In this document: one piece after another, positions 1 to 64,000 of the stretch | How the letters are laid out: the number at the start of each line of letters is the position of its first letter | Numbering within the stretch: the stretch's first letter is position 1 | Assembly: GCF_035989285.1 (NCBI RefSeq) | Contig: NZ_CP108513.1 | Location: 6,200,001-6,264,000, forward strand | Reading direction: 5' to 3' | Source of the DNA: Streptomyces sp. NBC_01235 | GTDB lineage: Bacteria > Actinomycetota > Actinomycetes > Streptomycetales > Streptomycetaceae | DNA length: 64,000 nt | Program-made: the position numbers and the translations under genes | The notes under the pieces: model-generated | Database searches by the model: none | What the model was told of the DNA's origin: nothing | What the model saw: the letters and a program-made list of their open reading frames with translations, nothing else

Positions 1-27
1 TCCCCACCCGCGCACGGAGGACACGCG

Positions 28-270
28 ATGAGCGCTGCACGTGAACAACCGGACCCGCGCGCCACGCTCCGTGGCGGGTTGCCGGACCGCTACCTCACCC
101 CCGACGACATTGCCCAGATGTTCGAGGTGCCCAAAGAGACCGTCTACCAGTGGCGCCGGAAGCGCGTGGGACCGCCCGGATTCCGCATCGGCAAGTACAT
201 CCGTTACGACCCCGCCGACGTGCTTGCCCACGTCGCCGAACGCAAGAGCACCGAACAAAACGCTGCCTAA
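28..270 (+). CDS. Excisionase-like helix-turn-helix protein of an integrated element
   Basis: An 80-residue protein with a MerR/HTH_17-type winged helix: residues 21-70 contain the pattern YLTPDDIAQMFEVPKETVYQWR followed by the wing GFRIGKYIRYDP. Proteins of this size and fold directly upstream of a tyrosine integrase usually act as recombination directionality factors (excisionases) in actinomycete integrative elements and phages. GGAGG at 16-20 lies 7 nt before the ATG. The integrase follows 79 bp downstream on the same strand, so the pair likely forms the integration/excision module of an element whose body lies left of the window. The role is inferred from fold and position; it could also be a plain regulator. 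Confidence 0.85.
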   Translation: MSAAREQPDPRATLRGGLPDRYLTPDDIAQMFEVPKETVYQWRRKRVGPPGFRIGKYIRYDPADVLAHVAERKSTEQNAA

Positions 271-288
271 TCCAGCACCCACCGCAGA

Positions 289-326
289 CAGCAGGGAGAG
301 CCGCGACCTGGCGGCTCTCCCTGCTG
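289..326 (+). terminator. 16-bp perfect hairpin between excisionase and integrase
   Basis: Arms 289-304 and 311-326 pair perfectly over 16 bp with a 6-nt loop. No T-run follows. It sits between the excisionase stop and the integrase start, so it may attenuate or process the xis-int transcript and set a lower integrase level. The function is inferred. Confidence 0.6.
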
Positions 327-349
327 CGTGTTGAGAGGACCGCCGCCTC

Positions 350-1615
350 ATGGCAGGCCACATCCAAGACCGCTGGTTCAAGACCGAGACGAACGCCGGC
401 GGAAAGACCGTCCGCGTCAAGAGTGACCGCCACGGAAGTGGTCTGCGCTACCGGGCCCGTTACATCGGTCCAGACGGCGCAGAGAAGTCCAAGAGCTTTC
501 CCGACGGAAAGAAGCGGCTCGCCGAGAAATGGTTGAGCGCCATTGAGACGGACATGACGCGCGGTCAGTACACCGATCCCAAGTCCGTGCGGATCACTTT
601 CCGGCAGTACGCGGACAAGTGGTTGGACAGCAAGACGTCCAGCCCGATGGCCCGGAAGGAGTTCGGCCGGCGACTGCGGCTGCATGTCTACCCGGTGCTT
701 GGCTCCCGGCCGATCGGGACCTTCCGGCCCGAACACATCCGGGAGCTCCTGGCCGCGCTGGACGCGAAGCCCGGTGTAGGCCCTTCCTACACCCGGAACA
801 TCTTCGCGGACGTTCAGTCGGTCCTGTCGGCCGCTGTGGATGATGCGCTGCTGTCGCGCAACCCGTGCGGTGCACGGACCGTTCGGCGCCCCAAGCCTGA
901 CCCGCATCGCGTAGTCCCATGGTTGCCCGCGCAGGTGTTCGCTGTTCGAGCAGCCCTTCCGGAGAGGTACCGAGCGATGGTCGACGTCGGCGCCGGGTGC
1001 GGCCTGCGGCAGGGCGAGGTGTTCGGGCTGGCTGAGGACGCCATCGACGCCGACGGGCGCACGCTTCACGTGGTCCGGCAGATCAAGCACGTGGAAGGGC
1101 ACCCGGTGTTCGCTCTCCCCAAGGGCGGCAAGAAGCGGGACGTGCCATTGCCCGACTCGCTGGCGGAAGCTCTCCGGGCGCACATGGATGCCTGCAAGCC
1201 GGTGGAAATCACGTTGCCCTGGGACGTGCCGGAGGGCCCGAAGGTGTCCGCCCGGCTGATCTTCACGGCGGAGCAGGGGGGCATGGTGTGGCGGAGCAAC
1301 TTCAACGGCAAGGAGTGGAAGCCCGCTCTCGCGGTCGCGGGCCTCATCCGCCCGGAAGTGGATGAGAACGGGAAGTACGAGTCGGCGCGTGAACACGGCA
1401 TGCACGCCCTGCGGCACTTCTACGCTTCCGCGTTGCTGGACGCGGGCGAGAACATCAAGGCCATCAGCGAGTACATGGGGCACGCCGACCCGGGGCTGAC
1501 ACTGCGGGTGTACGCCCACCTGATGCCCGACGGCCGCGAGCGTGCCCGTCGTGCGATCGACTCCGTGTTCCAGCGCATCTCTCAGGAAGCTCACGGCCCA
1601 CAGACGGCCCAGTGA
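350..1615 (+). CDS. int: Tyrosine-type site-specific integrase
   Basis: A 421-residue phage-type recombinase that would integrate and excise the element by strand exchange at an att site. Visible parts are an N-terminal arm-binding region (1-60), a core-binding SAM-like domain (about 70-165) and a catalytic domain (175-410). The catalytic residues are seen: Arg220 in GCGLRQGE, His352 and Arg355 in HALRH, His at GHADPG, and nucleophile Tyr388 in RVYAHL. Length is typical of actinomycete integrative elements. The start follows GAGAGGA at 333-339. A strong terminator follows directly. No tRNA gene or tRNA 3' fragment is visible downstream, so the attachment site could not be assigned. It looks intact. 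Confidence 0.95.
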   Translation: MAGHIQDRWFKTETNAGGKTVRVKSDRHGSGLRYRARYIGPDGAEKSKSFPDGKKRLAEKWLSAIETDMTRGQYTDPKSVRITFRQYADKWLDSKTSSPMARKEFGRRLRLHVYPVLGSRPIGTFRPEHIRELLAALDAKPGVGPSYTRNIFADVQSVLSAAVDDALLSRNPCGARTVRRPKPDPHRVVPWLPAQVFAVRAALPERYRAMVDVGAGCGLRQGEVFGLAEDAIDADGRTLHVVRQIKHVEGHPVFALPKGGKKRDVPLPDSLAEALRAHMDACKPVEITLPWDVPEGPKVSARLIFTAEQGGMVWRSNFNGKEWKPALAVAGLIRPEVDENGKYESAREHGMHALRHFYASALLDAGENIKAISEYMGHADPGLTLRVYAHLMPDGRERARRAIDSVFQRISQEAHGPQTAQ

Positions 1616-1625
1616 GACTCAGGCG

Positions 1626-1667
1626 GCCCCTGACCTGCCCTTCTGTGCAGGTCAGGGGCTTTTTCTT
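1626..1667 (+). terminator. Rho-independent terminator of the integrase gene
   Basis: A 13-bp perfect inverted repeat (1626-1638 with 1647-1659) with an 8-nt loop is followed by a T-rich tract (1660-1667), 10 nt after the integrase stop. Confidence 0.9.
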
Positions 1668-1805
1668 GGGGAGAACCCTCTGAAGTTCCTCAACTCTGCT
1701 TTGGCCGCTGAGAGGGGCGGGCATCCCAGGTTCACGCAACGCTCACGCACCACGCGAGGCGCCCACGGGGGGCCGCTTCGGGGGACACGGAAGGAGGGTG
1801 GCGCC

Positions 1806-2087
1806 ATGGTCTTCGGCATCATCCTGGCGGTGATCGGAATCCTGTTCGTGGCTGCCATGGTGGCCAACGCCCGTTCGAGCAACGCCGCGAAGTCGTACCG
1901 CGGCGGCCGGTCCAGCGGATACAGCGGCGGCGGCAGCGCCGCCGGCGGCAGCTGGTGGGCCGGCGGGGGAGACGGCGGCGGCGGCTCCGGCGGCGGCCAC
2001 CACGGCGGCCACTCCTGCGGCGGCGGTTCGTCCTGCGGCGGTGGGTCGTCCTGCGGCGGAGGCGGCGGATGCGGCGGAGGCAGCTGA
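1806..2087 (+). CDS. Small membrane protein with Gly/Cys-rich tail
   Basis: A 93-residue protein. Residues 2-21 form one hydrophobic segment (VFGIILAVIGILFVAAMVA), a short Ser/Tyr/Gly linker follows, and the last 50 residues are almost only Gly, Ser, His and Cys with a repeated SCGGG pattern and two HGG units. AAGGAGG at 1791-1797 lies 8 nt before the ATG, which supports translation. The Cys/His-rich glycine tail may bind a metal or be oxidised, but no named family is recognised. A large antisense reading frame over this gene is a shadow of its skewed composition. Function unknown. Confidence 0.7.
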   Translation: MVFGIILAVIGILFVAAMVANARSSNAAKSYRGGRSSGYSGGGSAAGGSWWAGGGDGGGGSGGGHHGGHSCGGGSSCGGGSSCGGGGGCGGGS

Positions 2088-2124
2088 CACGGGGCAGCTG
2101 AGCTCCCGGGGGGAGCCGCATCCG

Positions 2125-2160
2125 GACCGCGGGGCCCGACCGACCACGGGCTCCGCGGTC
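2125..2160 (+). terminator. Hairpin terminator after the Gly/Cys-rich gene
   Basis: Arms 2125-2138 and 2147-2160 pair in 13 of 14 positions around an 8-nt loop, 37 bp after the stop codon. There is no T-run, as is common for actinomycete terminators. Confidence 0.65.
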
Positions 2161-2494
2161 GCACCACGTCGGCGGCGGCCGCAGCGTGTACCCGCGGTCG
2201 CGTCATTCATGTGGGGCGCGCGGATGCACTTCTCACCGCCTGGCGTGCGCCATCATTGAACAGTTGAGCTGGGAGCCCCCCGAGGGATGGAAACCCGACG
2301 AAGTTGGGTAAAAACGCTGTGGCGGCACCACAGTTCATGATTCCCTCTAAAACACCAACGCAGCCCCTCGGACCCCTTCGGACGTCCCGAGCGGACGACT
2401 TTCCCAGACCGGGCTGACCGGGGCCGTTCTCCCGGTGTCGACCGGGGTGCGCCGGACCTACCCTCTCTTCTTTGCGTCTCCGCGGAGCCGATCC
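2161..2494. other. Intergenic region upstream of the DUF2617 gene
   Basis: This gap has no convincing gene. A weaker 6-bp hairpin is present near 2318-2334, and the stretch around 2295-2360 is less GC-rich than its surroundings, which fits a promoter region. In-frame upstream starts for the next gene (2435) lack a ribosome site. Confidence 0.4.
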
Positions 2495-3055
2495 ATGCTC
2501 ACGACCCTGAACACCTCCTACACCGACACGCGCGCGGCCGATCTCGCCTGGGCCCTGGGGCGCGAGCCGCTGCCCGCCCTTGCCACCCTCGACCTCGACC
2601 TGTCCGGTGCCAAGCTCCAGTTGAGACTGCTCGGCGCCTCGCACCAGGTGCTGCTGGAGGAGGATCAGGGCTCTTGTTCGGAGACGGTGGCCTGCCTTCC
2701 CGGCACCAGCACCCCCCTCCCACTGGGCGTCGCCAAGCGGGTCGGCGACTGGGGGTACGAGTTCGCGGCACGCGTCGAGGTGCTCTCGCCCGGCCAGTTC
2801 GCGGGCCGCGCCCAGGAACTCCTGGCCCTCGTCTCCGAGCACCCGCACGGCCTCGCCGGCGTCTTCCCCGGCAGCCCGCACGCCTTCACCGCCCTGCTCG
2901 CCCACCGCCACGAGGGTCAGGTGCACTGGCGGACCTGGCACGCCTACCCGCAGGACGGGCAGTTGGTGGCGACCAGGACGCGGGTCGGGATCCGGGTGCC
3001 GGTGGGCCACGACAGCCCGTCCGAGGACGGCACCCCCCAGCGGGCGGCGACTTGA
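2495..3055 (+). CDS. DUF2617 family protein
   Basis: A 186-residue soluble protein that I recognise as the actinobacterial DUF2617 family, a conserved protein of unknown function usually next to a membrane spermidine-synthase-like gene, as here. The family-like start MLTTLNTSYTDT supports the ATG at 2495 rather than the upstream in-frame GTG. Central sequence is acidic/hydrophobic with the motif HRHEGQVHWRTWHAYPQ near the C-terminus. No catalytic signature is visible. The next gene begins 93 bp downstream on the same strand with its own -10 box, so the two may be linked in function but not necessarily co-transcribed. Confidence 0.75.
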   Translation: MLTTLNTSYTDTRAADLAWALGREPLPALATLDLDLSGAKLQLRLLGASHQVLLEEDQGSCSETVACLPGTSTPLPLGVAKRVGDWGYEFAARVEVLSPGQFAGRAQELLALVSEHPHGLAGVFPGSPHAFTALLAHRHEGQVHWRTWHAYPQDGQLVATRTRVGIRVPVGHDSPSEDGTPQRAAT

Positions 3056-3148
3056 ACGCACGGTTTAAACGCACGGTGCATTCAGAGCCCGGACTTCCAC
3101 ACGTGTGGGTGACGAAGGGCACCCGCGCAGTGACGTAACGTCGCAGTC

Positions 3149-4786
3149 GTGATCGAACCGCACGCGCCAGCCCCACCCGGTGCCCCGCCGCTCTGGCGCG
3201 GGCCCGCGCGGCTCCCCGTCCGGCCGGACACCGGGCGGCTGCTGGTCCTCGCGTGCGTCTTCGTCTGCGCGGCCTGCGGACTCGTCTACGAACTCGAACT
3301 CGTCGCCCTCGCCTCCTACCTGATGGGCGACTCCGTCACCCAGGCCTCCGTCGTGCTGTCCGTCATGGTCTTCGCGATGGGTATCGGTTCCCTCGCCGCC
3401 AAACGGCTGCGCCGGTTCGCCGCGGCCGGCTTCGGCGCCCTGGAGGCGACCCTCGCCCTGGTCGGCGGGTGCAGCGCCATGGCCCTGTACGCGGTGTTCG
3501 CGTGGACGGGCGACTGGGGCGGCCTGTGGGCCGACGGCCCCCGCGTCCTCCTCGTCGCGTTCTCCCTCGCCATCGGCCTGCTCATCGGCGCCGAGGTCCC
3601 CCTCCTCATGGAGCTCATCCAACGCATCCGCCGCCAGGACGCGGGCGGCGCGGTCGCCGACCTCTTCGCCGCGGACTACGTCGGCGCGCTGGTCGGCGGC
3701 CTCGCCTTCCCCTTCCTGCTGCTGCCCTTCCTGGGCCAGCTGACGAGCTCGCTGCTCACCGGCGGCGTCAACGCGATAGCCGGCGCCGCCCTGGTCCTGG
3801 GCCTGTTCCGGCGCGACCTCACCCGCCGAGCCCGCTGCCTCCTGCTCGTCGCCAACATCACCGTCCTCGGCGTCCTCGCCTCCGCCGCCGTCCTCGTCGA
3901 CGACTTCGAACAGGCGGCACGGCAGGCGGTGTACGGCGACGCCGTGCGGGTGGCGGTGCGGACCGGCGTCCAGGAGATCGTCATCACCGGCGGCACCGAG
4001 GGCCACCCCCTCGACCTCTACCTCGACGGCCGCCTCCGCGTCGGCGGCCGCGACGAGCGCCGCTACCACGAGGCCCTGGTCCAACCCGCGATGAACGGCC
4101 CGCACGCGCGCGTGCTCATCCTCGGCGGCGGCGACGGCCTGGCCGCCCGCGAGGCGCTCACCCACCCCGACGTGCGCCGCGTCGACGTCGTCGACCTCGA
4201 CGCCGGCCTGGTCCGCCTCGCCCGCACCGACCCGGCCCTGTCCCGCCTCAACGACCACGCCTACGGCGACCCGCGCGTCCACGTCACCACCGCGGACGCC
4301 TTCCCGTGGCTGCGCGGGGCGCCGCCGTCCACGTACGACGTGGTCGTCGCCGATCTGCCCGACCCCGGCATCACGGCGAGCACGAAGCTCTACTCCCAGG
4401 AGTTCTACGGCCTCGCCCGCCGCGCCCTCGCCCCCGGCGGCCGACTCGTCGTGCACGCCGGCCCGGTCGCGACCCGGCCGCGCGCGTTCTGGACGGTCGA
4501 GGCGACGATGCGCGCGGCGGGCCTGCACACCGCCCCCTACCGCGTCGACGGCCGCGACACCGGCTTCACCGCGGGCCCCGACCGCACCGCCGACGCCTCC
4601 CGGGCCCCCCGCGACTGGGGCTTCGTCCTGGCCACCGCCGCCCCCGGCCCACCCCTGCGCCTCGACCACGACGAACGCCCCCCGCACACCTTGACCCAGG
4701 CGGACCTGACCGCCGACGCACGGGCGGTGGAGGGGACCCGGGTGGCGGGGGTACGGGCGTCCACGTTGATCCATCCGCGGTACTGA
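3149..4786 (+). CDS. Fused multi-TM / spermidine-synthase-like aminopropyltransferase
   Basis: A 545-residue protein. Residues 30-235 carry about seven hydrophobic membrane segments; residues 250-520 form a Rossmann-fold spermidine/spermine synthase domain. It shows the decarboxylated-AdoMet loop [15 protein letters not shown], the acidic strand VDVVDLD, and DLPDPG followed by KLYSQEFY. The family transfers an aminopropyl group to a polyamine acceptor; the membrane-fused version is of uncertain substrate. The start is GTG at 3149: TAACGT at 3136-3141 lies 7 nt before it and there is no Shine-Dalgarno, so a leaderless transcript is likely. A long antisense frame covering this gene is a composition shadow. 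The synthase call rests on the motifs. Confidence 0.85.
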
Positions 4787-4891
4787 CAGCTTTCCGGGTG
4801 TACGGACGCGTACCACCGGTCGGAGCTGGGCGGGGCCGAATCCCGGTTTCGCCGGGTGCTTTGCGGTGCCCGCTGGGTAGGCTCCCCACCC

Positions 4892-5680
4892 ATGGAGCAA
4901 GAGGTGTTCGTTCCGGTTCCGGCCGAGCGGCTGCGGGCGGCCCTCGCCGATCCCGCGCAGGTGGCCCGGGCGGTCCCCGGACTCCAGCAGGACGCCGGCA
5001 CCGAGCCCGTCGCGGGGCGGCTGAAGCTGCGGATCGGCGGCCACACCATCACCTACCGGGGCGCCGTACGCGTCGCGCCGCGCGAGGACGGTACCTACGC
5101 CGTGGAGGGCGATGCGACCGAGGCCCGTGGCAGCGGCGCGGTGAAACTGGCCCTCACCCTGCGGCTGCGGGAGGCCGACGCCGGCACGACGCTCCGCTTC
5201 GAGGGGACGGCGTCGGCGGACGGCCGGGTCACGGAGCTGCCGCCGGAGACGGTGGACTCGGCGGTCGCCCGCCTGCTGAACCGTTTCGCGGGAAACCTGG
5301 GTGCGGGCGCGGCAGAGGAGTCGGCAGAGTCGGCGGAGGAGTCGGCCGACGCCGGTGACGGGGACGACATCGTCGACGTCCACGACGTCCACGACATCGG
5401 TGACGAGGACGACGTCGACGAACCCCTGCCCCCCACGCCCGTCTTCGAGAACCTCACCGGACCCGGGGAGCCGCCCGCGGAGGCCGCGCACGCGCGCCGG
5501 ACGATGATCGGGCGCAGCGCCGAGGAGGTGGACCACGCTCCGCCGCGCGGGCGCTACGCGCCGGTCCCGGCCCCGCAGACCGTCGTACCGAACAGCACCC
5601 TGCGCTGGGCGGCGCCCGCGGCCGCGCTGGTCGTGGCGTCGGTGATCGTGGTGGGCAGGGCGCTGCGCCGGCGCGGTTAG
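4892..5680 (+). CDS. SRPBCC / CoxG-like protein with C-terminal membrane anchor
   Basis: A 262-residue protein. Residues 1-140 match the SRPBCC/CoxG fold (start MEQEVFVPVPAERL, DPAQVARAVPG, strand-rich body, then the C-terminal helix DSAVARLLNRFAGN). CoxG-like proteins bind lipids or membrane-associated redox enzymes. A very acidic linker with repeated Glu-Ser-Ala and Asp-Val-His units (about 145-190) follows, and then one membrane helix at 240-258 ending in RRRG. So it is probably a tail-anchored lipid-binding protein facing the cytoplasm. A -10-like TAGGCT at 4878-4883 precedes the ATG by 8 nt and there is no ribosome site. No CO dehydrogenase genes are nearby, so the partner is unknown. 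Confidence 0.8.
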   Translation: MEQEVFVPVPAERLRAALADPAQVARAVPGLQQDAGTEPVAGRLKLRIGGHTITYRGAVRVAPREDGTYAVEGDATEARGSGAVKLALTLRLREADAGTTLRFEGTASADGRVTELPPETVDSAVARLLNRFAGNLGAGAAEESAESAEESADAGDGDDIVDVHDVHDIGDEDDVDEPLPPTPVFENLTGPGEPPAEAAHARRTMIGRSAEEVDHAPPRGRYAPVPAPQTVVPNSTLRWAAPAAALVVASVIVVGRALRRRG

Positions 5681-5748
5681 CGCGTCTCTTCCGCGGCTCT
5701 CCGCCATCCTCCGCGGGGCCCTCTTGAACGTCCCAGTAGGGTCGTCCC

Positions 5749-6546
5749 GTGAGTAACGAAGACATCACGCTGACCGCGGGCGACGCGGAGGTGACCGTGC
5801 AGCCGGGCAACGGCGGCCGGGTCGGTGGGCTGCGCGTCGGCGGCCTCGAACTGCTGCGTCAGGGGGAGCGGTTCGGGTGCTTCCCGATGGTTCCCTGGTG
5901 CGGCCGGATCCGTGACGGCCGGTTCCGGGACGGCGGAGCCGTCCACCAGATGCCGCTCAACGCCGCGCCGAACGCCATCCACGGCACCGTCCGCGACGGC
6001 GTCTGGAAGGTCGCGCGGCGGACGGCGGACGAGGTCGTGCTGACGTACGACCTGGTGGAGCCGTGGCCCTACGCGGGCCGCGTCACCCAGGTGGTCACGC
6101 TGGCCGAGGACGCCCTGACGCTCGGGATGGCCGTGGAGACGTACGACTCGTCGTTCCCGGCGCAGATCGGCTGGCACCCGTGGTTCAACCGGAACCTCGG
6201 CGGCCAGGACGGTCAGGACGTGCGGGTTTCCTTCGAGCCCGGCTGGCAGGAGGAGCGCGGCGAGGACCATCTGCCCACCGGCAACCGCATCGAGCCGAAG
6301 CCCGGCCCCTGGGACGACTGCTTCGGCATGCCCGGCGGCGTCGACGTCACCCTCACCTGGCCGGGGCAACTGGCGGTGAACGTGACCAGCCCCGAGAAGT
6401 GGGTCGTCCTCTACGACGAGCAGGAAGCGGCCGTGTGCGTGGAGCCGCAGACCGGCCCGCCCGACGGCCTGAACACCCTCCCGCGCCTGGTCACCCCGCT
6501 GGAACCGCTGGAGGCCGGCACCACCTGGCGCTGGACCCGGCTCTGA
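5749..6546 (+). CDS. Aldose 1-epimerase family protein (galactose mutarotase-like)
   Basis: A 265-residue cytosolic sugar-ring mutarotase of the aldose epimerase superfamily. Conserved features include GGRVGGLRVGG at the N-terminus, MVPWCGRIRDGRF, the histidine motif NAIHGTVRDGVW, the second histidine in GWHPWFNRNL, and VCVEPQTGPPDGLN carrying the likely catalytic glutamate. The enzyme would interconvert alpha and beta anomers of a hexose; which one cannot be read. The GTG start is preceded at 6 nt by TAGGGT (5737-5742) and lacks a Shine-Dalgarno, so it may be leaderless. pyrE follows 23 bp later. Confidence 0.9.
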   Translation: MSNEDITLTAGDAEVTVQPGNGGRVGGLRVGGLELLRQGERFGCFPMVPWCGRIRDGRFRDGGAVHQMPLNAAPNAIHGTVRDGVWKVARRTADEVVLTYDLVEPWPYAGRVTQVVTLAEDALTLGMAVETYDSSFPAQIGWHPWFNRNLGGQDGQDVRVSFEPGWQEERGEDHLPTGNRIEPKPGPWDDCFGMPGGVDVTLTWPGQLAVNVTSPEKWVVLYDEQEAAVCVEPQTGPPDGLNTLPRLVTPLEPLEAGTTWRWTRL

Positions 6547-6569
6547 GCATCGCCTCTAAGCTGTCCGGC

Positions 6570-7142
6570 ATGACGGACGTCAACGAAGAAATGCCGCCAG
6601 GCACACGCGGCGCGCTGCTGCAGCAGATCAAGGACAAGGCCGTGGTGCACGGCAAGGTGACCCTGTCGTCGGGTCTGGAGGCGGACTACTACGTCGACCT
6701 CCGTCGCGTCACCCTCGACGGGGAGGCCGCTCCGCTGGTCGGGCAGGTGCTGCTCGACCTGACCGCCGAGCTCGACTTCGACGCGGTGGGCGGTCTGACG
6801 ATGGGCGCCGACCCGGTGGCCGGCGCCATGCTGCACGCGGCCGCCGCGCGTGGCCGCAGGCTGGACGCCTTCGTCGTACGCAAGGCGGCCAAGGCGCACG
6901 GGCTCCAGCGGCGGGTCGAGGGTCCGGAGATCGCGGGCCGGCGCGTGCTGGTCGTCGAGGACACCTCCACCACCGGCGGTTCGCCGCTCGCCGCCGTCGA
7001 GGCCGTGCGCGAGGCCGGCGCCGAGGTGGTGGCCGTGGCGACCATCGTGGACCGGGCCACCGGCGCCGACGAGAAGATCCGCGAGGGCGCGGGGGTGCCG
7101 TACCTGTTCGCCTTCTCGAAGGATGAACTGGGTCTGGACTGA
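6570..7142 (+). CDS. pyrE: Orotate phosphoribosyltransferase
   Basis: A 190-residue enzyme that makes orotidine 5'-phosphate from orotate and PRPP in de novo pyrimidine synthesis. The PRPP-binding loop is seen as VLVVEDTSTTGGS (around residue 128-140). Other hallmarks are HGKVTLSSGLEADYYVDLRR at the N-terminus and GGLTMGADPVAGAM. ATG at 6570 is favoured because TAAGCT at 6557-6562 stands 7 nt before it (leaderless pattern) and the family sequence begins there. An upstream in-frame extension into the epimerase gene is not believed. Length matches the family. Confidence 0.95.
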   Translation: MTDVNEEMPPGTRGALLQQIKDKAVVHGKVTLSSGLEADYYVDLRRVTLDGEAAPLVGQVLLDLTAELDFDAVGGLTMGADPVAGAMLHAAAARGRRLDAFVVRKAAKAHGLQRRVEGPEIAGRRVLVVEDTSTTGGSPLAAVEAVREAGAEVVAVATIVDRATGADEKIREGAGVPYLFAFSKDELGLD

Positions 7143-7307
7143 CGGGCCGCACCGACCTGCACTTGACCGGGGTGTGGACCAGGCATGGACCATTCGCCCA
7201 GGTCTGGAAAGATGGGGCCGACGATGACGTCGCACCCCAGGTCTAGGTCAGGGCCGTAGTACGCAGATCGACAGATCGCCAACCCGCAGATACCAAGGAG
7301 CGGACAG

Positions 7308-8339
7308 ATGCCCATCGCAACCCCCGAGGTCTACAACGAGATGCTCGACCGGGCGAAGGCAGGCAAGTTCGCCTACCCGGCCATCAACGTGACCTCGTCC
7401 CAGACCCTGCACGCGGCGCTGCGCGGCTTCGCCGAGGCGGACAGCGACGGCATCATCCAGATCACGACGGGTGGCGCCGAGTTCGCGGGCGGCCAGTACA
7501 GCAAGGACATGGTGACCGGCGCCGTCGCCCTGGCCGAGTTCGCGCACATCGTCGCCGAGAAGTACCCGGTCACCGTCGCCCTGCACACGGACCACTGCCC
7601 GAAGGACAAGCTCGACGGGTACGTGCGTCCGCTGCTGGCGATCTCCGAGGAGCGGGTGAAGGCCGGCCGCAACCCGCTGTTCCAGTCCCACATGTGGGAC
7701 GGCTCGGCCGAGACCCTCGCCGACAACCTCTCCGTCGCCCAGGAGCTGCTCGCCCGCACCGTCGCCGCGAAGATCATCCTCGAGGTGGAGATCACCCCGA
7801 CGGGCGGCGAGGAGGACGGCGTCACGCACGAGATCAACGACTCCCTGTACACGACGGTCGACGACGCGGTGCGCACCGTCGAGGCGCTGGGTCTGGGCGA
7901 GAAGGGCCGCTACCTGCTGGCCGCGTCCTTCGGCAACGTCCACGGCGTCTACAAGCCGGGCAACGTCGTGCTCCGCCCCGACCTGCTCAAGGAGCTGAAC
8001 GAGGGCATCGCCGCGAAGTACGGCAAGCCGGCCGGCTCCCAGCCGTTCGACTTCGTCTTCCACGGCGGCTCCGGCTCCTCGCCGGAGGAGATCGCGACCG
8101 CGCTGGAGAACGGCGTCGTCAAGATGAACATCGACACGGACACGCAGTACGCCTTCACGCGTCCCGTCGCCGACCACATGTTCCGCAACTACGACGGCGT
8201 CCTGAAGGTCGACGGCGAGGTCGGCTCCAAGAAGACCTACGACCCGCGGACCTGGGGCAAGCTGGCCGAGGCGGGCATGGCCGCGCGCGTCGTCGAGGCC
8301 ACGCAGAACCTGCGTTCGGCGGGCCAGAAGATCAAGTAA
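7308..8339 (+). CDS. fba: Class II fructose-bisphosphate aldolase
   Basis: A 343-residue zinc-dependent glycolytic/gluconeogenic aldolase cleaving fructose 1,6-bisphosphate. Zinc and active-site motifs are visible: LHTDHCPKD, the glutamate strand LEVEITPTGGEEDG, GNVHGVYKPGN and FHGGSGSS. AAGGAG at 7295-7300 lies 7 nt upstream of the ATG, and the 165-bp gap before the gene is long enough to hold its own promoter. A hairpin terminator follows. Typical length and no defects. Confidence 0.97.
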   Translation: MPIATPEVYNEMLDRAKAGKFAYPAINVTSSQTLHAALRGFAEADSDGIIQITTGGAEFAGGQYSKDMVTGAVALAEFAHIVAEKYPVTVALHTDHCPKDKLDGYVRPLLAISEERVKAGRNPLFQSHMWDGSAETLADNLSVAQELLARTVAAKIILEVEITPTGGEEDGVTHEINDSLYTTVDDAVRTVEALGLGEKGRYLLAASFGNVHGVYKPGNVVLRPDLLKELNEGIAAKYGKPAGSQPFDFVFHGGSGSSPEEIATALENGVVKMNIDTDTQYAFTRPVADHMFRNYDGVLKVDGEVGSKKTYDPRTWGKLAEAGMAARVVEATQNLRSAGQKIK

Positions 8340-8375
8340 CCCGGTCTGCCCCGCAGGGGTGTCACGGGTACGGCT

Positions 8376-8406
8376 GAGCCCGGCGTCTGTCTACGGCGCC
8401 GGGCTC
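8376..8406 (+). terminator. Hairpin terminator after fba
   Basis: A 10-bp perfect inverted repeat, 8376-8385 with 8397-8406, lies 36 bp after the aldolase stop and just before the -10 box of the next gene. There is no T-run. Confidence 0.7.
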
Positions 8407-8423
8407 GCTGTATACCTGAGGGC

Positions 8424-9893
8424 ATGCCCGATGTCCGGCTGGCCTCGTCCCAGGGCAAGTGGATCCTGTTCACCACCGTGCTCGGCTCCAGCATGGCCCT
8501 GCTGGACTCGACCGTCGTCAACGTCGCCCTTCCGCGCATCGGCCGCGACCTGGACGCCGACCTCGCCGCCCTCCAGTGGACGGTCAACGCGTATCTGCTC
8601 ACACTGGCCGGACTGATCCTGCTCGGCGGTTCCCTGGGCGACCGTTACGGGCGGCGGAAGGTCTTCGTGATCGGGGTGGTGTGGTTCGCCGCCGCCTCGC
8701 TGCTGTGCGGGATCGCCCCGAACGCGGGGGTGCTGGTCGCCGCCCGCGCCCTGCAGGGTGTCGGCGGCGCGCTCCTCACGCCGGGCTCCCTCGCGCTCAT
8801 CCAGGGCTCCTTCCACCGCGACGACCGGGGGCGGGCGGTCGGCCTGTGGTCCGGGTTCGGCGGCATCGGGGCGGCCGTCGGGCCGTTCCTGGGCGGCTGG
8901 CTGGTGGACGGCCCGGGCTGGCGGTGGGTGTTCCTGCTGAACGTGCCGCTGGCGCTGTTGTGCGTGCCGGTGGCGCTGCGGCACGTGCCCGAGTCGGGGG
9001 ACGGCCGTAAGCACGGCCGCTTCGACGTCCTGGGCGCCTTCCTGGGCGCGCTGGCGCTGGCCCTCGTCACGTACGCCCTGATCGAGGCCGGGAGCGGGCC
9101 CCTGGGGGTGGTCGTGGCGGCGGCGGTCGCCGGCGTGGCGACCGGCGTCGCCTTCGTGGCGGTGGAGCGCCGTCGCCCGGACCCGATGCTTCCGCTCGGC
9201 ATCTTCGCGTCCCGCCAGTTCACGGCCGTCAACCTGGTCACCCTGTGCGTGTACGCGGCGTTCGGCGGGTTCTTCTTCCTCTCCGCGGTCCAGCTCCAGG
9301 TCGTGGCCGGCTGGTCGGCCCTCGGCGCGGGGACGGCACTGCTGCCGACGACCGTGCTGATGCTGCTGCTGTCCGCCCGCTCCGGCGAACTGGCCGACCG
9401 CATCGGACCGCGCATCCCCCTCACCGTCGGCCCGCTGCTGTGTGCGGCCGGGATGCTGCTGATGCTGCGGGTGGGGCCCGACGCCTCGTACGTTTCCGAC
9501 GTCCTGCCCGCCGTCCTGGTCCTCGGCCTCGGCATGGTCTCGCTGGTCGCCCCGCTGACCGCCACGGTCCTGGCCTCCGTGGACGTCGCCCGGGCGGGCG
9601 TGGCCAGCGGCATCAACAATGCGGCGGCGCGGGCCGCGGGCCTGGTCGCGGTGGCGGCGCTGCCGCTGCTCACCGGGATGGGGCAGGAGGCGTACCGCTC
9701 GGCGGACGCCTTCGACGACGCGTTCCGCCGGGCGATGGTGCTGTGCGCGGGCGTGCTGGTACTGGGCGCGGCGGTCGCCTTCACGACGGTACGACGACTG
9801 CCACCGGACTGCCGCAGGCCCGAGTGCAGGACCCACGGGAGCGTGCTGGCGCCGCCGCTGGAGGGGGAGCGGGCCAAGCCGAGACTGGGCTGA
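8424..9893 (+). CDS. MFS multidrug exporter, DHA2 (EmrB/QacA) type
   Basis: A 489-residue membrane protein with about 14 hydrophobic segments. The family motifs are visible: SMALLDSTVVNVALPRIGRD in helix 1, the loop motif LGDRYGRRKVFV between helices 2 and 3, and GPFLGGWLVDGPGWRWVFLLNVP in helix 5 (motif C). Such proteins export drugs or hydrophobic cations by proton antiport. The ATG at 8424 follows TATACC (8411-8416) at 7 nt with no Shine-Dalgarno, so it is likely leaderless. No regulator lies beside it. The last 30 residues are polar. The substrate cannot be predicted. Confidence 0.9.
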   Translation: MPDVRLASSQGKWILFTTVLGSSMALLDSTVVNVALPRIGRDLDADLAALQWTVNAYLLTLAGLILLGGSLGDRYGRRKVFVIGVVWFAAASLLCGIAPNAGVLVAARALQGVGGALLTPGSLALIQGSFHRDDRGRAVGLWSGFGGIGAAVGPFLGGWLVDGPGWRWVFLLNVPLALLCVPVALRHVPESGDGRKHGRFDVLGAFLGALALALVTYALIEAGSGPLGVVVAAAVAGVATGVAFVAVERRRPDPMLPLGIFASRQFTAVNLVTLCVYAAFGGFFFLSAVQLQVVAGWSALGAGTALLPTTVLMLLLSARSGELADRIGPRIPLTVGPLLCAAGMLLMLRVGPDASYVSDVLPAVLVLGLGMVSLVAPLTATVLASVDVARAGVASGINNAAARAAGLVAVAALPLLTGMGQEAYRSADAFDDAFRRAMVLCAGVLVLGAAVAFTTVRRLPPDCRRPECRTHGSVLAPPLEGERAKPRLG

Positions 9894-9945
9894 TTCAGCC
9901 GGTACCGCGGCACCGCAGACGTCCACGCTGGTCCACACTGGAGGC

Positions 9946-10359
9946 ATGTCCCTTCACGAAAACCTCCTCGGGGGCCCGCCCCCGACCCACCTCCCCGACG
10001 ACCCGGAGCCGCGCGAGCTCCTCGCGAACGGCACGGCGCCCGCCGACGTCGCCGCGAAGTACCCGACGTCCTCGCTGGCCTGGGCCCAGCTCGCCGACGA
10101 CGCGTTCGAGCGGGGCAGCGTGGTGGAGTCCTACGCGTACGCCCGTACGGGGTACCACCGCGGCCTGGACAGCCTGCGCCGAGGCGGCTGGAAGGGCCAC
10201 GGCCCGGTGCCCTGGGAGCACGAGCCGAACCGCGGCTTCCTGCGCGCCCTGCACGCCCTCGCCCGCGCCGCGCAGGCCATCGGCGAGCAGGAGGAGTACG
10301 AGCGCTGCACGCAGTTCCTGAAGGACTCCTCGCCGACGGCCGCCCAGACACTGGGCTAG
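9946..10359 (+). CDS. DUF3151 family protein
   Basis: A 137-residue cytosolic protein of the actinobacterial DUF3151 family, recognised from MSLHENLLGGPPPTHLP and the helical segments SLAWAQLADDAFERGSVVESYAYARTGYHRGLD and FLRALHALARAAQAIGE. The helical hairpins look TPR-like. The family has no assigned function and commonly sits beside fba. GGAG at 9941-9944 precedes the ATG closely. A strong terminator follows 36 bp after the stop. Confidence 0.85.
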   Translation: MSLHENLLGGPPPTHLPDDPEPRELLANGTAPADVAAKYPTSSLAWAQLADDAFERGSVVESYAYARTGYHRGLDSLRRGGWKGHGPVPWEHEPNRGFLRALHALARAAQAIGEQEEYERCTQFLKDSSPTAAQTLG

Positions 10360-10395
10360 CCGTACGCCTGCTGTAGCCCGTAGGTGGTGCGTGTC

Positions 10396-10436
10396 GCCCG
10401 TCCGGTCCTGGTGTGACCGGACGGGCCTTGCGTTTT
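10396..10436 (+). terminator. Terminator after the DUF3151 gene
   Basis: A 12-bp perfect inverted repeat (10396-10407 with 10415-10426) has a 7-nt loop and is followed within 10 nt by a short T-run at 10433-10436. Confidence 0.85.
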
Positions 10437-10532
10437 CGGCCCGGGATTGCGCAGGATGCGGGTGGGGACCGGGGCCCCCGTGTCGATAACGGCAGGGGCG
10501 GACCGCTACCCGGAGTACAACAGGAGACAGCG

Positions 10533-11378
10533 ATGTCCCTCCAGGCTCAGCCTCACGAGGCTTCGGAGCCCGAGACCCCGCATCTCGACTTCGCAGGCAC
10601 GACGCCGTACGAGGACTACGTCAAGGCGGACGTGCTCACCCACCTCCAGCACACCCTCTCCGACGATCCCGGAGAGATGGTCTTCCTGGTCACGACCCAG
10701 GTCATGGAGCTGTGGTTCACGGTCATCGTCCACGAGTGGGAGACGGCGGCCCGCGCCCTGCGCTCGGACGACGTACCGACGGCGATCGCCGCGCTGAAGC
10801 GTTCCGTCCGCGAGCTGGAGGCGCTGAACGCCTCCTGGAGGCCGCTCGCGCAGCTGACCCCGGCCCAGTTCAACGCCTACCGCTCCGCGCTCGGCGAGGG
10901 CTCCGGTTTCCAGTCGGCGATGTACCGCCGCATGGAGTTCCTGCTCGGCGAGAAGTCCGCGTCCATGCTGGTCCCGCACCGCGGCGCGCCCCGCGTCCAC
11001 GCGGAGCTGGAGAAGGCGCTGCACGAGCCCGGCCTGTACGACGAGGTGCTGCGGCTGCTGGCCCGCCGCGGCCACGCGATCCCCGCGGCCGTCCTGGAGC
11101 GCGACATCTCGCGGCGCCACGAGCCCTCGCCGGAGGTCGAGGCGGTGTGGACGACCGTGTACTCGGGCGACGAGGGGGACGAGGTCGCCCGCCTCGGCGA
11201 GGCTCTGACGGACGTCGCCGAACTGGTGTGGCGCTGGCGCAACGACCACCTCGTCGCCACCCGCCGCGCGATGGGTGCGAAGGCGGGCACCGGCGGCTCG
11301 GCCGGCGTGGCCTGGCTGGAGAAGCGCGCGCAGAAGAACGTGTTCCCCGAGCTGTGGACGGCGAGGTCCCATGTCTGA
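10533..11378 (+). CDS. kynA: Tryptophan 2,3-dioxygenase
   Basis: A 281-residue heme dioxygenase opening the indole ring of L-tryptophan to N-formylkynurenine, the first step of the kynurenine route. Family hallmarks: TPYEDYVKADVLTHLQ, QVMELWFTVIVHEW, the substrate-contact stretch NAYRSALGEGSGFQSAMYR, and VWRWRNDHLVATRRAMGAKAGTGGSAGVAWL near the C-terminus, which includes the conserved heme-ligand His region. AGGAG at 10522-10526 is 6 nt before the ATG. The kynureninase gene overlaps its stop by 8 nt, so the two are translationally coupled. Confidence 0.96.
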   Translation: MSLQAQPHEASEPETPHLDFAGTTPYEDYVKADVLTHLQHTLSDDPGEMVFLVTTQVMELWFTVIVHEWETAARALRSDDVPTAIAALKRSVRELEALNASWRPLAQLTPAQFNAYRSALGEGSGFQSAMYRRMEFLLGEKSASMLVPHRGAPRVHAELEKALHEPGLYDEVLRLLARRGHAIPAAVLERDISRRHEPSPEVEAVWTTVYSGDEGDEVARLGEALTDVAELVWRWRNDHLVATRRAMGAKAGTGGSAGVAWLEKRAQKNVFPELWTARSHV

Positions 11379-12576
11379 CCGACTCGCCCTCACCGCGAAG
11401 GAGCTGGACGCGAGCGACGAACTGGCGGGCACGCGCGCGCGGTTCGTGCTCGACGATGTTGTCTACCTGGACGGCAACTCGCTGGGCGCGCTGCCCGCGG
11501 CCGTCCCGGACCGCGTCGAGGACGTCGTGCGCCGCCAGTGGGGCGAGCTGCGCATCCGATCCTGGGACGAGAGCGGCTGGTGGACGGCGCCCGAGCGGAT
11601 CGGCGACCGGATCGCCCCGCTGGTGGGCGCGGCGGCCGGGCAGATCGTGGTCGGCGACTCGACAAGCGTCAACGTCTTCAAGGCACTCGTGGGCGCGGTG
11701 CGCCTGGTGGACGGCGCCGGGGATGCCCGGGTCGCCCGGGACGAGATCCTCGTCGACGCGACGACCTTCCCCACGGACGGCTACATAGCGGAGTCCGCGG
11801 CCCGTCTGACCGGCCGCACGCTGATCCCGGTGACGCCGGGCGAGGTGCCGGCCGCGCTGTCGGAGCGCACGGCCGCCGTCCTGCTCAACCACGCCGACTA
11901 CCGCACCGGACGGCTGCACGACCTGCCCTCGCTGACCGCCGCCGTGCACGCGGCGGGCGCGGTCGCCGTCTGGGACCTGTGCCACAGCGCGGGCGCCCTG
12001 CCGGTGGGCCTCGACGAGCACGGCGTGGACCTCGCGGTCGGCTGTACCTACAAGTACCTGAACGGCGGGCCGGGTTCCCCGGCGTACCTGTACGTTCGGC
12101 GCGACCTCCAGGACCGCTTCGACTCGCCGCTGCCCGGCTGGAACTCGCACGCCGAGCCCTTCGCGATGCGGGAGACGTACGAGCCGGCCCGGGGCGCGCC
12201 GCGCGGGCGCGTCGGCACCCCGGACATCCTGTCGATGCTCGCCCTGGAGGCGGCCCTCGACGTCTGGGACGGCGTGTCGATCGAGGCGGTGCGGGCGAAG
12301 TCGTTGGCCCTTACGGACTTCTTCCTGGAGTGCGTCGCCGCCTACGTCCCCGAGGGGCGGGTCGAGTCGCTGACTCCGGTGCGTCACGAGGAGCGGGGCA
12401 GCCAGGTGGCGCTGCGCTGCGAGAACGCCGGAGACGTCATGCGGCGGCTGATCGAGCGCGGGGTCGTCGGCGACTTCCGCCGCCCGGACGTCCTGCGGTT
12501 CGGCTTCACCCCGCTGTACGTCGGGTTCGCGGACGTGGAGCGGGCGGTGCGGATCCTGGGGGAGGAATTGCGCTGA
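11371..12576 (+). CDS. kynU: Kynureninase
   Basis: A 401-residue PLP enzyme hydrolysing kynurenine to anthranilate and alanine. The PLP lysine is Lys228 in CTYKYLNGGPGSP. Other signatures are YLDGNSLGALP, WDLCHSAGALPVGLDEHGVDLAVG (the cofactor Asp) and the C-terminal RFGFTPLYVGFADVE. The start ATG lies inside the end of the dioxygenase gene (overlap 11371-11378). Together with the dioxygenase and the hydrolase at 12970 it completes tryptophan to anthranilate, which can supply catabolism or anthranilate-derived metabolites. A tandem repeat block begins straight after the stop. Confidence 0.95.
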   Translation: MSDRLALTAKELDASDELAGTRARFVLDDVVYLDGNSLGALPAAVPDRVEDVVRRQWGELRIRSWDESGWWTAPERIGDRIAPLVGAAAGQIVVGDSTSVNVFKALVGAVRLVDGAGDARVARDEILVDATTFPTDGYIAESAARLTGRTLIPVTPGEVPAALSERTAAVLLNHADYRTGRLHDLPSLTAAVHAAGAVAVWDLCHSAGALPVGLDEHGVDLAVGCTYKYLNGGPGSPAYLYVRRDLQDRFDSPLPGWNSHAEPFAMRETYEPARGAPRGRVGTPDILSMLALEAALDVWDGVSIEAVRAKSLALTDFFLECVAAYVPEGRVESLTPVRHEERGSQVALRCENAGDVMRRLIERGVVGDFRRPDVLRFGFTPLYVGFADVERAVRILGEELR

Positions 12577-12735
12577 CCCGGCTGACCGCCTGACCGGCTG
12601 ACCGGCTGACCGTCTGACCCGGCTGACCGTCTGACCCGGCTGACCGTCTGACCCGGCTGACCGTCTGACCCGGCTGACCGTCTGACCCGGCTGACCGCCT
12701 GACCCGGCTGACCGGCTGACCGGCTGACCAGGTGA
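12577..12735. repeat. 17-bp tandem repeat block downstream of kynU
   Basis: Six contiguous 17-bp units start at 12612, 12629, 12646, 12663, 12680 and 12697 (consensus GTCTGACCCGGCTGACC). Degenerate 8-9 bp half units (CTGACCGG / CTGACCCGG) flank them on both sides. The period is not a multiple of three and no ribosome site is present, so it is non-coding. There are no unique spacers, so it is not a CRISPR. Copy number probably varies by replication slippage. Confidence 0.95.
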
Positions 12736-12750
12736 TTGAGCCGACCGGCT

Positions 12751-12782
12751 CTCCTGGGCGTACTTGGGGGTGCGCCCAGGAG
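12751..12782 (+). terminator. Hairpin after the kynU repeat block
   Basis: A 10-bp perfect inverted repeat, 12751-12760 with 12773-12782, has a 12-nt loop and lies downstream of the tandem repeats. It probably ends the dioxygenase-kynureninase transcript. Confidence 0.65.
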
Positions 12783-12969
12783 ATCGCCATCCCCTGGCGG
12801 GCGGCCCGCGGGGGTGACACCACAGCAGAACCGTTTACCTCTCACCGTGCGTGACATCCGCGTGTCCGCGCACGTCACGGGCCTGATACCGTCCCGGCCA
12901 GCGGCCGAATTCTCCCCTGGTCCACTATCCGTCCCGTCCAAATCTGTTTCGTCGTTGAGAGGTTGGAGC

Positions 12970-13854
12970 ATGCCGGACGACGTTGTCGCAGCCCGGGCCG
13001 CCGCTGAGGAGGAGTCGGCCTTCGCGCATCCGCCGGTCGACCCCGACGTCACCACGACGTACGGCGACCACCCCGACCAGGTGATCGACTTCTACGTCCC
13101 GCGCGTGGCGGCGGGCCCGGGCGGCTCCGTCCCGCTCGTCGTCGTCCTGCACGGCGGGGCCTGGCGCGCGCCGTACGACCGGCGGCACATCACACCGTTC
13201 GCGGACTTCCTGGCCCGACGAGGGTTTGCCGTGGCCAACGTCGAGTACCGGCGGGGCGCCGGGAACCCGGCCCCGGAGGGGACATCCCCGATCGCGGGGC
13301 GCTGGCCCGACACCTTCGACGACATCGCCGCCGCCCTGGACGCGCTCCCCGCCCTCGTCAAGGACGTCCTGCCGCAGGCCGACGCGCGCCGCACCGTGCT
13401 CACCGGCCACTCGGCGGGCGGCCACCTCGCCCTGTGGGCGGCGGCCCGGCATGTGCTGCCCGCCGACGCGCCCTGGCGCACCGGCGGCCCCGCCGCGCTG
13501 CGGGGCGTCGTCGCGCTCGCCCCGATCGCCGACTTCACGGTCGCCGGGAAGCTGGACGTCTGCGGCGGAGCGGCCTGCCAACTCCTGGGCGGCGACGAGC
13601 AGTTCGAAGAGAGGCGACCGTACGCCGACCCCGCGCTCCTGCTGCCGACCGGCATCGCGACGACGCTGGTCCAGGGCCGCACCGACCTGGTCGTCCCGCA
13701 GGCGGTCGCCGAGGCGTACGCGGACGCGGCGGCGAAGGCGGGCGAGGTCGTGGGCCTGACCCTCCTCGAGGACGTCGGCCACTTCCCGCTGATCGACCCG
13801 GCGGCGGACGCGTGCGCCGTGGTGGCGGAGGAGATCGCGCAGCTGGCGTGGTGA
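12970..13854 (+). CDS. Alpha/beta hydrolase, probable kynurenine formamidase
   Basis: A 294-residue serine hydrolase. It has the oxyanion motif VVLHGGAWR, the nucleophile elbow GHSAGG with Ser148, the acid GRTDLVV and the histidine DVGHFPL. The HGG-x-W plus GHSAGG combination is typical of animal-type arylformamidase, which hydrolyses N-formylkynurenine to kynurenine. Its location directly after the dioxygenase and kynureninase genes makes that the most likely role; a general esterase is the alternative. I recall that Streptomyces coelicolor uses such a three-gene set. It has its own upstream gap (12783-12969), so it may have its own promoter. The start is ATG at 12970 after TTGGAG. Confidence 0.85.
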   Translation: MPDDVVAARAAAEEESAFAHPPVDPDVTTTYGDHPDQVIDFYVPRVAAGPGGSVPLVVVLHGGAWRAPYDRRHITPFADFLARRGFAVANVEYRRGAGNPAPEGTSPIAGRWPDTFDDIAAALDALPALVKDVLPQADARRTVLTGHSAGGHLALWAAARHVLPADAPWRTGGPAALRGVVALAPIADFTVAGKLDVCGGAACQLLGGDEQFEERRPYADPALLLPTGIATTLVQGRTDLVVPQAVAEAYADAAAKAGEVVGLTLLEDVGHFPLIDPAADACAVVAEEIAQLAW

Positions 13855-13893
13855 GGCCGGTGAGTGGGTGGCGGCCCCTGCCTTCAGTGGGTA

Positions 13894-13909
13894 GCCCCCT
13901 GCTGGGGGC
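13894..13909 (+). terminator. Short GC hairpin after the formamidase gene
   Basis: GCCCCC (13894-13899) and GGGGGC (13904-13909) pair around a 4-nt loop, 40 bp past the stop. Confidence 0.5.
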
Positions 13910-13941
13910 CCGTGCCTCCCGTAGGTGTGCGGACCTGTCGT

Positions 13942-13959
13942 ACCCGTAATACCTGAGAG
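13942..13959 (+). promoter_or_regulatory. Shared 18-bp motif / promoter element, copy 1
   Basis: ACCCGTAATACCTGAGAG matches 15 of 18 positions with the stretch 18498-18515 upstream of the second histidine kinase gene. TAATAC inside it could be a -10 box. It is a candidate binding site for one of the neighbouring response regulators, or a shared promoter type. Confidence 0.4.
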
Positions 13960-14067
13960 CTACGTCGCAGGAGAGTCCCGCAGCAGGACGCGGACGACGA
14001 GCGCCGATCCGTAACTTCCAAGCCAGAAAGGCCCGATGGCGGGCCGACCGGCAAAGGAGGGGCGGGG

Positions 14068-15105
14068 ATGGCGGAGCTTCGTTTTCGCGGACGGTGGCGG
14101 CGGCCGTGGCGCCGTGAAGAGGAAACGCCCCAGGGGCGGCGCTGGGTCCGCGCCCTGCTGGCCGTCCTGGTCACCGCCGCCGTGGTCGTCCCCCTCACGG
14201 CGGCGACCCGGCCGAGCATCCCCGCTCCCGCCCCTGCCCACCTCGCCACGCCGACGGCGGCGACGCTCGGCAAGGCGTACGCCGCGAACCGGGCCAACGC
14301 CGCCCTGGCGTCCCGGATGGCCGCGGCCCACGGGGACCGCCACCGCGCGGCCTCGGACCGGGCACTGGCCGCCCCCTCCCGCAGACTGCTCACGTTCGAC
14401 GGCCGTGGTTCCGGCCGCGCGGTCGAGGTGTTCGGGGACCTCGCGCACGCCGAGCGCGTCGCCGTCCTCGTACCGGGCTCGGACACCTCCCTGGACACCT
14501 ACGAGCGCTTCCGCGCGGGAGCGGCCGCACTGCACGACCGGCTCGCCCTACAGGCTCAGGCCGGGGCCGGGGCCGGGGCCAGTCCGCGGACGGCTGTGGT
14601 GGCCTGGCTCGGCTACACCACCCCCGGCACGATCAGCACCACCGCGATCACCCCGTCCCGCGCTGCCGAAGCGGCCCCGGACCTGCGGGAGTTCATCGGC
14701 ACGTTGAGGGCCGTCACCGGACCGGCCTCCCACGTCACCGTCCTGTGCCACTCGTACGGCACGGTCGTGTGCGCCCGCGCCGCTTCCGGTCTGGACGTGA
14801 CCGACCTCGTCCTCCTCGGCAGCCCGGGCACGGGCGCGGACTCGGCGGCGGACCTGCACACCCGCGCGCGGGTGTGGGCGGCGAGGGGCGCCGACGACTG
14901 GGTGGCGGACGTCCCGCACGTCAGCGCCGACCTGTTCGGCACCACGGTCGGCTTCGGCACCGACCCGATGTCCCCGTCGTTCGGCGCCCGCGTCTTCGCG
15001 GCGGGCTCCGGCGGCCACAGCGACTACTTCACCCCGGGCTCGGCCTCCCTGGCCAACCTCGCCCGGATCGTCCTGGGCGACACCATGGAGGTGACCCATG
15101 CCTGA
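14068..15105 (+). CDS. Alpha/beta hydrolase (DUF1023-like) with N-terminal membrane anchor
   Basis: A 345-residue protein. After a basic start, residues 27-48 form one hydrophobic segment, so the enzyme is likely exported or membrane-anchored. Residues 100-335 resemble the actinobacterial DUF1023 / Abhydrolase_8 group: VLVPGSDTSLDTYERF, WLGYTTPG, the nucleophile CHSYGTV, LVLLGSPGTGADS, and a histidine in SGGHSDYF. The substrate is unknown. AAAGGAGG at 14053-14060 is 7 nt before the ATG, a near-perfect ribosome site. The acyltransferase gene overlaps its end by 8 nt, and the kinase-regulator genes follow in the same direction, so this may be an operon for cell-envelope modification. Confidence 0.8.
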   Translation: MAELRFRGRWRRPWRREEETPQGRRWVRALLAVLVTAAVVVPLTAATRPSIPAPAPAHLATPTAATLGKAYAANRANAALASRMAAAHGDRHRAASDRALAAPSRRLLTFDGRGSGRAVEVFGDLAHAERVAVLVPGSDTSLDTYERFRAGAAALHDRLALQAQAGAGAGASPRTAVVAWLGYTTPGTISTTAITPSRAAEAAPDLREFIGTLRAVTGPASHVTVLCHSYGTVVCARAASGLDVTDLVLLGSPGTGADSAADLHTRARVWAARGADDWVADVPHVSADLFGTTVGFGTDPMSPSFGARVFAAGSGGHSDYFTPGSASLANLARIVLGDTMEVTHA

Positions 15106-16360
15106 GACCCACGAGACGCGGAGGCCGTTGCCGGGCATACGAGCGCTGTTGCCGGGTGTGCGGCGAGCCGCCGCCCGGATCGACGCCGGCACGCCCCCGC
15201 AGCGCGACCGGGCCGTGGACGCCCTGCGCGCGTTCGCCGTCCTGGGCGTCGTCCTCGGCCACTGGCTGGTGACGGCCCTGGTCGCGGACGGCAACACCCT
15301 GCGCGCCGCGAGCCCCCTCGGCCCCATGCCCTGGCTCGCCCCCGTGTCCTGGATGTTCCAGACGCTTGCGGTGTTCTTCATGGTGGGTGGCCACGTGGCG
15401 ACCCGCAGCCTCGCCTCGGCACGGGAACGGGAACCAGGCGGGACGCGCGGGACCTACTTCAGGTGGCTGCGGGCGCGCCTGGCCCGGCTGTTCGGGCCGG
15501 TGGTGGCCGTACTGGCGGTGTGGACGGTCGGCGTGGTCGGTCTCCTGCTGGGCGGCGCATCCTTCGTCACCGTGCACACCGTGGTCAAACTGGCGTTGTC
15601 CCCCCTCTGGTTCCTGCTGGTCTTCGCCGCGCTGACGGCCGCGACCCCGCTGCTGGTCCGGCTCAACCCGCTGTGGCCGCTGGCCGTCGTCCTCCATGTG
15701 GACCTGGTGCGTTTCGGCCTGGGCGGCCCGTCGTGGCTGGGCTGGGTGAACGTGGCGGCGGGCTGGCTGGTGCCGTACACGGTGGGCGCGGCCTGGACCC
15801 GGGGCGAGCTGGAGCGCCCGCGCGCGGGCTGGATCCTGTTCGCCGGCGGGGCGGTGACGACGGCGCTGCTGGTCGGCTTCGCCGGCTACCCGGCGTCGAT
15901 GGTGGGCGTGCCCGGCGCGGCGGTCTCCAACCTCAACCCGCCGACGCTGGCCGCCGTCACCTTCGGGCTCGCCCAGTGCGGACTGGCCCTGCTGCTGCGC
16001 GACCGGCTGCGTCGGGCCATGCGCCGGCCCCTGGCCTGGGCGGCGGTGGCGCTGGTGAACCTCTCCGCGATGACGGTGTTCCTCTGGCACCAGACGGCCA
16101 TGATGGCGACCACCGCGACGGGTCTCTTCGTCGGCCGCCTGCCCGGCCTGCACACGGTTCCCGACGGGCTGGACTGGGTGGCTGCCCGGCTGCTGTGGCT
16201 GCCGGTCTTCGCCCTGATGCTGGGGGTGTGCTGGGCGGCGTTCCACGGCTTCGAGAGCGGCGGAGGGCGGCGCGTGCGGAGGGAGCCGGGTGGGTCACGA
16301 GTGGTACGTGTCGGACCCCGTGGGAAAACGCCGGGGCTGCGGGAGACCCCGCATGTCTAG
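15098..16360 (+). CDS. Acyltransferase 3 family membrane protein
   Basis: A 420-residue integral membrane protein with about ten hydrophobic helices. The family motif is at residues 36-54 (DALRAFAVLGVVLGHWLV) with the conserved His, followed by WMFQTLAVFFMVGGHVATRS. Such enzymes O-acetylate or otherwise acylate sugars, peptidoglycan or antibiotics at the membrane. It overlaps the upstream hydrolase by 8 nt (ATGCCTGA) and the histidine kinase downstream by 8 nt. The C-terminal 35 residues are basic and cytoplasmic. The substrate cannot be told. Confidence 0.85.
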   Translation: MPETHETRRPLPGIRALLPGVRRAAARIDAGTPPQRDRAVDALRAFAVLGVVLGHWLVTALVADGNTLRAASPLGPMPWLAPVSWMFQTLAVFFMVGGHVATRSLASAREREPGGTRGTYFRWLRARLARLFGPVVAVLAVWTVGVVGLLLGGASFVTVHTVVKLALSPLWFLLVFAALTAATPLLVRLNPLWPLAVVLHVDLVRFGLGGPSWLGWVNVAAGWLVPYTVGAAWTRGELERPRAGWILFAGGAVTTALLVGFAGYPASMVGVPGAAVSNLNPPTLAAVTFGLAQCGLALLLRDRLRRAMRRPLAWAAVALVNLSAMTVFLWHQTAMMATTATGLFVGRLPGLHTVPDGLDWVAARLLWLPVFALMLGVCWAAFHGFESGGGRRVRREPGGSRVVRVGPRGKTPGLRETPHV

Positions 16361-17759
16361 GGTGGTGCGGATGAACGGCGTGGGGGAGTGGCTGGCCAGG
16401 TGGCTGCGGGCACTGCGGGACGACCTGTGGACGACCCGGGCAGCACCGCTGCCGCCGCTCGTCTGGCTGCGCCGACTGCCGCACGGGCATGTGATCCTGG
16501 TCGGTATCGGCATCACGCTGACCAGCGCGGCTCAGATCATCGACGAATATCACCAGGGCGCGAACTACGCCGTGCTGTGCTCCGTGGCGCAGGGTGCGGC
16601 GGTGGCGCTGGCCCTGTGGCGGCCGGTTCCGGCGTGGTGGCTGTCGACGACGGTCGCGGTGCTCGTGGCCATGGGTGCCCGCTCCCAACTGTTTTCGGGC
16701 CAGGCCGAGCCCGATGCCTCCTGGCCCTGGGGCGCACCCGCCCTGATCGCACAGGCCGTGGTGCTGCTCCTGCTGTCGCTGCGCGTGCCCACCGCCGCGT
16801 CCGTGGCGGCGCTGGGCCTGACCGCGCTGGTCACCTTCATCATGGAAGGGGTAATCGGCGCAGCCGGCTACACGCCGACCGGCCCCATGGCGGTGATCGT
16901 GTTCACCGCCGTGGTCCTCCTCGGCATCGCCGTGCGCGGCCGCCGCGAGGCCCGCACCCAGCTCGTCGAGCAGGAGACGATCACCGCCGAGGAACGCGCC
17001 CGCCGCACGCTGCTGGAGGAGCGCAACCGGATCGCGCGCGAACTGCACGACGTGGTCGCCCACCACATGTCGGTGATCTCCATCCAGGCCCAAGTGGCCC
17101 CGCACCTGGTGGAGAACCCGTCCGAGGAGCTCAAGGAGAACCTCGCCGGCATCCGGCAGAACGCTCTGGAGGCGCTCGCCGAACTGCGCCGGGTGCTCGG
17201 CGTGCTGCGTTCGGAGAACCCCGAGGATCCCTACGGTCTCGGCGCGGCCGGCACCGGACACGCCCCGGACACCCCGCAGCCCACGCTGGACCGCCTCGGC
17301 GCCCTGATGGAGAACACCCGCGCCGCGGGGCTGGACGTGGTCACCACCGTCGAGGGCGAGGCACCCGTGTATCCGCCGGGCGTGCAGTTGTCGGCGTACC
17401 GGATAGTCCAGGAGGCGCTGAGCAACGCCCTGCGGCACGCGCCGGGTTCCCAGGTGCGCGTGGAGGTCACCCACCACGCCCGGGGCCTGCACCTGGAGGT
17501 CGTCAACTCCCGCCCGAGCGCACCCGTACGGTCTTCCCCCAAAGCGGGCCACGGCCTGCTCGGCATGCGGGAGCGGGCGGCGATGCTGGGCGGCCACGTC
17601 AGCGCGTACCCGACCCTGCACGGCGGCTTCGCGGTGCAGGCGTTCCTCCCGAGGGACGGCGTGGCGACACCCCCCGACCGCTCCGACGATCTCGACCCTC
17701 CCGAGGGCCTCGAACTCGTCTTCCCGGACGACCTCCCGACAGCAGAAGGAAACCGATGA
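16353..17759 (+). CDS. NarL-type sensor histidine kinase (first of two paralogues)
   Basis: A 468-residue membrane kinase. Residues 45-200 hold five or six hydrophobic segments, so the sensor is membrane-embedded. The HisKA_3 dimerisation box is LLEERNRIARELHDVVAHHM with the phospho-acceptor His232. The ATPase domain includes SAYRIVQEALSNALRHA (N box) and GHGLLGMRERAAMLGG (G box). ATG at 16353 is chosen because GGGAG lies at 16341-16345 and the start overlaps the acyltransferase stop by 8 nt; ATG 16371 is possible. The response-regulator gene overlaps its stop by 4 nt. The signal is unknown, possibly envelope stress given the upstream enzymes. Confidence 0.9.
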   Translation: MSRVVRMNGVGEWLARWLRALRDDLWTTRAAPLPPLVWLRRLPHGHVILVGIGITLTSAAQIIDEYHQGANYAVLCSVAQGAAVALALWRPVPAWWLSTTVAVLVAMGARSQLFSGQAEPDASWPWGAPALIAQAVVLLLLSLRVPTAASVAALGLTALVTFIMEGVIGAAGYTPTGPMAVIVFTAVVLLGIAVRGRREARTQLVEQETITAEERARRTLLEERNRIARELHDVVAHHMSVISIQAQVAPHLVENPSEELKENLAGIRQNALEALAELRRVLGVLRSENPEDPYGLGAAGTGHAPDTPQPTLDRLGALMENTRAAGLDVVTTVEGEAPVYPPGVQLSAYRIVQEALSNALRHAPGSQVRVEVTHHARGLHLEVVNSRPSAPVRSSPKAGHGLLGMRERAAMLGGHVSAYPTLHGGFAVQAFLPRDGVATPPDRSDDLDPPEGLELVFPDDLPTAEGNR

Positions 17760-18433
17760 CGACCGGCGGCACCATCCGCGTACTGATCGCCGACGACCAG
17801 CAGATGGTCCGGCAGGGCTTCACCGTGCTGCTCAACGCGCACCCGGGCATCGAGGTGATCGGACAGGCGGTGGACGGCCTGGACGCCGTCGCGAAGGTCG
17901 ACGAACTCGCCCCGGACGTCGTCCTGATGGACATCCGCATGCCCGAGCTGAGCGGCATCGACGCCACGCACCGCATCACCCTCGCGCACCCCCACATCAA
18001 GGTGCTGGTGCTCACCACCTTCGACCTCGACGAGTACGTGTACGACGCGCTGCGGGCCGGGGCGTCCGGGTTCCTGCTGAAGGACGCCTCCGCGGACCAG
18101 CTCGCCGAGGCGGTCAGGGTGGTGGCGGCCGGCGACGCCCTGCTCGCGCCCGGTATCACCCGAAAGCTGATCGCCGAGTTCTCCCGCCTCGAGGGCAAGC
18201 CCAGAGCCCCGCTGAAGGAGCGGGTCGGCGATCTCACCGAGCGCGAGACGGAGGTGCTCACCCTCATCGCGCAGGGCCTGTCCAACGCGGAGATCGCGGG
18301 CCACCTCTTCGTCGCCGAGCAGACCGTGAAGACGCACGTGGGCCGCATCCTGGTGAAGCTGGGCCTGCGGGACCGCACCCAGGCGGCGGTGTTCGCATAC
18401 GAGTCGGGGCTGGTGAGACCGTCGGGCTACTGA
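17756..18433 (+). CDS. NarL/LuxR-type response regulator, partner of the first kinase
   Basis: A 225-residue regulator. The receiver domain is 1-125 with the phospho-acceptor Asp59 in VVLMDIRMPE, the acidic pocket ADDQ and the Lys in FLLKDA. A LuxR helix-turn-helix lies at 160-218 (LTERETEVLTLIAQGLSNAEIAGHLFVAEQTVKTHV). AGAAGGA at 17744-17750 serves as ribosome site and the ATG overlaps the kinase stop (ATGA). It is about 65% like the second regulator by eye, so cross-talk or a duplication is likely. Confidence 0.93.
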   Translation: MTTGGTIRVLIADDQQMVRQGFTVLLNAHPGIEVIGQAVDGLDAVAKVDELAPDVVLMDIRMPELSGIDATHRITLAHPHIKVLVLTTFDLDEYVYDALRAGASGFLLKDASADQLAEAVRVVAAGDALLAPGITRKLIAEFSRLEGKPRAPLKERVGDLTERETEVLTLIAQGLSNAEIAGHLFVAEQTVKTHVGRILVKLGLRDRTQAAVFAYESGLVRPSGY

Positions 18434-18497
18434 CCGGCGTCTCCCTCTGTGGCCGTTGTGGCCCACGTGGGGGCTCCCTGTGGTGGCTCCCTGTGGG

Positions 18498-18515
18498 ACC
18501 CGTAGTACTTGAGAC
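18498..18515 (+). promoter_or_regulatory. Shared 18-bp motif / promoter element, copy 2
   Basis: ACCCGTAGTACTTGAGAC lies 65 bp upstream of the second kinase start and matches copy 1 at 13942-13959 in 15 of 18 positions. It may be a regulator site or a TAGTAC-type -10 element. Confidence 0.4.
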
Positions 18516-18579
18516 GGAGCCGTGGGAACCCCTCTCACTGGTGACGACGGGTGCCCCGGCTGCGCCTACCGTTTTGAAC

Positions 18580-19956
18580 GTGACCGAGACGACGCAGACG
18601 CACACCACGCACCGGGACGACCCGGCCGACTCCTTCGAGGCCTACCGGCCGCGCAGCCCGGAGTTCCGGGCGGCCGTGGACGCCCTGCGCGGCATGCGGC
18701 AGGACCTGTTCCACGACGCCTTCGCCTACCGTCCGCTGCCCCGCAAGGAGCCCACCGGCCTCCTCGCGCGCATCGCGAAGGGCCGCAGGCGGGAGTACGC
18801 GGCCTGGTCCCGGCACGCGATCGTCGGTGCGGGCGGCGTGCTGGCGATGCTGATCGGCTACGCGGACGACGGCGGGGGTCTGCTGGGAGCCGTGATCGGC
18901 CTGCTCGTCCTGGCGCCGGTGCTGATGACGCTGGTGCGGCCGGTCGGCGCGTTCTGGTTGTCCCTCGCGTCGACCACGGCGGTGGCCCTGGTCGGCACGA
19001 CCTACGGCAACTGGCCGTGGCTGCCCGGCAGTTTCCTCTCCCACCTGGTGGTCCTGACGGTCGTGGCGATACGCACCCGCCCGCGCACGGCGGCGTGGAT
19101 GTGGCTGCTGACGGGGGCCTACGGCTTCGTCGCCGAGACCGTCTTCGGCTGGGGCCACTACGACACGAACATCGCGCCCATGCTGGTGTTCTCTGCGATC
19201 CTCCTGCTCGTCGTCACCGTCTGGCACATACGCAGGGATGCCGAGCAGGAGGTGACGGCCCAGCAGACGGTGACCGCGCACGAGCGCTCCCGGCGCACCC
19301 TGCTGGAGGAGCGCACCACGATCGCCCGCGAGCTGCACGACGTGGTCGCGCACCACATGTCGGTGGTGGCCATCCAGGCGGAGGCCGCCCCCTACCGGGT
19401 GGAGAACCCGCCGCCGGAGCTGGAGAAGGCCTTCGCGACCATCCGGGAGAACGCGGTGGCGGCGCTCACGGAGCTGCGCCGGGTGCTGGGCGTGGTCCGC
19501 GCCGAGGACTACGAGGTCCCCGACGCCCCGCAGCCCACCCTCGCCGAGCTGGACGCGCTGCTCGCCAACGTGCGGGAGGCCGGCCTGGACGTGGAGAAGG
19601 GGGTCACGGGCGCGGTGCGCGAACTGCCGCAGGGTGTGGAGCTGTCGGCGTACCGGATAGTCCAGGAGGCGCTGAGCAACACGCTCCGCCACGCACCCGG
19701 GGCGAGCGCCCGCGTGGAGGTCGGGTACGTCCTCGGCGGCCTGGGCCTGCGCATAGTCAACGGCCCGCCACCTAACCCCTCGCTGATCAAGCCCTCACCC
19801 GGAGCCGGCCACGGCATCACGGGCATGCGGGAGCGGGTCACGATGCTGAACGGCGAGATGACGGCGGAACGGACACAGGAGGGAGGCTATGAGGTGACGG
19901 TGTTCCTGCCGGTGCCGATGGCTTCCGTTTCTTCTCCCGACGAGGGTGGGGCATGA
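18580..19956 (+). CDS. NarL-type sensor histidine kinase (second paralogue)
   Basis: A 458-residue kinase. A soluble N-terminal stretch of about 75 residues precedes five or so membrane segments (80-215). The HisKA_3 box TIARELHDVVAHHM carries His253; SAYRIVQEALSNTLRHA and GHGITGMRERVTMLNG are the ATP-binding boxes. GTG at 18580 is chosen because TACCGT at 18567-18572 stands 7 nt before it and there is no Shine-Dalgarno, giving a leaderless start; upstream in-frame codons reach back to 18493. The regulator gene overlaps its stop by 4 nt. The N-terminal cytoplasmic extension is absent in the first kinase. Confidence 0.9.
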   Translation: MTETTQTHTTHRDDPADSFEAYRPRSPEFRAAVDALRGMRQDLFHDAFAYRPLPRKEPTGLLARIAKGRRREYAAWSRHAIVGAGGVLAMLIGYADDGGGLLGAVIGLLVLAPVLMTLVRPVGAFWLSLASTTAVALVGTTYGNWPWLPGSFLSHLVVLTVVAIRTRPRTAAWMWLLTGAYGFVAETVFGWGHYDTNIAPMLVFSAILLLVVTVWHIRRDAEQEVTAQQTVTAHERSRRTLLEERTTIARELHDVVAHHMSVVAIQAEAAPYRVENPPPELEKAFATIRENAVAALTELRRVLGVVRAEDYEVPDAPQPTLAELDALLANVREAGLDVEKGVTGAVRELPQGVELSAYRIVQEALSNTLRHAPGASARVEVGYVLGGLGLRIVNGPPPNPSLIKPSPGAGHGITGMRERVTMLNGEMTAERTQEGGYEVTVFLPVPMASVSSPDEGGA

Positions 19957-20618
19957 CGATCCGCGTACTGATAGCGGACGACCAGATGATGGTGCGCGAG
20001 GGCTTCTCGGTCCTGCTCAACGCGATGCCGGACATCGAGGTGGTGGGGGAGGCGGTCAACGGCCGGGAGGCGGTGGACCGGGTCCGTGAATTGACCCCCG
20101 ACGTGGTCCTGATGGACATCCGCATGCCGGAGCTGAACGGCATCGAGGCGACGCGCGAGATCGTGGCGGCGGACGGCGCGGCGAAGGTCCTGGTCCTGAC
20201 CACCTTCGACCTGGACGAGTACGTCTACCAGGCGCTCCGCGCAGGAGCCTCGGGCTTCCTCCTGAAGGACGCCTCGGCCCGCCAACTGGCGGACGGAGTC
20301 CGGGTGGTGGCGGCGGGTGAAGCCCTCCTGGCCCCCTCGGTCACCAAGCGCCTGATCACGGAGTTCTCGAAGCTGTCCGACACCCCGCGGCTGTCGCCGA
20401 CCGCCCAGGCGGCGTACGGCGACCTGACCGAACGGGAGACGGAGGTACTGGTCCTGATCGCCCAGGGCCTGTCGAACCTGGAGATAGCCGGACGCCTGGT
20501 GGTGGCGGAGTCGACCATCAAGACCCACGTGAGCCGCATCCTGGTGAAGCTGGGCCTGCGGGACCGCACCCAGGCGGCGGTGTTCGCGTACGAGGCGAGG
20601 CTGGTGACGCCGGGCTGA
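19953..20618 (+). CDS. NarL/LuxR-type response regulator, partner of the second kinase
   Basis: A 221-residue two-domain regulator. It has phospho-acceptor Asp55 (VVLMDIRMPELNG), the conserved Lys in FLLKDAS, and the LuxR DNA-binding helix pair at 155-214 (LTERETEVLVLIAQGLSNLEIAGRLVVAESTIKTHV). The start overlaps the kinase stop (ATGA). The recognition helix differs from the first regulator at only a few positions (AESTIKTHVSR versus AEQTVKTHVGR), so their target sites should be similar. Confidence 0.93.
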   Translation: MTIRVLIADDQMMVREGFSVLLNAMPDIEVVGEAVNGREAVDRVRELTPDVVLMDIRMPELNGIEATREIVAADGAAKVLVLTTFDLDEYVYQALRAGASGFLLKDASARQLADGVRVVAAGEALLAPSVTKRLITEFSKLSDTPRLSPTAQAAYGDLTERETEVLVLIAQGLSNLEIAGRLVVAESTIKTHVSRILVKLGLRDRTQAAVFAYEARLVTPG

Positions 20619-20638
20619 CCTCTGAAGGCGACCCCTAT

Positions 20639-20667
20639 TTGAACGCGTTCAATTCTGTGGCAGGATG
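20639..20667 (+). promoter_or_regulatory. Promoter with 14-bp perfect palindrome over the -35 region
   Basis: TTGAACGCGTTCAA (20639-20652) is a perfect palindrome. Its left half TTGAAC can serve as a -35 box, with CAGGAT (20661-20666) as a -10 box at 16-nt spacing. A repressor bound there would block the small membrane-protein genes that follow. No regulator gene for it is adjacent. Confidence 0.55.
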
Positions 20668-20697
20668 CTGCTGTGTCCGTCACGGAGGGGGAGCGGC

Positions 20698-20898
20698 ATG
20701 GGGTCAGGCGCAAGCATCATCATCGTGCCGTTCATGTTCTACGTCGCCTTGATGCTGCCGTTCTGCGTGAAGGTCGCACAAGCGTCGTCCGCGAGGGTGG
20801 GCTGGATGATGGCCGCGGTCCTCATCTTCTCCCCACTCGCTCTGCTTGTTGCCGCCGGCGTCCCCTGGAGCCTGTCTCCTGCTGACCCGTTCGCGTGA
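20698..20898 (+). CDS. Small two-helix membrane protein
   Basis: A 66-residue protein with two hydrophobic segments (residues 6-25 and 35-57). CGGAGGGGGA at 20683-20692 gives a good ribosome site for the ATG at 20698, and an operator-like palindrome is upstream. The next small membrane-protein gene starts 4 bp after its stop, so they form a pair. No family is recognised; they could be an accessory pair of membrane sensors or an immunity-type unit. Confidence 0.55.
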   Translation: MGSGASIIIVPFMFYVALMLPFCVKVAQASSARVGWMMAAVLIFSPLALLVAAGVPWSLSPADPFA

Positions 20899-20902
20899 CC
20901 CG

Positions 20903-21196
20903 ATGAGTAGCTTTGCGGCAGCCGGACTTGGGGGAACGATGGCCTTCGGTGAACTCTTGACGCTTGTGCTCCTTGCCATGGCGGTTCTGTTGGTGACCGG
21001 TGTCTGGCTCGGTGGCTACGCCCTGATCCGCAACCGGGTGCCGGGGCGATGGCTCGGCAGAACGGTACGCAACCCCAGACTTTGGGGAACCGGCCTGCTG
21101 TTCATGGTCTCCAGCTTGGCCTTCGTCTCCTGGACGCCCTTCGTCCTCGGGCTCGGGATCACCATCACCGGACACGCCGTCAAGCCCACCGGGTGA
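20903..21196 (+). CDS. Small membrane protein, partner of the preceding gene
   Basis: A 97-residue protein (85 if the ATG at 20939 is used). Hydrophobic segments lie at about 15-37 (LTLVLLAMAVLLVTGVWLGGYAL) and 62-85 (GLLFMVSSLAFVSWTPFVLGLGI). The ATG at 20903 sits 4 bp after the upstream stop, which fits translational coupling; the inner ATG has only a close GGGGGAA. The last third of this gene is duplicated at 23645-23757, where it is joined to an unrelated sequence. Family unknown. Confidence 0.5.
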   Translation: MSSFAAAGLGGTMAFGELLTLVLLAMAVLLVTGVWLGGYALIRNRVPGRWLGRTVRNPRLWGTGLLFMVSSLAFVSWTPFVLGLGITITGHAVKPTG

Positions 21197-21323
21197 CCCG
21201 GGCTCGTCAGTCACGCGACGTGTCACGCGACGGCACCAGCGCCGTCGGGGCGGGTCGAAAGGACAGGCCTCAGGCCCGAGGGCCGAGGTTCAGGTACGCG
21301 TCCGGCGGCAGAAGCGGTTCGGG
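21084..21323. repeat. Long direct repeat flanking the lectin gene, left copy
   Basis: 240 bp match 23645-23885 with only scattered differences and one 1-nt indel. The left copy holds the end of the small membrane gene (to 21196), a gap, and on the minus strand only the last codons (21270-21323) of the gene that is complete at 23832-24110. So the left copy carries a truncated relic of that minus-strand gene. Confidence 0.95.
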
Positions 21324-21330
21324 TCGACTT

Positions 21331-21356
21331 CGCCGGTGTCGTGGTCGACACCGGCG
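21331..21356. terminator. Bidirectional hairpin downstream of the lectin gene
   Basis: An 11-bp perfect inverted repeat, 21331-21341 with 21346-21356, has a 4-nt loop. A second 13-bp perfect inverted repeat, 21358-21370 with 21397-21409, lies next to it. Both sit between convergent genes and can stop transcription from either side. Confidence 0.65.
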
Positions 21357-21439
21357 CCGAGGTACTCGGCTGGGCCTGGGAGCGCGCGCCAGTCATGCCG
21401 AGTACCTCGTCGTCCCCGAGACCCAGGTGGTGCCTCCGC

Positions 21440-23305
21440 CTACTTGAGCGCTTTACCACCCGAGTTGTTGTAGGCGATCGTCTTGTTGATCAGGTTTCCG
21501 CCGTCGGTCTCGACCGATGTCTGTTCCTGCTGCCCTGCACCGAACAGCAGGCCGGCGATGTGCGCGTTCGCCACTTGGTCCATGTGCGCGAAGAACCAGT
21601 CCACCTTGTCGTCCTTGTAATGGTTGAGGGTGTTGTTCTGCGCCATGTTGCCTACGGGGATCTGCCACAAGACCACCGGCTTGCCCACGGACTCGGCCAT
21701 CGTCTTGTAGAACCCCAGCGAGGCAGCGGCCTTCTGGTCAGTCCAGAAGTTGTCATAGCCGCCGTGGGCCGACTGTGCGTACCAGCCTGCATCGCGGTCC
21801 GACACATCGGCGACCAGGAAGTCGGCGTTCTGTGCACCGAGGTTCGCGTAGTCCTTGGCGCATCCCTGCATGTTGTTCTGCCAGTCCCAGCAGGAAAGGT
21901 GGAACCCCACGGTGGTGTTCGGCGCGTATTTGTGCGCCATGTCGATCAGGCAGCGGGAGAGTCCGGCGGCGCTGTTCTCCTGCGATCCGCAATCCGTCGG
22001 ATTTGCGCTCGAGACCTTCGCGGCAACCTTGTGCGGATCGCCGAGCGACCGGACATAGCCCCAGAAGTCGGGCTCAAGGTCGATCATGTCCTGCGAGTTG
22101 CCGATCTTCTGGAGGAAGAAGCGGTAGTCGTTCATGTACCGGGTGAGCAGGTCAGCCCTGTTGATGGCCTCGACCTCGCCCGGACCGTCGCCATGGCCTG
22201 CCAGATCCCCGAGGTCGCGCAATGAGTACCAGGTCCAGAAGAACTTCTGCGGGCGCGGGCTGCCCTTGTAAGTCGCCTTGGCCACATGGTCGTCCGACCA
22301 GGTCACGTAATAGCCAGGCGGCGTGGTGCTGCCGGACCAGCAGCCCCACCAGTTCTTCCACGCATCCTGGCATTTCGATGCCGAGTAGTAGTCCGACGAG
22401 GGCGCGGGCTGGCTGTGCACATAGGCGTACCGCACGTCGAACGGCGCGGCGTTCGCCGAGGCGTCAGACATCGAGCCGCCGATGAGTACCTTGCTGCTAC
22501 CCATGAAACTCGTCGTCGAGCTGCCGCCACCGGCCGCGGGAGACGACGCCGGCGACGGGCTCGTGCCGCTCGGAGCCTGGCTCTTGGGAACACTGCCGCC
22601 CGTCGCGGTGGGCTTGGGCGTGGGCGTGCCGGCGCTGCCGACGCTCCCGGCCGGGACGAGTTGCCACTGCTGATTGGCGCCGCCCCCGTCGCGGTACTGG
22701 ACGACCTCGCCCCCGTCGGCCTTGGAGGCGTTGTGGACCTCGACGGCCATGCCACTGAAGCGATTGATCAAACGCACGTAGCCGTCCGGCGACTCCGCCA
22801 GTTTGAACTGCTGGTTGGTGCCGTTCCGGTCGCTCCACTGCACGATCTCGGAGCCGGCGGTCTTCGACCAGTTGTGGTCGTCCAGCACCTTGCCGGAGTT
22901 CCGGTTCTGCAGCCGGTAGTACCCGTCACCCGCGTCGATGAACCGCCACTGCTGGTTGGCCCCGCCGTGACGGCCCCACTGCACCACCGCCGCGCCGTTG
23001 TTCGTGGCGAAGCCGCGGCCATCCAGCACCTTGCCGCTGTTGCGGTTGACCAGCACGTACCACGACTTCGGATCCACGGTTCCCGCTGAGGCCGTGTTGA
23101 CCACAACCACGGAGCCGGCCACGACAGCCATGACGATGGCCGCCCAGACACTCCGACGCGCGAACAACCGACGGGCACGATGCATCACATTTCGTCTGCC
23201 CGTGACGGCTGAGCCGGACGAGCGGCGACTACCGCGGGCGCGGCCGCGCGGCACGGCGGCCACCAGAGCGGTACGCCACCGATGACGTGGACGGGCGTGG
23301 GACAT
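21440..23305 (-). CDS. Secreted ricin-type lectin protein with C-terminal hydrolase-like domain
   Basis: A 621-residue protein from ATG at 23305 (ATG at 23185 would give 581). A hydrophobic export signal ends at residues 70-75 with the cleavage-like NTASAG. Residues 80-205 form a ricin B (beta-trefoil) carbohydrate-binding domain with three repeats ending GGANQQW, GTNQQF and GGANQQW. A Ser/Pro/Gly/Thr linker follows (206-245). The C-terminal 370 residues look like a TIM-barrel enzyme: FFWTWYSLRDLGDL, DLEPDFWGYV, VGFHLSCWDW, ADFLVADVSDRD and KPVVLWQIP. I infer a glycan-acting enzyme but no glycoside hydrolase family is recognised. It lies alone on the minus strand between 240-bp direct repeats, so it was probably inserted. 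Confidence 0.8.
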   Translation of the reverse strand: MSHARPRHRWRTALVAAVPRGRARGSRRSSGSAVTGRRNVMHRARRLFARRSVWAAIVMAVVAGSVVVVNTASAGTVDPKSWYVLVNRNSGKVLDGRGFATNNGAAVVQWGRHGGANQQWRFIDAGDGYYRLQNRNSGKVLDDHNWSKTAGSEIVQWSDRNGTNQQFKLAESPDGYVRLINRFSGMAVEVHNASKADGGEVVQYRDGGGANQQWQLVPAGSVGSAGTPTPKPTATGGSVPKSQAPSGTSPSPASSPAAGGGSSTTSFMGSSKVLIGGSMSDASANAAPFDVRYAYVHSQPAPSSDYYSASKCQDAWKNWWGCWSGSTTPPGYYVTWSDDHVAKATYKGSPRPQKFFWTWYSLRDLGDLAGHGDGPGEVEAINRADLLTRYMNDYRFFLQKIGNSQDMIDLEPDFWGYVRSLGDPHKVAAKVSSANPTDCGSQENSAAGLSRCLIDMAHKYAPNTTVGFHLSCWDWQNNMQGCAKDYANLGAQNADFLVADVSDRDAGWYAQSAHGGYDNFWTDQKAAASLGFYKTMAESVGKPVVLWQIPVGNMAQNNTLNHYKDDKVDWFFAHMDQVANAHIAGLLFGAGQQEQTSVETDGGNLINKTIAYNNSGGKALK

Positions 23306-23644
23306 GTCTGTGCTCTCTTTCAGCCGTTGCATCTGACCGAACCACCTGGTCGGACAACACCCAGTGGTCCGGGGAGGCCGAAAAGGTTGCCGCGCACGCG
23401 AAGATTCACAGATTTCTTTTCCGCCCTGATGGCTTCCCGTTCGCCGCGGAGCGCGGCACGGCGAACGCCGGCGGTGGCGGAAGCCTGATGGCTGCTCCCG
23501 TCCCTGCCGCTCACGTCGCGCACCGCGAACCACGCCCGCCACTGGACGTTCCCGCGGACGAGGGGCGGGCGGCGGAGATCGCGGAGCGGTCGGGGGTGAC
23601 GTTGGTGCGGCTGACGGCTGGGCCGAGGAGGTCGCGCAGGAGTG
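23306..23644. other. Region upstream of the lectin gene, no intact gene
   Basis: The first part should hold the promoter of the lectin gene (an AT-richer patch near 23400-23430). The rest is an open + frame whose codons (AAPVPAAHVAHR... to GPRRSRRSG) run in frame into the right copy of the direct repeat, so it reads as a chimeric leftover rather than a gene. Confidence 0.5.
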
Positions 23645-23885
23645 GGGGAACCGGCCTGCTGTTCATGGTCTCCAGCTTGGCCTTCGTCTCCTGGACGCCC
23701 TTCGTCCTCGGGCTCGGGATCACTGTGACCGGACACGTCGTCAAGCCCACCGGGTGACCCGGGCTCGTCAGTCAGGCGAACGTGTCACGCGACGGCACCA
23801 GCGCCGTCGGGGCGGGTCGAAAGGACAGGCCTCAGGCCCGAGGGCCGAGGTTCAGGTACGCGTCCGGCGGCTGAAGCAGTTCGGG
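23645..23885. repeat. Long direct repeat flanking the lectin gene, right copy
   Basis: 241 bp matching 21084-21323. It contains the last 36 codons of the small membrane gene (ending 23757) without its 5' part, and the intact 3' end of the minus-strand gene 23832-24110. Confidence 0.95.
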
Positions 23886-24110
23886 ATGCTCCACCGGGTA
23901 CCGCTCCCCGTGCAGCCTCAGCATCGCCCAGTGCCAGGCCTCGTCATGGAAGACGAGGCCACGGTACGGCTCGTCGCCCGGTTCGTAGGGGTAGCAGTCC
24001 AAGGCTGCCGCCCAGGACTCCGCGAGCGACATGCCTCCGTACCGCCGCATGACCCACGCGTAGGCGCGGCGCTCGCTCAGCAGGTACGCGAGGTACTCGT
24101 CCTCGTTCAG
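23832..24110 (-). CDS. Conserved small protein coupled to DUF397 gene
   Basis: Up to 92 residues if a CTG start (24110-24108) overlapping the DUF397 stop as CTGA is used; the first ATG (24050) would give 72. The reading frame from the CTG looks coding (NEDEYLAYLLSERRAYAWVMRRYGG), and such stop-start overlaps occur in the same operon. The protein is rich in Tyr, Trp and acidic residues and has the phrase FHDEAWHWAMLRLHGERYP. No family recognised. Its 3' end is duplicated in the left direct repeat at 21270-21323. Confidence 0.55.
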   Translation of the reverse strand: MNEDEYLAYLLSERRAYAWVMRRYGGMSLAESWAAALDCYPYEPGDEPYRGLVFHDEAWHWAMLRLHGERYPVEHPELLQPPDAYLNLGPRA

Positions 24111-24283
24111 AACTGCTGGATGAAGGCGCGCCAGCCTTCACGGGAGACGGTGAGGAGAGGTCCGTGCGGCTGCTTGCTGTCGCGGACGGCACGGCCGCCG
24201 GTGGCTGTGTCGGCGACCTCAACGCAGTTGCCTTCTCCTGCGGAGTAGGACGACTTCCAGAAGGAGCCCACAACCTCGGTCAC
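24107..24283 (-). CDS. DUF397 family protein
   Basis: A 58-residue protein beginning with GTG at 24283. The DUF397 pattern is clear: FWKSSYSAGEGNCVEVAD, AVRDSKQPHGP, and WRAFIQQF at the end. These proteins almost always follow an XRE/DUF5753 regulator in Streptomyces, for example in WhiJ/BldB-type developmental loci. Here the start overlaps the stop of such a gene (GTGA), but that upstream gene is only a fragment. It is too short for most automatic listings. Confidence 0.85.
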   Translation of the reverse strand: MTEVVGSFWKSSYSAGEGNCVEVADTATGGRAVRDSKQPHGPLLTVSREGWRAFIQQF

Positions 24284-24422
24284 GATGTGTCTTCCTTAGT
24301 CTTCCGCAGTACGTCCCGGATGAGCCTCATGCTCGCGTCCGGTGCCAACGCCGCTGATCGTAGTAGGTCGTAGACGTTGCCGTAAGCCGCAAGGTCTTCG
24401 GGTGCCTCGAGGACCGAAGTGC
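24280..24422 (-). pseudogene. 3' remnant of an XRE/DUF5753 regulator
   Basis: The minus-strand frame encodes about 47 residues ending KTKEDTS. They match the C-terminal end of DUF5753 regulators (SVLEAPEDLAAYGNVYDLLRSAALAPDASMRLIRDVLR in pieces). The N-terminal helix-turn-helix and most of DUF5753 are missing; the frame stops making sense at about 24422, where a remnant of an oppositely oriented gene begins. So the regulator lost its 5' part by deletion. Confidence 0.8.
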
Positions 24423-24796
24423 CCCCTCAGTCGCCCGGAACCAGGTCCGGAAGGCCCTCGCGGACTGGGGGATCACCGACGACCTTGCCGACAGCGTCAC
24501 CCTCTCGGCGAACGAGTTCGTGACCAACGCGGTGACCCACTGTCAGGTGTCCTGTGCGCAGGTCAGGGTCACCCTCACGCTTCCAGGGGCCGTATCTGTT
24601 CCTGGAGGTCTACGACCCGGACCGGGACAGGCTCCCCGAGCCCCGCGACTGCGCCCCGGACGACGAGGGCGGACGCGGACTCGCGCTCGTCGGGCGGCTG
24701 GCCGGTGCCTGGAGGCACGCTCAGCAGCGGCACACGAAGTGCGTGTGGGCCCGGTTCACGCTCCCGGAGAGGGCGCATGTTCCGGCGGATTCATGA
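24421..24796 (+). pseudogene. Truncated, frameshifted anti-sigma-type ATP-binding protein
   Basis: In one frame 24421-24585 reads as the middle of an HATPase_c/RsbW-like protein (VRKALADWGITDDLADSV, LSANEFVTNAVTHC, VRVTLTL). The sequence then continues in another frame from about 24578 to the stop at 24796 (GPYLFLEVYDPDRDRLPEP, DEGGRGLALVGRLAGAW, KCVWARFTLPER). A one-base shift near 24580 and loss of the 5' end explain this. The family normally carries an N-box Asn (EFVTNAVTH) and a G2 box (GRGLALV), both visible. It lies head-to-head with the XRE remnant, the usual divergent arrangement in Streptomyces, with the shared 5' region deleted. Confidence 0.8.
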
Positions 24797-25070
24797 GGCG
24801 CTCGCCAGGCTGCGGCACAGGCGCGGACCCGTCCCGCCCGACTGGGACGCGGCCCGGGAGGTGCGGTCGCCGGATTTTTACGTGGGGCGACTCCCGGACC
24901 CCCGCGATGCCCGCTGGCGCCGCTGGGCCAAGCGCAACCGAGCGGCCGGCCACTCCCTGCCCTTCCCGAGGGAGGATGCGTGTCGGCAAGCCCCCGGGCG
25001 TCCCCGGATCACCTCCTGGGAAGCCGCCGCCACCGACGACGTAGTACGGCCGTACGTGCTCAGGCCCTGA
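24777..25070 (+). CDS. Small basic hypothetical protein
   Basis: A 97-residue Arg-rich protein starting MFRRIHEALARLRHRRGP, with PPDWDAAREVRSPDFYVGRLPDPRDARWRRWAKRN in the middle. GGAGA at 24766-24770 is 6 nt before the ATG. It overlaps the 3' end of the ATP-binding pseudogene by 20 nt. I have a memory of this type of protein following such ATP-binding genes in Streptomyces but know no function. It may survive as an orphan of the damaged locus. Confidence 0.55.
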   Translation: MFRRIHEALARLRHRRGPVPPDWDAAREVRSPDFYVGRLPDPRDARWRRWAKRNRAAGHSLPFPREDACRQAPGRPRITSWEAAATDDVVRPYVLRP

Positions 25071-25081
25071 CCGCCGCGGCC

Positions 25082-25612
25082 TCAGAAAGGCAGAGAGAGC
25101 AGCCGCGCGGGTCCTCCTCCGGCGGGCCACTCCGCACCTTCGGTGAGCGGTGTCCACATGTGGCGCAGGGGCATGGTGACCGGGCCGTCGGGCTGTTCGG
25201 CCTCGATGTCGCCGTCCAGGGGCCGCCATCCGAGGCGTTCGTAGAGCGGGATCAGGCGGGGCCAGCAGAAGAGGAGTCCGAGTTCCGCCTCCGTACCGCG
25301 GGCGTGGTCCGTCGCGGCCGTCACGACCAGCCGCGCCAGCCCGCTTCCCCGCAGGCCGGGCGCCACGACGACACCCCCGAGCCCGGCCACGGGCAGCGAG
25401 CGACCGCCGAGCGACACCGTCGCCTGTATGAGCCCGGCGTGCGCCACGAGCCGGCCGTGCTGCCGGACGCCGAAGTGAATGTCCTTGTCCCGCCAGGTCA
25501 GTCCGGTCACGGCGACTCCGGCGGGATCGTCCGCACCACCGGTGATCTCGTGCCGCTCGGCCTTCGTGTACTGCGCGAGCCGTACGACGGAGGGAGCGCT
25601 GCTCTCGTTCAT
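25082..25612 (-). CDS. GNAT family N-acetyltransferase
   Basis: A 176-residue acetyltransferase. The acetyl-CoA binding region reads VAGLGGVVVAPGLRGSGLARLVV (a variant of the Q/RxxGxG/A loop), followed by LGLLFCWPRLIPLYERLGWRPL, typical of the C-terminal GNAT motif. The substrate is unknown. ATG at 25612 is chosen over an upstream ATG at 25636 because the gene-like sequence begins there; neither has a clear ribosome site. Its 5' end faces the P450 gene, leaving about 100 bp for two divergent promoters. Confidence 0.85.
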   Translation of the reverse strand: MNESSAPSVVRLAQYTKAERHEITGGADDPAGVAVTGLTWRDKDIHFGVRQHGRLVAHAGLIQATVSLGGRSLPVAGLGGVVVAPGLRGSGLARLVVTAATDHARGTEAELGLLFCWPRLIPLYERLGWRPLDGDIEAEQPDGPVTMPLRHMWTPLTEGAEWPAGGGPARLLSLPF

Positions 25613-25711
25613 CCGTCGATCATCACCGATCATCACCGATCCCTTGCGACCGGGTGTCCGCTCCCCAAGACCCCCTGGTCAGCACCCCGTATGTCGGGCT
25701 AGCGTCCGGTC

Positions 25712-26929
25712 ATGGCACCAGCTGACGACCTCCGTTTCGACCCTTGGGATCCCGCGTTCGTGGCGGACCCCTACCCGGCGTATGCCGAGCTCCGGGAGCG
25801 GGGGCGGGTGATCTACTACGAGCCGACCGACCAGTGGCTGGTGTCGCGGCATGCGGATGTCTCGGCGTTGTTGCGGGAGCGGCGGCTGGGGCGGACGTAT
25901 CAGCACCGGTTCACGCACGAGGACTTCGGACGGACCGCGCCCCCCGCCGAGCAGGAGCCGTTCCACACGCTGAACGACCACGGGATGCTCGACCTGGAGC
26001 CGCCGGACCACACCCGGATCCGGCGGCTGGTGTCGAAGGCGTTCACACCGCGCACGGTGGAGCAGCTGAAGCCGTACGTGCGACGGCTGGCCGGGGAGCT
26101 GGTGGACCGGCTGGTGGAGGAGGGCGGGGGCGATCTGCTGAGCGATGTCGCCGAGCCGCTGCCCGTCGCCGTGATCGCGGAGATGCTGGGGATTCCGGAG
26201 TCGGACCGGGGGCCCCTGCGGCCCTGGTCGGCGGACATCTGCGGGATGTACGAGCTGAATCCGTCGGAGGAGACGGCGGCGCGTGCGGTGCGGGCCTCCG
26301 TCGAGTTCTCCGAGTATCTGCTCGAGCTGATCGCCGCCCGGCGCAAGGAGCCCGGCGACGATCTCATCTCCGGGCTCATCGCCGCCCACGACGAGGGCGA
26401 CCGGCTCACCGAGCAGGAGATGATCTCGACCGCCGTGCTGCTGCTGAACGCCGGTCACGAGGCGACCGTCAACGCCACCGTCAACGGGTGGTGGGCGCTC
26501 TTCCGGAATCCGGAGCAGTTGGCCGCGCTGCGTGCCGATCACTCGCTCGTGCCGTCCGCCGTCGAGGAGCTGATGCGGTACGACACTCCGCTCCAGCTCT
26601 TCGAGCGGTGGGTGCTCGATGAGATTGAGATCGACGGGGTCGTCGTGCCCCGGGGGGCCGAGATCGCCATGCTGTTCGGGGCCGCCAACCACGACCCGGC
26701 CGTCTTCGCCGAGCCGGAGCGGCTCGACCTCACCCGCGCCGACAACCCGCACATCTCCTTCAGCGCGGGCATCCACTACTGCATCGGCGCACCGCTGGCC
26801 CGCATCGAGCTGGCGGCCTCCATGACCGCCCTGCTGGAGAAGGCCCCCACGCTCAGCCTCGTGGCCGAGCCGCGGCGCAAGCCGAACTTCGTGATCCGGG
26901 GGCTGGAGGGGCTCAGCGTGACCCTCTGA
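25712..26929 (+). CDS. Cytochrome P450
   Basis: A 405-residue soluble bacterial monooxygenase. The I-helix oxygen-binding motif is LLLNAGHEATVNAT (acid-alcohol pair replaced by His-Glu-Ala-Thr, AGxEAT), the K-helix ExxR is ELMRYDTP, and the heme loop is FSAGIHYCIGAPLAR with ligand Cys357. TAGCGT at 25700-25705 precedes the ATG by 6 nt with no Shine-Dalgarno, so the transcript is likely leaderless. No ferredoxin or biosynthetic genes lie next to it, so it depends on redox partners elsewhere and the substrate is open. Confidence 0.95.
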   Translation: MAPADDLRFDPWDPAFVADPYPAYAELRERGRVIYYEPTDQWLVSRHADVSALLRERRLGRTYQHRFTHEDFGRTAPPAEQEPFHTLNDHGMLDLEPPDHTRIRRLVSKAFTPRTVEQLKPYVRRLAGELVDRLVEEGGGDLLSDVAEPLPVAVIAEMLGIPESDRGPLRPWSADICGMYELNPSEETAARAVRASVEFSEYLLELIAARRKEPGDDLISGLIAAHDEGDRLTEQEMISTAVLLLNAGHEATVNATVNGWWALFRNPEQLAALRADHSLVPSAVEELMRYDTPLQLFERWVLDEIEIDGVVVPRGAEIAMLFGAANHDPAVFAEPERLDLTRADNPHISFSAGIHYCIGAPLARIELAASMTALLEKAPTLSLVAEPRRKPNFVIRGLEGLSVTL

Positions 26930-27149
26930 CGCGGCGGAGCAGGCGGCCGAGCAGGGCCCACAGCGCCAGGCCGGCGGCCGTCCCGCCCAGCAGTGCCAGC
27001 GGCAGTTCGGCATAGAGGACGCTCCAGTCGGGGCTCTGCTCGAAGCGCCAGAGGCGGGCGCGGACGTCCACGGCCCACACCGCGAGTCCCGCGCCCCAGC
27101 CGAGCGCCATGGCGAGGCAGCCGACGGCGGACTGCGTGCGTTGTCCCAT
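26913..27149 (-). CDS. Small two-helix membrane protein downstream of ABC permease
   Basis: A 78-residue protein (ATG 27149; 27158 also possible) with two hydrophobic helices (about 8-27 and 49-68) and a basic end LLRRVRGSR. Its 3' end overlaps the end of the P450 gene by 17 bp in convergent orientation. It lies 75 bp after the ABC permease on the same strand and could be the last gene of that operon. No clear ribosome site. Codon use fits a real gene, but function is unknown. Confidence 0.5.
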   Translation of the reverse strand: MGQRTQSAVGCLAMALGWGAGLAVWAVDVRARLWRFEQSPDWSVLYAELPLALLGGTAAGLALWALLGRLLRRVRGSR

Positions 27150-27188
27150 GCCCGGCATGGACGCGTGCCGACTGCCACAGGTTCCCGG

Positions 27189-27223
27189 CTCGACAGCTTC
27201 GACAGCTTCGACAGCTTCGACAG
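27189..27223. repeat. 9-bp tandem repeat, about 3.9 copies
   Basis: Units CTTCGACAG at 27197, 27206 and 27215 are preceded by the partial unit CTCGACAG at 27189. The array abuts the permease stop codon (27224-27226). Confidence 0.9.
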
Positions 27224-28792
27224 TCACGTCGTCATGTCGCGGCGTCGGAGACCCGCCAGCCCCCCGGCCACCAGCACCGCCGTCCCGAGCAGAAGCACCA
27301 GCACCGGGGCCCACTCCATCCCTCCCCCCGGCAGCTTCGGCAGGTGGCCGAAGGGGGAGAGGTCCAGGATCGCCTGCGGAGCATCCAGCGCCGGGCCGAT
27401 CCAGCCGATGAGCAGGATCGCGCCCGCAACTCCCCACGCCGCCGGGGCCAGACGCGGGGCCGTGCCGTACAGGAGGACCGTCAGGGCGCCGACCAGCCAG
27501 ATCGCCGGGAGCTGGACCAGGCAGGCGCCCAGGATCGGCAGGACCTCCTTGCCGTAGCCCGCCGCGAAGCCCAGGCCCGCCAGGAGCATGATCAGGGCCG
27601 CGCCGCCGAAGGCGATCAGCAGGTGTCCGGATGCCCAGCGCAGTCGGCCCACCGCGTTCGCCAGGACCGGTTCCGCGCGGCCCGAGGTCTCCTCGCCGTG
27701 CAGCCGCAGTACCGAGGAGACGACGTACAGCGCCGCGATCAGGCCCAGCATGCCGATCATCGCGGCGAGGAACGCGTCCGTCAGACCCGACTGGCCGCCC
27801 ATCCGCTCGAAGATCTCGCGGGCCTTGTCGTTGTCGCCGACCATGTCGGCCGCGCCCTCCGTCAGCCCGCCGTACACGACCCCCGCGAGGAAGAAGCCGA
27901 CGCTCCAGCCCAGCACACCGCCCCGCTGCAGCCGCCAGGACAGGGCCAGAGCCGAACCCAGTCGTCCTGCCGGCGGGCCCGGCCGGGTGGGCAGGAAGCT
28001 CATGCCCACGTCCCGGCGGCCGGCCAGCCCGTACGCCAGCGCGCCCTGGGCCACGACCGCCGCCGCGAACAGCGGCAGCACCCACCACCGTTCGTCCGCG
28101 AACGCCCGCAGGTTCTCCAGCCAGCCGAGCGGGGACAGCCAGGTCAGCGGGGAGGAGCCGTCGTCCGTAGAGGAGTCGCCCGCCGCCCGCAGGACGAACG
28201 CCGCGCCCAGCACCGCCGCCGTCAGACCCCGTGCCAGCCGCGCGCTCTCCGTGAGCTGCGCGACGATCGCCGCCATCGTGGCGAACAGCATGCCCACCCC
28301 GGCCAGACCGAGGCCGAACGCGAGCGCGCCGGCCGTTCCCTGGCCCGCCAGGCCTGCCGCGACCAGCAGCGCCAGTACGGCGTTGGCGACCCCGGACGCC
28401 AGCAGCGCCGCCGTCAGCGACGCGCGTCGGCCGACCATGCCCGACGCGATCAGCTCCTGACGGCCGCTCTCCTCCTCGTCACGGGTGTGCCGTACGACGA
28501 TCAGCAGGCTCGTCACCGCGGCGAGCGCACCCGCGAACACGCCGACGCGCCACGCGGTGAGCGCGCCGAGGGAGTCGTCGAAGACGGGGCCGATCAGCGC
28601 GCGGAAGGAGGCGTTGGTATCCATCTGGTGGAGCAGGTCGGCCCGGTCGGCGGGGGTGGCGTACAGGCCCTTCAGGGTGTTCGGCATGGAGAGGACCATC
28701 AGGGTGTTCACGGCCACCCAGACGGGGATCAGCACCCGGTCGCGGCGCAGCGCGAAGCGCAGGAGCGGGCCGGTGCCCGCGAGCGTGGTCAT
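27224..28792 (-). CDS. ABC-2 type exporter permease
   Basis: A 522-residue membrane protein with about 12 hydrophobic segments in two homologous halves, typical of the actinobacterial ABC exporter permeases paired with a single ATPase (polyketide/anibiotic or unknown-substrate exporter group). The ATG overlaps the ATPase stop as ATGA. The phrase [26 protein letters not shown] is the cytoplasmic coupling-type segment common to this group. An upstream extension of the frame is an artefact over the ATPase gene. Substrate unknown; the regulator at 29789 probably controls it. Confidence 0.85.
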
Positions 28793-29715
28793 GCCCCCGC
28801 CCCCTGGTGCTCCTGGTGCCCCTGGTGCTCCTGGTGCTCCTGGTAGTGGCGCAGGAACAGTTCCTCCAGCGTCGGTGGCGTCGATGTCAGCGACCGGACG
28901 CCCGAGTCGGTCAACGACCGCAGTACGGCGTCGAGTTTGTCGGTGTCGACCTGCAACTTCACCCGCCTTCCCCGCACGTCGAGGTCGTGCACTCCCGGCA
29001 GGTGCGCCAACCCGTTCGGCGGGCCCGCCAGTTCGGCCGTCACGCTCGTCCTCGTCAGGTGGCGCAGGTCGGCCAGGGAGCCCGTCTCGACCGTGCGGCC
29101 CTTGCGGATGATGCTGACCCGGTCGCAGAGCTCCTCGACCTCGCTGAGGATGTGCGACGACAACAGAATGGTCCTGCCCCTGGCCCGTTCCTCCTCCACG
29201 CAACGCTGGAAGACCTCCTCCATCAGGGGGTCCAGGCCGGACGTCGGCTCGTCCAGGATGAGGAGGTCGACGTCCGAGGCGAAGGCGGCCACCAGGGCGA
29301 CCTTCTGCCGGTTGCCCTTCGAGTAGGTGCGGCCCTTCTTGGTGGGGTCCAGTTCGAAGCGGTCGATCAGGTCGGCGCGGCGCCCCGCGTCCAGGCCGCC
29401 GCGCAGGCGGCCGTACAGGTCGATGACCTCGCCACCCGAGAGATTCCTCCATAGCGTCACGTCGCCCGGGACATACGCGATGCGGCGGTGTGCCTCGACG
29501 GCGTCGGTCCACGGGTCGCGGCCGAGGATCCGGGCGGCGCCCGAGTCGGCGCGCAGCAGGCCGAGCAGGACGCGGATGGTGGTGGACTTGCCGGCGCCGT
29601 TGGGGCCGAGGAAGCCGTGCACCTCACCCGTCTCGACCTCCAGGTCGAGGCCGTCGAGGGCGTGGGTGCGGCCGAAGGACTTGTGCAGTCCGGACACGGT
29701 GATGGCCTTCGTCAT
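28789..29715 (-). CDS. ABC exporter ATP-binding protein
   Basis: A 308-residue ATPase. Walker A is GPNGAGKST (about residue 36-44), the ABC signature is in [15 protein letters not shown], and Walker B is [12 protein letters not shown] followed by the switch His in LLSSHIL. A C-terminal domain ends in a run of HQE/HQG units coded by imperfect 9-bp repeats (28797-28850), which is unusual and just before the stop. ATG at 29715 opens onto a 73-bp divergent promoter shared with the MarR-like gene. It energises the permease encoded next. Confidence 0.95.
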
Positions 29716-29735
29716 GCTTCAGAACGTACGCTTCT

Positions 29736-29751
29736 TTCAGAAATTTGTGAA
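29736..29751. promoter_or_regulatory. AT-rich palindromic operator between ABC operon and its regulator
   Basis: TTCAGAAATTTGTGAA pairs with its reverse complement in 14 of 16 positions. It sits in the 73-bp divergent gap, far more AT-rich than the surroundings. It is the probable binding site of the MarR/GbsR-type protein at 29789, which would repress both directions. TAGGAT at 29777-29782 is the likely -10 box of that gene. Confidence 0.6.
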
Positions 29752-29788
29752 GTTAAGGAAATGCATGAAGCCCGGATAGGATGGGCGC

Positions 29789-30283
29789 ATGACGGAAACA
29801 GCTGGTGGTGGGCGGGACGCGGAGGCGGTCTCGCAGTTCGTCGAGTCCTTCGCGGCGCAGCTCGTCGAGGCTGGGATGCCGCGGATGCCCGCCCGGGTCT
29901 TCGCCGCCCTCCTCTCGTCGGACGAGGGCGCGCTGAGCTCCGCCCAGCTCGGGGAGCAGCTGCAGATCAGCCCCGCGGCGGTCTCCGGAGCGGTGCGGTA
30001 CCTGGCGCAGACGCACATGGTGTCGCGCGAGCGGGAGCCCGGCTCGCGCCGGGAGCGCTACCGGGTACAGGGCGACCAGTGGTACGAGGCGCTGACCAAC
30101 CGTGAGGCCGTCCTCAAGCGGTGGGAGACGGCCCTGCGGGAAGGCGTGACCAGCCTCGGCGCCGACACGCCGGCCGGACGCCGCATGGCCGAGACGCTCG
30201 CCTTCTTCGAGTTCCTCGACGGCGAGATCTCGGCCCTGATGCAGCGGTGGCGGGTCCACCGGGAGAAGACCTTCGGGAGCTGA
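29789..30283 (+). CDS. GbsR/MarR family transcriptional regulator
   Basis: A 164-residue winged-helix protein. The DNA-binding part is residues 32-95 (MPARVFAALLSSDEGALSSAQLGEQLQISPAAVSGAVRYL, then the wing REREPGSRRERYRV). A C-terminal helical dimerisation region follows. TAGGAT ends 6 nt before the ATG, so the mRNA is probably leaderless. The divergent ABC exporter genes and the palindrome between them suggest it represses the exporter until a ligand is bound. Confidence 0.88.
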   Translation: MTETAGGGRDAEAVSQFVESFAAQLVEAGMPRMPARVFAALLSSDEGALSSAQLGEQLQISPAAVSGAVRYLAQTHMVSREREPGSRRERYRVQGDQWYEALTNREAVLKRWETALREGVTSLGADTPAGRRMAETLAFFEFLDGEISALMQRWRVHREKTFGS

Positions 30284-30295
30284 ACTCCCAGAAGA

Positions 30296-31804
30296 TCACC
30301 GCTCCTTCGTCTCCTCCAGCACCGTCCGCCCCAGCAGCAGGTACTTCTGTGGCGAGCGCTTCTTGAGGTACTGCGCGCAGCCGACGCCGGCCACCGCGAT
30401 CAGCGCGACGAGCCACGGCGTGGCCTTCAGCACCAGCGAGCCCGACTCCGGGCCCGCCGCCGCGCCCATGTTGGACACCAGCAGCGCGACCACGGCGAGC
30501 ATCGCGACGCCGCCGAGGAGCGGGGCCGTGAAGGTCCTGAACCAGTGCCGGCTCTCGGGGTGGTGCGAGCGGAAGTACACCAGCACCGCGAACGAGCACA
30601 CCGCCTGCACGATGAGGATCGCCATCGTGCCGAGGATCGCGAGCAGGACGTACGTCCCGGTGTACGGGTCCTTGCCCGCCGCCCAGAACGCGCCGATCAG
30701 GACGGCCGAGACGGCCGTCTGGACCAGGCCCGCGATGTGCGGGGAGCCGTGCGCCGCGTGGGTGCGGCCGATGGTGTTCTTCAGCGACGGCAGGACGCCC
30801 TCGCGGCCGAGCGCGTACATGTAGCGGGCGGCACAGTTGTGGAAGGCCATGCCGCAGGCCAGCGAGCCGGTGATCATCAGCCACTGCATGACGTCGACCG
30901 CCCAGTGGCCGACGTAGCGCTCGGTGGGGTTGAAGAAGAGGCCGAGCGGGTCGGCGGTGGCGACCTTCACCGCTTGCGACTGGCCGGTGCCGGTGATGGC
31001 CATCCAGGAGACGAACACGTAGAAGACGCCGACGCCCAGGACCGAGATCATCGTGGCCTTGGGGATGATCTTCTTCGGGTTGCGGGACTCCTCGCCGTAC
31101 ATCGCCGTCGACTCGAAGCCGACCCACGACCAGAAGGCGAAGAAGAGCCCGAGCCCGGCGCTGGTGCCCTTGAAGGCGTTGACCGGGTTGACCGGGTCGA
31201 TGCTGAAACCGTCCGGACCGCCGCCGTGGAAGGCGACCGAGACCGCCATGGCGGCGAGGATCGTCACCTCGGTCGCGAGCAGGACGACGAGCAGTTTCTC
31301 GGCGACCGAGACGCCGAACCAGGTGCCCATCGCGTTGACCGCGAGCATCAGCAGCGCGAACGCCCACCACGGGATGTGCAGCCCCGTCTGGTCCTTCAGC
31401 GTCGTCGTCGCGAAGGACGAGAAGATGCCGATCAGCGCCGGCTCGAACACGACGTACGCGAAGGTCGCGAGCAGGCCCGAGGCGAGGCCGACCGAGCGGC
31501 CGAGGCCGTAGGAGATGAACCCGTAGAAGGCGCCCGTCGAGGTGATGTGCTTCGCCATCGATGTGAAGCCGACGGAAAAGATCGCCAGGACGACCATTGC
31601 GACGAGATAGCTCGCCGGTGCCCCGATGCCGTTGCCCGACGACACCATGAAGGGCACGTTGCCGGTCATCGCGGTGATCGGCGCCGCCGTCGCGACGGCC
31701 ATGAAGACCACGCCGAGCAAGCCGATGGCGTTGGGTTTGAGCCGGTGAACGGTGCTGTCGTCGACCGTCTTCGCCGCCGAGGCGACTCCCTCGTCCACTG
31801 CCAT
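30296..31804 (-). CDS. APC-family amino acid / ethanolamine permease
   Basis: A 502-residue transporter with 12 hydrophobic segments. The first helix IGLLGVVFMAVATAAPITAMTGNVPF and the sixth-helix region FFAFWSWVGFESTAMYGEESRNPKKIIP are hallmarks of the APC superfamily. The adjacent ethanolamine ammonia-lyase genes point to ethanolamine or a related amine as substrate, but this is inference. ATG at 31804 follows AGGAGAGG with 10 nt spacing; an upstream in-frame start (31876) is not favoured. It is divergent from eutB, with about 150 bp between them. Confidence 0.85.
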   Translation of the reverse strand: MAVDEGVASAAKTVDDSTVHRLKPNAIGLLGVVFMAVATAAPITAMTGNVPFMVSSGNGIGAPASYLVAMVVLAIFSVGFTSMAKHITSTGAFYGFISYGLGRSVGLASGLLATFAYVVFEPALIGIFSSFATTTLKDQTGLHIPWWAFALLMLAVNAMGTWFGVSVAEKLLVVLLATEVTILAAMAVSVAFHGGGPDGFSIDPVNPVNAFKGTSAGLGLFFAFWSWVGFESTAMYGEESRNPKKIIPKATMISVLGVGVFYVFVSWMAITGTGQSQAVKVATADPLGLFFNPTERYVGHWAVDVMQWLMITGSLACGMAFHNCAARYMYALGREGVLPSLKNTIGRTHAAHGSPHIAGLVQTAVSAVLIGAFWAAGKDPYTGTYVLLAILGTMAILIVQAVCSFAVLVYFRSHHPESRHWFRTFTAPLLGGVAMLAVVALLVSNMGAAAGPESGSLVLKATPWLVALIAVAGVGCAQYLKKRSPQKYLLLGRTVLEETKER

Positions 31805-31954
31805 CGGGGTGGCCCCTCTCCTGGTCGTCCGCTGGTGTGCTGGACCGGAACTCTGTAGCCCGAATGAGTCGGTCAAGGGTGTCGGGACGTTAAATGCTTG
31901 TCAACCAGACCTTTAGAAATCTGGCGGCAACACGTGGCTCGTACCGTCGCCGCC

Positions 31955-33349
31955 ATGACCGTGCACACCTCCACCCTCGGCGGCGAGCGGCACCGCTTCG
32001 ACTCGCTCGCCCGCCTGCTCGCCGCCGCGAGCCCCGAACGCTCCGGCGACCGCCTGGCCGGCCTCGCGGCGGACAGCGCCCGGCAGCGGGTCGCGGCACG
32101 CTGGGCGCTGGCGGAGGTGCCGCTGGCCGACTTCCTGACCGAACCCCTCATCCCCTACGAGGACGACGACGTCACCCGCCTCATCCTCGACACCCACGAC
32201 CCGGCCGCCTTCGCGCCGGTCGCCGCCATGACCGTCGGGGAACTGCGGGAGTGGCTGCTGTCGGAGGCGGCGGACGCGGTGACGCTGGCCGCGCTGGCGC
32301 CCGGGCTCACCCCGGAGATGGTCGCCGCCGTCTCCAAGCTCATGGGCAACGCGGACCTGGTCGCCGTGGCCAGGAAGGTGCGGGTGGTCACGGCCTTCCG
32401 CTCGACCATCGGCCTGCCCGGCCGCCTGGCCACCCGGTTGCAGCCGAACCACCCGACCGACGACCCGGCGGGGGTCGCGGCCGCCCTGCTCGACGGCCTC
32501 CTCCTCGGCTCCGGCGACGCGGTGATCGGCATCAACCCGGCCACCGACAGCCCCAGGGCCGTACGAGACCTGCTGGAGCTGCTCGACGAGGTGATCGGCC
32601 GGTACGCGATCCCCACCCAGTCCTGCGTGCTCTGCCACGTGACCACGAGCGTCCGCCTGATGGAGAAGGGCGCCCCCGTCGACCTCGTCTTCCAGTCCGT
32701 CGCGGGCACCCAGGCCGCCAACGCCTCCTTCGGGGTGACCCTGGGGCTGCTCGACGAGGCGCACGAAGCGGCGCGGGAGCTGGGGCGCGGAACGGTCGGC
32801 CAGAACGTCATGTACTTCGAGACGGGCCAGGGCAGCGCCCTCTCCGCCGACGCGCATCACGGAGTGGACCAGCAGACGGTCGAGGCGCGGGCGTACGCGG
32901 TCGCCCGCCGCTACGACCCCCTGCTGGTGAACACGGTCGTCGGCTTCATCGGCCCGGAGTACCTCTACGACGGCCGGCAGATCCTGCGTGCCGCCCTGGA
33001 GGACCACTTCTGCGGCAAGCTCCTCGGCCTGCCCATGGGCCTGGACATCTGCTACACCAACCACGCCGACGCCGATGACGACGACATCGCCACGATGCTG
33101 ACGATGCTCGGCGTGGCCGGGGCGTCCTTCGTGATCTGCACCCCGGGCGGCGACGACATCATGCTCAACTACCAGTCGGCCTCGTACCACGACGCGCTGT
33201 ACCTGCGGGAGGTGCTGGGGCTGCGCCCGGCGCCGGAGTTCGAGACGTGGCTGGAGTCGATCGGGCTGCTGGACGAGCGCGGCGGCATCCGCGAGGTGTC
33301 CGGCACGGCGCATCCGCTGACGGCGATCGGACGGGAGCTCGCGGCATGA
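31955..33349 (+). CDS. eutB: Ethanolamine ammonia-lyase large subunit
   Basis: A 464-residue catalytic subunit of the adenosylcobalamin-dependent lyase that splits ethanolamine into acetaldehyde and ammonia. Family sequence is obvious: PYEDDDVTRLILD, SKLMGNADLVAVARK, DAVIGINPATDS, TQSCVLCHVTTS, VFQSVAGTQAANASFG, MGLDICYTNHADADDDD and GDDIMLNYQSASYHD. ATG at 31955 is chosen because TACCGT (31942-31947) lies 7 nt before it and the family sequence starts soon after; upstream in-frame GTGs exist. eutC overlaps its stop by 4 nt. No microcompartment genes are present. Confidence 0.96.
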   Translation: MTVHTSTLGGERHRFDSLARLLAAASPERSGDRLAGLAADSARQRVAARWALAEVPLADFLTEPLIPYEDDDVTRLILDTHDPAAFAPVAAMTVGELREWLLSEAADAVTLAALAPGLTPEMVAAVSKLMGNADLVAVARKVRVVTAFRSTIGLPGRLATRLQPNHPTDDPAGVAAALLDGLLLGSGDAVIGINPATDSPRAVRDLLELLDEVIGRYAIPTQSCVLCHVTTSVRLMEKGAPVDLVFQSVAGTQAANASFGVTLGLLDEAHEAARELGRGTVGQNVMYFETGQGSALSADAHHGVDQQTVEARAYAVARRYDPLLVNTVVGFIGPEYLYDGRQILRAALEDHFCGKLLGLPMGLDICYTNHADADDDDIATMLTMLGVAGASFVICTPGGDDIMLNYQSASYHDALYLREVLGLRPAPEFETWLESIGLLDERGGIREVSGTAHPLTAIGRELAA

Positions 33350-34335
33350 CGAACAGCAAGATGACTCAGGTGGCTCAGACGTCTCAAGTGTCCACAGCGG
33401 ACGGCGAGTTGTGGACAGCCCTGCGCCGCCGCACCCAGGCCCGCATCGGCCTGGGCCGGGCCGGCTGCGCCCTGCCCACCCGGCACCGGCTGGAGCTGCA
33501 GGCCGCGCACGCCGCCGCCCGGGACGCGGTGCACTCGCCGTTCGACCCGGACGCGGTGGCGGCGGAACTGACCGGTACGCCGGTGATCCGGGTCCGCAGC
33601 GCCGCCCCCGACCGCCTCACCTACCTCCAGCGCCCCGACCTGGGCCGGCGCCTGCACCCCGTCGACCGGGCCCATCTGCCCACGGACGAGTGGGACGTCG
33701 TCTTCGTGGTGGCCGACGGGCTCTCCAGCCGGGCGGTGCACGAGCACGCGGCGGCGCTGGTCCGGGCGACGACCGCGCTGCTGCCGCAGCACACCAGGAC
33801 GGCGCCCGTCGTCCTCGCGGAACAGGCCCGGGTGGCCCTGGGCGACGAGATCGCGCACGCCATGGGCGCCGCCGCCGTGGTGGTCCTCGTCGGCGAACGC
33901 CCCGGCATGTCGGCGGCGGACTCGCTGGGCGCGTACCTGACGTACCGGCCCCGGCCCGGCGTCACGACGGACGCCGACCGCAACTGCCTCTCCAACATCC
34001 GGCCCCCACTGGGCCTGACCTACGAGACGGCGGCGGCGAAGCTGGCCGCGCTGCTGCGGGGGGCCCGTGAGCTGGGCCGCAGCGGGGTGGACCTGAAGGA
34101 CGAGAGCCTCACCGGGGCCGGGGCCGGGGCTGGGGCCGGGGTCGGGGCTGGGGCCGGGGCCGGGGCTGGGGCCGGGGTCGGGGCTGGGGTCGGGGCTGGG
34201 ACTGAGGCCGGGGCTGGGGTCGGGGTCGGGGCTGGGACTGAGGCCCGGGCTGGGGTCGGGGCTGGGGCTGGGACTGAGGCCCGGGCCGGGGTCGGGGTCG
34301 GGGGCGGGGTTGGTACGGAGGGGCTGCCGCAGTAG
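33346..34335 (+). CDS. eutC: Ethanolamine ammonia-lyase small subunit with long Gly/Ala tail
   Basis: A 329-residue protein. Residues 20-250 are EutC (ARIGLGRAGCALPTRHRLELQAAHAAARDAVH, VFVVADGLSSRAVHEHA, VVLVGERPGMSAADSLGAYLTYRPRPG, DRNCLSNIRPPLGLTYETAAAKL), which binds the cobalamin with EutB. From about residue 256 to the end it adds some 70 residues of Gly-Ala/Val-Gly repeats coded by GGGGCC/GGGGCT units, not part of the family. ATG overlaps the eutB stop (ATGA). The tail looks like a slippage-expanded low-complexity extension. Confidence 0.93.
   Translation: MTNSKMTQVAQTSQVSTADGELWTALRRRTQARIGLGRAGCALPTRHRLELQAAHAAARDAVHSPFDPDAVAAELTGTPVIRVRSAAPDRLTYLQRPDLGRRLHPVDRAHLPTDEWDVVFVVADGLSSRAVHEHAAALVRATTALLPQHTRTAPVVLAEQARVALGDEIAHAMGAAAVVVLVGERPGMSAADSLGAYLTYRPRPGVTTDADRNCLSNIRPPLGLTYETAAAKLAALLRGARELGRSGVDLKDESLTGAGAGAGAGVGAGAGAGAGAGVGAGVGAGTEAGAGVGVGAGTEARAGVGAGAGTEARAGVGVGGGVGTEGLPQ
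34114..34312. repeat. Simple sequence repeat coding the EutC tail
   Basis: About 200 bp of GGGGCCGGGGCTGGGGTC-type hexamer repeats with a larger 27-36 bp period marked by GGGACTGAGGC. All in frame with eutC. Confidence 0.9.
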
Positions 34336-34363
34336 CCGACGCGGTGTGCGGGGTCGGCGGGAC

Positions 34364-34780
34364 TCAGCGGGGCATGGCGCGCTGGAGCTCCAGGACCTGG
34401 GCGCGCAGCCGGGCCGGGCGGTCGGGGTCCGTGGACAGCGGCACCTGGACGGCCATGAACCCGTCGAGGGTGGCGGGCGGCTCCGGCAGGCGGACGTCGA
34501 GACCGATCCGCGCGGCGAGCGCCAGCACCGTGGCGAGGAACCCGTCCGACAAGGCGTTGATGATCGCGTGGCTGGTCCGGTTGTGCCGGTCCAGCAGGGC
34601 GGTCACGAACGCCTCGAAGACCGGCACGTCGATCTGGCACTCGTCGTTCTCCATCGGCCCGAACCCCGACGGAACGCCGACCCACTCCTCGTGGACGCGG
34701 ACGTGCGCCAGGAACAGTTCGGAGGCTCTCGTCGCCGGGTTCCACACCGACTCCCCGTCCACCTCGTAGTACTGGCTCAT
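34364..34780 (-). CDS. DUF6086-like protein
   Basis: A 138-residue protein beginning MSQYYEVDGESVWNPATRASELFLAHVRVHE, followed by VPSGFGPMENDECQIDVPVFEAFVTALL and ending LQRAMPR. I recognise it tentatively as the Streptomyces DUF6086 group of unknown role. ATG at 34780 is preferred to a far upstream start at 34882 because the conserved sequence begins there. It is convergent with eutC, leaving 28 bp. No domain of known activity. Confidence 0.65.
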   Translation of the reverse strand: MSQYYEVDGESVWNPATRASELFLAHVRVHEEWVGVPSGFGPMENDECQIDVPVFEAFVTALLDRHNRTSHAIINALSDGFLATVLALAARIGLDVRLPEPPATLDGFMAVQVPLSTDPDRPARLRAQVLELQRAMPR

Positions 34781-34892
34781 CACGGCCCCCGTTCGCTTCG
34801 CTTGCACGTCGACGTGATGCGCGTCGACGGATGCGCAGCGTAACCAGGCCCGTCGGCCCGGCGCCCCCGGATTACAGCTCACCGCTTACCGC

Positions 34893-35792
34893 TTACCGCA
34901 CCGGCAGCATCAGCCCCAGCGCCCCCTCGCTCACCGTCCACGTCCGCCGCCGTACCGGCCCCGCGACGGCCTCGTCCGCCCGGTAGCGGAAGTCCGCGCC
35001 CGAGACGGTCACCGTGCGCCCTTGGGCCTCCAGGGGCGCCGCCACCGCGCCCAGGGACAGGGGCCGTACCTCCACGACCGCCGTGCCCGCGGGGCCCGGG
35101 GTCACCGAGACCGCCTCCACCGGCTGGTCGAGGTCGACCAGCGTCACCCCGTCGACCTCTATGCGCAGCCGGGCCGGTCCGGGCGGTGCGAGGGCGGGGG
35201 AGAGCCGGGAGGGCCGCGACGGCACCAGGGTGCGGACGAGCGACTGGTACGTCCGCAGCCAGTGCCGCCCGCCGTGCGCGAGCCCGGCCCCCTCCGCCCC
35301 CTCCGCCGCATCCGGCTCGTCCCGTGAGTCCCGTGAGTCTCGCGGAGCGAGCGGTACCGGCGGGATCCGGAGCGTGCCGAGCACCACCCCGTCGCTGTCG
35401 TCCACGAGCACGTCCAGACGCCGCTCGACGCCGTCCAGGGCGGCCCGGGCCGCCGCCACGGCCCCCGTGGGCACCCCCAGGGCGCGCGCGACGCTCAGGG
35501 AGCCGCCCACCGGCACCACCGACAGCACACATTCGGCCAGCGCCCGCTGCCGGTGCAGCAGGGCCACCGCACGGATCAGCGCGCGGTCGTCGCCGACGAC
35601 CACCGGCCGCCGCGAGCCCCGCCGGGACAGCACCCGGGCGAATTCCTCCGGATCCTCCGGCAGGCACACCTTCGTACTCGCCGCACCCGCGCTGAGCACG
35701 TCTTTCGCGATACGGACGGACTCCCCGTCCGTGCGCCGGGCGACCGGATCGATGATCACCAGCAGCTGGTCGAACGTCGCGAAAGTCGCCAC
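34893..35792 (-). CDS. Diacylglycerol-kinase-like protein with degenerate nucleotide site
   Basis: A 299-residue protein with the NAD/lipid-kinase fold. The N-terminal half includes [41 protein letters not shown] (in place of the usual GGDGT loop) and [19 protein letters not shown] (in place of IPxGTGNDFAR). The C-terminal beta-domain begins [15 protein letters not shown]. The glycine-rich motifs needed for catalysis are changed, so it may be inactive or act as a binding protein. GTG at 35792 has AGGA 5 nt upstream. It is divergent from purA. Confidence 0.75.
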
Positions 35793-35835
35793 CTCGGTCC
35801 TGCCTCGCTTCCTCGGGTAGCATCTTTGTGCAAGA

Positions 35836-35861
35836 GCCCCTTGCGCTATTGCGCCAGGGGC
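35836..35861. other. 11-bp hairpin in the purA upstream region
   Basis: GCCCCTTGCGC (35836-35846) and GCGCCAGGGGC (35851-35861) pair with one mismatch around a 4-nt loop. It lies 150 bp before the purA start and between divergent genes, so it could be a leader structure or attenuator for purA, or an old terminator. Confidence 0.5.
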
Positions 35862-36010
35862 TTCGTCTATTCCGGGGCATCCGGGTCCGACGGTGTGTGA
35901 CCGGTGACGGTCGCGCGGCGGCCAACGACGGTCGCGGCGCACGCGGTGGAAAGAGTCTCCGCGTACGCCCCCGACCTTGGACATGCCCCACCCGGAAGGG
36001 GTGTACGCGC

Positions 36011-37294
36011 GTGCCCGCACTTGTGCTGCTCGGTGCTCAGTGGGGTGACGAAGGCAAGGGAAAGGCCACTGACCTGCTCGGTGGCTCGGTGGATTATGTA
36101 GTGCGCTACCAGGGCGGTAACAACGCTGGCCACACGGTCGTCGTGGGCGACCAGAAGTACGCACTCCACCTGCTCCCTTCCGGAATCCTGTCCCCCGGCT
36201 GCACGCCGGTCATCGGTAATGGTGTCGTCGTCGACCCCTCGGTACTGCTCTCCGAGCTGAGCGGTCTGAACGAGCGCGGCGTCGACACGTCGAAGCTGCT
36301 GATCAGCGGCAACGCGCACATCATCACGCCCTACAACGTGACTGTCGACAAGGTGACGGAACGCTTCCTCGGAAAGCGCAAGATCGGCACAACCGGGCGG
36401 GGCATCGGCCCGACCTACGCCGACAAGATCAACCGGGTCGGCATCCGGGTCCAGGACCTCTACGACGAGTCGATCCTCACGCAGAAGGTGGAGGCCGCGC
36501 TCGACGCCAAGAACCAGCTGCTGACCAAGCTCTACAACCGTCGCGCGATCGCCGTCGACCAGGTCGTCGAGGAACTGCTGGGCTACGCGGAGAAGCTCGC
36601 TCCGTACGTCACCGACACGGTCCTGGTCCTCAACCAGGCGCTGGAGCAGAACAAGGTCGTCCTGTTCGAGGGCGGCCAGGGCACGCTCCTCGACATCGAC
36701 CACGGCACGTACCCCTTCGTCACCTCGTCGAACCCGACCGCGGGCGGCGCCTGCACGGGCGCGGGCGTGGGCCCGACGAAGATCAGCCGGGTCATCGGCA
36801 TCCTGAAGGCCTACACGACCCGCGTCGGCTCGGGACCGTTCCCGACGGAGCTGTTCGACGAGGACGGCGCGGCGCTGCGCCGCATCGGCGGCGAGCGGGG
36901 CGTGACGACCGGCCGTGACCGGCGCTGCGGCTGGTTCGACGCGGTCATCGCGCGGTACGCGACCCGCGTCAACGGCCTGACGGACTTCTTCCTGACGAAG
37001 CTCGACGTCCTCACCGGCTGGGAGGAGATCCCGGTCTGCGTGGCGTACGAGATCGACGGCAAGCGCGTCGAGGAACTCCCGTACTCGCAGAGCGACTTCC
37101 ACCACGCGAAGCCGGTCTACGAGACCCTGCCCGGCTGGTCGGAGGACATCACCAAGGCGAAGTCGTTCTCCGACCTCCCGAAGAACGCCCAGGCGTACGT
37201 GAAGGCGCTGGAGGAGATGTCCGGCGCCCCGATCTCCGCGATCGGCGTGGGCCCGGGCCGGGACGAGACGATCGAGATCAACTCGTTCCTCTAG
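36011..37294 (+). CDS. purA: Adenylosuccinate synthase
   Basis: A 427-residue GTP-dependent enzyme joining IMP and aspartate to form adenylosuccinate, the first step toward AMP. The phosphate loop is [17 protein letters not shown], with the catalytic Asp and His in [32 protein letters not shown] and [10 protein letters not shown] are also seen. GTG at 36011 has GGAAGGGG at 35994-36001, 9 nt upstream. Length is standard. A clear terminator follows. Confidence 0.98.
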
Positions 37295-37308
37295 GGCGGT
37301 AGTTCATC

Positions 37309-37344
37309 CAGTGGCCCCGCACACACACGCGTGTGGGGCCACTG
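37309..37344 (+). terminator. Terminator between purA and the Uma2 gene
   Basis: CAGTGGCCCC (37309-37318) and GGGGCCACTG (37335-37344) are perfect arms around a 16-nt AC/GT-rich loop. It serves purA and the convergent Uma2 gene. Confidence 0.8.
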
Positions 37345-37345
37345 C

Positions 37346-37948
37346 TCACGTGGTGCCCGGGGCCTGGAAGCCGGTGGTGTCGAGGGTGCAGCCGAAGGGC
37401 AGGGGAACGTCGATCTTCTCGCCGAAGGGCTTGCTGAAGCGAACCTCGTATCCCTTTGCCGACGGCGACCCGTAGACGATGGCCTGTTCCTTCTGCATAT
37501 CGAGGATCAGGTAGACCGGCACACCCGCCTTGGCGTAGACCTCGACCTTGTTGGCGAGGTCGTCGTTCCGGGTCGAGGGAGAGGTCAACTCGGCGACGAA
37601 CGACAGTGCCTTGCCGTCCAGGCGGTTGCTCTCCGTGTCGAACACCCGCTCGTGTGCTGCGTGAATGTCCGGACCGTATGCGCACTCGCTCCCGGGGAAG
37701 ACGTACAGCAGTGGCGACCGGTCGATCACGTGCTCTTCCGGAAGGTGCGGCTCCAACTGCTGGCACACCGAACGCATTACGCGTTGGTAGTACCCCTTCG
37801 ACCACGGCGACACGACGATGTTCCCCCTGACGATCTCGGCCTTGTAGCCGTCCGGCACGTTCAGCTCGTCGAGCAGGTCCAGCAACGCCTCGAAGCTGTC
37901 GGGTTCAGTGCCGCTTATCGTGATCGGTCGCTCTGTCATCAATGTCAT
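37346..37948 (-). CDS. Uma2 family (DUF820) endonuclease-like protein
   Basis: A 200-residue protein of the PD-(D/E)xK superfamily. Core motifs: IVVSPWSKGYYQRVM, YGPDIHAAHE (the conserved Asp), AELTSPSTRNDDLANKVEVYAKAGVPVYLILD (Glu and Lys of the nuclease core). These proteins are multiplied in Streptomyces and cyanobacteria; the biological role is unclear, often linked to mobile DNA. GGAAGG 7 nt upstream supports ATG at 37948. It is convergent with purA. Confidence 0.88.
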   Translation of the reverse strand: MTLMTERPITISGTEPDSFEALLDLLDELNVPDGYKAEIVRGNIVVSPWSKGYYQRVMRSVCQQLEPHLPEEHVIDRSPLLYVFPGSECAYGPDIHAAHERVFDTESNRLDGKALSFVAELTSPSTRNDDLANKVEVYAKAGVPVYLILDMQKEQAIVYGSPSAKGYEVRFSKPFGEKIDVPLPFGCTLDTTGFQAPGTT

Positions 37949-38149
37949 GATGCGCCCTTCCTTTGAGGCTGACCATTCGCCACTCAGGGTAGTCGAACGC
38001 GTACACTCCGACAGTCCTTCGATCATTTCCGTTTGTTGACTGCCCCATGGCCTGTTCCTGGTTCTCGCCGACCCCCGCCCGCGACCACCATCTACGCGTG
38101 TAGTCGCCCGCACGGCTCCCTCCCCGCACCCTCCCCCAGGAGACACGCC

Positions 38150-39958
38150 ATGCCCGTACCTCCCCTGAACCGCCGTGAGTTCGTACAGAAATCGGCCGTC
38201 ACCGGGGCGGCCGTCGCCGTCGCGGGAAGCGTGGGGGCGGGCACCGCCCAGGCGGCCGGCCGCAAGCCCGTCAAGACGCCCCGTACGTGGTCGTTCTCCG
38301 TCCTCGGCACCACCGACCTGCACAGTCACGTCTTCGACTGGGACTACTTCAAGGACGCCGCCTACTCCGACGCCAAGGGCAACTCCGTCGGCGTCGCCCG
38401 CGTCGCGACGCTCATCAAGCAGCAGCGCGAGGCGAAGGGCGAGGAGCGCGTCCTGCTCGTCGACGCCGGCGACATCATCCAGGGCACGTCCCTCGCCTAC
38501 TACTTCGCGCGTGTGGAGCCCATCACCGGCAAGGGCGCGCCGAAGCACCCGATGGCCGTCGCCATGAACCACATGCGGTACGACGCCGCCGCCCTCGGCA
38601 ACCACGAGTTCAACTACGGCATCGAGGTGCTGCGGAAGTTCGAGAGCCAGTGCCACTTCCCGCTGCTGGGTGCGAACGCCCTCGACGCGAAGACCCTGCG
38701 GCCCGCGTTCGCGCCGTACACCGTGAAGCGGATCTGCGTACCCGGCGCCCCCGACATCAAGGTCGGCATCCTCGGCCTCACCAACCCCGGCATCGCGATC
38801 TGGGACAAGGACAACGTCAGTGGGAGGATGGTCTTCCCGGGGCTCGTCGAGCAGGCGAAGAAGTACGTGCCGAGACTGCGGGCGCTCGGCTGTGACGTCG
38901 TCTTCCTCACCGACCACTCCGGCCTCGACGGCTCCTCCTCCTACGGCGACGCCCTCCCGTACGTCGAGAACGCCTCCAACCTCGTCGCCGAGCAGGTCCC
39001 CGGCATCGACGCGATCCTCGTCGGCCACACGCATGTGGAAGTGCCGTCGTACACGGTGAAGAACGCGGAGACGGGAGAGGAGGTGCTCCTCTCGGAGCCG
39101 TACTGCTGGGGGTACCGGCTCAGCGTCTTCGACTTCGAGGTCGAGCTGGAGCACGGCCGCTGGAAGGTCGTCGGCAAGACCGCCCAGACCCTCAACCCCA
39201 ACACCGTGGACGAGGACCCGGAGATCAAGAAGCTCCTGGAGGCCGACCACGAACTCGTCGTCAAGTACGTCAACACGGCCGTCGGCACCTGCACGGCCGA
39301 CCTCTCGGCGGCGGAGTCCTGCTGGAAGGACGTCCCCATCATGGACTTCATCCAGGAGGTCCAGATGCAGACGGTCAAGGCGGGCCTGTCGACGTCCGAC
39401 GCGGCGCTGCCCCTCATCTCCGTCGCCGCGCCCTTCTCCCGCACGGCCGACATCCCGGCGGGCAGCGTCACCATCAAGGACATCGCCGGGCTCTACATCT
39501 ACGACAACACCCTGTACGGCAAGAAGCTCACGGGCGCCCAGCTCAAGGACTACCTGGAGTACGCGGCGAAGTACTACCACCAGGTCCCGGCGGGCACGAA
39601 GGTCGACACCGCGACCCTCACGAACGCCAACAACTTCTGGGACTACATGTACGACACGGCGGCGGGTGTCTCCTACGACATCGACATTGCGCAGCCGGAG
39701 GGCTCCCGGATCAAGAACCTCACCTACAACGGCACCGCCGTCGCCGACGACCAGGTCTTCGTCGTCGCCGTCAACAACTACCGGGCCAACGGCGGCAGCG
39801 GCTACCCGCACATCGCCACCGCCGACATCGCCTACAGCTCCACCAACGAGATCCGCCAGCTGATGATCGACTACGTGACGGCGAAGGGCACCCTGAACCC
39901 GGCCGACTTCGCCGCCGCCAACTGGAAGCTGACGCAGGCGGGGACGCCGGTCTTCTAG
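38150..39958 (+). CDS. Tat-exported 5'-nucleotidase / metallophosphatase
   Basis: A 602-residue secreted enzyme. The signal peptide is twin-arginine (NRREFVQKSAV, hydrophobic stretch, QAAG cleavage near residue 34). The two-metal phosphatase domain has TDLHSHVFDWDY, DAGDIIQGT, LGNHEFNYG, FLTDHSG and VGHTHVEVPS. The C-terminal 5'-nucleotidase domain contains NYRANGGSGYPH. It probably releases phosphate and nucleosides from 5' or 2',3'-cyclic nucleotides outside the cell. AGGAGA sits 7 nt before the ATG. Its stop overlaps that of the convergent NmrA-like gene by 4 bp. Confidence 0.93.
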   Translation: MPVPPLNRREFVQKSAVTGAAVAVAGSVGAGTAQAAGRKPVKTPRTWSFSVLGTTDLHSHVFDWDYFKDAAYSDAKGNSVGVARVATLIKQQREAKGEERVLLVDAGDIIQGTSLAYYFARVEPITGKGAPKHPMAVAMNHMRYDAAALGNHEFNYGIEVLRKFESQCHFPLLGANALDAKTLRPAFAPYTVKRICVPGAPDIKVGILGLTNPGIAIWDKDNVSGRMVFPGLVEQAKKYVPRLRALGCDVVFLTDHSGLDGSSSYGDALPYVENASNLVAEQVPGIDAILVGHTHVEVPSYTVKNAETGEEVLLSEPYCWGYRLSVFDFEVELEHGRWKVVGKTAQTLNPNTVDEDPEIKKLLEADHELVVKYVNTAVGTCTADLSAAESCWKDVPIMDFIQEVQMQTVKAGLSTSDAALPLISVAAPFSRTADIPAGSVTIKDIAGLYIYDNTLYGKKLTGAQLKDYLEYAAKYYHQVPAGTKVDTATLTNANNFWDYMYDTAAGVSYDIDIAQPEGSRIKNLTYNGTAVADDQVFVVAVNNYRANGGSGYPHIATADIAYSSTNEIRQLMIDYVTAKGTLNPADFAAANWKLTQAGTPVF

Positions 39959-40881
39959 ACCGCCGCCGCAGCGGATTCCGCGGCGGACCGCGCCGCCTCC
40001 GCCCGTACCGCGTCGGCGATCAGCCGGCGCACCGGGCGGGGCGGGGCCGTCAGCAGGTCCTGCAGGTCGCCGCGGTCGCGGTCGGCGGCGAGCAGACCGG
40101 CGCGGGCGTTGGAGAACAGCGAGAGGGTGTGGCCGACCTGGTAGGGGAGGAGTCCGCTCGCGTCGAGCGCCTCACGGGTCGCGCCGGGCGAGGTCGACTC
40201 GTAACGGACCGGTCGCCCCAGCTCCTCGGCGAGCACCCCGGCGATGTCCTCGCCCCCCACCTTCTCGACGCCCTCCAACTCGTAGACGCGCCCGGCATGT
40301 CGTCCCCGGCGCCCGGCGGCGAGGTCGGCGTCGGCCTGCAGCGCCACCCGCGCGGCCACGTCCGCCAGGTCCTCGCGGGCCACGACCGAGATCCCCCCGG
40401 CCCCGAGCGGCGCCCCGAACACCCCTGTCCGAGCGGCGACGTCAGTACCCCCGGCCGCCAGACCCGCCGGTACCTCCGCGTACAGCCCGTTGCGCAGCAC
40501 GGTCGTCGCGAAGGGAGCCGCGGCCAGCCGTGCCTCCGTCCAGCGGTGCGCCAGGGCGATGGTGAGATGCTCCCCCGAACCGGCCAGGCTCGTGTAGATC
40601 GCGTGCCGGACCCCGGCGGCAGCCGCCGCGTCGACCACCGCCCCGTGCCGGGCCAGTACGACGTCGTCCTCCGCGTACCCGGCGGAGACGAACACCAGCA
40701 CGTCGACCCCCGCGAGTGCCTCGGCCAGGGAGCCCGGTTCGTCGAAGTCGACGCGGCGCGCCCCCCTCGACCCCGGAGCCGGGACGCGCGTACCGCCCAC
40801 CACCTCGGCACCACCCGCCTCCACCAGCCGTTCCAGAACGAGTCCGCCGAGGGCGCCGGACACACCCGTCACCAGAATCAT
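39955..40881 (-). CDS. NmrA/NAD(P)-binding reductase-like protein
   Basis: A 308-residue Rossmann protein of the atypical SDR group. The dinucleotide loop is VTGVSGALGGLVLERLVEAG at the N-terminus; FVSAGYAEDDVVLARHGAVVDAA and AIYTSLAGSGEHLTIALAHRWTEARL fit NmrA-like quinone reductases (QorB type). GGAGG lies 6 nt before ATG 40881. The divergent HxlR regulator at 40957 is the usual partner, so the enzyme is probably induced by electrophiles such as quinones. Confidence 0.88.
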   Translation of the reverse strand: MILVTGVSGALGGLVLERLVEAGGAEVVGGTRVPAPGSRGARRVDFDEPGSLAEALAGVDVLVFVSAGYAEDDVVLARHGAVVDAAAAAGVRHAIYTSLAGSGEHLTIALAHRWTEARLAAAPFATTVLRNGLYAEVPAGLAAGGTDVAARTGVFGAPLGAGGISVVAREDLADVAARVALQADADLAAGRRGRHAGRVYELEGVEKVGGEDIAGVLAEELGRPVRYESTSPGATREALDASGLLPYQVGHTLSLFSNARAGLLAADRDRGDLQDLLTAPPRPVRRLIADAVRAEAARSAAESAAAAV

Positions 40882-40956
40882 GAATCGCCTCCGTGTGGTT
40901 CGTGATTGTGTGGACAGCCTCACCGGGCCGGACGGTGGGCGTAAGGAGGCACATTC

Positions 40957-41349
40957 ATGTCAGTCACGCACACAGAGGTAACCCCGCAGGAGGGACCGTG
41001 CGGTGACGACGACTGTGGCATACGGGACGTTCTGGACCGACTCGGGGACAAGTGGTCCGTACTGGTCGTCGTCGAACTGGCCAAGGGCATACGGCGGTTC
41101 CGCGAACTTGAGCGTGCGATCCCCGGCATCTCCCAGCGCATGCTGACGGTGACCACCCGTCGCCTCTGCCGTGACGGCCTGGTCGAGCGCACGGTCTACC
41201 CGACCATCCCGCCCCGGACCGAGTACGCCCTCACCGCCACCGGCCGCAGCCTCGCCACCGTCATCACCGACCTCGCCGACTGGTCCCGCATCCATAAACC
41301 GGCGATCGCCGAGGCCCAGGAACGCTGGGACGCGGACCACGCGGAGTGA
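40957..41349 (+). CDS. HxlR family transcriptional regulator
   Basis: A 130-residue winged-helix regulator. Characteristic sequence is CGIRDVLDRLGDKWSVLVVVEL, FRELERAIPGISQRMLTVTTRRL and TEYALTATGRSL. Cys15 and Cys20 near the N-terminus could sense redox or electrophile stress as in related HxlR proteins. AAGGAGG at 40943-40949 is 7 nt before the ATG. It faces the NmrA-like gene across 75 bp and most likely controls it. Confidence 0.9.
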   Translation: MSVTHTEVTPQEGPCGDDDCGIRDVLDRLGDKWSVLVVVELAKGIRRFRELERAIPGISQRMLTVTTRRLCRDGLVERTVYPTIPPRTEYALTATGRSLATVITDLADWSRIHKPAIAEAQERWDADHAE

Positions 41350-41388
41350 CCGCGCACCTCCTGGAGTCCCCGAGGGGAGTCACGGTGC

Positions 41389-42009
41389 TCATGTAAGGCA
41401 GTCGAGGCAGCCGAGGCAGTCGAGCGGGAGGCCGAGGCAGACATGCACGACCTGGCTCAGTCGGCGGTCGACGGCCGTGCGCTCGGTGGCGGGATCCGGG
41501 GAGTCGTGTGGTGCGAGGAGGGCATACGGCAGTGCGGCGGTGAGCACGGCGAGCGTGGCCGTGTCCCGCTCCGGCCCGGTCGGCAGATGTCCGGTCACGT
41601 GGTGAGAGAGCCAGCCCCGGGCCGTGTCGTGCCACAGGGTCGTCGGGCGCAACACGGCGGCGTACGTCAGTTCGGGTTCCTTGCGCGCCATGGCCGCGAC
41701 CACGGGATGCTCCCTCAGCAGGCGCGCCGCTCGCACGACGGCCAGCACTGGCAGGCACCTTGGTGGCGGCGAGCCGGGCATGTCACGCGCCACATGCAGC
41801 ACGCGCTCCAGCTCTTGCAGCGTCACGTCCCTGACCAGCGCCTGAGGACTGGCCCAGTTCCGATAGAAGAACATGCGATTGGTACCGGCAAGGCGGGCGA
41901 TGTGCGTGAGGCCGGTGCGCCGGGGACCGTACTCGGCGAGTGCGTCGAGCGTCGCTCGGTACGCGGCACCCATCCCCAGCGGCGCGATGATGTGGGGCGA
42001 GCCGCTCAT
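41389..42009 (-). CDS. TetR-like regulator (alternative internal start of the fused frame)
   Basis: From ATG 42009 the frame encodes 206 residues, the normal TetR length. The helix-turn-helix is TGLTHIARLAGTNRMFFYRNWASPQAL and the rest is helical. The protein ends in a Cys/Leu/Asp repeat (GLPLDCLGCLDCLT) coded by 9-bp units at 41397-41430. An operator-like palindrome at 42069-42086 lies just upstream, consistent with an own promoter, but no Shine-Dalgarno is seen. Whether it is made separately or as the tail of the 539-residue fusion cannot be decided here. Confidence 0.6.
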   Translation of the reverse strand: MSGSPHIIAPLGMGAAYRATLDALAEYGPRRTGLTHIARLAGTNRMFFYRNWASPQALVRDVTLQELERVLHVARDMPGSPPPRCLPVLAVVRAARLLREHPVVAAMARKEPELTYAAVLRPTTLWHDTARGWLSHHVTGHLPTGPERDTATLAVLTAALPYALLAPHDSPDPATERTAVDRRLSQVVHVCLGLPLDCLGCLDCLT

Positions 42010-43008
42010 GGAGCTCAGCATGAGGCGGCGGGGAGGTGTGTGTCCTGGAAAAGTGTGACGGTTTCCCCGAAAGTGTCCCACTTTTCTGGGGCAACGGGTG
42101 GGGGAGGCGGGCAGGAAGGCGGACCAGGCCGCGGAGGACGCGGTGATCATCGGCCCGTCGTCCGAGTTCTTCGAGTCCCGGATGTGGATGACCCCCGGTC
42201 GGACGGCCACTTCGAGGCACTGCCCGCCGCTGTCGTTGCGGATCTTCGCATAGCGGTGCGAGAGTTGGGCTACCTTCGCTGGATCACTGATCAGGACGCT
42301 CTGGTCCTCGATCTCCAGGTAGACCACGTGGTGATGCTCCTCGGTCTCCACCAGGACCATGTCCCCGCGAGCGCCCGCGTGTCCACCCCGCAGTCCGCGA
42401 TTCTGCGCCACCACCTGGACGCTGACGTTGTCCCGCTCCGCGTCCTCCGCGAGTGAGCGCAGCTGTCCTCGCTGAACCTCCAGACTCCCGAAGGGCCGCC
42501 CGAGCACCGCCTCGTCGAGGATCAGCTCGATCATCGCGGTCGGATCCCGGTCGAAGAGCGCCTTGCGGGCCATACGTGCCTCGACCAGTTCCTCGACCTT
42601 GTCATCCGACAGCTTCGGGAACCCGCCTCCGATCAGGGCACGTGCGTACTCCTCCGTCTGGAAGAGACCGTCGACCACGTACGTCTGATATGACGACAAC
42701 GTCACCGCCCTCGCCTCCATCAACGCGAAGTCCTTGAACTGCGGTGGGTATTTGTCGAGGAGCACGAACTGCCGAGCCTTCTCGAACACCCCCAACCCGC
42801 CCCCGAGCGTCTCCTCCAACTTGACGAGCATCTTGTCGCTCGCGGGCTGCGCACACGTCTCCATGGCGCGGGCGGCAGACCCGGTGTACCCGATGAGTCG
42901 TCCCAACTCCTCTTGTGTCAACTGCTGTTGCTCGCGCAACGCCTTCGCGAGGGTGGCGACGAGATACGCGGTACCGCCCGACTCCACCTTGTTCTCGGCC
43001 CGCGCCAT
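41389..43008 (-). CDS. Fused reading frame: XRE/DUF5753 - DUF397 - TetR-like
   Basis: One uninterrupted 539-residue frame. Residues 20-75 are an XRE helix-turn-helix (LREQQQLTQEELGRLIGYTGSAARAME), 85-255 a DUF5753 domain ending LSHRYAKIR. The sequence then passes directly into the second half of a DUF397 protein (GGQCLEVAVRPGVIHIRDSK to AWSAFLPA, about 258-305), so the end of the regulator and start of DUF397 are fused in frame. A linker (306-333) leads without a stop into a TetR-like protein. GGAGG lies 8 nt before ATG 43008. Either a true fusion or a DUF397 gene that lost its stop. See the alternative start at 42009. Confidence 0.75.
   Translation of the reverse strand: MARAENKVESGGTAYLVATLAKALREQQQLTQEELGRLIGYTGSAARAMETCAQPASDKMLVKLEETLGGGLGVFEKARQFVLLDKYPPQFKDFALMEARAVTLSSYQTYVVDGLFQTEEYARALIGGGFPKLSDDKVEELVEARMARKALFDRDPTAMIELILDEAVLGRPFGSLEVQRGQLRSLAEDAERDNVSVQVVAQNRGLRGGHAGARGDMVLVETEEHHHVVYLEIEDQSVLISDPAKVAQLSHRYAKIRNDSGGQCLEVAVRPGVIHIRDSKNSDDGPMITASSAAWSAFLPASPTRCPRKVGHFRGNRHTFPGHTPPRRLMLSSMSGSPHIIAPLGMGAAYRATLDALAEYGPRRTGLTHIARLAGTNRMFFYRNWASPQALVRDVTLQELERVLHVARDMPGSPPPRCLPVLAVVRAARLLREHPVVAAMARKEPELTYAAVLRPTTLWHDTARGWLSHHVTGHLPTGPERDTATLAVLTAALPYALLAPHDSPDPATERTAVDRRLSQVVHVCLGLPLDCLGCLDCLT
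42069..42086. promoter_or_regulatory. Palindrome upstream of the TetR-like start
   Basis: GAAAGTGTCCCACTTTTC is an imperfect inverted repeat. A related GGAAAAGTGTGAC stands at 42047-42059. AT-richer than its surroundings, it looks like an operator/promoter for the TetR-like gene. Confidence 0.45.
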
Positions 43009-43122
43009 CGCGGTCACCTCCGGACTCAAGCGAACTCAACCGATCACCAGTGCTCCACGTCCACTCCCGACCGTTGCGCAGAGTTATGGAAGAAGCTAGT
43101 TCGGCCTGCGGAAACCGTCCCC

Positions 43123-43557
43123 GTGAACACACAAAGTGACGGCGTAAACCTTGGCGAACCCCCAATCGCCCCGGAGATCCCGACGTGGATCCCGGCGACC
43201 GGCATGCAACTCAGGCTCGCAGGCGTGCGGTTCGACGGGATCCGGGTGGACGGCGACGAGGGCCGCACTCTGGCGGACCGTCTCGCGCGCATGACGAGCG
43301 GCGATCCGGGGCCGGTGGTGGAGGAGGCGAACGGGCGTAGGTCCGTCTATTTCCTCGTGCCCGTCGGCAGTACGGCACACCGCGCCTGGCCGGACGGAGT
43401 CACGCGCCTCACGGCCGGTTCCAACCGCGTCTCGTACATCCCGGTGCCGGCACTCAACGGCACGACGTGGCCGCTGACATGGCGTTACCGCCCCACAGCC
43501 CACGACCGTCTGGTCCATACGCTCCTGCTGCGGACGGCCCTTCACTCCGCGGAGTGA
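43123..43557 (+). CDS. Conserved hypothetical protein, paralogue of the gene at 46.3 kb
   Basis: A 144-residue protein from GTG 43123. Core sequence: WIPATGMQLRLAGVRFDGIRVDGDEG, LARMTSGDPGPVVEEANGRRSVYFLVPVGST and PALNGTTWPLTWRYRP, ending LLLRTALHSAE. The same sequence family recurs in broken form at 46289-46705. It is divergent from the XRE/DUF397 fused gene. I do not recognise the family; the compact beta-rich sequence with a Tyr-Phe-Leu-Val-Pro core suggests a small globular domain. The start is uncertain. Confidence 0.65.
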   Translation: MNTQSDGVNLGEPPIAPEIPTWIPATGMQLRLAGVRFDGIRVDGDEGRTLADRLARMTSGDPGPVVEEANGRRSVYFLVPVGSTAHRAWPDGVTRLTAGSNRVSYIPVPALNGTTWPLTWRYRPTAHDRLVHTLLLRTALHSAE

Positions 43558-43740
43558 AATACGCGAACTCCCCTCCGGCTCGCCTTCTCCTCTCTCGCCG
43601 AGGCCCCCAGGGTCCCGCAGGCATGGGCGAGAGGCATCGCACGGGAGGTCGAGGTGCCACCCTCGGCTTCACCGGGACCGGCTTCACCTCGGCCGTTGGA
43701 CCCCGACTGTCGAGCCACACCAGTCACGCCGGCTACCCCG

Positions 43741-43771
43741 GCCGCCCGTCGAGCCACCCTCGACGGGCGGC
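43741..43771. terminator. 13-bp perfect hairpin at the end of the dehalogenase-like gene
   Basis: Arms 43741-43753 and 43759-43771 pair perfectly around a 5-nt loop. It touches the stop codon of the minus-strand gene and lies between convergent genes, so it may end both transcripts. The ~180 bp before it (43558-43740) holds no recognisable gene. Confidence 0.75.
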
Positions 43772-44640
43772 TACGGCAGACGCAGTCCGTGGCTGTCCGC
43801 CCAGGTGGAGACCTTTGTGGCGATCCACTCGGGGTGGTCCTCCGGGGTGTGGTGTCCGGCGACGGCGTCGCAGTGTTCGGTCTCCAGTCCGGCGACGTTC
43901 GCCTCGCACCACGCCACGATGCCCTCGTGCATCATCGCCCCCGGTCCCGGCGTGAACGTGAGCAGCAGCTTCGGTACGTCCGGGCTTGCCGCCAGCCAGG
44001 CGTCGTAGGCCTCGACCCTGGTCACGACGTCGGCGGGCTCGCCGCCCAGCGGCATCGAGCGGGCCCAGCGCAGTATGGGAAGTCTGCTGTCCCGGGTGGG
44101 GTAGGGCTCGGCGTAGGCGTCGAGAGTCTCCTGCGCGAGGGCGGTGGTGGTGGCGACGCTGCCGGGCAGGGCCCTGATGAAGGCGTTGTCGTCCAGGAGC
44201 ATGGCCTCGCCGACGCCCTCCGTCTTGATCGCCCGGAACAGTTCCCGGCCGCCGTCGGGGAACTCCTCCCAGGTCATCGGTTTGACGATGGTCTCGGTGA
44301 ACGCGATGCCGCGCACCCGGTCCGGATGACGCGCGGCCCAGTCGAAGGCGAGGGCGCCGCCCCAGTCGTGTCCGACGAGGGTCACGTCACGCAGGCCGAG
44401 CGCGTCGAACCACGCGTCGAGGTAGCGGGCCTGGTCGGCGAAGGTGTAGTCGATGTCGGGTTTGCCCGACTCGCCCATGCCGATCAGGTCGGGGGCGAGC
44501 AGCCGCCCGGGTCCCACGGCCGGCATCACGTTCCGCCACAGGTGCGACGAGGTCGGGTTGCCGTGCAGGAAGACGACGGGCACGCCGGTGCCCGATTCCC
44601 GGTGGTGCATGGTCGAGTCGAGGATGCGCTGAACGGGCAT
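43771..44640 (-). CDS. Haloalkane dehalogenase-like alpha/beta hydrolase
   Basis: A 289-residue protein closely resembling the DhaA/luciferase-like group: FLHGNPTSSHLWRNVMP, APDLIGMGESGKPDIDY, VTLVGHDWGGALAFDWAARHPDRV (nucleophile Asp in the GHDWGG elbow with halide-binding Trp), FTETIVKPMTWEEFP with the acid Glu, and NAFIRALP. The final catalytic His lies in AGHHTPEDHPEW. It would hydrolyse a carbon-halogen bond, though an epoxide or other substrate is possible. ATG 44640 has AGGGGA upstream. It is followed on the same strand by nothing close; the NmrA-like gene lies 56 bp upstream in the same direction. Confidence 0.88.
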   Translation of the reverse strand: MPVQRILDSTMHHRESGTGVPVVFLHGNPTSSHLWRNVMPAVGPGRLLAPDLIGMGESGKPDIDYTFADQARYLDAWFDALGLRDVTLVGHDWGGALAFDWAARHPDRVRGIAFTETIVKPMTWEEFPDGGRELFRAIKTEGVGEAMLLDDNAFIRALPGSVATTTALAQETLDAYAEPYPTRDSRLPILRWARSMPLGGEPADVVTRVEAYDAWLAASPDVPKLLLTFTPGPGAMMHEGIVAWCEANVAGLETEHCDAVAGHHTPEDHPEWIATKVSTWADSHGLRLP

Positions 44641-44696
44641 GGTGGTGTCCCCTGTCAGTTCTTCTGTCGGTTCTTCGCCCGAGACGGGCGGGTGTT

Positions 44697-45548
44697 TCAG
44701 CGGAAGGCGGGCGCGTTGCGTGCGGCCCACGCGGCGAAGGTGCCCGGGGTCCGGGCCAGGACGCGTTCGACGTCGGGGCTAGGGCGCCGCTCGTCCTCGG
44801 TGGGTTCGCCCAGGATCGCGAGGGTGCCCTCGACCGCGGGCGGGGGCATGAACCGCGTCATCAGCGCGTGGGCCTCCTCCCGGGTCTGCTCGGTGAAGCG
44901 CACCGGTTCGCCGAGCGCGGCGGCGATGGCCGCCGCACGCTCGCGCGGGGTGGTCGGCGCGGGGCCGGTCAGGGTGTAGGTGGCGCCGAGGTGGTCGTCC
45001 CCGAGCAGGGCGGCGACGGCGACGGCGGCCACGTCGTCGGGGTCGACGAAGGGCAGGCCGACGTCGCCGAACGGCGCCGCCGCCTCCCGCCGGGCGCGGA
45101 TCGACTCGGCCCAGGCGAACACGTTGGTCGCCATCCCGCCCGACCGCAGGACCGTCCAGTCGAGCCCCGACTCCCGTACGGCGTCCTCGAACCGGCGCGG
45201 ATGCCGGTATGCCTGCGGGCGGGTTCCCGCGCCCTGCGAGGACAGCAGCACGACCTTGCGGATCCCGGCGGACCTGGCCTCCGCCAGGACACCGTGCGGG
45301 TCCTCGCCCGCCACCAGCAGGAACAGCGCCTCGGCCCCCTCGAACGCGGCCCGCAGACCGGCCGGTTCGGCCAGATCGGCGCTCACCGCCCGCACCCCGG
45401 CCGGCACGTCGGCGTCGGTCACGCCGCGAGCGACGGCCGTCACGGGCACCCGGGCCTCGGTGAGCATCCGCACCAGCGCGCGGCCGACGTTCCCGGTCGC
45501 ACCGGTCACCACGATCGTCTCGTTCGTCTCGTTCGTCTCGTTCCCCAT
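44697..45548 (-). CDS. NmrA/NAD(P)-binding protein controlled by the divergent TetR
   Basis: A 283-residue atypical SDR. The nucleotide loop is VVTGATGNVGRALVRMLTEA. Other parts: VVLLSSQGAGTRP and WTVLRSGGMATNVFAWAESI. The first residues are Met-Gly-(Asn-Glu-Thr)3, coded by three 9-bp repeats (45513-45545), an odd N-terminus. GGGAG is 6 nt before ATG 45548. The dehalogenase-like gene follows on the same strand, so the two may form an operon regulated from the operators at 45575 and 45639. Confidence 0.87.
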   Translation of the reverse strand: MGNETNETNETIVVTGATGNVGRALVRMLTEARVPVTAVARGVTDADVPAGVRAVSADLAEPAGLRAAFEGAEALFLLVAGEDPHGVLAEARSAGIRKVVLLSSQGAGTRPQAYRHPRRFEDAVRESGLDWTVLRSGGMATNVFAWAESIRARREAAAPFGDVGLPFVDPDDVAAVAVAALLGDDHLGATYTLTGPAPTTPRERAAAIAAALGEPVRFTEQTREEAHALMTRFMPPPAVEGTLAILGEPTEDERRPSPDVERVLARTPGTFAAWAARNAPAFR

Positions 45549-45574
45549 GACCGACTCCCCGTTTCCCTTGTCGT

Positions 45575-45596
45575 GAGTTAGTTGGCTGACTAACTC
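45575..45596. promoter_or_regulatory. TetR operator, site 1
   Basis: GAGTTAGTTGGCTGACTAAC plus TC forms a 22-bp inverted repeat with 8-bp perfect arms, in the divergent region between the NmrA-like and TetR genes. Confidence 0.75.
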
Positions 45597-45638
45597 GATG
45601 GACGTGACGCTAGCACGATCCGACCGCCGGTTGTCTAT

Positions 45639-45659
45639 AGTCAGTTGGGTGACTGACTC
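45639..45659. promoter_or_regulatory. TetR operator, site 2, overlapping the regulator start
   Basis: AGTCAGTTGGGTGACTGACT shares the AGTyAGTTGGsTGACTrACTC pattern of site 1. It overlaps the TATAGT -10 box (45636-45641) and the GTG start at 45649, as expected for autorepression. Confidence 0.8.
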
Positions 45660-46251
45660 AGTGGAGGGGCGTGCCGCGAAGAGTGGCGGCAAGCGGAGTG
45701 GCGGCAAGCGGCAGCGGCTCATGGCCGCCGCCGCCGCGGTGCTGCACGAGCGGGGCGTGGAGCGGACGACCATCGCCGACATCGCCCGCGCCGCCGACGT
45801 CCCCGTCGGCAACGTGTACTACTACTTCAAGACCAAGGACGAGCTGGTGGAGGCGGCCCTCGCCCGGCACGCCGAGTACCTCGACGGACTCACCGCCCGG
45901 CTCGACGAACTCGACGACCCGCGCGAGCGTCTGAAGAGCCTCGTCGCCGGCTGGGTCGACGGACGGGACGTCGCGGCCCGTTACGGCTGCCCCATGGGCA
46001 CCCTCGCCGTCGAACTCGACAAGCGCGACGAGGGCGGTCTCGATCTCGCCGCCGGGCTTGTCATCCGGCGGTTGCTGGACTGGGTGGAGCGGCAGTACCG
46101 CGAGATCGGGGTCGACGGGCCCGACGGTCACGCGCTCGCGCTCGTCGGCGCCTATCAGGGCATGTCGCTGCTCTCCAGCGCCCTGCGCGACCCGGAGGTC
46201 ATGACCCGCGAAGGGGCGCGCCTCGTCCGGGAGATCGACGCCCTGGCGTGA
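45649..46251 (+). CDS. TetR family transcriptional repressor
   Basis: A 200-residue TetR protein. The helix-turn-helix at about 20-65 is LMAAAAAVLHERGVERTTIADIARAADVPVGNVYYYFKTKDELV; the C-terminal ligand domain includes YGCPMGTLAVELDKRDE and ALVGAYQGMSLLSSALRDPEVM (a nemR/AcrR-like type). GTG at 45649 follows TATAGT at 7 nt, so it is likely leaderless, and the upstream frame to 45598 is discounted. Residues 8-18 contain a 15-bp tandem duplication (GGKRS unit). Two matching operators lie between it and the NmrA-like gene. The ligand is unknown, possibly an electrophile. Confidence 0.92.
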   Translation: MTDSVEGRAAKSGGKRSGGKRQRLMAAAAAVLHERGVERTTIADIARAADVPVGNVYYYFKTKDELVEAALARHAEYLDGLTARLDELDDPRERLKSLVAGWVDGRDVAARYGCPMGTLAVELDKRDEGGLDLAAGLVIRRLLDWVERQYREIGVDGPDGHALALVGAYQGMSLLSSALRDPEVMTREGARLVREIDALA

Positions 46252-46288
46252 CCGCACCCCTTCTCCGGCCCTCGCCGGCGCGGAAGAT

Positions 46289-46705
46289 GTGCGGCAAATG
46301 CGGGTATACCGGGTCGCGGGAGCCCAAGCGACTGGATTCCTGAATCCGGCGTCCAACTCCCCAAGGCCGGCGTCCGGTTCGACGCCGTACGGCTGGACGG
46401 CGACTGGGGGGCGCGAGATCGCCGACCTGCTGGCGCGGATGACAGGGGGCGACCCCGGGCCGGTGATCGAGACGGCGAGCGGGCGCCGGTGCGTCTACTT
46501 CCTGGTGCCGCCAGGGAGTACGACCCACCTCGCCTGGCCGCCCGAGGTCACGCGCATGACCTGCGGCCCGGACAAGGAGTGGTTCATCCCCGTCCCCGCG
46601 CTGGACGACCTGACCTGGCCCCTGTCCTGGCGCTGTCGCCCGACCACACCCGACCGCTTCGTCCACACGCTTCTACTGCGCACCGCACTTCACTCCGAGG
46701 GGTGA
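46289..46705 (+). pseudogene. Frameshifted paralogue of the gene at 43.1 kb
   Basis: The sequence from about 46330 encodes, in one frame, DWIPESGVQLPKAGVRFDAVRLDGDWG, and from a run of six Gs at 46407-46412 continues in the next frame as REIADLLARMTGGDPGPVIETASGRRCVYFLVPPGST to LLLRTALHSEG. Joined, it parallels the intact protein at 43123 throughout. One extra G in the homopolymer explains the break. It could be a true pseudogene or a sequencing error. No good start codon is seen for the upstream part. Confidence 0.75.
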
Positions 46706-46787
46706 AAGTGGGAACTTCCGCCCAGGGAAACCCTGTTCTGGCTTGCATTCGTCGCTTTGCGTGCCCGTAGAGTCACGCCAACGAAAC

Positions 46788-46816
46788 GCCCCCGCGGTGC
46801 ACCAACACCCGGGGGC
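46788..46816 (+). other. Hairpin in the leader of the helix-turn-helix gene
   Basis: GCCCCCG (46788-46794) and CGGGGGC (46810-46816) can pair, upstream of AGGAG at 46825-46829. Confidence 0.4.
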
Positions 46817-46841
46817 TCGACATCAGGAGCCACAACTCCCC

Positions 46842-47678
46842 ATGCGGATCCATCGTACGACGCCCACGCGCGCCTTTTCGGTCTTCTCCAACGCTCTTCT
46901 CCGCGACCGGAGCCTCTCCTGGTGTGCGGTGGGCGTACTGACGTACCTCATCAGCCTCCCGGACGGCGCCCGCGCCACCATCCGAACCCTCGCCGAGCAG
47001 CGCAAGGAGGGGCGGGCCCGGATCGCCTCCGCCCTGCATGAGCTGGAGGAATCCCGGTACCTGCGGCGGGTGGTGCGGCAGGATCCGCAGACGCGTCAGT
47101 TCTCCACGGTGTACGAGGTTTTCGATACTCCGTACGAGGACGAACCCCCGACGGGTGAACCTGAAAAAGTTCAGGACCGGGCCTCCGGCGAGTCGGGAGA
47201 CGCGACCGAAGGCGCTTCCCCTTCGGGGGAAAACCCTGGGGAACAAGAACCTCCCTCCCCGCCGCCTGTCGAGCCCGCCGAGCCCGACGAGCCCGCCGAG
47301 CACGAAGCGGTCGGTGAGCGCACCGCGGTCGCCGCCAAGTTCCTCGGCTCCCTCGGCCGTACGCACCCCCGGCTCACCCTGGGCGCCGCCGAGGCGTTGC
47401 GGCTCGCGCCGCTCGTGGAGGCGTGGTGGGACGCGGGGGCGAGCACCGCGCAGGTGCGGGCGGCGCTGACGGACGGCCTTCCGTCCCCCGTCCACTCGCC
47501 GCAGGCGCTGATCGAGAACCGCCTGCGCCGCAAGCGCCCGGCTCCGCCGACACCGGCTCCTGCCGGGACCGTTGGGCTCGAACTGCGCAAGCCCGGCGCG
47601 ACCGCCTTCCGGGACGCCGCCCGCCGGGGCGGGGAACTGGCCCGAACCCTCCTGCGTGGGCAGGCCGTGCCCGCGTAG
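46842..47678 (+). CDS. Helix-turn-helix domain protein (replication-initiator-like layout)
   Basis: A 278-residue protein. The N-terminal 85 residues form a winged helix (FSVFSNALLRDRSLSWCAVGVLTYLISLPDGARATIRTLAEQRKEGRARIASALHELEESRYLRRV), similar to the HTH found in plasmid/phage helix-turn-helix proteins. A Pro/Glu/Ser-rich acidic linker (100-165) follows, then a helical domain (HPRLTLGAAEALRLAPLVEAWWDAGASTAQVRAALTDGLP) and a basic tail. It may be a regulator acquired with mobile DNA. ATG 46842 follows AGGAG at a rather long 12 nt. Target unknown. Confidence 0.7.
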   Translation: MRIHRTTPTRAFSVFSNALLRDRSLSWCAVGVLTYLISLPDGARATIRTLAEQRKEGRARIASALHELEESRYLRRVVRQDPQTRQFSTVYEVFDTPYEDEPPTGEPEKVQDRASGESGDATEGASPSGENPGEQEPPSPPPVEPAEPDEPAEHEAVGERTAVAAKFLGSLGRTHPRLTLGAAEALRLAPLVEAWWDAGASTAQVRAALTDGLPSPVHSPQALIENRLRRKRPAPPTPAPAGTVGLELRKPGATAFRDAARRGGELARTLLRGQAVPA

Positions 47679-47769
47679 GCCCACCCAGACTCCCGGCCTG
47701 CATTCGCCTGCAGGGTCCTTCGAAAGAAACGGAGTGTCGATGGCCGTCACACTCGTACGCCCCGAGGTG

Positions 47770-47786
47770 GTATACCGCCGGTATAC
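47770..47786. promoter_or_regulatory. Palindromic operator of the toxin-antitoxin operon
   Basis: GTATACCGCCGGTATAC has perfect 8-bp arms around one central base. It overlaps the -10 box TATACT (47782-47787), so a bound antitoxin would block transcription. Confidence 0.8.
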
Positions 47787-47793
47787 TGTGCTC

Positions 47794-48060
47794 ATGGCTG
47801 ACACCACGATCAAGGTCGACCCCGCTGTCCGTGACCGTCTCCAGGAGCTCGCCCGGGAGCGCGGGATGAGCATGCGCGACCTGGTCGCTCAGCTGGCCGG
47901 GGCCACCCCGACCAAGGAAGAGCTCCGCAAGCGGTACGAGGAGACCAAGGCGTACGTGGAGGAGCACTTCCTCGGCAGGCCGTACACGGAGGAGGACGAG
48001 AAGGCCGGCGAGAAGCTGTGGGCCGACCTCGAGGCCGGGCGCATCGGCGAGGTCCAGTGA
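47794..48060 (+). CDS. Antitoxin with ribbon-helix-helix start
   Basis: An 88-residue protein: MADTTIKVDPAVRDRLQELARERGMSMRDLVAQL is a ribbon-helix-helix DNA-binding unit and the acidic C-terminal half (KEELRKRYEETKAYVEEHFLGRPYTEEDEKAGEKL) would wrap the toxin. ATG 47794 follows TATACT by 6 nt, a leaderless pattern; an in-frame ATG at 47740 has a possible ribosome site. The operator overlaps the promoter and the toxin gene overlaps its stop by 4 nt. Confidence 0.85.
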   Translation: MADTTIKVDPAVRDRLQELARERGMSMRDLVAQLAGATPTKEELRKRYEETKAYVEEHFLGRPYTEEDEKAGEKLWADLEAGRIGEVQ

Positions 48061-48509
48061 CCCAGGGGAAGCGGTATCCGCTGCCGCGTGCCGTCATCTT
48101 CGACGACACGGCCGCGCTCGCACTGGGCGCGGGGAACAGCATGGCCTCCCGGCTTGTCGTCGAGGCGGAGAAGGACCCTGCTCTGCGGGTCTGCATCCCC
48201 GCGCTGAGTCTCGCCGCTGCCGAGCGCGAGCGGGCCGGAGTCGCCGAACATGTGGGCGCGCTGCCGTCCGTCAACATCGAGGGACTCGACTTCGCGGCGG
48301 CCGCCTCCGTCGGCAAGCGTCTGCGGACGGCCGGTCCGGCGGACGAGGAGCCGGGCGGCAAGGTCGAGGACGACTGGAGCGGCGCCCATGTGCTGCATCT
48401 CGCGCTGCCGACCGTCGAGTGGCCGCACGGCCGCCCGGTCCTGACCAGGACGCCGACGCGTTACCGGGGTACGGGTATCCGGACCATCCGCATCGTCGAT
48501 CAGGTGTGA
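48057..48509 (+). CDS. PIN-domain-like toxin
   Basis: A 150-residue protein. It starts GTG at 48057, overlapping the antitoxin stop (GTGA). The N-terminal strand AVIFDDTAALALGAGNSMASRLV has the first acidic residue of PIN nucleases; a second acidic cluster is EPGGKVEDDWSGAHVLHLAL, and PALSLAAAERERAG lies between. PIN toxins cleave RNA (VapC-type). The fold is inferred from size, gene order and the acidic residues; the spacing differs from classical VapC, so it could be a divergent member. Confidence 0.7.
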   Translation: MTQGKRYPLPRAVIFDDTAALALGAGNSMASRLVVEAEKDPALRVCIPALSLAAAERERAGVAEHVGALPSVNIEGLDFAAAASVGKRLRTAGPADEEPGGKVEDDWSGAHVLHLALPTVEWPHGRPVLTRTPTRYRGTGIRTIRIVDQV

Positions 48510-48613
48510 GTAGCTGCCGGGCAGGGCGCCCCGGGCGCCTTGCCCGGCATTACGGGCATATCCTGAAAACGTCCCCCGAACCCCCGTGCATTGACCAGAA
48601 GAAGGTGAGTGCG

Positions 48614-48907
48614 ATGCGCGTACTGCTCAAGGCGTCCATGGACACGGAGAAGGCGAACGAAGCCATCCGGAACGGCACCCTGGGGAAGCTGATCCAGGAG
48701 GCGATGGAACAGATCAAGCCCGAAGCGGCCTACTTCACCACCGACCACGGCAAGCGCACCGCCTACGTGGTCTTCGACATGCAGGAGAGCTCGCAGATGC
48801 CCGTGCTCAGCGAGCCGTTCTTCCTCAACCTCAACGCCGAGATCTCCTACACCCCCGTGATGAACCAGGAGGACGTGCAGAAGGGGCTCTCGCAGCTCGG
48901 CCGCTGA
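48614..48907 (+). CDS. Conserved hypothetical protein, ferredoxin-like-fold size
   Basis: A 97-residue soluble protein, MRVLLKASMDTEKANEAIRNGTLGKLIQEAMEQIKPEAAYFT then HGKRTAYVVFDMQESSQMPVLSEPFFLNLNAEISYTPVMN. The beta-alpha-beta-beta layout suggests a dimeric alpha-beta barrel-like domain. GAAGG at 48601-48605 is 8 nt upstream of the ATG. No function is known to me. It follows the toxin-antitoxin pair on the same strand but 100 bp away. Confidence 0.7.
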   Translation: MRVLLKASMDTEKANEAIRNGTLGKLIQEAMEQIKPEAAYFTTDHGKRTAYVVFDMQESSQMPVLSEPFFLNLNAEISYTPVMNQEDVQKGLSQLGR

Positions 48908-48936
48908 CCCCAAGCCCCCAGCCGCACACGACCGAC

Positions 48937-49587
48937 TCAGCTGAACACGATCATCGACCCCTGCGCCAGACTCCGCGTCGCCGCGGCGTGCAGCCCCAGC
49001 CAGACGTGCCGTTCGCGCGCGAAGGGGCTGGGATCGTACGGCGCCGGAACGGCGGGCTCCTCCAACTCCGTGGGACCCGCGGGCGGTTGGGGCGCCGCCG
49101 GAGGATTGGCCGGATCGATGCCGATCGACGGCGCCACGAACTCCAGCTCCCGCAGCAGGGACTGGGAGGAGCCGAGCGGGCCGCCACCGGCGAGAAGTTC
49201 GTCGTTGGACAGCGGCTGCGGGAAGTCGACCGGGACATACGCGCCCGCGTGGTCGTAGTGCCAGACCAGGTGGGACTGCTGGGCCGTCGCCTCGAACATC
49301 TCCAGGAGCTGCTCGTAGTCGCCGCCGAGTTCGTCCACCGGCGTCACCGGCAGCCGGCACACCTGGAGCAGGTAGGCGCGGCGCAGGAAGTGCAGGGCGT
49401 CGTAGTCGAAGCCGGCCACCGGGGCGACGTCGCCGGACAGGCCCGGCATGTACTGGTACACCGGCACCGGCGGGAGCCCCGCCTGGGCCAGCACCTTGTT
49501 GTACTGGGCGAGTTCGTCGGCGAAGGGATTGTCGGGGGTGTGGCACAACACGTCGACGAGCGGCACCAGCCACAGGTCACAGGCCAA
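48937..49587 (-). CDS. Conserved hypothetical protein
   Basis: A 216-residue soluble protein with a TTG start at 49587; GAGGAG lies 6 nt before it and no ATG/GTG fits. It begins ACDLWLVPLVDVLCHTPDNPF, includes AGFDYDALHFLRRAYLLQVCRLPVTPVDELGGDYEQLLEMFEATAQQSHLVWHYDHAGAYVPVDF, and has a Pro/Ala-rich segment near 160-190. No domain is recognised. It looks like one of the conserved Streptomyces proteins without assigned role. A 12-bp tandem repeat stands just upstream. Confidence 0.7.
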   Translation of the reverse strand: MACDLWLVPLVDVLCHTPDNPFADELAQYNKVLAQAGLPPVPVYQYMPGLSGDVAPVAGFDYDALHFLRRAYLLQVCRLPVTPVDELGGDYEQLLEMFEATAQQSHLVWHYDHAGAYVPVDFPQPLSNDELLAGGGPLGSSQSLLRELEFVAPSIGIDPANPPAAPQPPAGPTELEEPAVPAPYDPSPFARERHVWLGLHAAATRSLAQGSMIVFS

Positions 49588-49606
49588 AGAGAGCTCCTCA
49601 CTCAGC

Positions 49607-49630
49607 GCGTTGCACGGTGCGTTGCACGGT
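49607..49630. repeat. 12-bp tandem duplication upstream of the TTG-start gene
   Basis: GCGTTGCACGGT at 49607-49618 is repeated at 49619-49630. The distance of 20-43 nt from the TTG start places it in the promoter region on the minus strand. Confidence 0.7.
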
Positions 49631-49676
49631 CAGTGCGGCAATGCCGGTCAGGGAAGGGTAGTCGCTGCCGTGCACG

Positions 49677-52148
49677 TCAGCTCCCGTCCTGCATCCCCTG
49701 GTGCAGGTCCCATACCCATACTCCGGCCACCCACTTACCCGGTCGGCCCGTCAGCTTCTCCACCGTCTCACGCAGCCGGTCGGCGTGCGGCTGCGGGGCC
49801 AGCACCAGGGCGCCCGCCCGCCAGTACGCGAGGTCCTCACGGGTCTCGGTCCGGGCGCGGGCGTCGATCACCGGGACCACGCCCGTGTAGCGCACGTCCC
49901 GCAGCAGGCTCGCCGTGAAGCGCAGCGGGACGCCGTAGACGCCGGTGCGGTCGCCGTCGCCGTAGGGGCCGTTGAAGTAGCCGCCGGGCATCCGGAAGCC
50001 GAGGCCGGCCGCCGTCTGCCAGTGCAGTGCCTCGGCGCTTTCGGGCTCGGCGAGCGGCACCGGGACCAGGGTCTCGTCGCCCCGGACGTAGGTCTTCCAG
50101 GTTCCGTCGGTGAAGAAGGCGGGCGCCTCGGCGCGCGGCTCGGACTTCAGCGGGGCCGGGAGGAGGGGAAGCAGGGCGAGGCAGACGGCGAGCAGCCCGG
50201 CGTACTGCGTGCCCAGGCGGCGGGCCTGCGCCAGCCGGTCGATCGCCAGGGCGAGCAGCATGCCCAGCGCCGGGGCGCAGACCAGCGCGACCCGGCTCTC
50301 GATGACCGACTCGAAGAGGGGGAGACCGGCGAGCAGGGTCCAGGGGCCGGGGACGGTCGTGTCGGTGAGGGGGAGTGGGACGCGCGGGCCGAGGGACAGC
50401 ACCGCCGCGCCCGCAGCCGTGCAGGCCAGCGCCTTGACCGCGGGCCGCCGCCACAGCCGTACCGTGATCGCGAACGCCAGCAGGGCAAGCGGCCAGCCGT
50501 AGAAGGCGTTCTGTTCGGTCGGGTTGAGGGAGAGGGCGTCGGCGCGGTCGGCGTCGCCCGCGATCAGGGAGCGTTCGGCGAACGACAGGAGTGCGCGGGC
50601 GGAGTTGGCGACGCCGGGCGCTGTGCCGTGCTCGATGCCGGAGTAGCTCTGCGGGCCGGAGAACTGCCAGGCCAGCGGGTAGACGACCAGCGGCAGACAG
50701 ACGGCGGCGGCGACCGCCGATCCGTTCAGCAGCGGGCGGGCGGCCTTCCGCGCCACGTCGGGGCGTACGGCGCCGTAGGCGACCGCGAACAGGAGCATGC
50801 CCATCGCGGCGAGCAGCAGGGGCTCCTCGCCGAGGAAGAACTGGTAGCCCGCCATCAGGCCGAGGACGACCGCGTCCCGGGTGACCCGCTCGCCTGTCGT
50901 CAGCCGCAGCGCGCGCTCGATGATCGGCGGGATCATGAACAGCACGACGAAGTTCGGGTGGGCGTTGGCGTGGCTGATCATCGGCGGCGCGAACGCGGCC
51001 AGCGCGGCTCCGGCGAAGGCGGCCGCCCGCTGCCGGACGAGCCGTCGCACGATCAGCCGGTACCAGGCGGCGGCGGTGGCGGCCAGGCCCAGCGTCATCA
51101 CCAGGCTGAGCGTGACGGCCGGGCCGAGCAGCAGGGTGACCGGGGTGAGCGGGACGGACAGGCCGAGCATCGCCGTGTTGGCCATCAGGTTCACGCCGCC
51201 GGGGAAGCCCTGGAGGTCGGTGAAGAGAGGGTTGCGCAGGTGGGCGACGTTGTCGGCGGTCACCGCGAAGAACCACTCCCACTGGTTCTGGTCCTGGAGG
51301 GAGTCGGTGAGATAGCGGTGGGCGGGGTCGAGGACGCGGCCCGAGTAGAGGGCCACGGCCATCGCCAGGAACAGGGCGACGGCCAGGACGTCCGCGGGTC
51401 TCGGTACCGGGATCCGCAGCCGGACCAGGTCGCGCAGGAACCGGAGGTAGTCCGCGGGGCGGACCTTCGAGCCGGGCTGGTGAGACCAGTGCACGGGCAC
51501 CTCGGCGACCGGCCAGCCGACGCGCTGGAAGTGCCGCAGCACCTCCACGTCGATGGCCCAGCCGTTGAGGCGGGAGGCGGCGAAGGCGGCGCGGGCCTTG
51601 TCGCCGTCGAACAGCTTGAAACCGCACTGGGTGTCGCGTATCCCGCGCAGGGTCGTCCGGCGTATGAGTAAGTTGCCCGCGGTGCCGAGGAGTTCGCGTA
51701 TCCGGTGCTGACGGCTCCCGAGGGTCGCGCCCGGGACGGCACGCGAGCCGACCGCCGCCGCGTGGCCGTCGGCGAGCGCCTTCTCCAGCTGCCCCAACTC
51801 CTCGACGGGGGTCGCGAGATCGGCGTCCGTGACCAGGACGTGGCGGCCCCGGCTGGCGGCGACCCCGAGACGCAGGGCGTGCCCCTTGCCCCGGTTGCCG
51901 GATCCGGCGCCGATGACGAGCCGCACGCGGGGGTCGCGGCGGACGGTGACGAGCTCGCGGGTGGCGTCGGTGGACCCGTCGTCGGCGACCAGGATCTCCC
52001 AGCTGCCCCAGTGGCTCCCGGTCGCGTCGAGATGGCGGGTCACCGCGTCCAGGGTGGCGCCGAGCCGGCGCTCCTCGTTGTAGGCGGGGATGACGACGGA
52101 GAGCTCTGGGGGCGCGGAGCGGGGCACACCGGTGTCCGCCCCGCTCAT
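49677..52148 (-). CDS. Membrane-fused GT2 glycosyltransferase
   Basis: An 823-residue protein. Residues 15-245 are a family 2 glycosyltransferase: LSVVIPAYNEERRL, LVADDGSTDATREL, VLVTDADLATPVEELGQL (metal-binding DAD), and GIRDTQCGFKLFDGDKA. This resembles dolichyl/polyprenyl-phosphate glucosyltransferases (ALG5/Dpg-like). The remaining 570 residues hold about ten membrane helices and an extracytoplasmic C-terminal domain, a GT-C-like layout. It could both make and use a lipid-linked sugar. ATG 52148 overlaps the stop of the GntR gene (ATGA). A large antisense frame is a shadow. Confidence 0.85.
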   Translation of the reverse strand: MSGADTGVPRSAPPELSVVIPAYNEERRLGATLDAVTRHLDATGSHWGSWEILVADDGSTDATRELVTVRRDPRVRLVIGAGSGNRGKGHALRLGVAASRGRHVLVTDADLATPVEELGQLEKALADGHAAAVGSRAVPGATLGSRQHRIRELLGTAGNLLIRRTTLRGIRDTQCGFKLFDGDKARAAFAASRLNGWAIDVEVLRHFQRVGWPVAEVPVHWSHQPGSKVRPADYLRFLRDLVRLRIPVPRPADVLAVALFLAMAVALYSGRVLDPAHRYLTDSLQDQNQWEWFFAVTADNVAHLRNPLFTDLQGFPGGVNLMANTAMLGLSVPLTPVTLLLGPAVTLSLVMTLGLAATAAAWYRLIVRRLVRQRAAAFAGAALAAFAPPMISHANAHPNFVVLFMIPPIIERALRLTTGERVTRDAVVLGLMAGYQFFLGEEPLLLAAMGMLLFAVAYGAVRPDVARKAARPLLNGSAVAAAVCLPLVVYPLAWQFSGPQSYSGIEHGTAPGVANSARALLSFAERSLIAGDADRADALSLNPTEQNAFYGWPLALLAFAITVRLWRRPAVKALACTAAGAAVLSLGPRVPLPLTDTTVPGPWTLLAGLPLFESVIESRVALVCAPALGMLLALAIDRLAQARRLGTQYAGLLAVCLALLPLLPAPLKSEPRAEAPAFFTDGTWKTYVRGDETLVPVPLAEPESAEALHWQTAAGLGFRMPGGYFNGPYGDGDRTGVYGVPLRFTASLLRDVRYTGVVPVIDARARTETREDLAYWRAGALVLAPQPHADRLRETVEKLTGRPGKWVAGVWVWDLHQGMQDGS

Positions 52149-52846
52149 CCCGCCGCCAGTCGCTCGATCAGGGTGATGGAGTCGGCGTTGTACGCGGCGA
52201 GCATCACGCGGGCGGCGGCGATGTCGCGGTGGTACAGGGCGTCGACGAGTTCGGTGTGGCCGGACCACAGGTGGCCGCGCAGATCGGTCAGCCGCCGCAG
52301 GTGCTGCACCGTGCACACCCAGGACTGCACGCGCAGCCGGTGCAGGAAGTCGGCGAGGTAGGGGTTGCCGAACAGGGAGCTCAGCTCGCGCCAGAAGCGC
52401 AGGTCGTAGCCGATGAGGACGGTGAGGTCACCGGCGGAGGCGGCCCGCTGCGCCTCCTCGCCGCGTCGGCGCACCCCCGCTATGGCGGCGGCGATCCGGG
52501 GCTCCTCCAGGTTCTGGTGGGGCTGGCGGCCCTCGTCCACGGCGAGGAACATCCCCTCGATGATCAGGCTGCGCGCCTCGATCATGCCCCGGAAGTCCTC
52601 GACGGAGTACTCGTGGACCCGGAAGCCCCGGTGCTGGTCGGCCTCCAGGAGGCCCTGCGCGGAAAGATCCACGAGGGCCTCGCGGACGGGGGTCGCGGAG
52701 ACGCCGTACTGCTCGGCGATCTCCTTCACCGTGAACTCCTGCCCCGGCTGTAGCCGTCCGCCCAGCACCTCGTCGCGAAGCGCGTCGGCGATCTGCTGTC
52801 GCAGGGTGCTGCGCGTCACGGCGCCGTTGCCGCTGGTGGCGGACAT
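52145..52846 (-). CDS. GntR/FadR family transcriptional regulator
   Basis: A 233-residue regulator. The winged helix is LRQQIADALRDEVLGGRLQPGQEFTVKEIAEQYGVSATPVREALVDLSAQGLLEAD; the FCD-type helical effector domain has the metal/ligand His and Asp residues in the region DLRFWRELSSLFGNPYLADFLHRLRVQSWV and SGHTELVDALYHRD. ATG 52846 is chosen because a terminator at 52895-52930 would otherwise lie within the gene. The aminotransferase gene upstream on the same strand is a candidate target, and the glycosyltransferase is coupled downstream. Confidence 0.88.
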   Translation of the reverse strand: MSATSGNGAVTRSTLRQQIADALRDEVLGGRLQPGQEFTVKEIAEQYGVSATPVREALVDLSAQGLLEADQHRGFRVHEYSVEDFRGMIEARSLIIEGMFLAVDEGRQPHQNLEEPRIAAAIAGVRRRGEEAQRAASAGDLTVLIGYDLRFWRELSSLFGNPYLADFLHRLRVQSWVCTVQHLRRLTDLRGHLWSGHTELVDALYHRDIAAARVMLAAYNADSITLIERLAAG

Positions 52847-52894
52847 GGTCGGGGCGTCTCCATCGTCGGGTGCGAAATGCTCGGACACGGAAAA

Positions 52895-52930
52895 GGTGGC
52901 GTGCTCATCGGTATGTACGAGCACGCCACC
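52895..52930 (-). terminator. Rho-independent terminator of the aminotransferase gene
   Basis: On the minus strand 12-bp perfect arms (52930-52919 with 52906-52895) with a 12-nt loop are followed by TTTT. It lies 50 bp after the aminotransferase stop and before the GntR start. Confidence 0.88.
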
Positions 52931-52981
52931 TTACGCGTTCGAAGATTTCAAGCCCTTTCGCGCGTAGCGACCGTTCTGCCC

Positions 52982-54337
52982 CTACTCCGTGTACTCGTCG
53001 GCCACCGAGAGCGCCGCGTCCAGGGCCGCGAGCCCCTCCTTGACCTCGGACTCGGAGACGTTCAGCGGCGGCACGAAGTGGGTCCGGTTCATGTTCACGA
53101 ACGGCCAGACCCCGGCCGTCTTGGCGGCGGCGCCGAAGGCGACCATGGGCGCGTTCGCCTCCCCGGCGGCGTTGTACGGCACGAGCGGCTCGCGGGTCTC
53201 CCGGTTCTTCACCAGCTCGACCGCCCAGAACATGCCGACACCGCGCACCTCGCCGACGCTTCTGTGCCGCTCGGCCAGCTCCTTCAGCCCCGGTCCGACG
53301 ACGGACGCGCCCAGGTTCTTCGCGTTCTCGACGATCCCCTCCTCCGCCATGACGTTGATCGTCGCGACGGCGGCGGCGCAGGCCAGCGGGTGCCCGGAGT
53401 ACGTCAGACCACCGGGGTACGGCCGCTTCCCGAAGGTCTCCGCGATCGCGCCGGAGACGGCGACACCGCCGAGCGGCACGTATCCGCTGTTCACGCCCTT
53501 GGCGAAGGTCATCAGGTCGGGGGTGACGTCGTACAGGTCGGCGGCGAACCACTCACCGGTGCGGCCGAACCCGGCCATGACCTCGTCCAGGACGAAGACG
53601 ATCCCGTACTTGTCGCAGATCTCCCGCACCCCGGCGAGGTAGCCGGGCGGCGGAAGCATGATCCCGGCGGTGCCCGGAACGGTCTCCAGGACGATCGCGG
53701 CGACCGTCCCCGGCCCCTCGAAGGCGATCGTCGTCTCCAGGTGCTCGAGGGCCCGCGCGCACTCCTGCTCCTCCGTCTCCGCGTAGAAGCGGGAGCGGTA
53801 CAGGAACGGCGCCCAGAAGTGCACGACCCCGGCGGAGGCGCTGTCGGAGGCCCAGCGCCGGGGGTCACCGGTGAGGTTCACGGCCTGCTGCGTGCCGCCG
53901 TGGTACGACCGGTACGCCGACAGCACCTTGGCCCGCCCGGTGTGCAGCCGGGCCATGCGCACGGCGTGCTCGACGGCGTCCGCGCCGCCGTTGGTGAAGA
54001 AGATCTTGTCCAGGTCGCCGGGGGTGCGCTCGGCGATCAGCCGGGCCGCCTCCGAGCGGGCCTCGACGGCGAAGGCGGGCGCGAAGGTGGTCAGGTGTGC
54101 GGCCTGCTCCTGGATCGCGGCGACGACCTTCGGGTGCTGGTAGCCGACGTTCGTGTAGACGAGCCCGCTGGTGAGGTCGAGGTACCGCTTGCCGTCGTAG
54201 TCCCAGAAGTACGACCCCTCCGCGCCGGCCACGGCGAGCGGGTCGATGAGCTCCTGGGCGGACCAGGAGTGGAAGACATGCGCACGGTCCGCGGCCTTCA
54301 CGGCCGCGCCGGCCTGGGGGTCGGTCTGAGGGGTCAT
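52982..54337 (-). CDS. Class III aminotransferase
   Basis: A 451-residue PLP enzyme (omega/ornithine-type transaminase fold). Visible: YLDLTSGLVYTNVGYQHPKVVAAI, FFTNGGADAVEHAVRMARL, YRSYHGGTQQAVNLTGDPRRW, IVFVLDEVMAGFGRTGEWFA (the PLP-ring Asp) and TFAKGVNSGYVPLGGVAVS with the Schiff-base Lys. It moves an amino group from an amine or amino acid to a keto acid; the donor is unknown. It is encoded on the same strand as the GntR regulator, which may control it. ATG 54337 is taken as start; an upstream frame extension into the neighbouring gene is not believed. Confidence 0.9.
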   Translation of the reverse strand: MTPQTDPQAGAAVKAADRAHVFHSWSAQELIDPLAVAGAEGSYFWDYDGKRYLDLTSGLVYTNVGYQHPKVVAAIQEQAAHLTTFAPAFAVEARSEAARLIAERTPGDLDKIFFTNGGADAVEHAVRMARLHTGRAKVLSAYRSYHGGTQQAVNLTGDPRRWASDSASAGVVHFWAPFLYRSRFYAETEEQECARALEHLETTIAFEGPGTVAAIVLETVPGTAGIMLPPPGYLAGVREICDKYGIVFVLDEVMAGFGRTGEWFAADLYDVTPDLMTFAKGVNSGYVPLGGVAVSGAIAETFGKRPYPGGLTYSGHPLACAAAVATINVMAEEGIVENAKNLGASVVGPGLKELAERHRSVGEVRGVGMFWAVELVKNRETREPLVPYNAAGEANAPMVAFGAAAKTAGVWPFVNMNRTHFVPPLNVSESEVKEGLAALDAALSVADEYTE

Positions 54338-54459
54338 GGCAGCGAGCGTAAATGTCCGCGATGCGGAAGCGGTATCGGCGTCCTGTTCCGTCGACGGGGG
54401 GAATCCGCGACAGGTTGTCGGGAGTCGCACGGCAGTGGCGGGCTGTCGAGGGGTATTGA

Positions 54460-54491
54460 CAGCATGCTGCCTAAATGACAGCATGTTGTCA
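54460..54491. promoter_or_regulatory. Pair of palindromic operators upstream of the DJ-1/MarR operon
   Basis: CAGCATGCTG (54460-54469) is a perfect palindrome, and TGACAGCATGTTGTCA (54476-54491) a near-perfect one. TGACAGCATG occurs in both, 21 bp apart. TTGACA at 54456-54461 is a good -35 box, so a bound MarR dimer would cover the promoter. Confidence 0.7.
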
Positions 54492-54529
54492 TAACTGGTC
54501 ACCTCCGAGGAGAAGTCAGAGGAGGAGTC

Positions 54530-55147
54530 ATGAGTCGCAAGCCTGTGCATCTCGCCGTCTACGACACCCTCGCCGACTGGGAGACGGGACACGCGACCGC
54601 GTATCTCGCCCGCGCCGGACACGAGATCAGGACCGTGGGCCCGACCCGCGAGCCCGTCGTCAGCATCGGCGGCCTGCGCGTCCGTCCGGACCTGGCCCTG
54701 GCCGACGTACGCCCCGAGGACAGCTCCCTGCCGATCCTCCCGGGCGCCGACCTCTGGGACACGTCCGACGACCTCGCGCCCTTCGCCCGCAAGGCGCGGG
54801 AGTTCCTTGCCGCCGGGGTACCCGTCGCCGCGATCTGCGGCGCCACCGCGGGTCTGGCCCGCGAGGGCCTGCTCGACGACCGGGACCACACCAGCGCGGT
54901 CTCCTTCTACCTGGCCGCGACGGGATACGGCGGCGGGGAGCGGTACGTCGAGGCGGACGCCGTCACCGACGGCGCTCTGATCACCGCCGGTCCGACCGAA
55001 CCGGTCGCCTTCGCGCGCGAGATCTTCGGACTCCTCGGCGTGTACGAGGGCGAGGTGCTGGACGCCTGGTACCGGCTGTTCCACGACTCCGACGCGCAGG
55101 CGTACGCCGTACTGGAGAAGGCGGAGAAGGCGGGGGCGCGGCGGTGA
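54530..55147 (+). CDS. DJ-1/PfpI family protein
   Basis: A 205-residue protein of the class-I glutamine-amidotransferase-like superfamily. The nucleophile elbow is AAICGATAGLAREGL with Cys103; VHLAVYDTLADWETGHATAYL at the N-terminus carries the conserved Glu, and the His pair seen in many DJ-1 proteins is not obvious. Members act as chaperones, glyoxalases or ThiJ-like hydrolases. GGAGGAG precedes the ATG. The MarR gene overlaps its stop (GTGA), so both are one operon, probably induced by an electrophile. Confidence 0.88.
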   Translation: MSRKPVHLAVYDTLADWETGHATAYLARAGHEIRTVGPTREPVVSIGGLRVRPDLALADVRPEDSSLPILPGADLWDTSDDLAPFARKAREFLAAGVPVAAICGATAGLAREGLLDDRDHTSAVSFYLAATGYGGGERYVEADAVTDGALITAGPTEPVAFAREIFGLLGVYEGEVLDAWYRLFHDSDAQAYAVLEKAEKAGARR

Positions 55148-55602
55148 GCCGTGAGCACCAGGAACTGCTCAGTCGCGGCGCGCTCGGGGTCTTCCGACTG
55201 AACGGCCAGTTCCTCGCCGTCGCCGAGGAACTGGCCCGGCCCGCCGGGATCACCGCCGCATGGTGGCAGGTGCTCGGCGCGGTGCTGCGCGAGCCGCTGC
55301 CCGTGTCCGGCATCGCCCGGGCGATGGGCATCACGCGGCAGAGCGTGCAGCGCATCGCCGACCTGCTGGTGGAGAAGGGGCTGGCCGAGTACCGGCCGAA
55401 CCCCGCCCACCGGCGCGCCAAGCTGCTGGCGCCCACGGAGGAGGGCCGGGCCGCGATCACCCGCATCGACCCCGGGCACGCGGCCTTCGCGGGCCGGCTG
55501 GCGGCGGCGTACGGCGAGGCGGAGCTCGCCGAGGCGGTACAGGTACTGGAACGCCTGTCCAAGGTCCTGGACGCCCTGGAGCCTCCCGTTACGGAACCGT
55601 AG
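55144..55602 (+). CDS. MarR family transcriptional regulator
   Basis: A 152-residue winged-helix protein: ITAAWWQVLGAVLREPLPVSGIARAMGITRQSVQRIADLLVEKGLAEYRPNPAHRRAKLLAPTEEG is the DNA-binding core. GTG 55144 overlaps the DJ-1 stop (GTGA). The two palindromes at 54460-54491 in front of the operon are likely its operator, so it would repress its own operon. Confidence 0.9.
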   Translation: MSREHQELLSRGALGVFRLNGQFLAVAEELARPAGITAAWWQVLGAVLREPLPVSGIARAMGITRQSVQRIADLLVEKGLAEYRPNPAHRRAKLLAPTEEGRAAITRIDPGHAAFAGRLAAAYGEAELAEAVQVLERLSKVLDALEPPVTEP

Positions 55603-55680
55603 ACATCGCGCCACGCGACTCCCCGAAAGGCCGGTTTATCCTCGGCTCGATCACACATGTGGGGGAAAGGCGGCGCTGCC

Positions 55681-57519
55681 ATGGAGAAACTGGGGCCCGG
55701 GGACCCGCAGCGCATCGGCGGCTACCGGCTGCTCGCGCGGCTGGGGGCGGGCGGGATGGGACGGGTCTACCTCGCCCGGTCGGACCGGGGGCGGACGGTC
55801 GCCGTGAAGCTGGTCCGGCGGGAACTGGCGGCGCGCGAGGAGTTCCGGGCACGGTTCCGGCAGGAGGTGCGCAACGCCCAGCGGGTCGGCGGGTTCTGGA
55901 CGGCGCCCGTCCTGGACGCCGACACCGAGGCCGAGGTGCCCTGGGTGGCCACCGGCTATGTCGCCGGGCCGAGCCTCCAGCAGGTCGTGAGCCACGACCA
56001 CGGGCCGCTGCCCGAGCGATCGGTGCGCATCCTCGCCGCCGGGCTCGCGCACGCGCTCACCAACATCCACGCGGCCGGGATCGTCCACCGCGACCTCAAG
56101 CCGTCCAACGTGATGGTCACCATCGAAGGGCCCCGCGTCATCGACTTCGGCGTCGCCCGGGCGCTGGAGAGCGTGACCGGCGACAGCCGGCTCACCCAGA
56201 CCGGCGCGGTGATCGGCTCGCCCGGCTTCATGGCCCCCGAGCAGGTGCGAGGCGACGGCATCACCCCGGCCAGCGACGTCTTCTGCCTCGGCTCGGTCAT
56301 CGCCTACGCCGCCACCGGCACCCTTCCCTTCGGCTCCGCCGACGACGGGGCGCACGCCCTGATGTTCCGCATCGCCGAGGACGAACCCGATCTCTCGGGC
56401 GTCCCCGAGGGCATCGCCGACCTGGTCCGCGCCTGCCTGCGCAAGGACCCGGCCGCCCGCCCCTCCCTGGACCGCGTCCTGGAGCTCACGGGCGCCGACG
56501 ACACCGTCTCCGACGGCCGCTCCCGCGACCCCTGGCTGCCCGGCGCCCTCGTCGCCCAACTCGGCCGCCACGCCGTGCGGTTGCTGGAGGCGGAGGACCC
56601 CGAGGGCGCGGAGAGCGCAAGCCCGTCGGCCTTTCCCCGGCAGACGGAGACCGCCCCCGAGGCCGCCCCGGAGCACTCCGGCCCGCGCGGTGCCGCGTTC
56701 TCGCCGGACCACCGCCCCACCCTGGTCGCGGGCCCCGACGGCATCCCGCCGCAGACACCCCCGCCCGGCGCGGGCAGCGCCCCGGCCCACCCGGCGTACG
56801 GCCACCCCCAACCGCACCCGGCCGCCGCCTACGGCTACCCCCACCAGCCGTCGGGCGCCTGGTCCGCGACACCGGGCGCCCCGGCCCCCCACAACCCGTA
56901 CACGGACGGGGCGGGCCCCTACCGACAGGCCGACCCCGCCGGCCCGCAGCCGCCCCCGCGCCGCAGCCGCCGTACGACCACGCTGCTGCTCCTGGTCGCC
57001 CTGGTGGTCGCGGTCGCCGCAGGCGGCTCGGTGTACGCGTTCCTCAACGGCGACGACGACGCCACGGCAGACCCGCCGCCGGGCAACGCCACCACCGCCT
57101 CGAACGCGCCCACGTCGAAGGCCTCGACACCGCCGTCCCCGTCCTCTTCCGCGTCCCCCTCCCCGTCGCCGACCGACGGTGTGGTCCCGGCGGCCTACCT
57201 CGGCACCTGGACCACCACGATCGAGAACGCGAGCGGCACCAACACGCGCCGGCTCACCATCGGCCAGGGCGAGGTGGGCGACACCGTGCTGGGACTCGTC
57301 GCCGAAGGGGACACGTACCACTGCGAGTTCAGCGCCGGTCTCTCCAAGCGGCCCGGCGGCGAAGGCCCGTTGGAGATCGGCCCCTCCAAGGTCACCTCGG
57401 GCGAACCCCTCTCCTCGTGCAGCCCCGGCGCCGCCTCCGAGGTCACCCTGCTCGCCGACGGCAGGCTGCAACGGATCAACACCGGCACCGGGGAGAAGCT
57501 GACCTACACCAGGCGTTGA
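55681..57519 (+). CDS. Membrane-anchored Ser/Thr protein kinase
   Basis: A 612-residue PknB-like kinase. The cytoplasmic kinase domain (12-275) has the loop LGAGGMGRVYLA, Lys43 in VAVKL, catalytic HRDLKPSN with Asp138, DFG as IDFGVAR, and APE as FMAPEQ. A long Pro/Ala-rich juxtamembrane linker precedes one helix (about 436-457, TLLLLVALVVAVAAGGSVYAFL). The outer domain of about 150 residues contains a Ser/Pro/Thr stalk and a beta-rich domain (TYLGTWTTTIENASGTNTRRLTIG-like). ATG 55681 is taken; an ATG at 55657 is possible. The ligand and substrates are unknown. Confidence 0.94.
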   Translation: MEKLGPGDPQRIGGYRLLARLGAGGMGRVYLARSDRGRTVAVKLVRRELAAREEFRARFRQEVRNAQRVGGFWTAPVLDADTEAEVPWVATGYVAGPSLQQVVSHDHGPLPERSVRILAAGLAHALTNIHAAGIVHRDLKPSNVMVTIEGPRVIDFGVARALESVTGDSRLTQTGAVIGSPGFMAPEQVRGDGITPASDVFCLGSVIAYAATGTLPFGSADDGAHALMFRIAEDEPDLSGVPEGIADLVRACLRKDPAARPSLDRVLELTGADDTVSDGRSRDPWLPGALVAQLGRHAVRLLEAEDPEGAESASPSAFPRQTETAPEAAPEHSGPRGAAFSPDHRPTLVAGPDGIPPQTPPPGAGSAPAHPAYGHPQPHPAAAYGYPHQPSGAWSATPGAPAPHNPYTDGAGPYRQADPAGPQPPPRRSRRTTTLLLLVALVVAVAAGGSVYAFLNGDDDATADPPPGNATTASNAPTSKASTPPSPSSSASPSPSPTDGVVPAAYLGTWTTTIENASGTNTRRLTIGQGEVGDTVLGLVAEGDTYHCEFSAGLSKRPGGEGPLEIGPSKVTSGEPLSSCSPGAASEVTLLADGRLQRINTGTGEKLTYTRR

Positions 57520-57617
57520 ACGTCCGGCGAACGTCGACCGACGGGTCCGGCCCGCGCCTTCGGACGGTCGTACGGTGAACTCACCAACGACTGCCGGGAG
57601 TCGCGGGGGCACCCACA

Positions 57618-57713
57618 GTGCGGTGGCGGAACGCGGAGAACATCGTTGCCACCGGGACGGCCGTCGTCGGCATCGTCGCGTCCGGGGTCATGGCCCGGTA
57701 CGGCACCACCAGC
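57618..57713 (+). pseudogene. Possible truncated small membrane-protein remnant
   Basis: From GTG 57618 the frame reads RWRNAENIVATGTAVVGIVASGVMARYG, a convincing start of a small one-helix protein. The continuation (57714 on) is a GC-rich hairpin-rich stretch antisense to the next gene and does not look coding. So either a short truncated gene or chance. Confidence 0.35.
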
Positions 57714-57779
57714 CTGTTGGGGGTCCCCCTCCGGGGGAGTTCGAGGACGAGGCCCCTCAAGGGCCGACAACTGGGGTCT

Positions 57780-57795
57780 GGGGGCGGCAGCCCCC
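57780..57795. terminator. GC hairpin between kinase and SLATT-like genes
   Basis: GGGGGC (57780-57785) and GCCCCC (57790-57795) pair around a 4-nt loop in a region rich in G/C runs (57714-57803), which separates the convergent genes. Confidence 0.55.
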
Positions 57796-57813
57796 GGGGG
57801 ACGGAAACCGCCC

Positions 57814-58563
57814 TCACCGCGGCTCCGGCGGCCGCTGCCGAGGCATGTTCGGCCGGGCGTTCACCCCGGGCGGCGCCGGGAACCGTCCAGCCGCCCCCGC
57901 ATCCGCCCGCCCGCCGGAGGCAACCGCCGCCTGGATCCCCATGGGCGTCGGCCCGCTCCGGAACTCCATCATCCAGTCCGCCGTCTCCGTACGCACCAGA
58001 TCCGTGACGTCCTCCGAGAACCGCCGCAACACCCCCAGGCACCGCTCCGCGGCCTCGCTCGCCGTACCCTCCGCCGGCCCCAGCACCTCCCGGACGCTCT
58101 CCGAGGCCCAGTCGAACTGCAGCACCTGCAACCGCCGCTGCACGGCCTGCGCGGTGGCCACGTCCCTTATCCAGCCGGACGTCACCCCGAAGAACCGGTC
58201 CACGGCCACGCACGCCACCGCCAACAGCAGCGCCAGATACCCCCACGGAGCGACCCCGCCCATCACCCGGGTCAGATCCAGCAGCGGCAGCGCGACCCCG
58301 CTCACCGCCCCGGCCGCCGCCCCGGCGCGCAGCACCCGCGCGCCCCGCCGCTTCCACACCCGGTCGGCGAGATACCAGGCGGCGGTCTCCAGCGCCCCGC
58401 GCTCCACCCACCGGTACAGCTCGTCCAGCCGCTCGGCGGGCTCGCCCCAGTCCCCGAGCGGGAACGCCCGCCCGGTCAGGTCGCCCGGCCGCAGCCCGGC
58501 CGCGCCCTCGCCCCGCCCGTCCTGAGGCGGACCCTCGGGCTGCATCTCCGGCTGCTGACCCAC
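57814..58563 (-). CDS. SLATT-like two-TM protein
   Basis: A 249-residue protein starting GTG at 58563 with GGGAG 6 nt upstream. After a polar N-terminus come AERLDELYRWVERGALETAAWYLADRVWKRRGARVLR, two hydrophobic helices (VLRAGAAAGAVSGVALPLL and WGYLALLLAVACVAVDRFFG) and a long helical domain (SGWIRDVATAQAVQRRLQVLQFDWASE). This helix-two TM-helix layout resembles SLATT-domain proteins, the pore-forming effectors of nucleotide-sensing defence systems. No sensor or nucleotidyltransferase gene is adjacent, so its role here is open. The tail is Pro/Gly-rich. Confidence 0.6.
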   Translation of the reverse strand: MGQQPEMQPEGPPQDGRGEGAAGLRPGDLTGRAFPLGDWGEPAERLDELYRWVERGALETAAWYLADRVWKRRGARVLRAGAAAGAVSGVALPLLDLTRVMGGVAPWGYLALLLAVACVAVDRFFGVTSGWIRDVATAQAVQRRLQVLQFDWASESVREVLGPAEGTASEAAERCLGVLRRFSEDVTDLVRTETADWMMEFRSGPTPMGIQAAVASGGRADAGAAGRFPAPPGVNARPNMPRQRPPEPR

Positions 58564-58798
58564 CCGGCACTCCCTTATGACTCAGTGACTCCGCGTAACG
58601 TCTGATGCTGAATGTGCCGACCCTTCCTACCTCCCAATGGGTGGCGAAGGGCGAGCTTTCGTCGCTTTTCCGCCTGGAAGGGGGCCTTGATCAGGTATAG
58701 GCCACCGAGGTAACTCACTCGAAAGAGTGGCGGGGCGACGCGCTGATGGAGCACGTAGGCTCAGTGGCAGACAGGAAAAAGGCAGACAGGAGTTGATC

Positions 58799-59140
58799 GT
58801 GATTCCCGGTGGTGGCCAGCCGAACATGCAGCAGCTGCTCCAGCAGGCCCAGAAGATGCAGCAGGATCTGGCCCGTGCCCAGGAGGAGCTGGCGAACACG
58901 GAGGTCGACGGGCAGGCCGGCGGCGGCCTGGTGAAGGCCACGGTCACCGGCTCCGGCGAACTGCGCGCCCTGCGGATCGACCCGAAGGCGGTGGACCCCG
59001 AGGACACCGAGACCCTCGCCGACCTGATCGTCGCGGCCGTCCACGCGGCCAACGAGAACGCGCAGACGCTCCAGCAGCAGAAGCTCGGCCCGCTGGCCCA
59101 GGGTCTGGGCGGCGGCGGCATCCCGGGTCTGCCTTTCTAG
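58799..59140 (+). CDS. YbaB/EbfC nucleoid-associated protein
   Basis: A 113-residue protein. [79 protein letters not shown] is the typical YbaB sequence; it forms tweezer-like dimers that bind DNA. The C-terminal part is Gly-rich and ends [12 protein letters not shown] 58799 is the start, with AGGAG at 58788-58792 6 nt upstream. recR follows in the usual ybaB-recR order. Confidence 0.95.
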
Positions 59141-59219
59141 GGCCGGTCCGTCTTTCTAAGACCGGCCCCGGCCAACTACCGTACGTACTGCAAGGAACCC
59201 CAGGAAGGACGGCAGTCCG

Positions 59220-59819
59220 TTGTACGAAGGCGTGGTCCAGGACCTCATCGACGAGCTGGGGCGGCTGCCCGGCGTCGGTCCCAAGAGCGCGCAGCGGATC
59301 GCCTTCCACATCCTCCAGGCGGAACCGACGGACGTACGGCGGCTCGCGCAGTGCCTGATGGAGGTCAAGGCGAAGGTCCGCTTCTGCGCGACCTGCGGCA
59401 ACGTGGCGCAGGAGGAGCTGTGCGGCATCTGCCGCGACGCCCGCCGCGACCCGACGGTCATCTGCGTCGTCGAGGAGCCGAAGGACGTCGTGGCGATCGA
59501 ACGCACGCGCGAGTTCCGCGGCAAGTACCACGTCCTCGGCGGCGCGATCAGCCCCATCGAGGGTGTCGGACCCGACGACCTGCGTATACGAGAACTTCTC
59601 GCGCGGTTGGCCGACGGTACGGTCACGGAACTGATCCTTGCCACGGACCCGAATCTGGAAGGCGAGGCCACCGCCACGTACCTCGCCCGCATGATCAAGC
59701 CCATGGGCCTGAAGGTCACCCGCCTGGCCAGCGGCCTCCCGGTGGGTGGCGACCTGGAATACGCGGACGAGGTCACTCTCGGCCGCGCCTTCGAGGGGAG
59801 ACGACTCCTAGATGTCTGA
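59220..59819 (+). CDS. recR: Recombination mediator RecR
   Basis: A 199-residue protein (TTG start), the standard RecR length. It has the helix-hairpin-helix [20 protein letters not shown], the C4 zinc finger [22 protein letters not shown] and the Toprim domain ([64 protein letters not shown]). With RecF/RecO it loads RecA at gaps. The next gene overlaps its stop by 8 nt. Confidence 0.97.
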
Positions 59820-60474
59820 CGCCACGCTGCACGCGACCGAGCAGAACCCGGACGACTTCGCGGTCCAGATCGCGGACCAGGTCGAGAGCTTCCTGGTAGC
59901 CGTCACGGAGGTGGCCAAGGGCGACGAGCCGGGCTCGGCGGTCCCCTTCCTCCTCCTGGAGGTGTCCCAGCTCCTCCTGGCCGGCGGTCGCCTCGGCGCC
60001 CACGAGGACATCGTCCCCGACGAGCGCTACGAGCCCGACCCGGGCTTCGAGCCGGACGCGGACGAACTCCGCGAGAACCTGGCCAGCCTGCTGGACCCGG
60101 TGGACGTCTACTCGGAGGTCTTCGACCCCTACGAGCCCCGCAAGGCGCCCGTTCCGGCCCGGATCTCCGACGACCTCGCCGACGTCATCGCCGACCTGCG
60201 ACACGGCATGGTCCACTACCGCGCGGGCCGCACCACCGAGGCCCTGTGGTGGTGGCAGTTCTCCTACTTCTCCAACTGGGGCTCCACGGCCTCGGCGACC
60301 CTGCGCGCCCTGCACTCGGTGCTCGCGCACGTCCGGCTGGACCAGCCCCTGGAGGAACTGGACGGCCTCGACACCGACCAGAGCCCGCTGGGCGACGAGA
60401 CGCTGGAGTTCGAGGCGGGCCGTGTGATGGCGGAGGAGATCGGCGAGCACCTGGGCGCACGGCCGGCGAATTAG
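59812..60474 (+). CDS. DUF5063 family protein
   Basis: A 220-residue protein that I recognise as DUF5063, a conserved actinobacterial companion of recR of unknown function. It is acidic and helical ([86 protein letters not shown]). The ATG overlaps recR by 8 nt, so it is co-translated. Confidence 0.9.
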
Positions 60475-60529
60475 CCGCGGGGACGCCGGGCGCCGGGGCG
60501 GGGGAGCAGAACGGGGGAGCGGGGGAGAG

Positions 60530-61021
60530 ATGGCCGAAGACCGCCGTGCTCGTGCCCGTGCCGCTCTGCTCGCACGCCTGGCGGAGCTGGGCCTCGCGTT
60601 GCCGCACGTCAGCCCGCCCAAGGGGGTGTACGTCCCGGCGGTGCGCAGCGGCCGGCAGGTGGCGGTGTCCGGTCAGGTGCCCCTCGTGGACGGCGCGCTC
60701 GTGGCCACCGGCCGGGTCGGGGACACGGTGACGCCCGCGGAGGCGTACGACCTCAGCCGGCGGTGCGCGCTGGCCGCGCTGGCCGCCGCGGACTCCGTGG
60801 CGGGCCGGGCGGCCGTGGCGGGCGTGGTGAAGGTGGTCGGGTACGTGGCCTGCGCCGACGGCTTCACCGGACAGGTCGGGGTCGTCGACGGCGCGAGCGA
60901 CCTCTTGCGCGCGCTCTTCGGCGACGCGGGGCGCCATGCCCGCAGCACGGTCGGCGTGGCACGGCTGCCGCTGGACTCGCCCGTCGAGATCGAGGTCGTC
61001 TTCGAGCTGGACGCCGGCTGA
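60530..61021 (+). CDS. RidA/YjgF-like protein
   Basis: A 163-residue protein with the RidA fold: GVYVPAVRSGRQVAVSGQVPLVDGALV, ALAALAAADSVAG and the active-site Arg in GRHARSTVGVARLPLDSPVEIEVVF. RidA hydrolyses reactive enamine/imine intermediates of PLP enzymes. This subtype carries a longer N-terminus and belongs to a distant branch (Rid2/Rid3-like). GGGGGAG stands just before the ATG. No aspartate-kinase genes follow here. Confidence 0.88.
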   Translation: MAEDRRARARAALLARLAELGLALPHVSPPKGVYVPAVRSGRQVAVSGQVPLVDGALVATGRVGDTVTPAEAYDLSRRCALAALAAADSVAGRAAVAGVVKVVGYVACADGFTGQVGVVDGASDLLRALFGDAGRHARSTVGVARLPLDSPVEIEVVFELDAG

Positions 61022-61047
61022 ACCGTGTTCGCCCGGGATGCCGGACG

Positions 61048-61884
61048 TCAGATGGGAACGGCCGTGCCCGTGATGCCGATGCCGCTGTCCCGTTCCGCGG
61101 GGACCGACACCGTGATGGTGCTCGGGCGGCCCATGTCCTCGCCCTGACGGATCGTCAAGGTCGCCGGGGTGGGGACGAGTTCGAGTTCCCGCAGGTAGCC
61201 GCCGAAGGCGGCGGCCGCCGCGCCGGTGGCCGGGTCCTCGACGACCCCGCCGGGCGGGAAGGGGTTGCGGGCGTGGAAGACGGTGGGCGACTCCCGCCAG
61301 ACCAGGTCGACGGTGGTCCAGTTCCGGCGGGCCATGAGGGCGGTGAGCGCGGGCATGTCGTAGTCGAGGTCGGCCAGCCGGGCCCGGTCGGCCGCGGCGA
61401 TGACCGGATGCCAGGCGCCGCCGTAGGCCGCGCGGGGCGGCAGCGCCGGATCGAGCTCGTCGGCGGACCAGCGCAGCGCCGACAGCAGCTCGGTCAGGTC
61501 GGGCTCCGCGAGGGGCTCCGTGTGCGGTGCGACGCTCACCAGGGTCGCCACCGTCGTCCCGTCGTCGGCCACGGCGGTGGTGACGGGGACGGTGCCCACG
61601 TTGGTGCGCAGGCTCAGCGGTCCGGTGCCGTGCCGGTCGGCGTGGGCGACCGCCGTGGCGATCGTCGCGTGGCCGCAGAACGGCACCTCGGCGAGCGGGC
61701 TGAAGTAGCGGACGGTCAGGGTGCCGTCGTCGGACGGCACCACGAACGCCGTTTCCGAGTAGCCGACCTCCGCCGCCGTCGCCAGCATGGTCGCGTCGTC
61801 GATGCCGGTGGCGTCGAGCACCACGCCCGCGGGGTTGCCCCCGGCCGGGTCGGTGCCGAAGGCCACATAACGCAAAACGTCCAT
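61048..61884 (-). CDS. PhzF family isomerase
   Basis: A 278-residue diaminopimelate-epimerase-fold protein. VLRYVAFGTDPAGGNPAGVVLD, GYSETAFV with the catalytic Glu, FCGHATIATAVA and EDPATGAAAAAFGGYLREL are conserved. Such enzymes isomerise small acids; no phenazine genes are nearby. ATG 61884 follows TACGGT at 6 nt with no ribosome site, so it is likely leaderless, and an upstream frame to 61917 is discounted. The truncated oxygenase gene lies 29 bp upstream of it. Confidence 0.9.
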   Translation of the reverse strand: MDVLRYVAFGTDPAGGNPAGVVLDATGIDDATMLATAAEVGYSETAFVVPSDDGTLTVRYFSPLAEVPFCGHATIATAVAHADRHGTGPLSLRTNVGTVPVTTAVADDGTTVATLVSVAPHTEPLAEPDLTELLSALRWSADELDPALPPRAAYGGAWHPVIAAADRARLADLDYDMPALTALMARRNWTTVDLVWRESPTVFHARNPFPPGGVVEDPATGAAAAAFGGYLRELELVPTPATLTIRQGEDMGRPSTITVSVPAERDSGIGITGTAVPI

Positions 61885-61913
61885 CGGACGACCGTAGCGC
61901 AGTCGAGGGGCCG

Positions 61914-62500
61914 TCATCCCCAGGTCAGCAGTTCTCCGGTGACGCTCAGCCCCATCGAGAAGCCCAGCGCGATCCGGCGGGCCCCGCTGCTGGGCCGTAC
62001 GGCGTGGAAGTTGCGGGGGTCGAGGAGGAGGGCCTCGCCGACGGACGGTGTGATCTCGACCGACTCGGCGTCCGCCACCACCGTCTCGGCGTAGCCGTAG
62101 GACCGCGGCAGCCGGTGTGCCTCGTCGGCCGGATGCCAGCGGTGCCGCCAGATGACCGTCTCGCCGCCCGACTCCGGGACGCTGAGGTACAGGTTGAAGG
62201 CGAACTGGGCGACCATTGGCGCATCCAGCAGGTCCTCCCGGAACTCGCGCAGTGCCTCGTCGAAGTGGACCTGGAAGCCGTTGTTGGGCTCACGGGCGAC
62301 GCCCGGCGCCAGCTCCCGCCCGTTCTTGCGGCCGACCGACACCGCGCCGGGCCAGTCGGCGCCCAGCGCGTCCCGGCAGAGCGCGAACGGGTCGTAGGGC
62401 AGGCCGAGTCCGCGCCAGGCCGCCCGGCTCGCCTCCACCGCCGGCCAGTAGCTGTCGGCGATGGCGCCGCTCTCGCGGTGGTCGCTCGGACCGGATGACG
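61914..62500 (-). pseudogene. 5'-truncated 2-oxoglutarate / Fe(II) oxygenase gene
   Basis: The frame encodes about 195 residues of a 2OG-Fe(II) dioxygenase: QVHFDEALREFREDLLDAPMVAQFAFNLYLSVPESGGETVIWRHRWHP, ALLLDPRNFHAVRPSSGARRIALGFSMGLS (the distal His and Arg of the facial triad region). Its 5' part runs into DHRESGAIADSYWP and stops matching at about 62500, where the left end hairpin of the TnpB element begins. So the element interrupts it; the 5' part would be beyond the right end of the window. A GTG at 62438 could allow a shorter product. Confidence 0.75.
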
Positions 62501-62509
62501 CCCCGGCCT

Positions 62510-62716
62510 TCAGGCCGGGGAGGAATCCGGCTTCCCGCCTAGCGGGGCAGGGGAAGCCGAGTCGCCGCCGGGCGATTCGGCGCTCACCGCAGGAGAGTCG
62601 AGGGCGACCTCAAGCAGGTGCAGGATCTCGGAGTTGATGGACCGCCGGTCGGCGGCTGCCTGTGCCGTGAGCCGTGCGTGGAGGTCTTCCGGGATGCGCA
62701 ACGCGAAACGAATCAT
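62510..62716 (-). CDS. Arc-like ribbon-helix-helix protein of the TnpB element
   Basis: A 68-residue protein, MIRFALRIPEDLHARLTAQAAADRRSINSEILHLLEVAL, an Arc-type ribbon-helix-helix, and a Ser/Gly/Pro-rich tail that runs through the left-end hairpins of the element. It is divergent from tnpB with only 17 bp between the start codons, so it probably binds there and controls tnpB. Promoters would overlap. It has no toxin partner. Confidence 0.75.
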   Translation of the reverse strand: MIRFALRIPEDLHARLTAQAAADRRSINSEILHLLEVALDSPAVSAESPGGDSASPAPLGGKPDSSPA

Positions 62717-62733
62717 GATGCTACGGTAGCCGC

Positions 62734-63963
62734 ATGATGACATCAGCGACAGCCGGAGACGCCGGGCACGCCCGGTGGACGTTCCGGCTTCGCGTGTCGT
62801 CCACCGCCCGCACGCTCCTGACGGCGGAGTGGGACCGGTGCCGCTGGATCTGGAACGAGTGCGTGGCCAAGTCGAAGCAGGTCCACACCTGGAACAAGAA
62901 CCGGCCCGAAGGAACCGGCAAGCGGACCTGCGGTCCTGCACAACTCGACAAGATGCTGACCGAGGCCCGGAAGAAGGCCGCGTGGCTGCGTGAGGGCAGC
63001 AGCGTTCCTCAACAGCAGATCATCCGCGACTTCGGCAAGTCCAAGACCAAAGCGCAGAAGGACATCAGGGAACGGCTGCCCATGCACCGCCGGGCCGGGA
63101 TGCCGAAGTGGAAGAAGAAGCGCGAGGCCCTGCCGAGCCTGAACTACACCAAGCGTGGCTTCGGTCTCAAAGAGGGAAAGGTGCACCTCGCGGGCGGCAT
63201 CGTGCTGACGCCGGTATGGTCGCGGGATCTTCCCGCCACCCCGTCCAGCGTGCGCGTCTTTCAGGACAGTCTGGGGCACTGGTACTGCTCCTTCGTTGTT
63301 CCCGCCGTCATCGAGCCGCTGCCCGAAACGGGCGCGGTGATCGGCATCGACTGGGGCGTGAAGGAGACCGCGACCACCACCAGCGACCCCCACGACCTCC
63401 CGCATGCCGAGCACGGCAGCAAGACCAAGGAGAAGCTGACCCGGGATGACCGGATGATGGCCCGGCGCAAGCCGAAGAAGGGGCAGTCCGGATCGAAGGG
63501 CTACGGGGAGGCCAAGCGGCTGCGCGCCAAGGCGTACAAGAAGGCCGCCCGGCAACGCCAGGACACCGGCCGCAAGTGGGCGAAGTCCGTGGTCCGCGAC
63601 CACGACGCGCTGGCAGTCGAGGACTTCCGTCCGAAGTTCCTCGCCAAGACCTCGATGGCCAAGAAGGCCGCTGACGCCGCCATCGGCGCCACCAAGACAG
63701 CTCTGGCCGAGATGGGCCGTAAGCATGGTAGGGCTGTGCACCTGGTACACCCCGCGCACACCACGATGGACTGCGCGCAATGCGGAGCGAGAGCCAAGCA
63801 CGCACTGCCGCTGGGTGAGCGCACCTACACCTGCAGCGCGTGCGGAGCCGTGTCCCCCAGGGACAAGAACTCCGCACGCGTGATGCTTGTCCGGGCTGGT
63901 CTGACCCCGGCTGGTGCTGATCGTGGAAGACCAGACGGGGCGCTGCCCCGTCTGGCAGCGTGA
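62734..63963 (+). CDS. tnpB: TnpB RNA-guided nuclease-type protein
   Basis: A 409-residue protein with an OrfB/TnpB N-terminal domain (WTFRLRVSSTARTLLTAEWDRCRWIWNECV) and a RuvC-like nuclease: Asp206 in IGIDWGVKETAT, Glu296 in LAVEDFRP, and Asp377 in SPRDKNSARVM; the zinc finger is CAQCGARAKHALPLGERTYTCSACG. All catalytic residues are present. ATG 62734 follows TACGGT (62722-62727) at 6 nt, a leaderless pattern. TnpB proteins use the RNA from the 3' end of the element as guide to cut donor sites (established for the family). No TnpA gene is visible. Confidence 0.93.
   Translation: MMTSATAGDAGHARWTFRLRVSSTARTLLTAEWDRCRWIWNECVAKSKQVHTWNKNRPEGTGKRTCGPAQLDKMLTEARKKAAWLREGSSVPQQQIIRDFGKSKTKAQKDIRERLPMHRRAGMPKWKKKREALPSLNYTKRGFGLKEGKVHLAGGIVLTPVWSRDLPATPSSVRVFQDSLGHWYCSFVVPAVIEPLPETGAVIGIDWGVKETATTTSDPHDLPHAEHGSKTKEKLTRDDRMMARRKPKKGQSGSKGYGEAKRLRAKAYKKAARQRQDTGRKWAKSVVRDHDALAVEDFRPKFLAKTSMAKKAADAAIGATKTALAEMGRKHGRAVHLVHPAHTTMDCAQCGARAKHALPLGERTYTCSACGAVSPRDKNSARVMLVRAGLTPAGADRGRPDGALPRLAA
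63931..63955 (+). ncRNA. Hairpin at the tnpB 3' end, candidate guide-RNA scaffold
   Basis: CCAGACGGGGC (63931-63941) and GCCCCGTCTGG (63945-63955) form an 11-bp perfect stem with a 3-nt loop inside the last tnpB codons. In TnpB elements the 3' end of the gene and the right end encode the omega RNA. The guide would start after the right end, beyond position 63964, and is cut off by the window. Confidence 0.5.
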
Positions 63964-64000
63964 GCCAGGAATCCCCGCTCAGCCCTGGAGGAGAGAATCC

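Follow-up and report, generated by a model that had tools for sequence, protein, structure and literature searches.

We analysed a 64,000-nucleotide stretch of the chromosome of Streptomyces sp. NBC_01235 (the window), in which comparison with 37 relatives delimited an accessory block (approximately 20620-25660, no strand assigned). The block is bordered on the left by a conserved LuxR-type response regulator gene (19953-20618, plus strand; Pfam Response_reg and GerE) and on the right by a conserved cytochrome P450 gene (25712-26929, plus strand; PF00067). It opens with two small membrane-protein genes on the plus strand, mem1 (20698-20898, an open reading frame with no Pfam match above the cut-off) and the intact copy of mem2 (20903-21196; homologues start at 20939). 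Further to the right, on the minus strand, lie the intact copy of the small-protein gene min92 (23832-24107; no Pfam match, start codon uncertain) and a DUF397 gene (24107-24283; PF04149, E 1e-18), followed by a mostly deleted remnant (24284-24430, minus strand) that was recognised by comparison with the loci of relatives as the gene following DUF397 elsewhere, and which we take to be an XRE regulator. Next comes a piece of a histidine-kinase-like ATPase gene with a broken frame (24430-24950, plus strand), recognised from homologues and from HATPase_c_2, whose matches in two different frames (E 1e-5 and 0.026) stay below the curated cut-off. Between the remnant and the ATPase piece, 16 of 19 relatives' loci carry approximately 0.9-1.0 kb more. 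A GNAT acetyltransferase gene (25082-25636, minus strand; PF13527 and PF00583) is the last gene of the block.

The mem2 gene is rare, with 17 related proteins found in 5.8 billion (best 92% identical; the nearest homologues by sequence, P0001-P0013, range from 65 to 92%, with S. lydicamycinicus among their sources). For min92 we found 140 related proteins, and the family is common in Streptomyces. Part of mem2 resembles a place on an S. cellulosae plasmid that is annotated as a site-specific integrase (59 bp, 78%, E 7e-3); this is a faint hint that mem2 may have a mobile origin, and it does not extend to the insert described below. No relatives of mem2 were found in viral contigs.

The stretch between the intact copies of mem2 and min92 is bounded by a pair of direct repeats of host sequence, R-left (21084-21323, 240 bp) and R-right (23645-23885, 241 bp), neither of which is assigned a strand. 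Alignment bore out the near-identity noted in the first-pass annotation: 233 of 241 aligned positions are identical, the remainder being seven substitutions and one 1-base indel, and the longest perfect runs measure 92 and 79 bases. Each copy contains the last 113 nucleotides of mem2 including the stop codon, 74 intergenic nucleotides and 54 nucleotides of the convergent min92, so that, as had been described, both carry the ends of a membrane-protein gene and of a convergent minus-strand gene. Open reading frames and coordinates likewise confirmed that the complete mem2 is found only on the left side (20903-21196) and the complete min92 only on the right side (23832 to approximately 24107); complete genes thus lie outside the repeats and truncated ones inside. 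A search of the whole 11.09 Mb genome (11,090,044-base contig) revealed no third copy. With 20640-21323 as query, a search of 198 further Streptomyces genomes gave weak partial matches, of at most 64.4 bits, in 12 of them and the repeat in none.

Most of the insert is occupied by a gene for a secreted protein (21440-23305, minus strand), characterised by Pfam, by its homologues, and by a structural model with structure comparison. The protein combines a ricin-type lectin domain (residues ~81-217) with a predicted (beta/alpha)8 glycosidase-like domain (residues ~261-621). The lectin domain, of the CBM13 type, is clear from Pfam (RicinB_lectin_2, 122.9 bits against a cut-off of 25.6; Ricin_B_lectin, 56.3 against 29). 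The C-terminal domain is tentatively predicted from the model to be a glycosidase-like barrel resembling those of clan A; searches for a glycosidase family in it gave no Pfam or NCBIfam match, the PDB sequence matches listed fall mostly in the lectin part, and the model of the putative catalytic domain was no better when this domain was folded alone, so that we assign it to no enzyme family. The structure comparison covered a limited list of families. The earlier description of the product as a secreted lectin is therefore right as to the lectin domain and wrong in implying a stand-alone lectin, the lectin being joined to a predicted enzyme domain in a protein that is widespread in the genus. 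At the DNA level, 21430-23561 (~2.13 kb, minus strand) is homologous to this gene and the region upstream of it as they occur in other species; the similarity ends 8-13 bases past the stop codon and, on the upstream side, extends no further than 23561-23564. A terminator hairpin follows the gene in most of the other loci displayed and is missing in the window. Strong hairpins at 21331-21410 were considered as a terminator of the enzyme gene and rejected, since they are located in a fragment of another gene and since other species have a different hairpin directly after the gene.

That fragment, approximately 107 bp at ~21326-21432 on the plus strand, is a decayed piece of an NADP-dependent oxidoreductase gene, corresponding to part of ADH_N and carrying a frameshift and an internal gap. 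Over 81 bp its DNA is 75% identical (E 1e-5) to a gene annotated as NADP-dependent oxidoreductase on a Streptomyces plasmid; another gene annotated in this way is matched in Nocardia. When searched by tblastn with an oxidoreductase protein, the fragment was matched in two pieces in different frames, with 27.3 bits; the best of 60 base-shuffles reached 20.4. The fragment was not found elsewhere in its own genome; a 60-bp similarity between this stretch and a second site of the genome was discarded, as it aligns with an unrelated coding region, presumably carbamoyl-phosphate synthase. At the other end of the insert, 80 bp (23564-23643, minus strand) were recognised by DNA matches to plasmid records as coming from inside an ISL3-family transposase gene. 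The matches, in six plasmid records from Streptomyces, span exactly these 80 bp at 87.5-92.5% identity; two of the six are annotated as ISL3 family transposase, and the intact transposase gene of one record matches Pfam DDE_Tnp_ISL3. A piece from the interior of the gene does not represent a transposon end, and the window contains no intact ISL3 element of this kind. R-right starts two bases beyond it. Three unrelated pieces thus abut within a few bases of one another and of the repeats, and by its sequence the insert reads as a mosaic of three foreign pieces, the middle one being the enzyme gene together with its upstream, promoter-bearing region. What had been taken for a lectin gene plus junk keeps its lectin part, the supposed junk being identifiable as oxidoreductase and transposase fragments.

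We then compared the distribution of the enzyme gene with the relatedness of the genomes carrying it. In G387 and G260 the enzyme gene is 93% identical in DNA to the copy in the window, as against 81% and 80%, respectively, for the kinase and regulator core genes. Among the 11 genomes compared, the nearest by core genes are G013 (90%), G286 (86%), G107 (86%), G022 (84%) and G020 (83%), and these five have partial matches to the enzyme gene at most. At 81-82% core identity, G350, G146 and G193 carry the gene at 84-87%, and it is absent from G084 (81%). The high gene identity to genomes of 80-81% core identity, together with the lack of a full gene in the nearest five, indicates from sequence comparison that the enzyme gene was acquired horizontally, in agreement with the earlier view of the insert as foreign. 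A full-length relative lies on a 737-kb Streptomyces plasmid, where the match spans the gene region only. The downstream neighbourhood of the gene is common to 35 of the 57 other loci compared, and the neighbourhood in the window is shared on neither side with any of the 57. In addition, 56 loci including the window were tested for direct repeats of at least 80 bp between their 3-kb flanks (two others were too short), and such repeats were present in three. In one of the two besides the window (L063), an 85-bp repeat consists of the enzyme gene's own upstream region; in the other (L083), repeats of 941, 167 and 84 bp occur, and a copy of a RICIN-GH62 gene is found there. The repeat of the window flanked no other copy of the enzyme gene among the loci tested. 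A further locus (L099) has a 1.3-kb inverted repeat.

The surrounding locus was compared with the same 37 relatives over a stretch of approximately 1.5 kb. The P450 gene follows the regulator gene within this stretch in 29 of the 37 and was not seen there in the other eight. Measured between match edges, the gap is below 600 bp in 27 relatives, approximately 1.26 kb in G084, approximately 1.46 kb in G286 and 5.1 kb in the window. The accessory block is absent from 36 of the 37 over the stretch compared, and partly present in G286; homology to the relatives resumes at approximately 25657-25665, upstream of the P450 gene. In G286 the regulator gene is followed nine bases later by min92 on the minus strand, then by an unrelated reading frame, by pieces of DUF397 and its follower, and by the P450 gene. 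This arrangement implies that the locus already contained min92 and the DUF397 remnants when the lineage of G286 split off. The genes mem1 and mem2 and the enzyme gene are absent from the G286 locus; mem1, mem2 and the mosaic are either extra in the lineage of the window or were lost in G286. Among the matches listed, none spans both min92 and DUF397, which suggests that even this pair is a patchwork.

An empty site, that is mem2 joined directly to min92, had been named in the first-pass annotation as something to look for in related genomes. It was found in none of three sets of 198, 391 and 392 other genomes. The mem2 protein had matches with E ≤ 1e-3 in 34 of the 391 genomes, the best at 61% identity (G107), and matches with E ≤ 1e-10 in 19 of the 392, including one new genome (G445); the larger set, with completeness of at least 99, largely overlaps the 391, and each species is represented in these sets by a single genome. 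At the DNA level, mem2 was not followed by the end of min92 in the loci of G107, G193 or G084. A mem2 relative with a convergent ricin-domain gene in G193 was considered as a parallel case and is counted as a coincidence, because that gene encodes a different protein. As no genome in the sets searched joins mem2 to min92, the ancestral state is deduced from the repeats alone. An ancestral locus at 20903-24110 had been proposed; of this, a single ancestral junction is upheld by both repeats, no genome of the sets searched shows the empty site, and the locus itself lies inside a wider accessory block.

The differences between the two repeat copies allow part of their history to be read. At the differing sites, homologues of mem2 read ITVTGHAVKPTG. 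All eight mem2 relatives displayed have V where R-left has I, and seven of the eight have A where R-right has V; the homologues thus mark I in R-left (for V) and V in R-right (for A) as the derived states. In the min92 part, the close relative P0023 reads PELLQPPD, as does R-right, which places both changes in this part on the left copy. Two of the differences fall in the intergenic part and could be placed on neither copy. At two places the differences come in clusters whose effect is to improve the match between short neighbouring repeats in R-left; we take these as probable local mutation. The presence of derived changes on both copies argues for one ancestral junction that was duplicated and drifted afterwards, and supports descent of both repeats from a single junction of the two gene ends.

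Considering these data together, we think it likely that foreign mosaic DNA was captured at this place by a process that was not site-specific, with duplication of the target (insertion-duplication) and later decay. The repeats indicate an ancestor in which mem2 and min92 converged on a single copy of the 240-bp junction. The foreign pieces would have come to lie between a left arm of the original sequence, running up to 21323, and a right arm that begins at 21084; in this way the overlap was doubled, the duplication presumably arising in the same event as the insertion. Redundant inner gene halves would then have been lost and the outer intact genes kept. Given that the inner gene copies are truncated, the duplicated stretch may originally have exceeded 240 bp, which is its minimum length. 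Several routes could lead to this outcome: foreign fragments could have been end-joined to a pair of broken ends that shared an overlap of 240 bp or more; a replication fork could have left at 21323 and re-entered at 21084 (template switching); or a circularised molecule holding the junction could have undergone one recombination with the chromosome. If capture is accepted, we put end joining or template switching at a little under even chances. The mosaic nature of the insert somewhat favours end joining; assembly in a donor and later deletions are also possible sources of it. Three unrelated fragments are joined end to end with no element ends, an arrangement that later trimming could mimic. 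Against capture it may be held that no donor of the same mosaic was found, and that the pieces could have been assembled earlier in a donor or trimmed later. Moreover, the repeat lies in the middle of the chromosome, where indels are reported to be rarer than in the arms in the relevant passages of a Streptomyces study (PMC6722414).

As to the circular route, Campbell-type integration, by a single crossover with the chromosome, of a circle on which the mosaic lay together with the 240 bp, the map fits exactly, with the complete shared stretch on both sides and intact genes outside. It has a precedent in E. coli, where linear DNA with one homologous end was in most cases recircularised and integrated with duplications of 109-950 bp, according to passages of PMC3240628, and the plasmid-borne full-length relative of the enzyme gene fits a circular donor. 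However, the donor would have to carry the rare mem2/min92 junction already beside the mosaic, tblastn matches to mem2 were found in none of 72,556 plasmid records, and the match to the plasmid copy is confined to the gene region. Within capture of foreign DNA we therefore hold this route as a tentative possibility. The earlier proposal of Campbell-type integration, or of tandem duplication with replacement, was correct in its map; the circle itself does not follow from that map, since end joining, template switching and an eroded longer duplication predict the same one.

Recombination with DNA of a related strain in which the enzyme gene already lay beside mem2 and min92, homologous on one side and illegitimate on the other, appears unlikely. 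Such events are documented, and the 3% difference between the copies resembles that between alleles of two strains, but derived changes on both copies need no second allele and no donor was found. We regard as very unlikely a transposition, or a site-specific integration with the 240-bp repeats as attachment sites. Direct repeats do flank the insert and the ISL3 fragment abuts one of them, but this fragment is internal to the transposase gene, the 240 bp are the coding ends of two host genes, no integrase is present, no tRNA gene lies in the window, no phage record matches the block, and the arrangement was seen in no other locus tested. A transposase or integrase of its own, element ends and an attachment site were all sought in vain, the 80-bp internal transposase fragment excepted; the earlier statement that neither enzyme is present thus holds for the integrase and has to be amended, by this remnant, for the transposase. 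That the two copies were acquired independently, or were made alike by gene conversion, is very improbable: they are the only two in the genome, and each joins a rare gene to another gene at the same junction.

Capture of a foreign mosaic with duplication of its target, as preferred here, would give the locus some value as a record. Most small insertions in Streptomyces leave no visible trace of their arrival; here the target duplication and the scraps at the ends of the insert would preserve the anatomy of the event. A broader and rather doubtful suggestion is that sheared fragments from several sources are joined in the cell into a composite molecule that inserts with target duplication, as a route for single genes into the middle of the chromosome. 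If this were true, the locus would preserve such an event in fossil form, as a repeat-flanked and reversible single-gene cassette that is devoid of any mobile-element enzyme and could still lose the gene by recombination between the repeats.

The locus is an instructive but ordinary case of genome flux, of a known kind. The searches made for literature on repeat-flanked gene insertions in Streptomyces found nothing closer than the following systems. In Streptomyces, several sets of end-joining genes occur, for which the authors suggest an effect on DNA acquisition (passages of PMC5124664), and insertions by end joining as well as indel hot spots have been described (passages of PMC6722414). 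The present locus resembles the indels without conjugative elements in these accounts (PMC6722414, PMC5124664), in that small gene sets lie between conserved genes and end joining is proposed as a source of insertion; it differs in its target duplication, of which the relevant passages of both describe no such case. Homology-facilitated illegitimate recombination has been invoked for T6SS immunity arrays, as set out in passages of PMC5361080. As there, a new gene stands beside retained old gene ends with one illegitimate joint, whereas the target DNA is typically deleted by that route and duplicated here. The remaining parallel is insertion-duplication after conjugation in E. coli (passages of PMC3240628): of 60 clones in which illegitimate integration had been expected, 56 gave a PCR product diagnostic of duplication, the duplications measured 109-950 bp in 14 sequenced clones, and the authors explain them by trimming, recircularisation and a single crossover. 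In that system donor and event are known, whereas the present locus has diverged copies, a mosaic insert and a hypothetical circle; in both, foreign DNA lies between direct repeats of host sequence, of 109-950 bp there and 240 bp here, and brings no recombinase of its own (PMC3240628).

In the genome of one relative (G286), a segment of approximately 0.73 kb containing an unrelated reading frame (5639-6370 of locus L173) lies exactly at the joint between the small-protein gene min92 (23832-24107) and the DUF397 gene (window 24108/24110), indicating that the same point has been opened or closed in two lineages. Relatives of the min92 DNA, with 72-74% identity, are also carried by three large Streptomyces plasmids. 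On the other side of the DUF397 gene, the following gene is reduced to its end (24284-24430) and adjoins a piece of an ATPase gene (24430-24950), the reading of which is spread over two frames. Among 19 loci from relatives, 16 have approximately 0.9-1.0 kb between the points that correspond to the remnant and the ATPase piece.

The two repeat copies (21084-21323 and 23645-23885) show eight differences, five of which are located in two spots, 21163-21166 and 21214-21218. At both spots, the left copy reads as a more perfect short tandem repeat than its counterpart on the right. Two strong hairpins with perfect stems of 11 and 13 bp were found at 21331-21410, inside the decayed oxidoreductase fragment.

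Further to the left, two adjacent and related sensor kinase/regulator pairs (16290-20618), the regulators of which are 75% identical, represent an old tandem duplication that is common to relatives too.

In two other species (loci L083 and L099), the counterpart of the window's enzyme gene (21440-23305) is located among duplicated genes. According to Pfam, one of the L083 copies is a RICIN-GH62 arabinofuranosidase gene, and the L099 copies appear alike, judged by sequence. These surroundings hint that the enzyme may have a role in the breakdown of plant polysaccharides.
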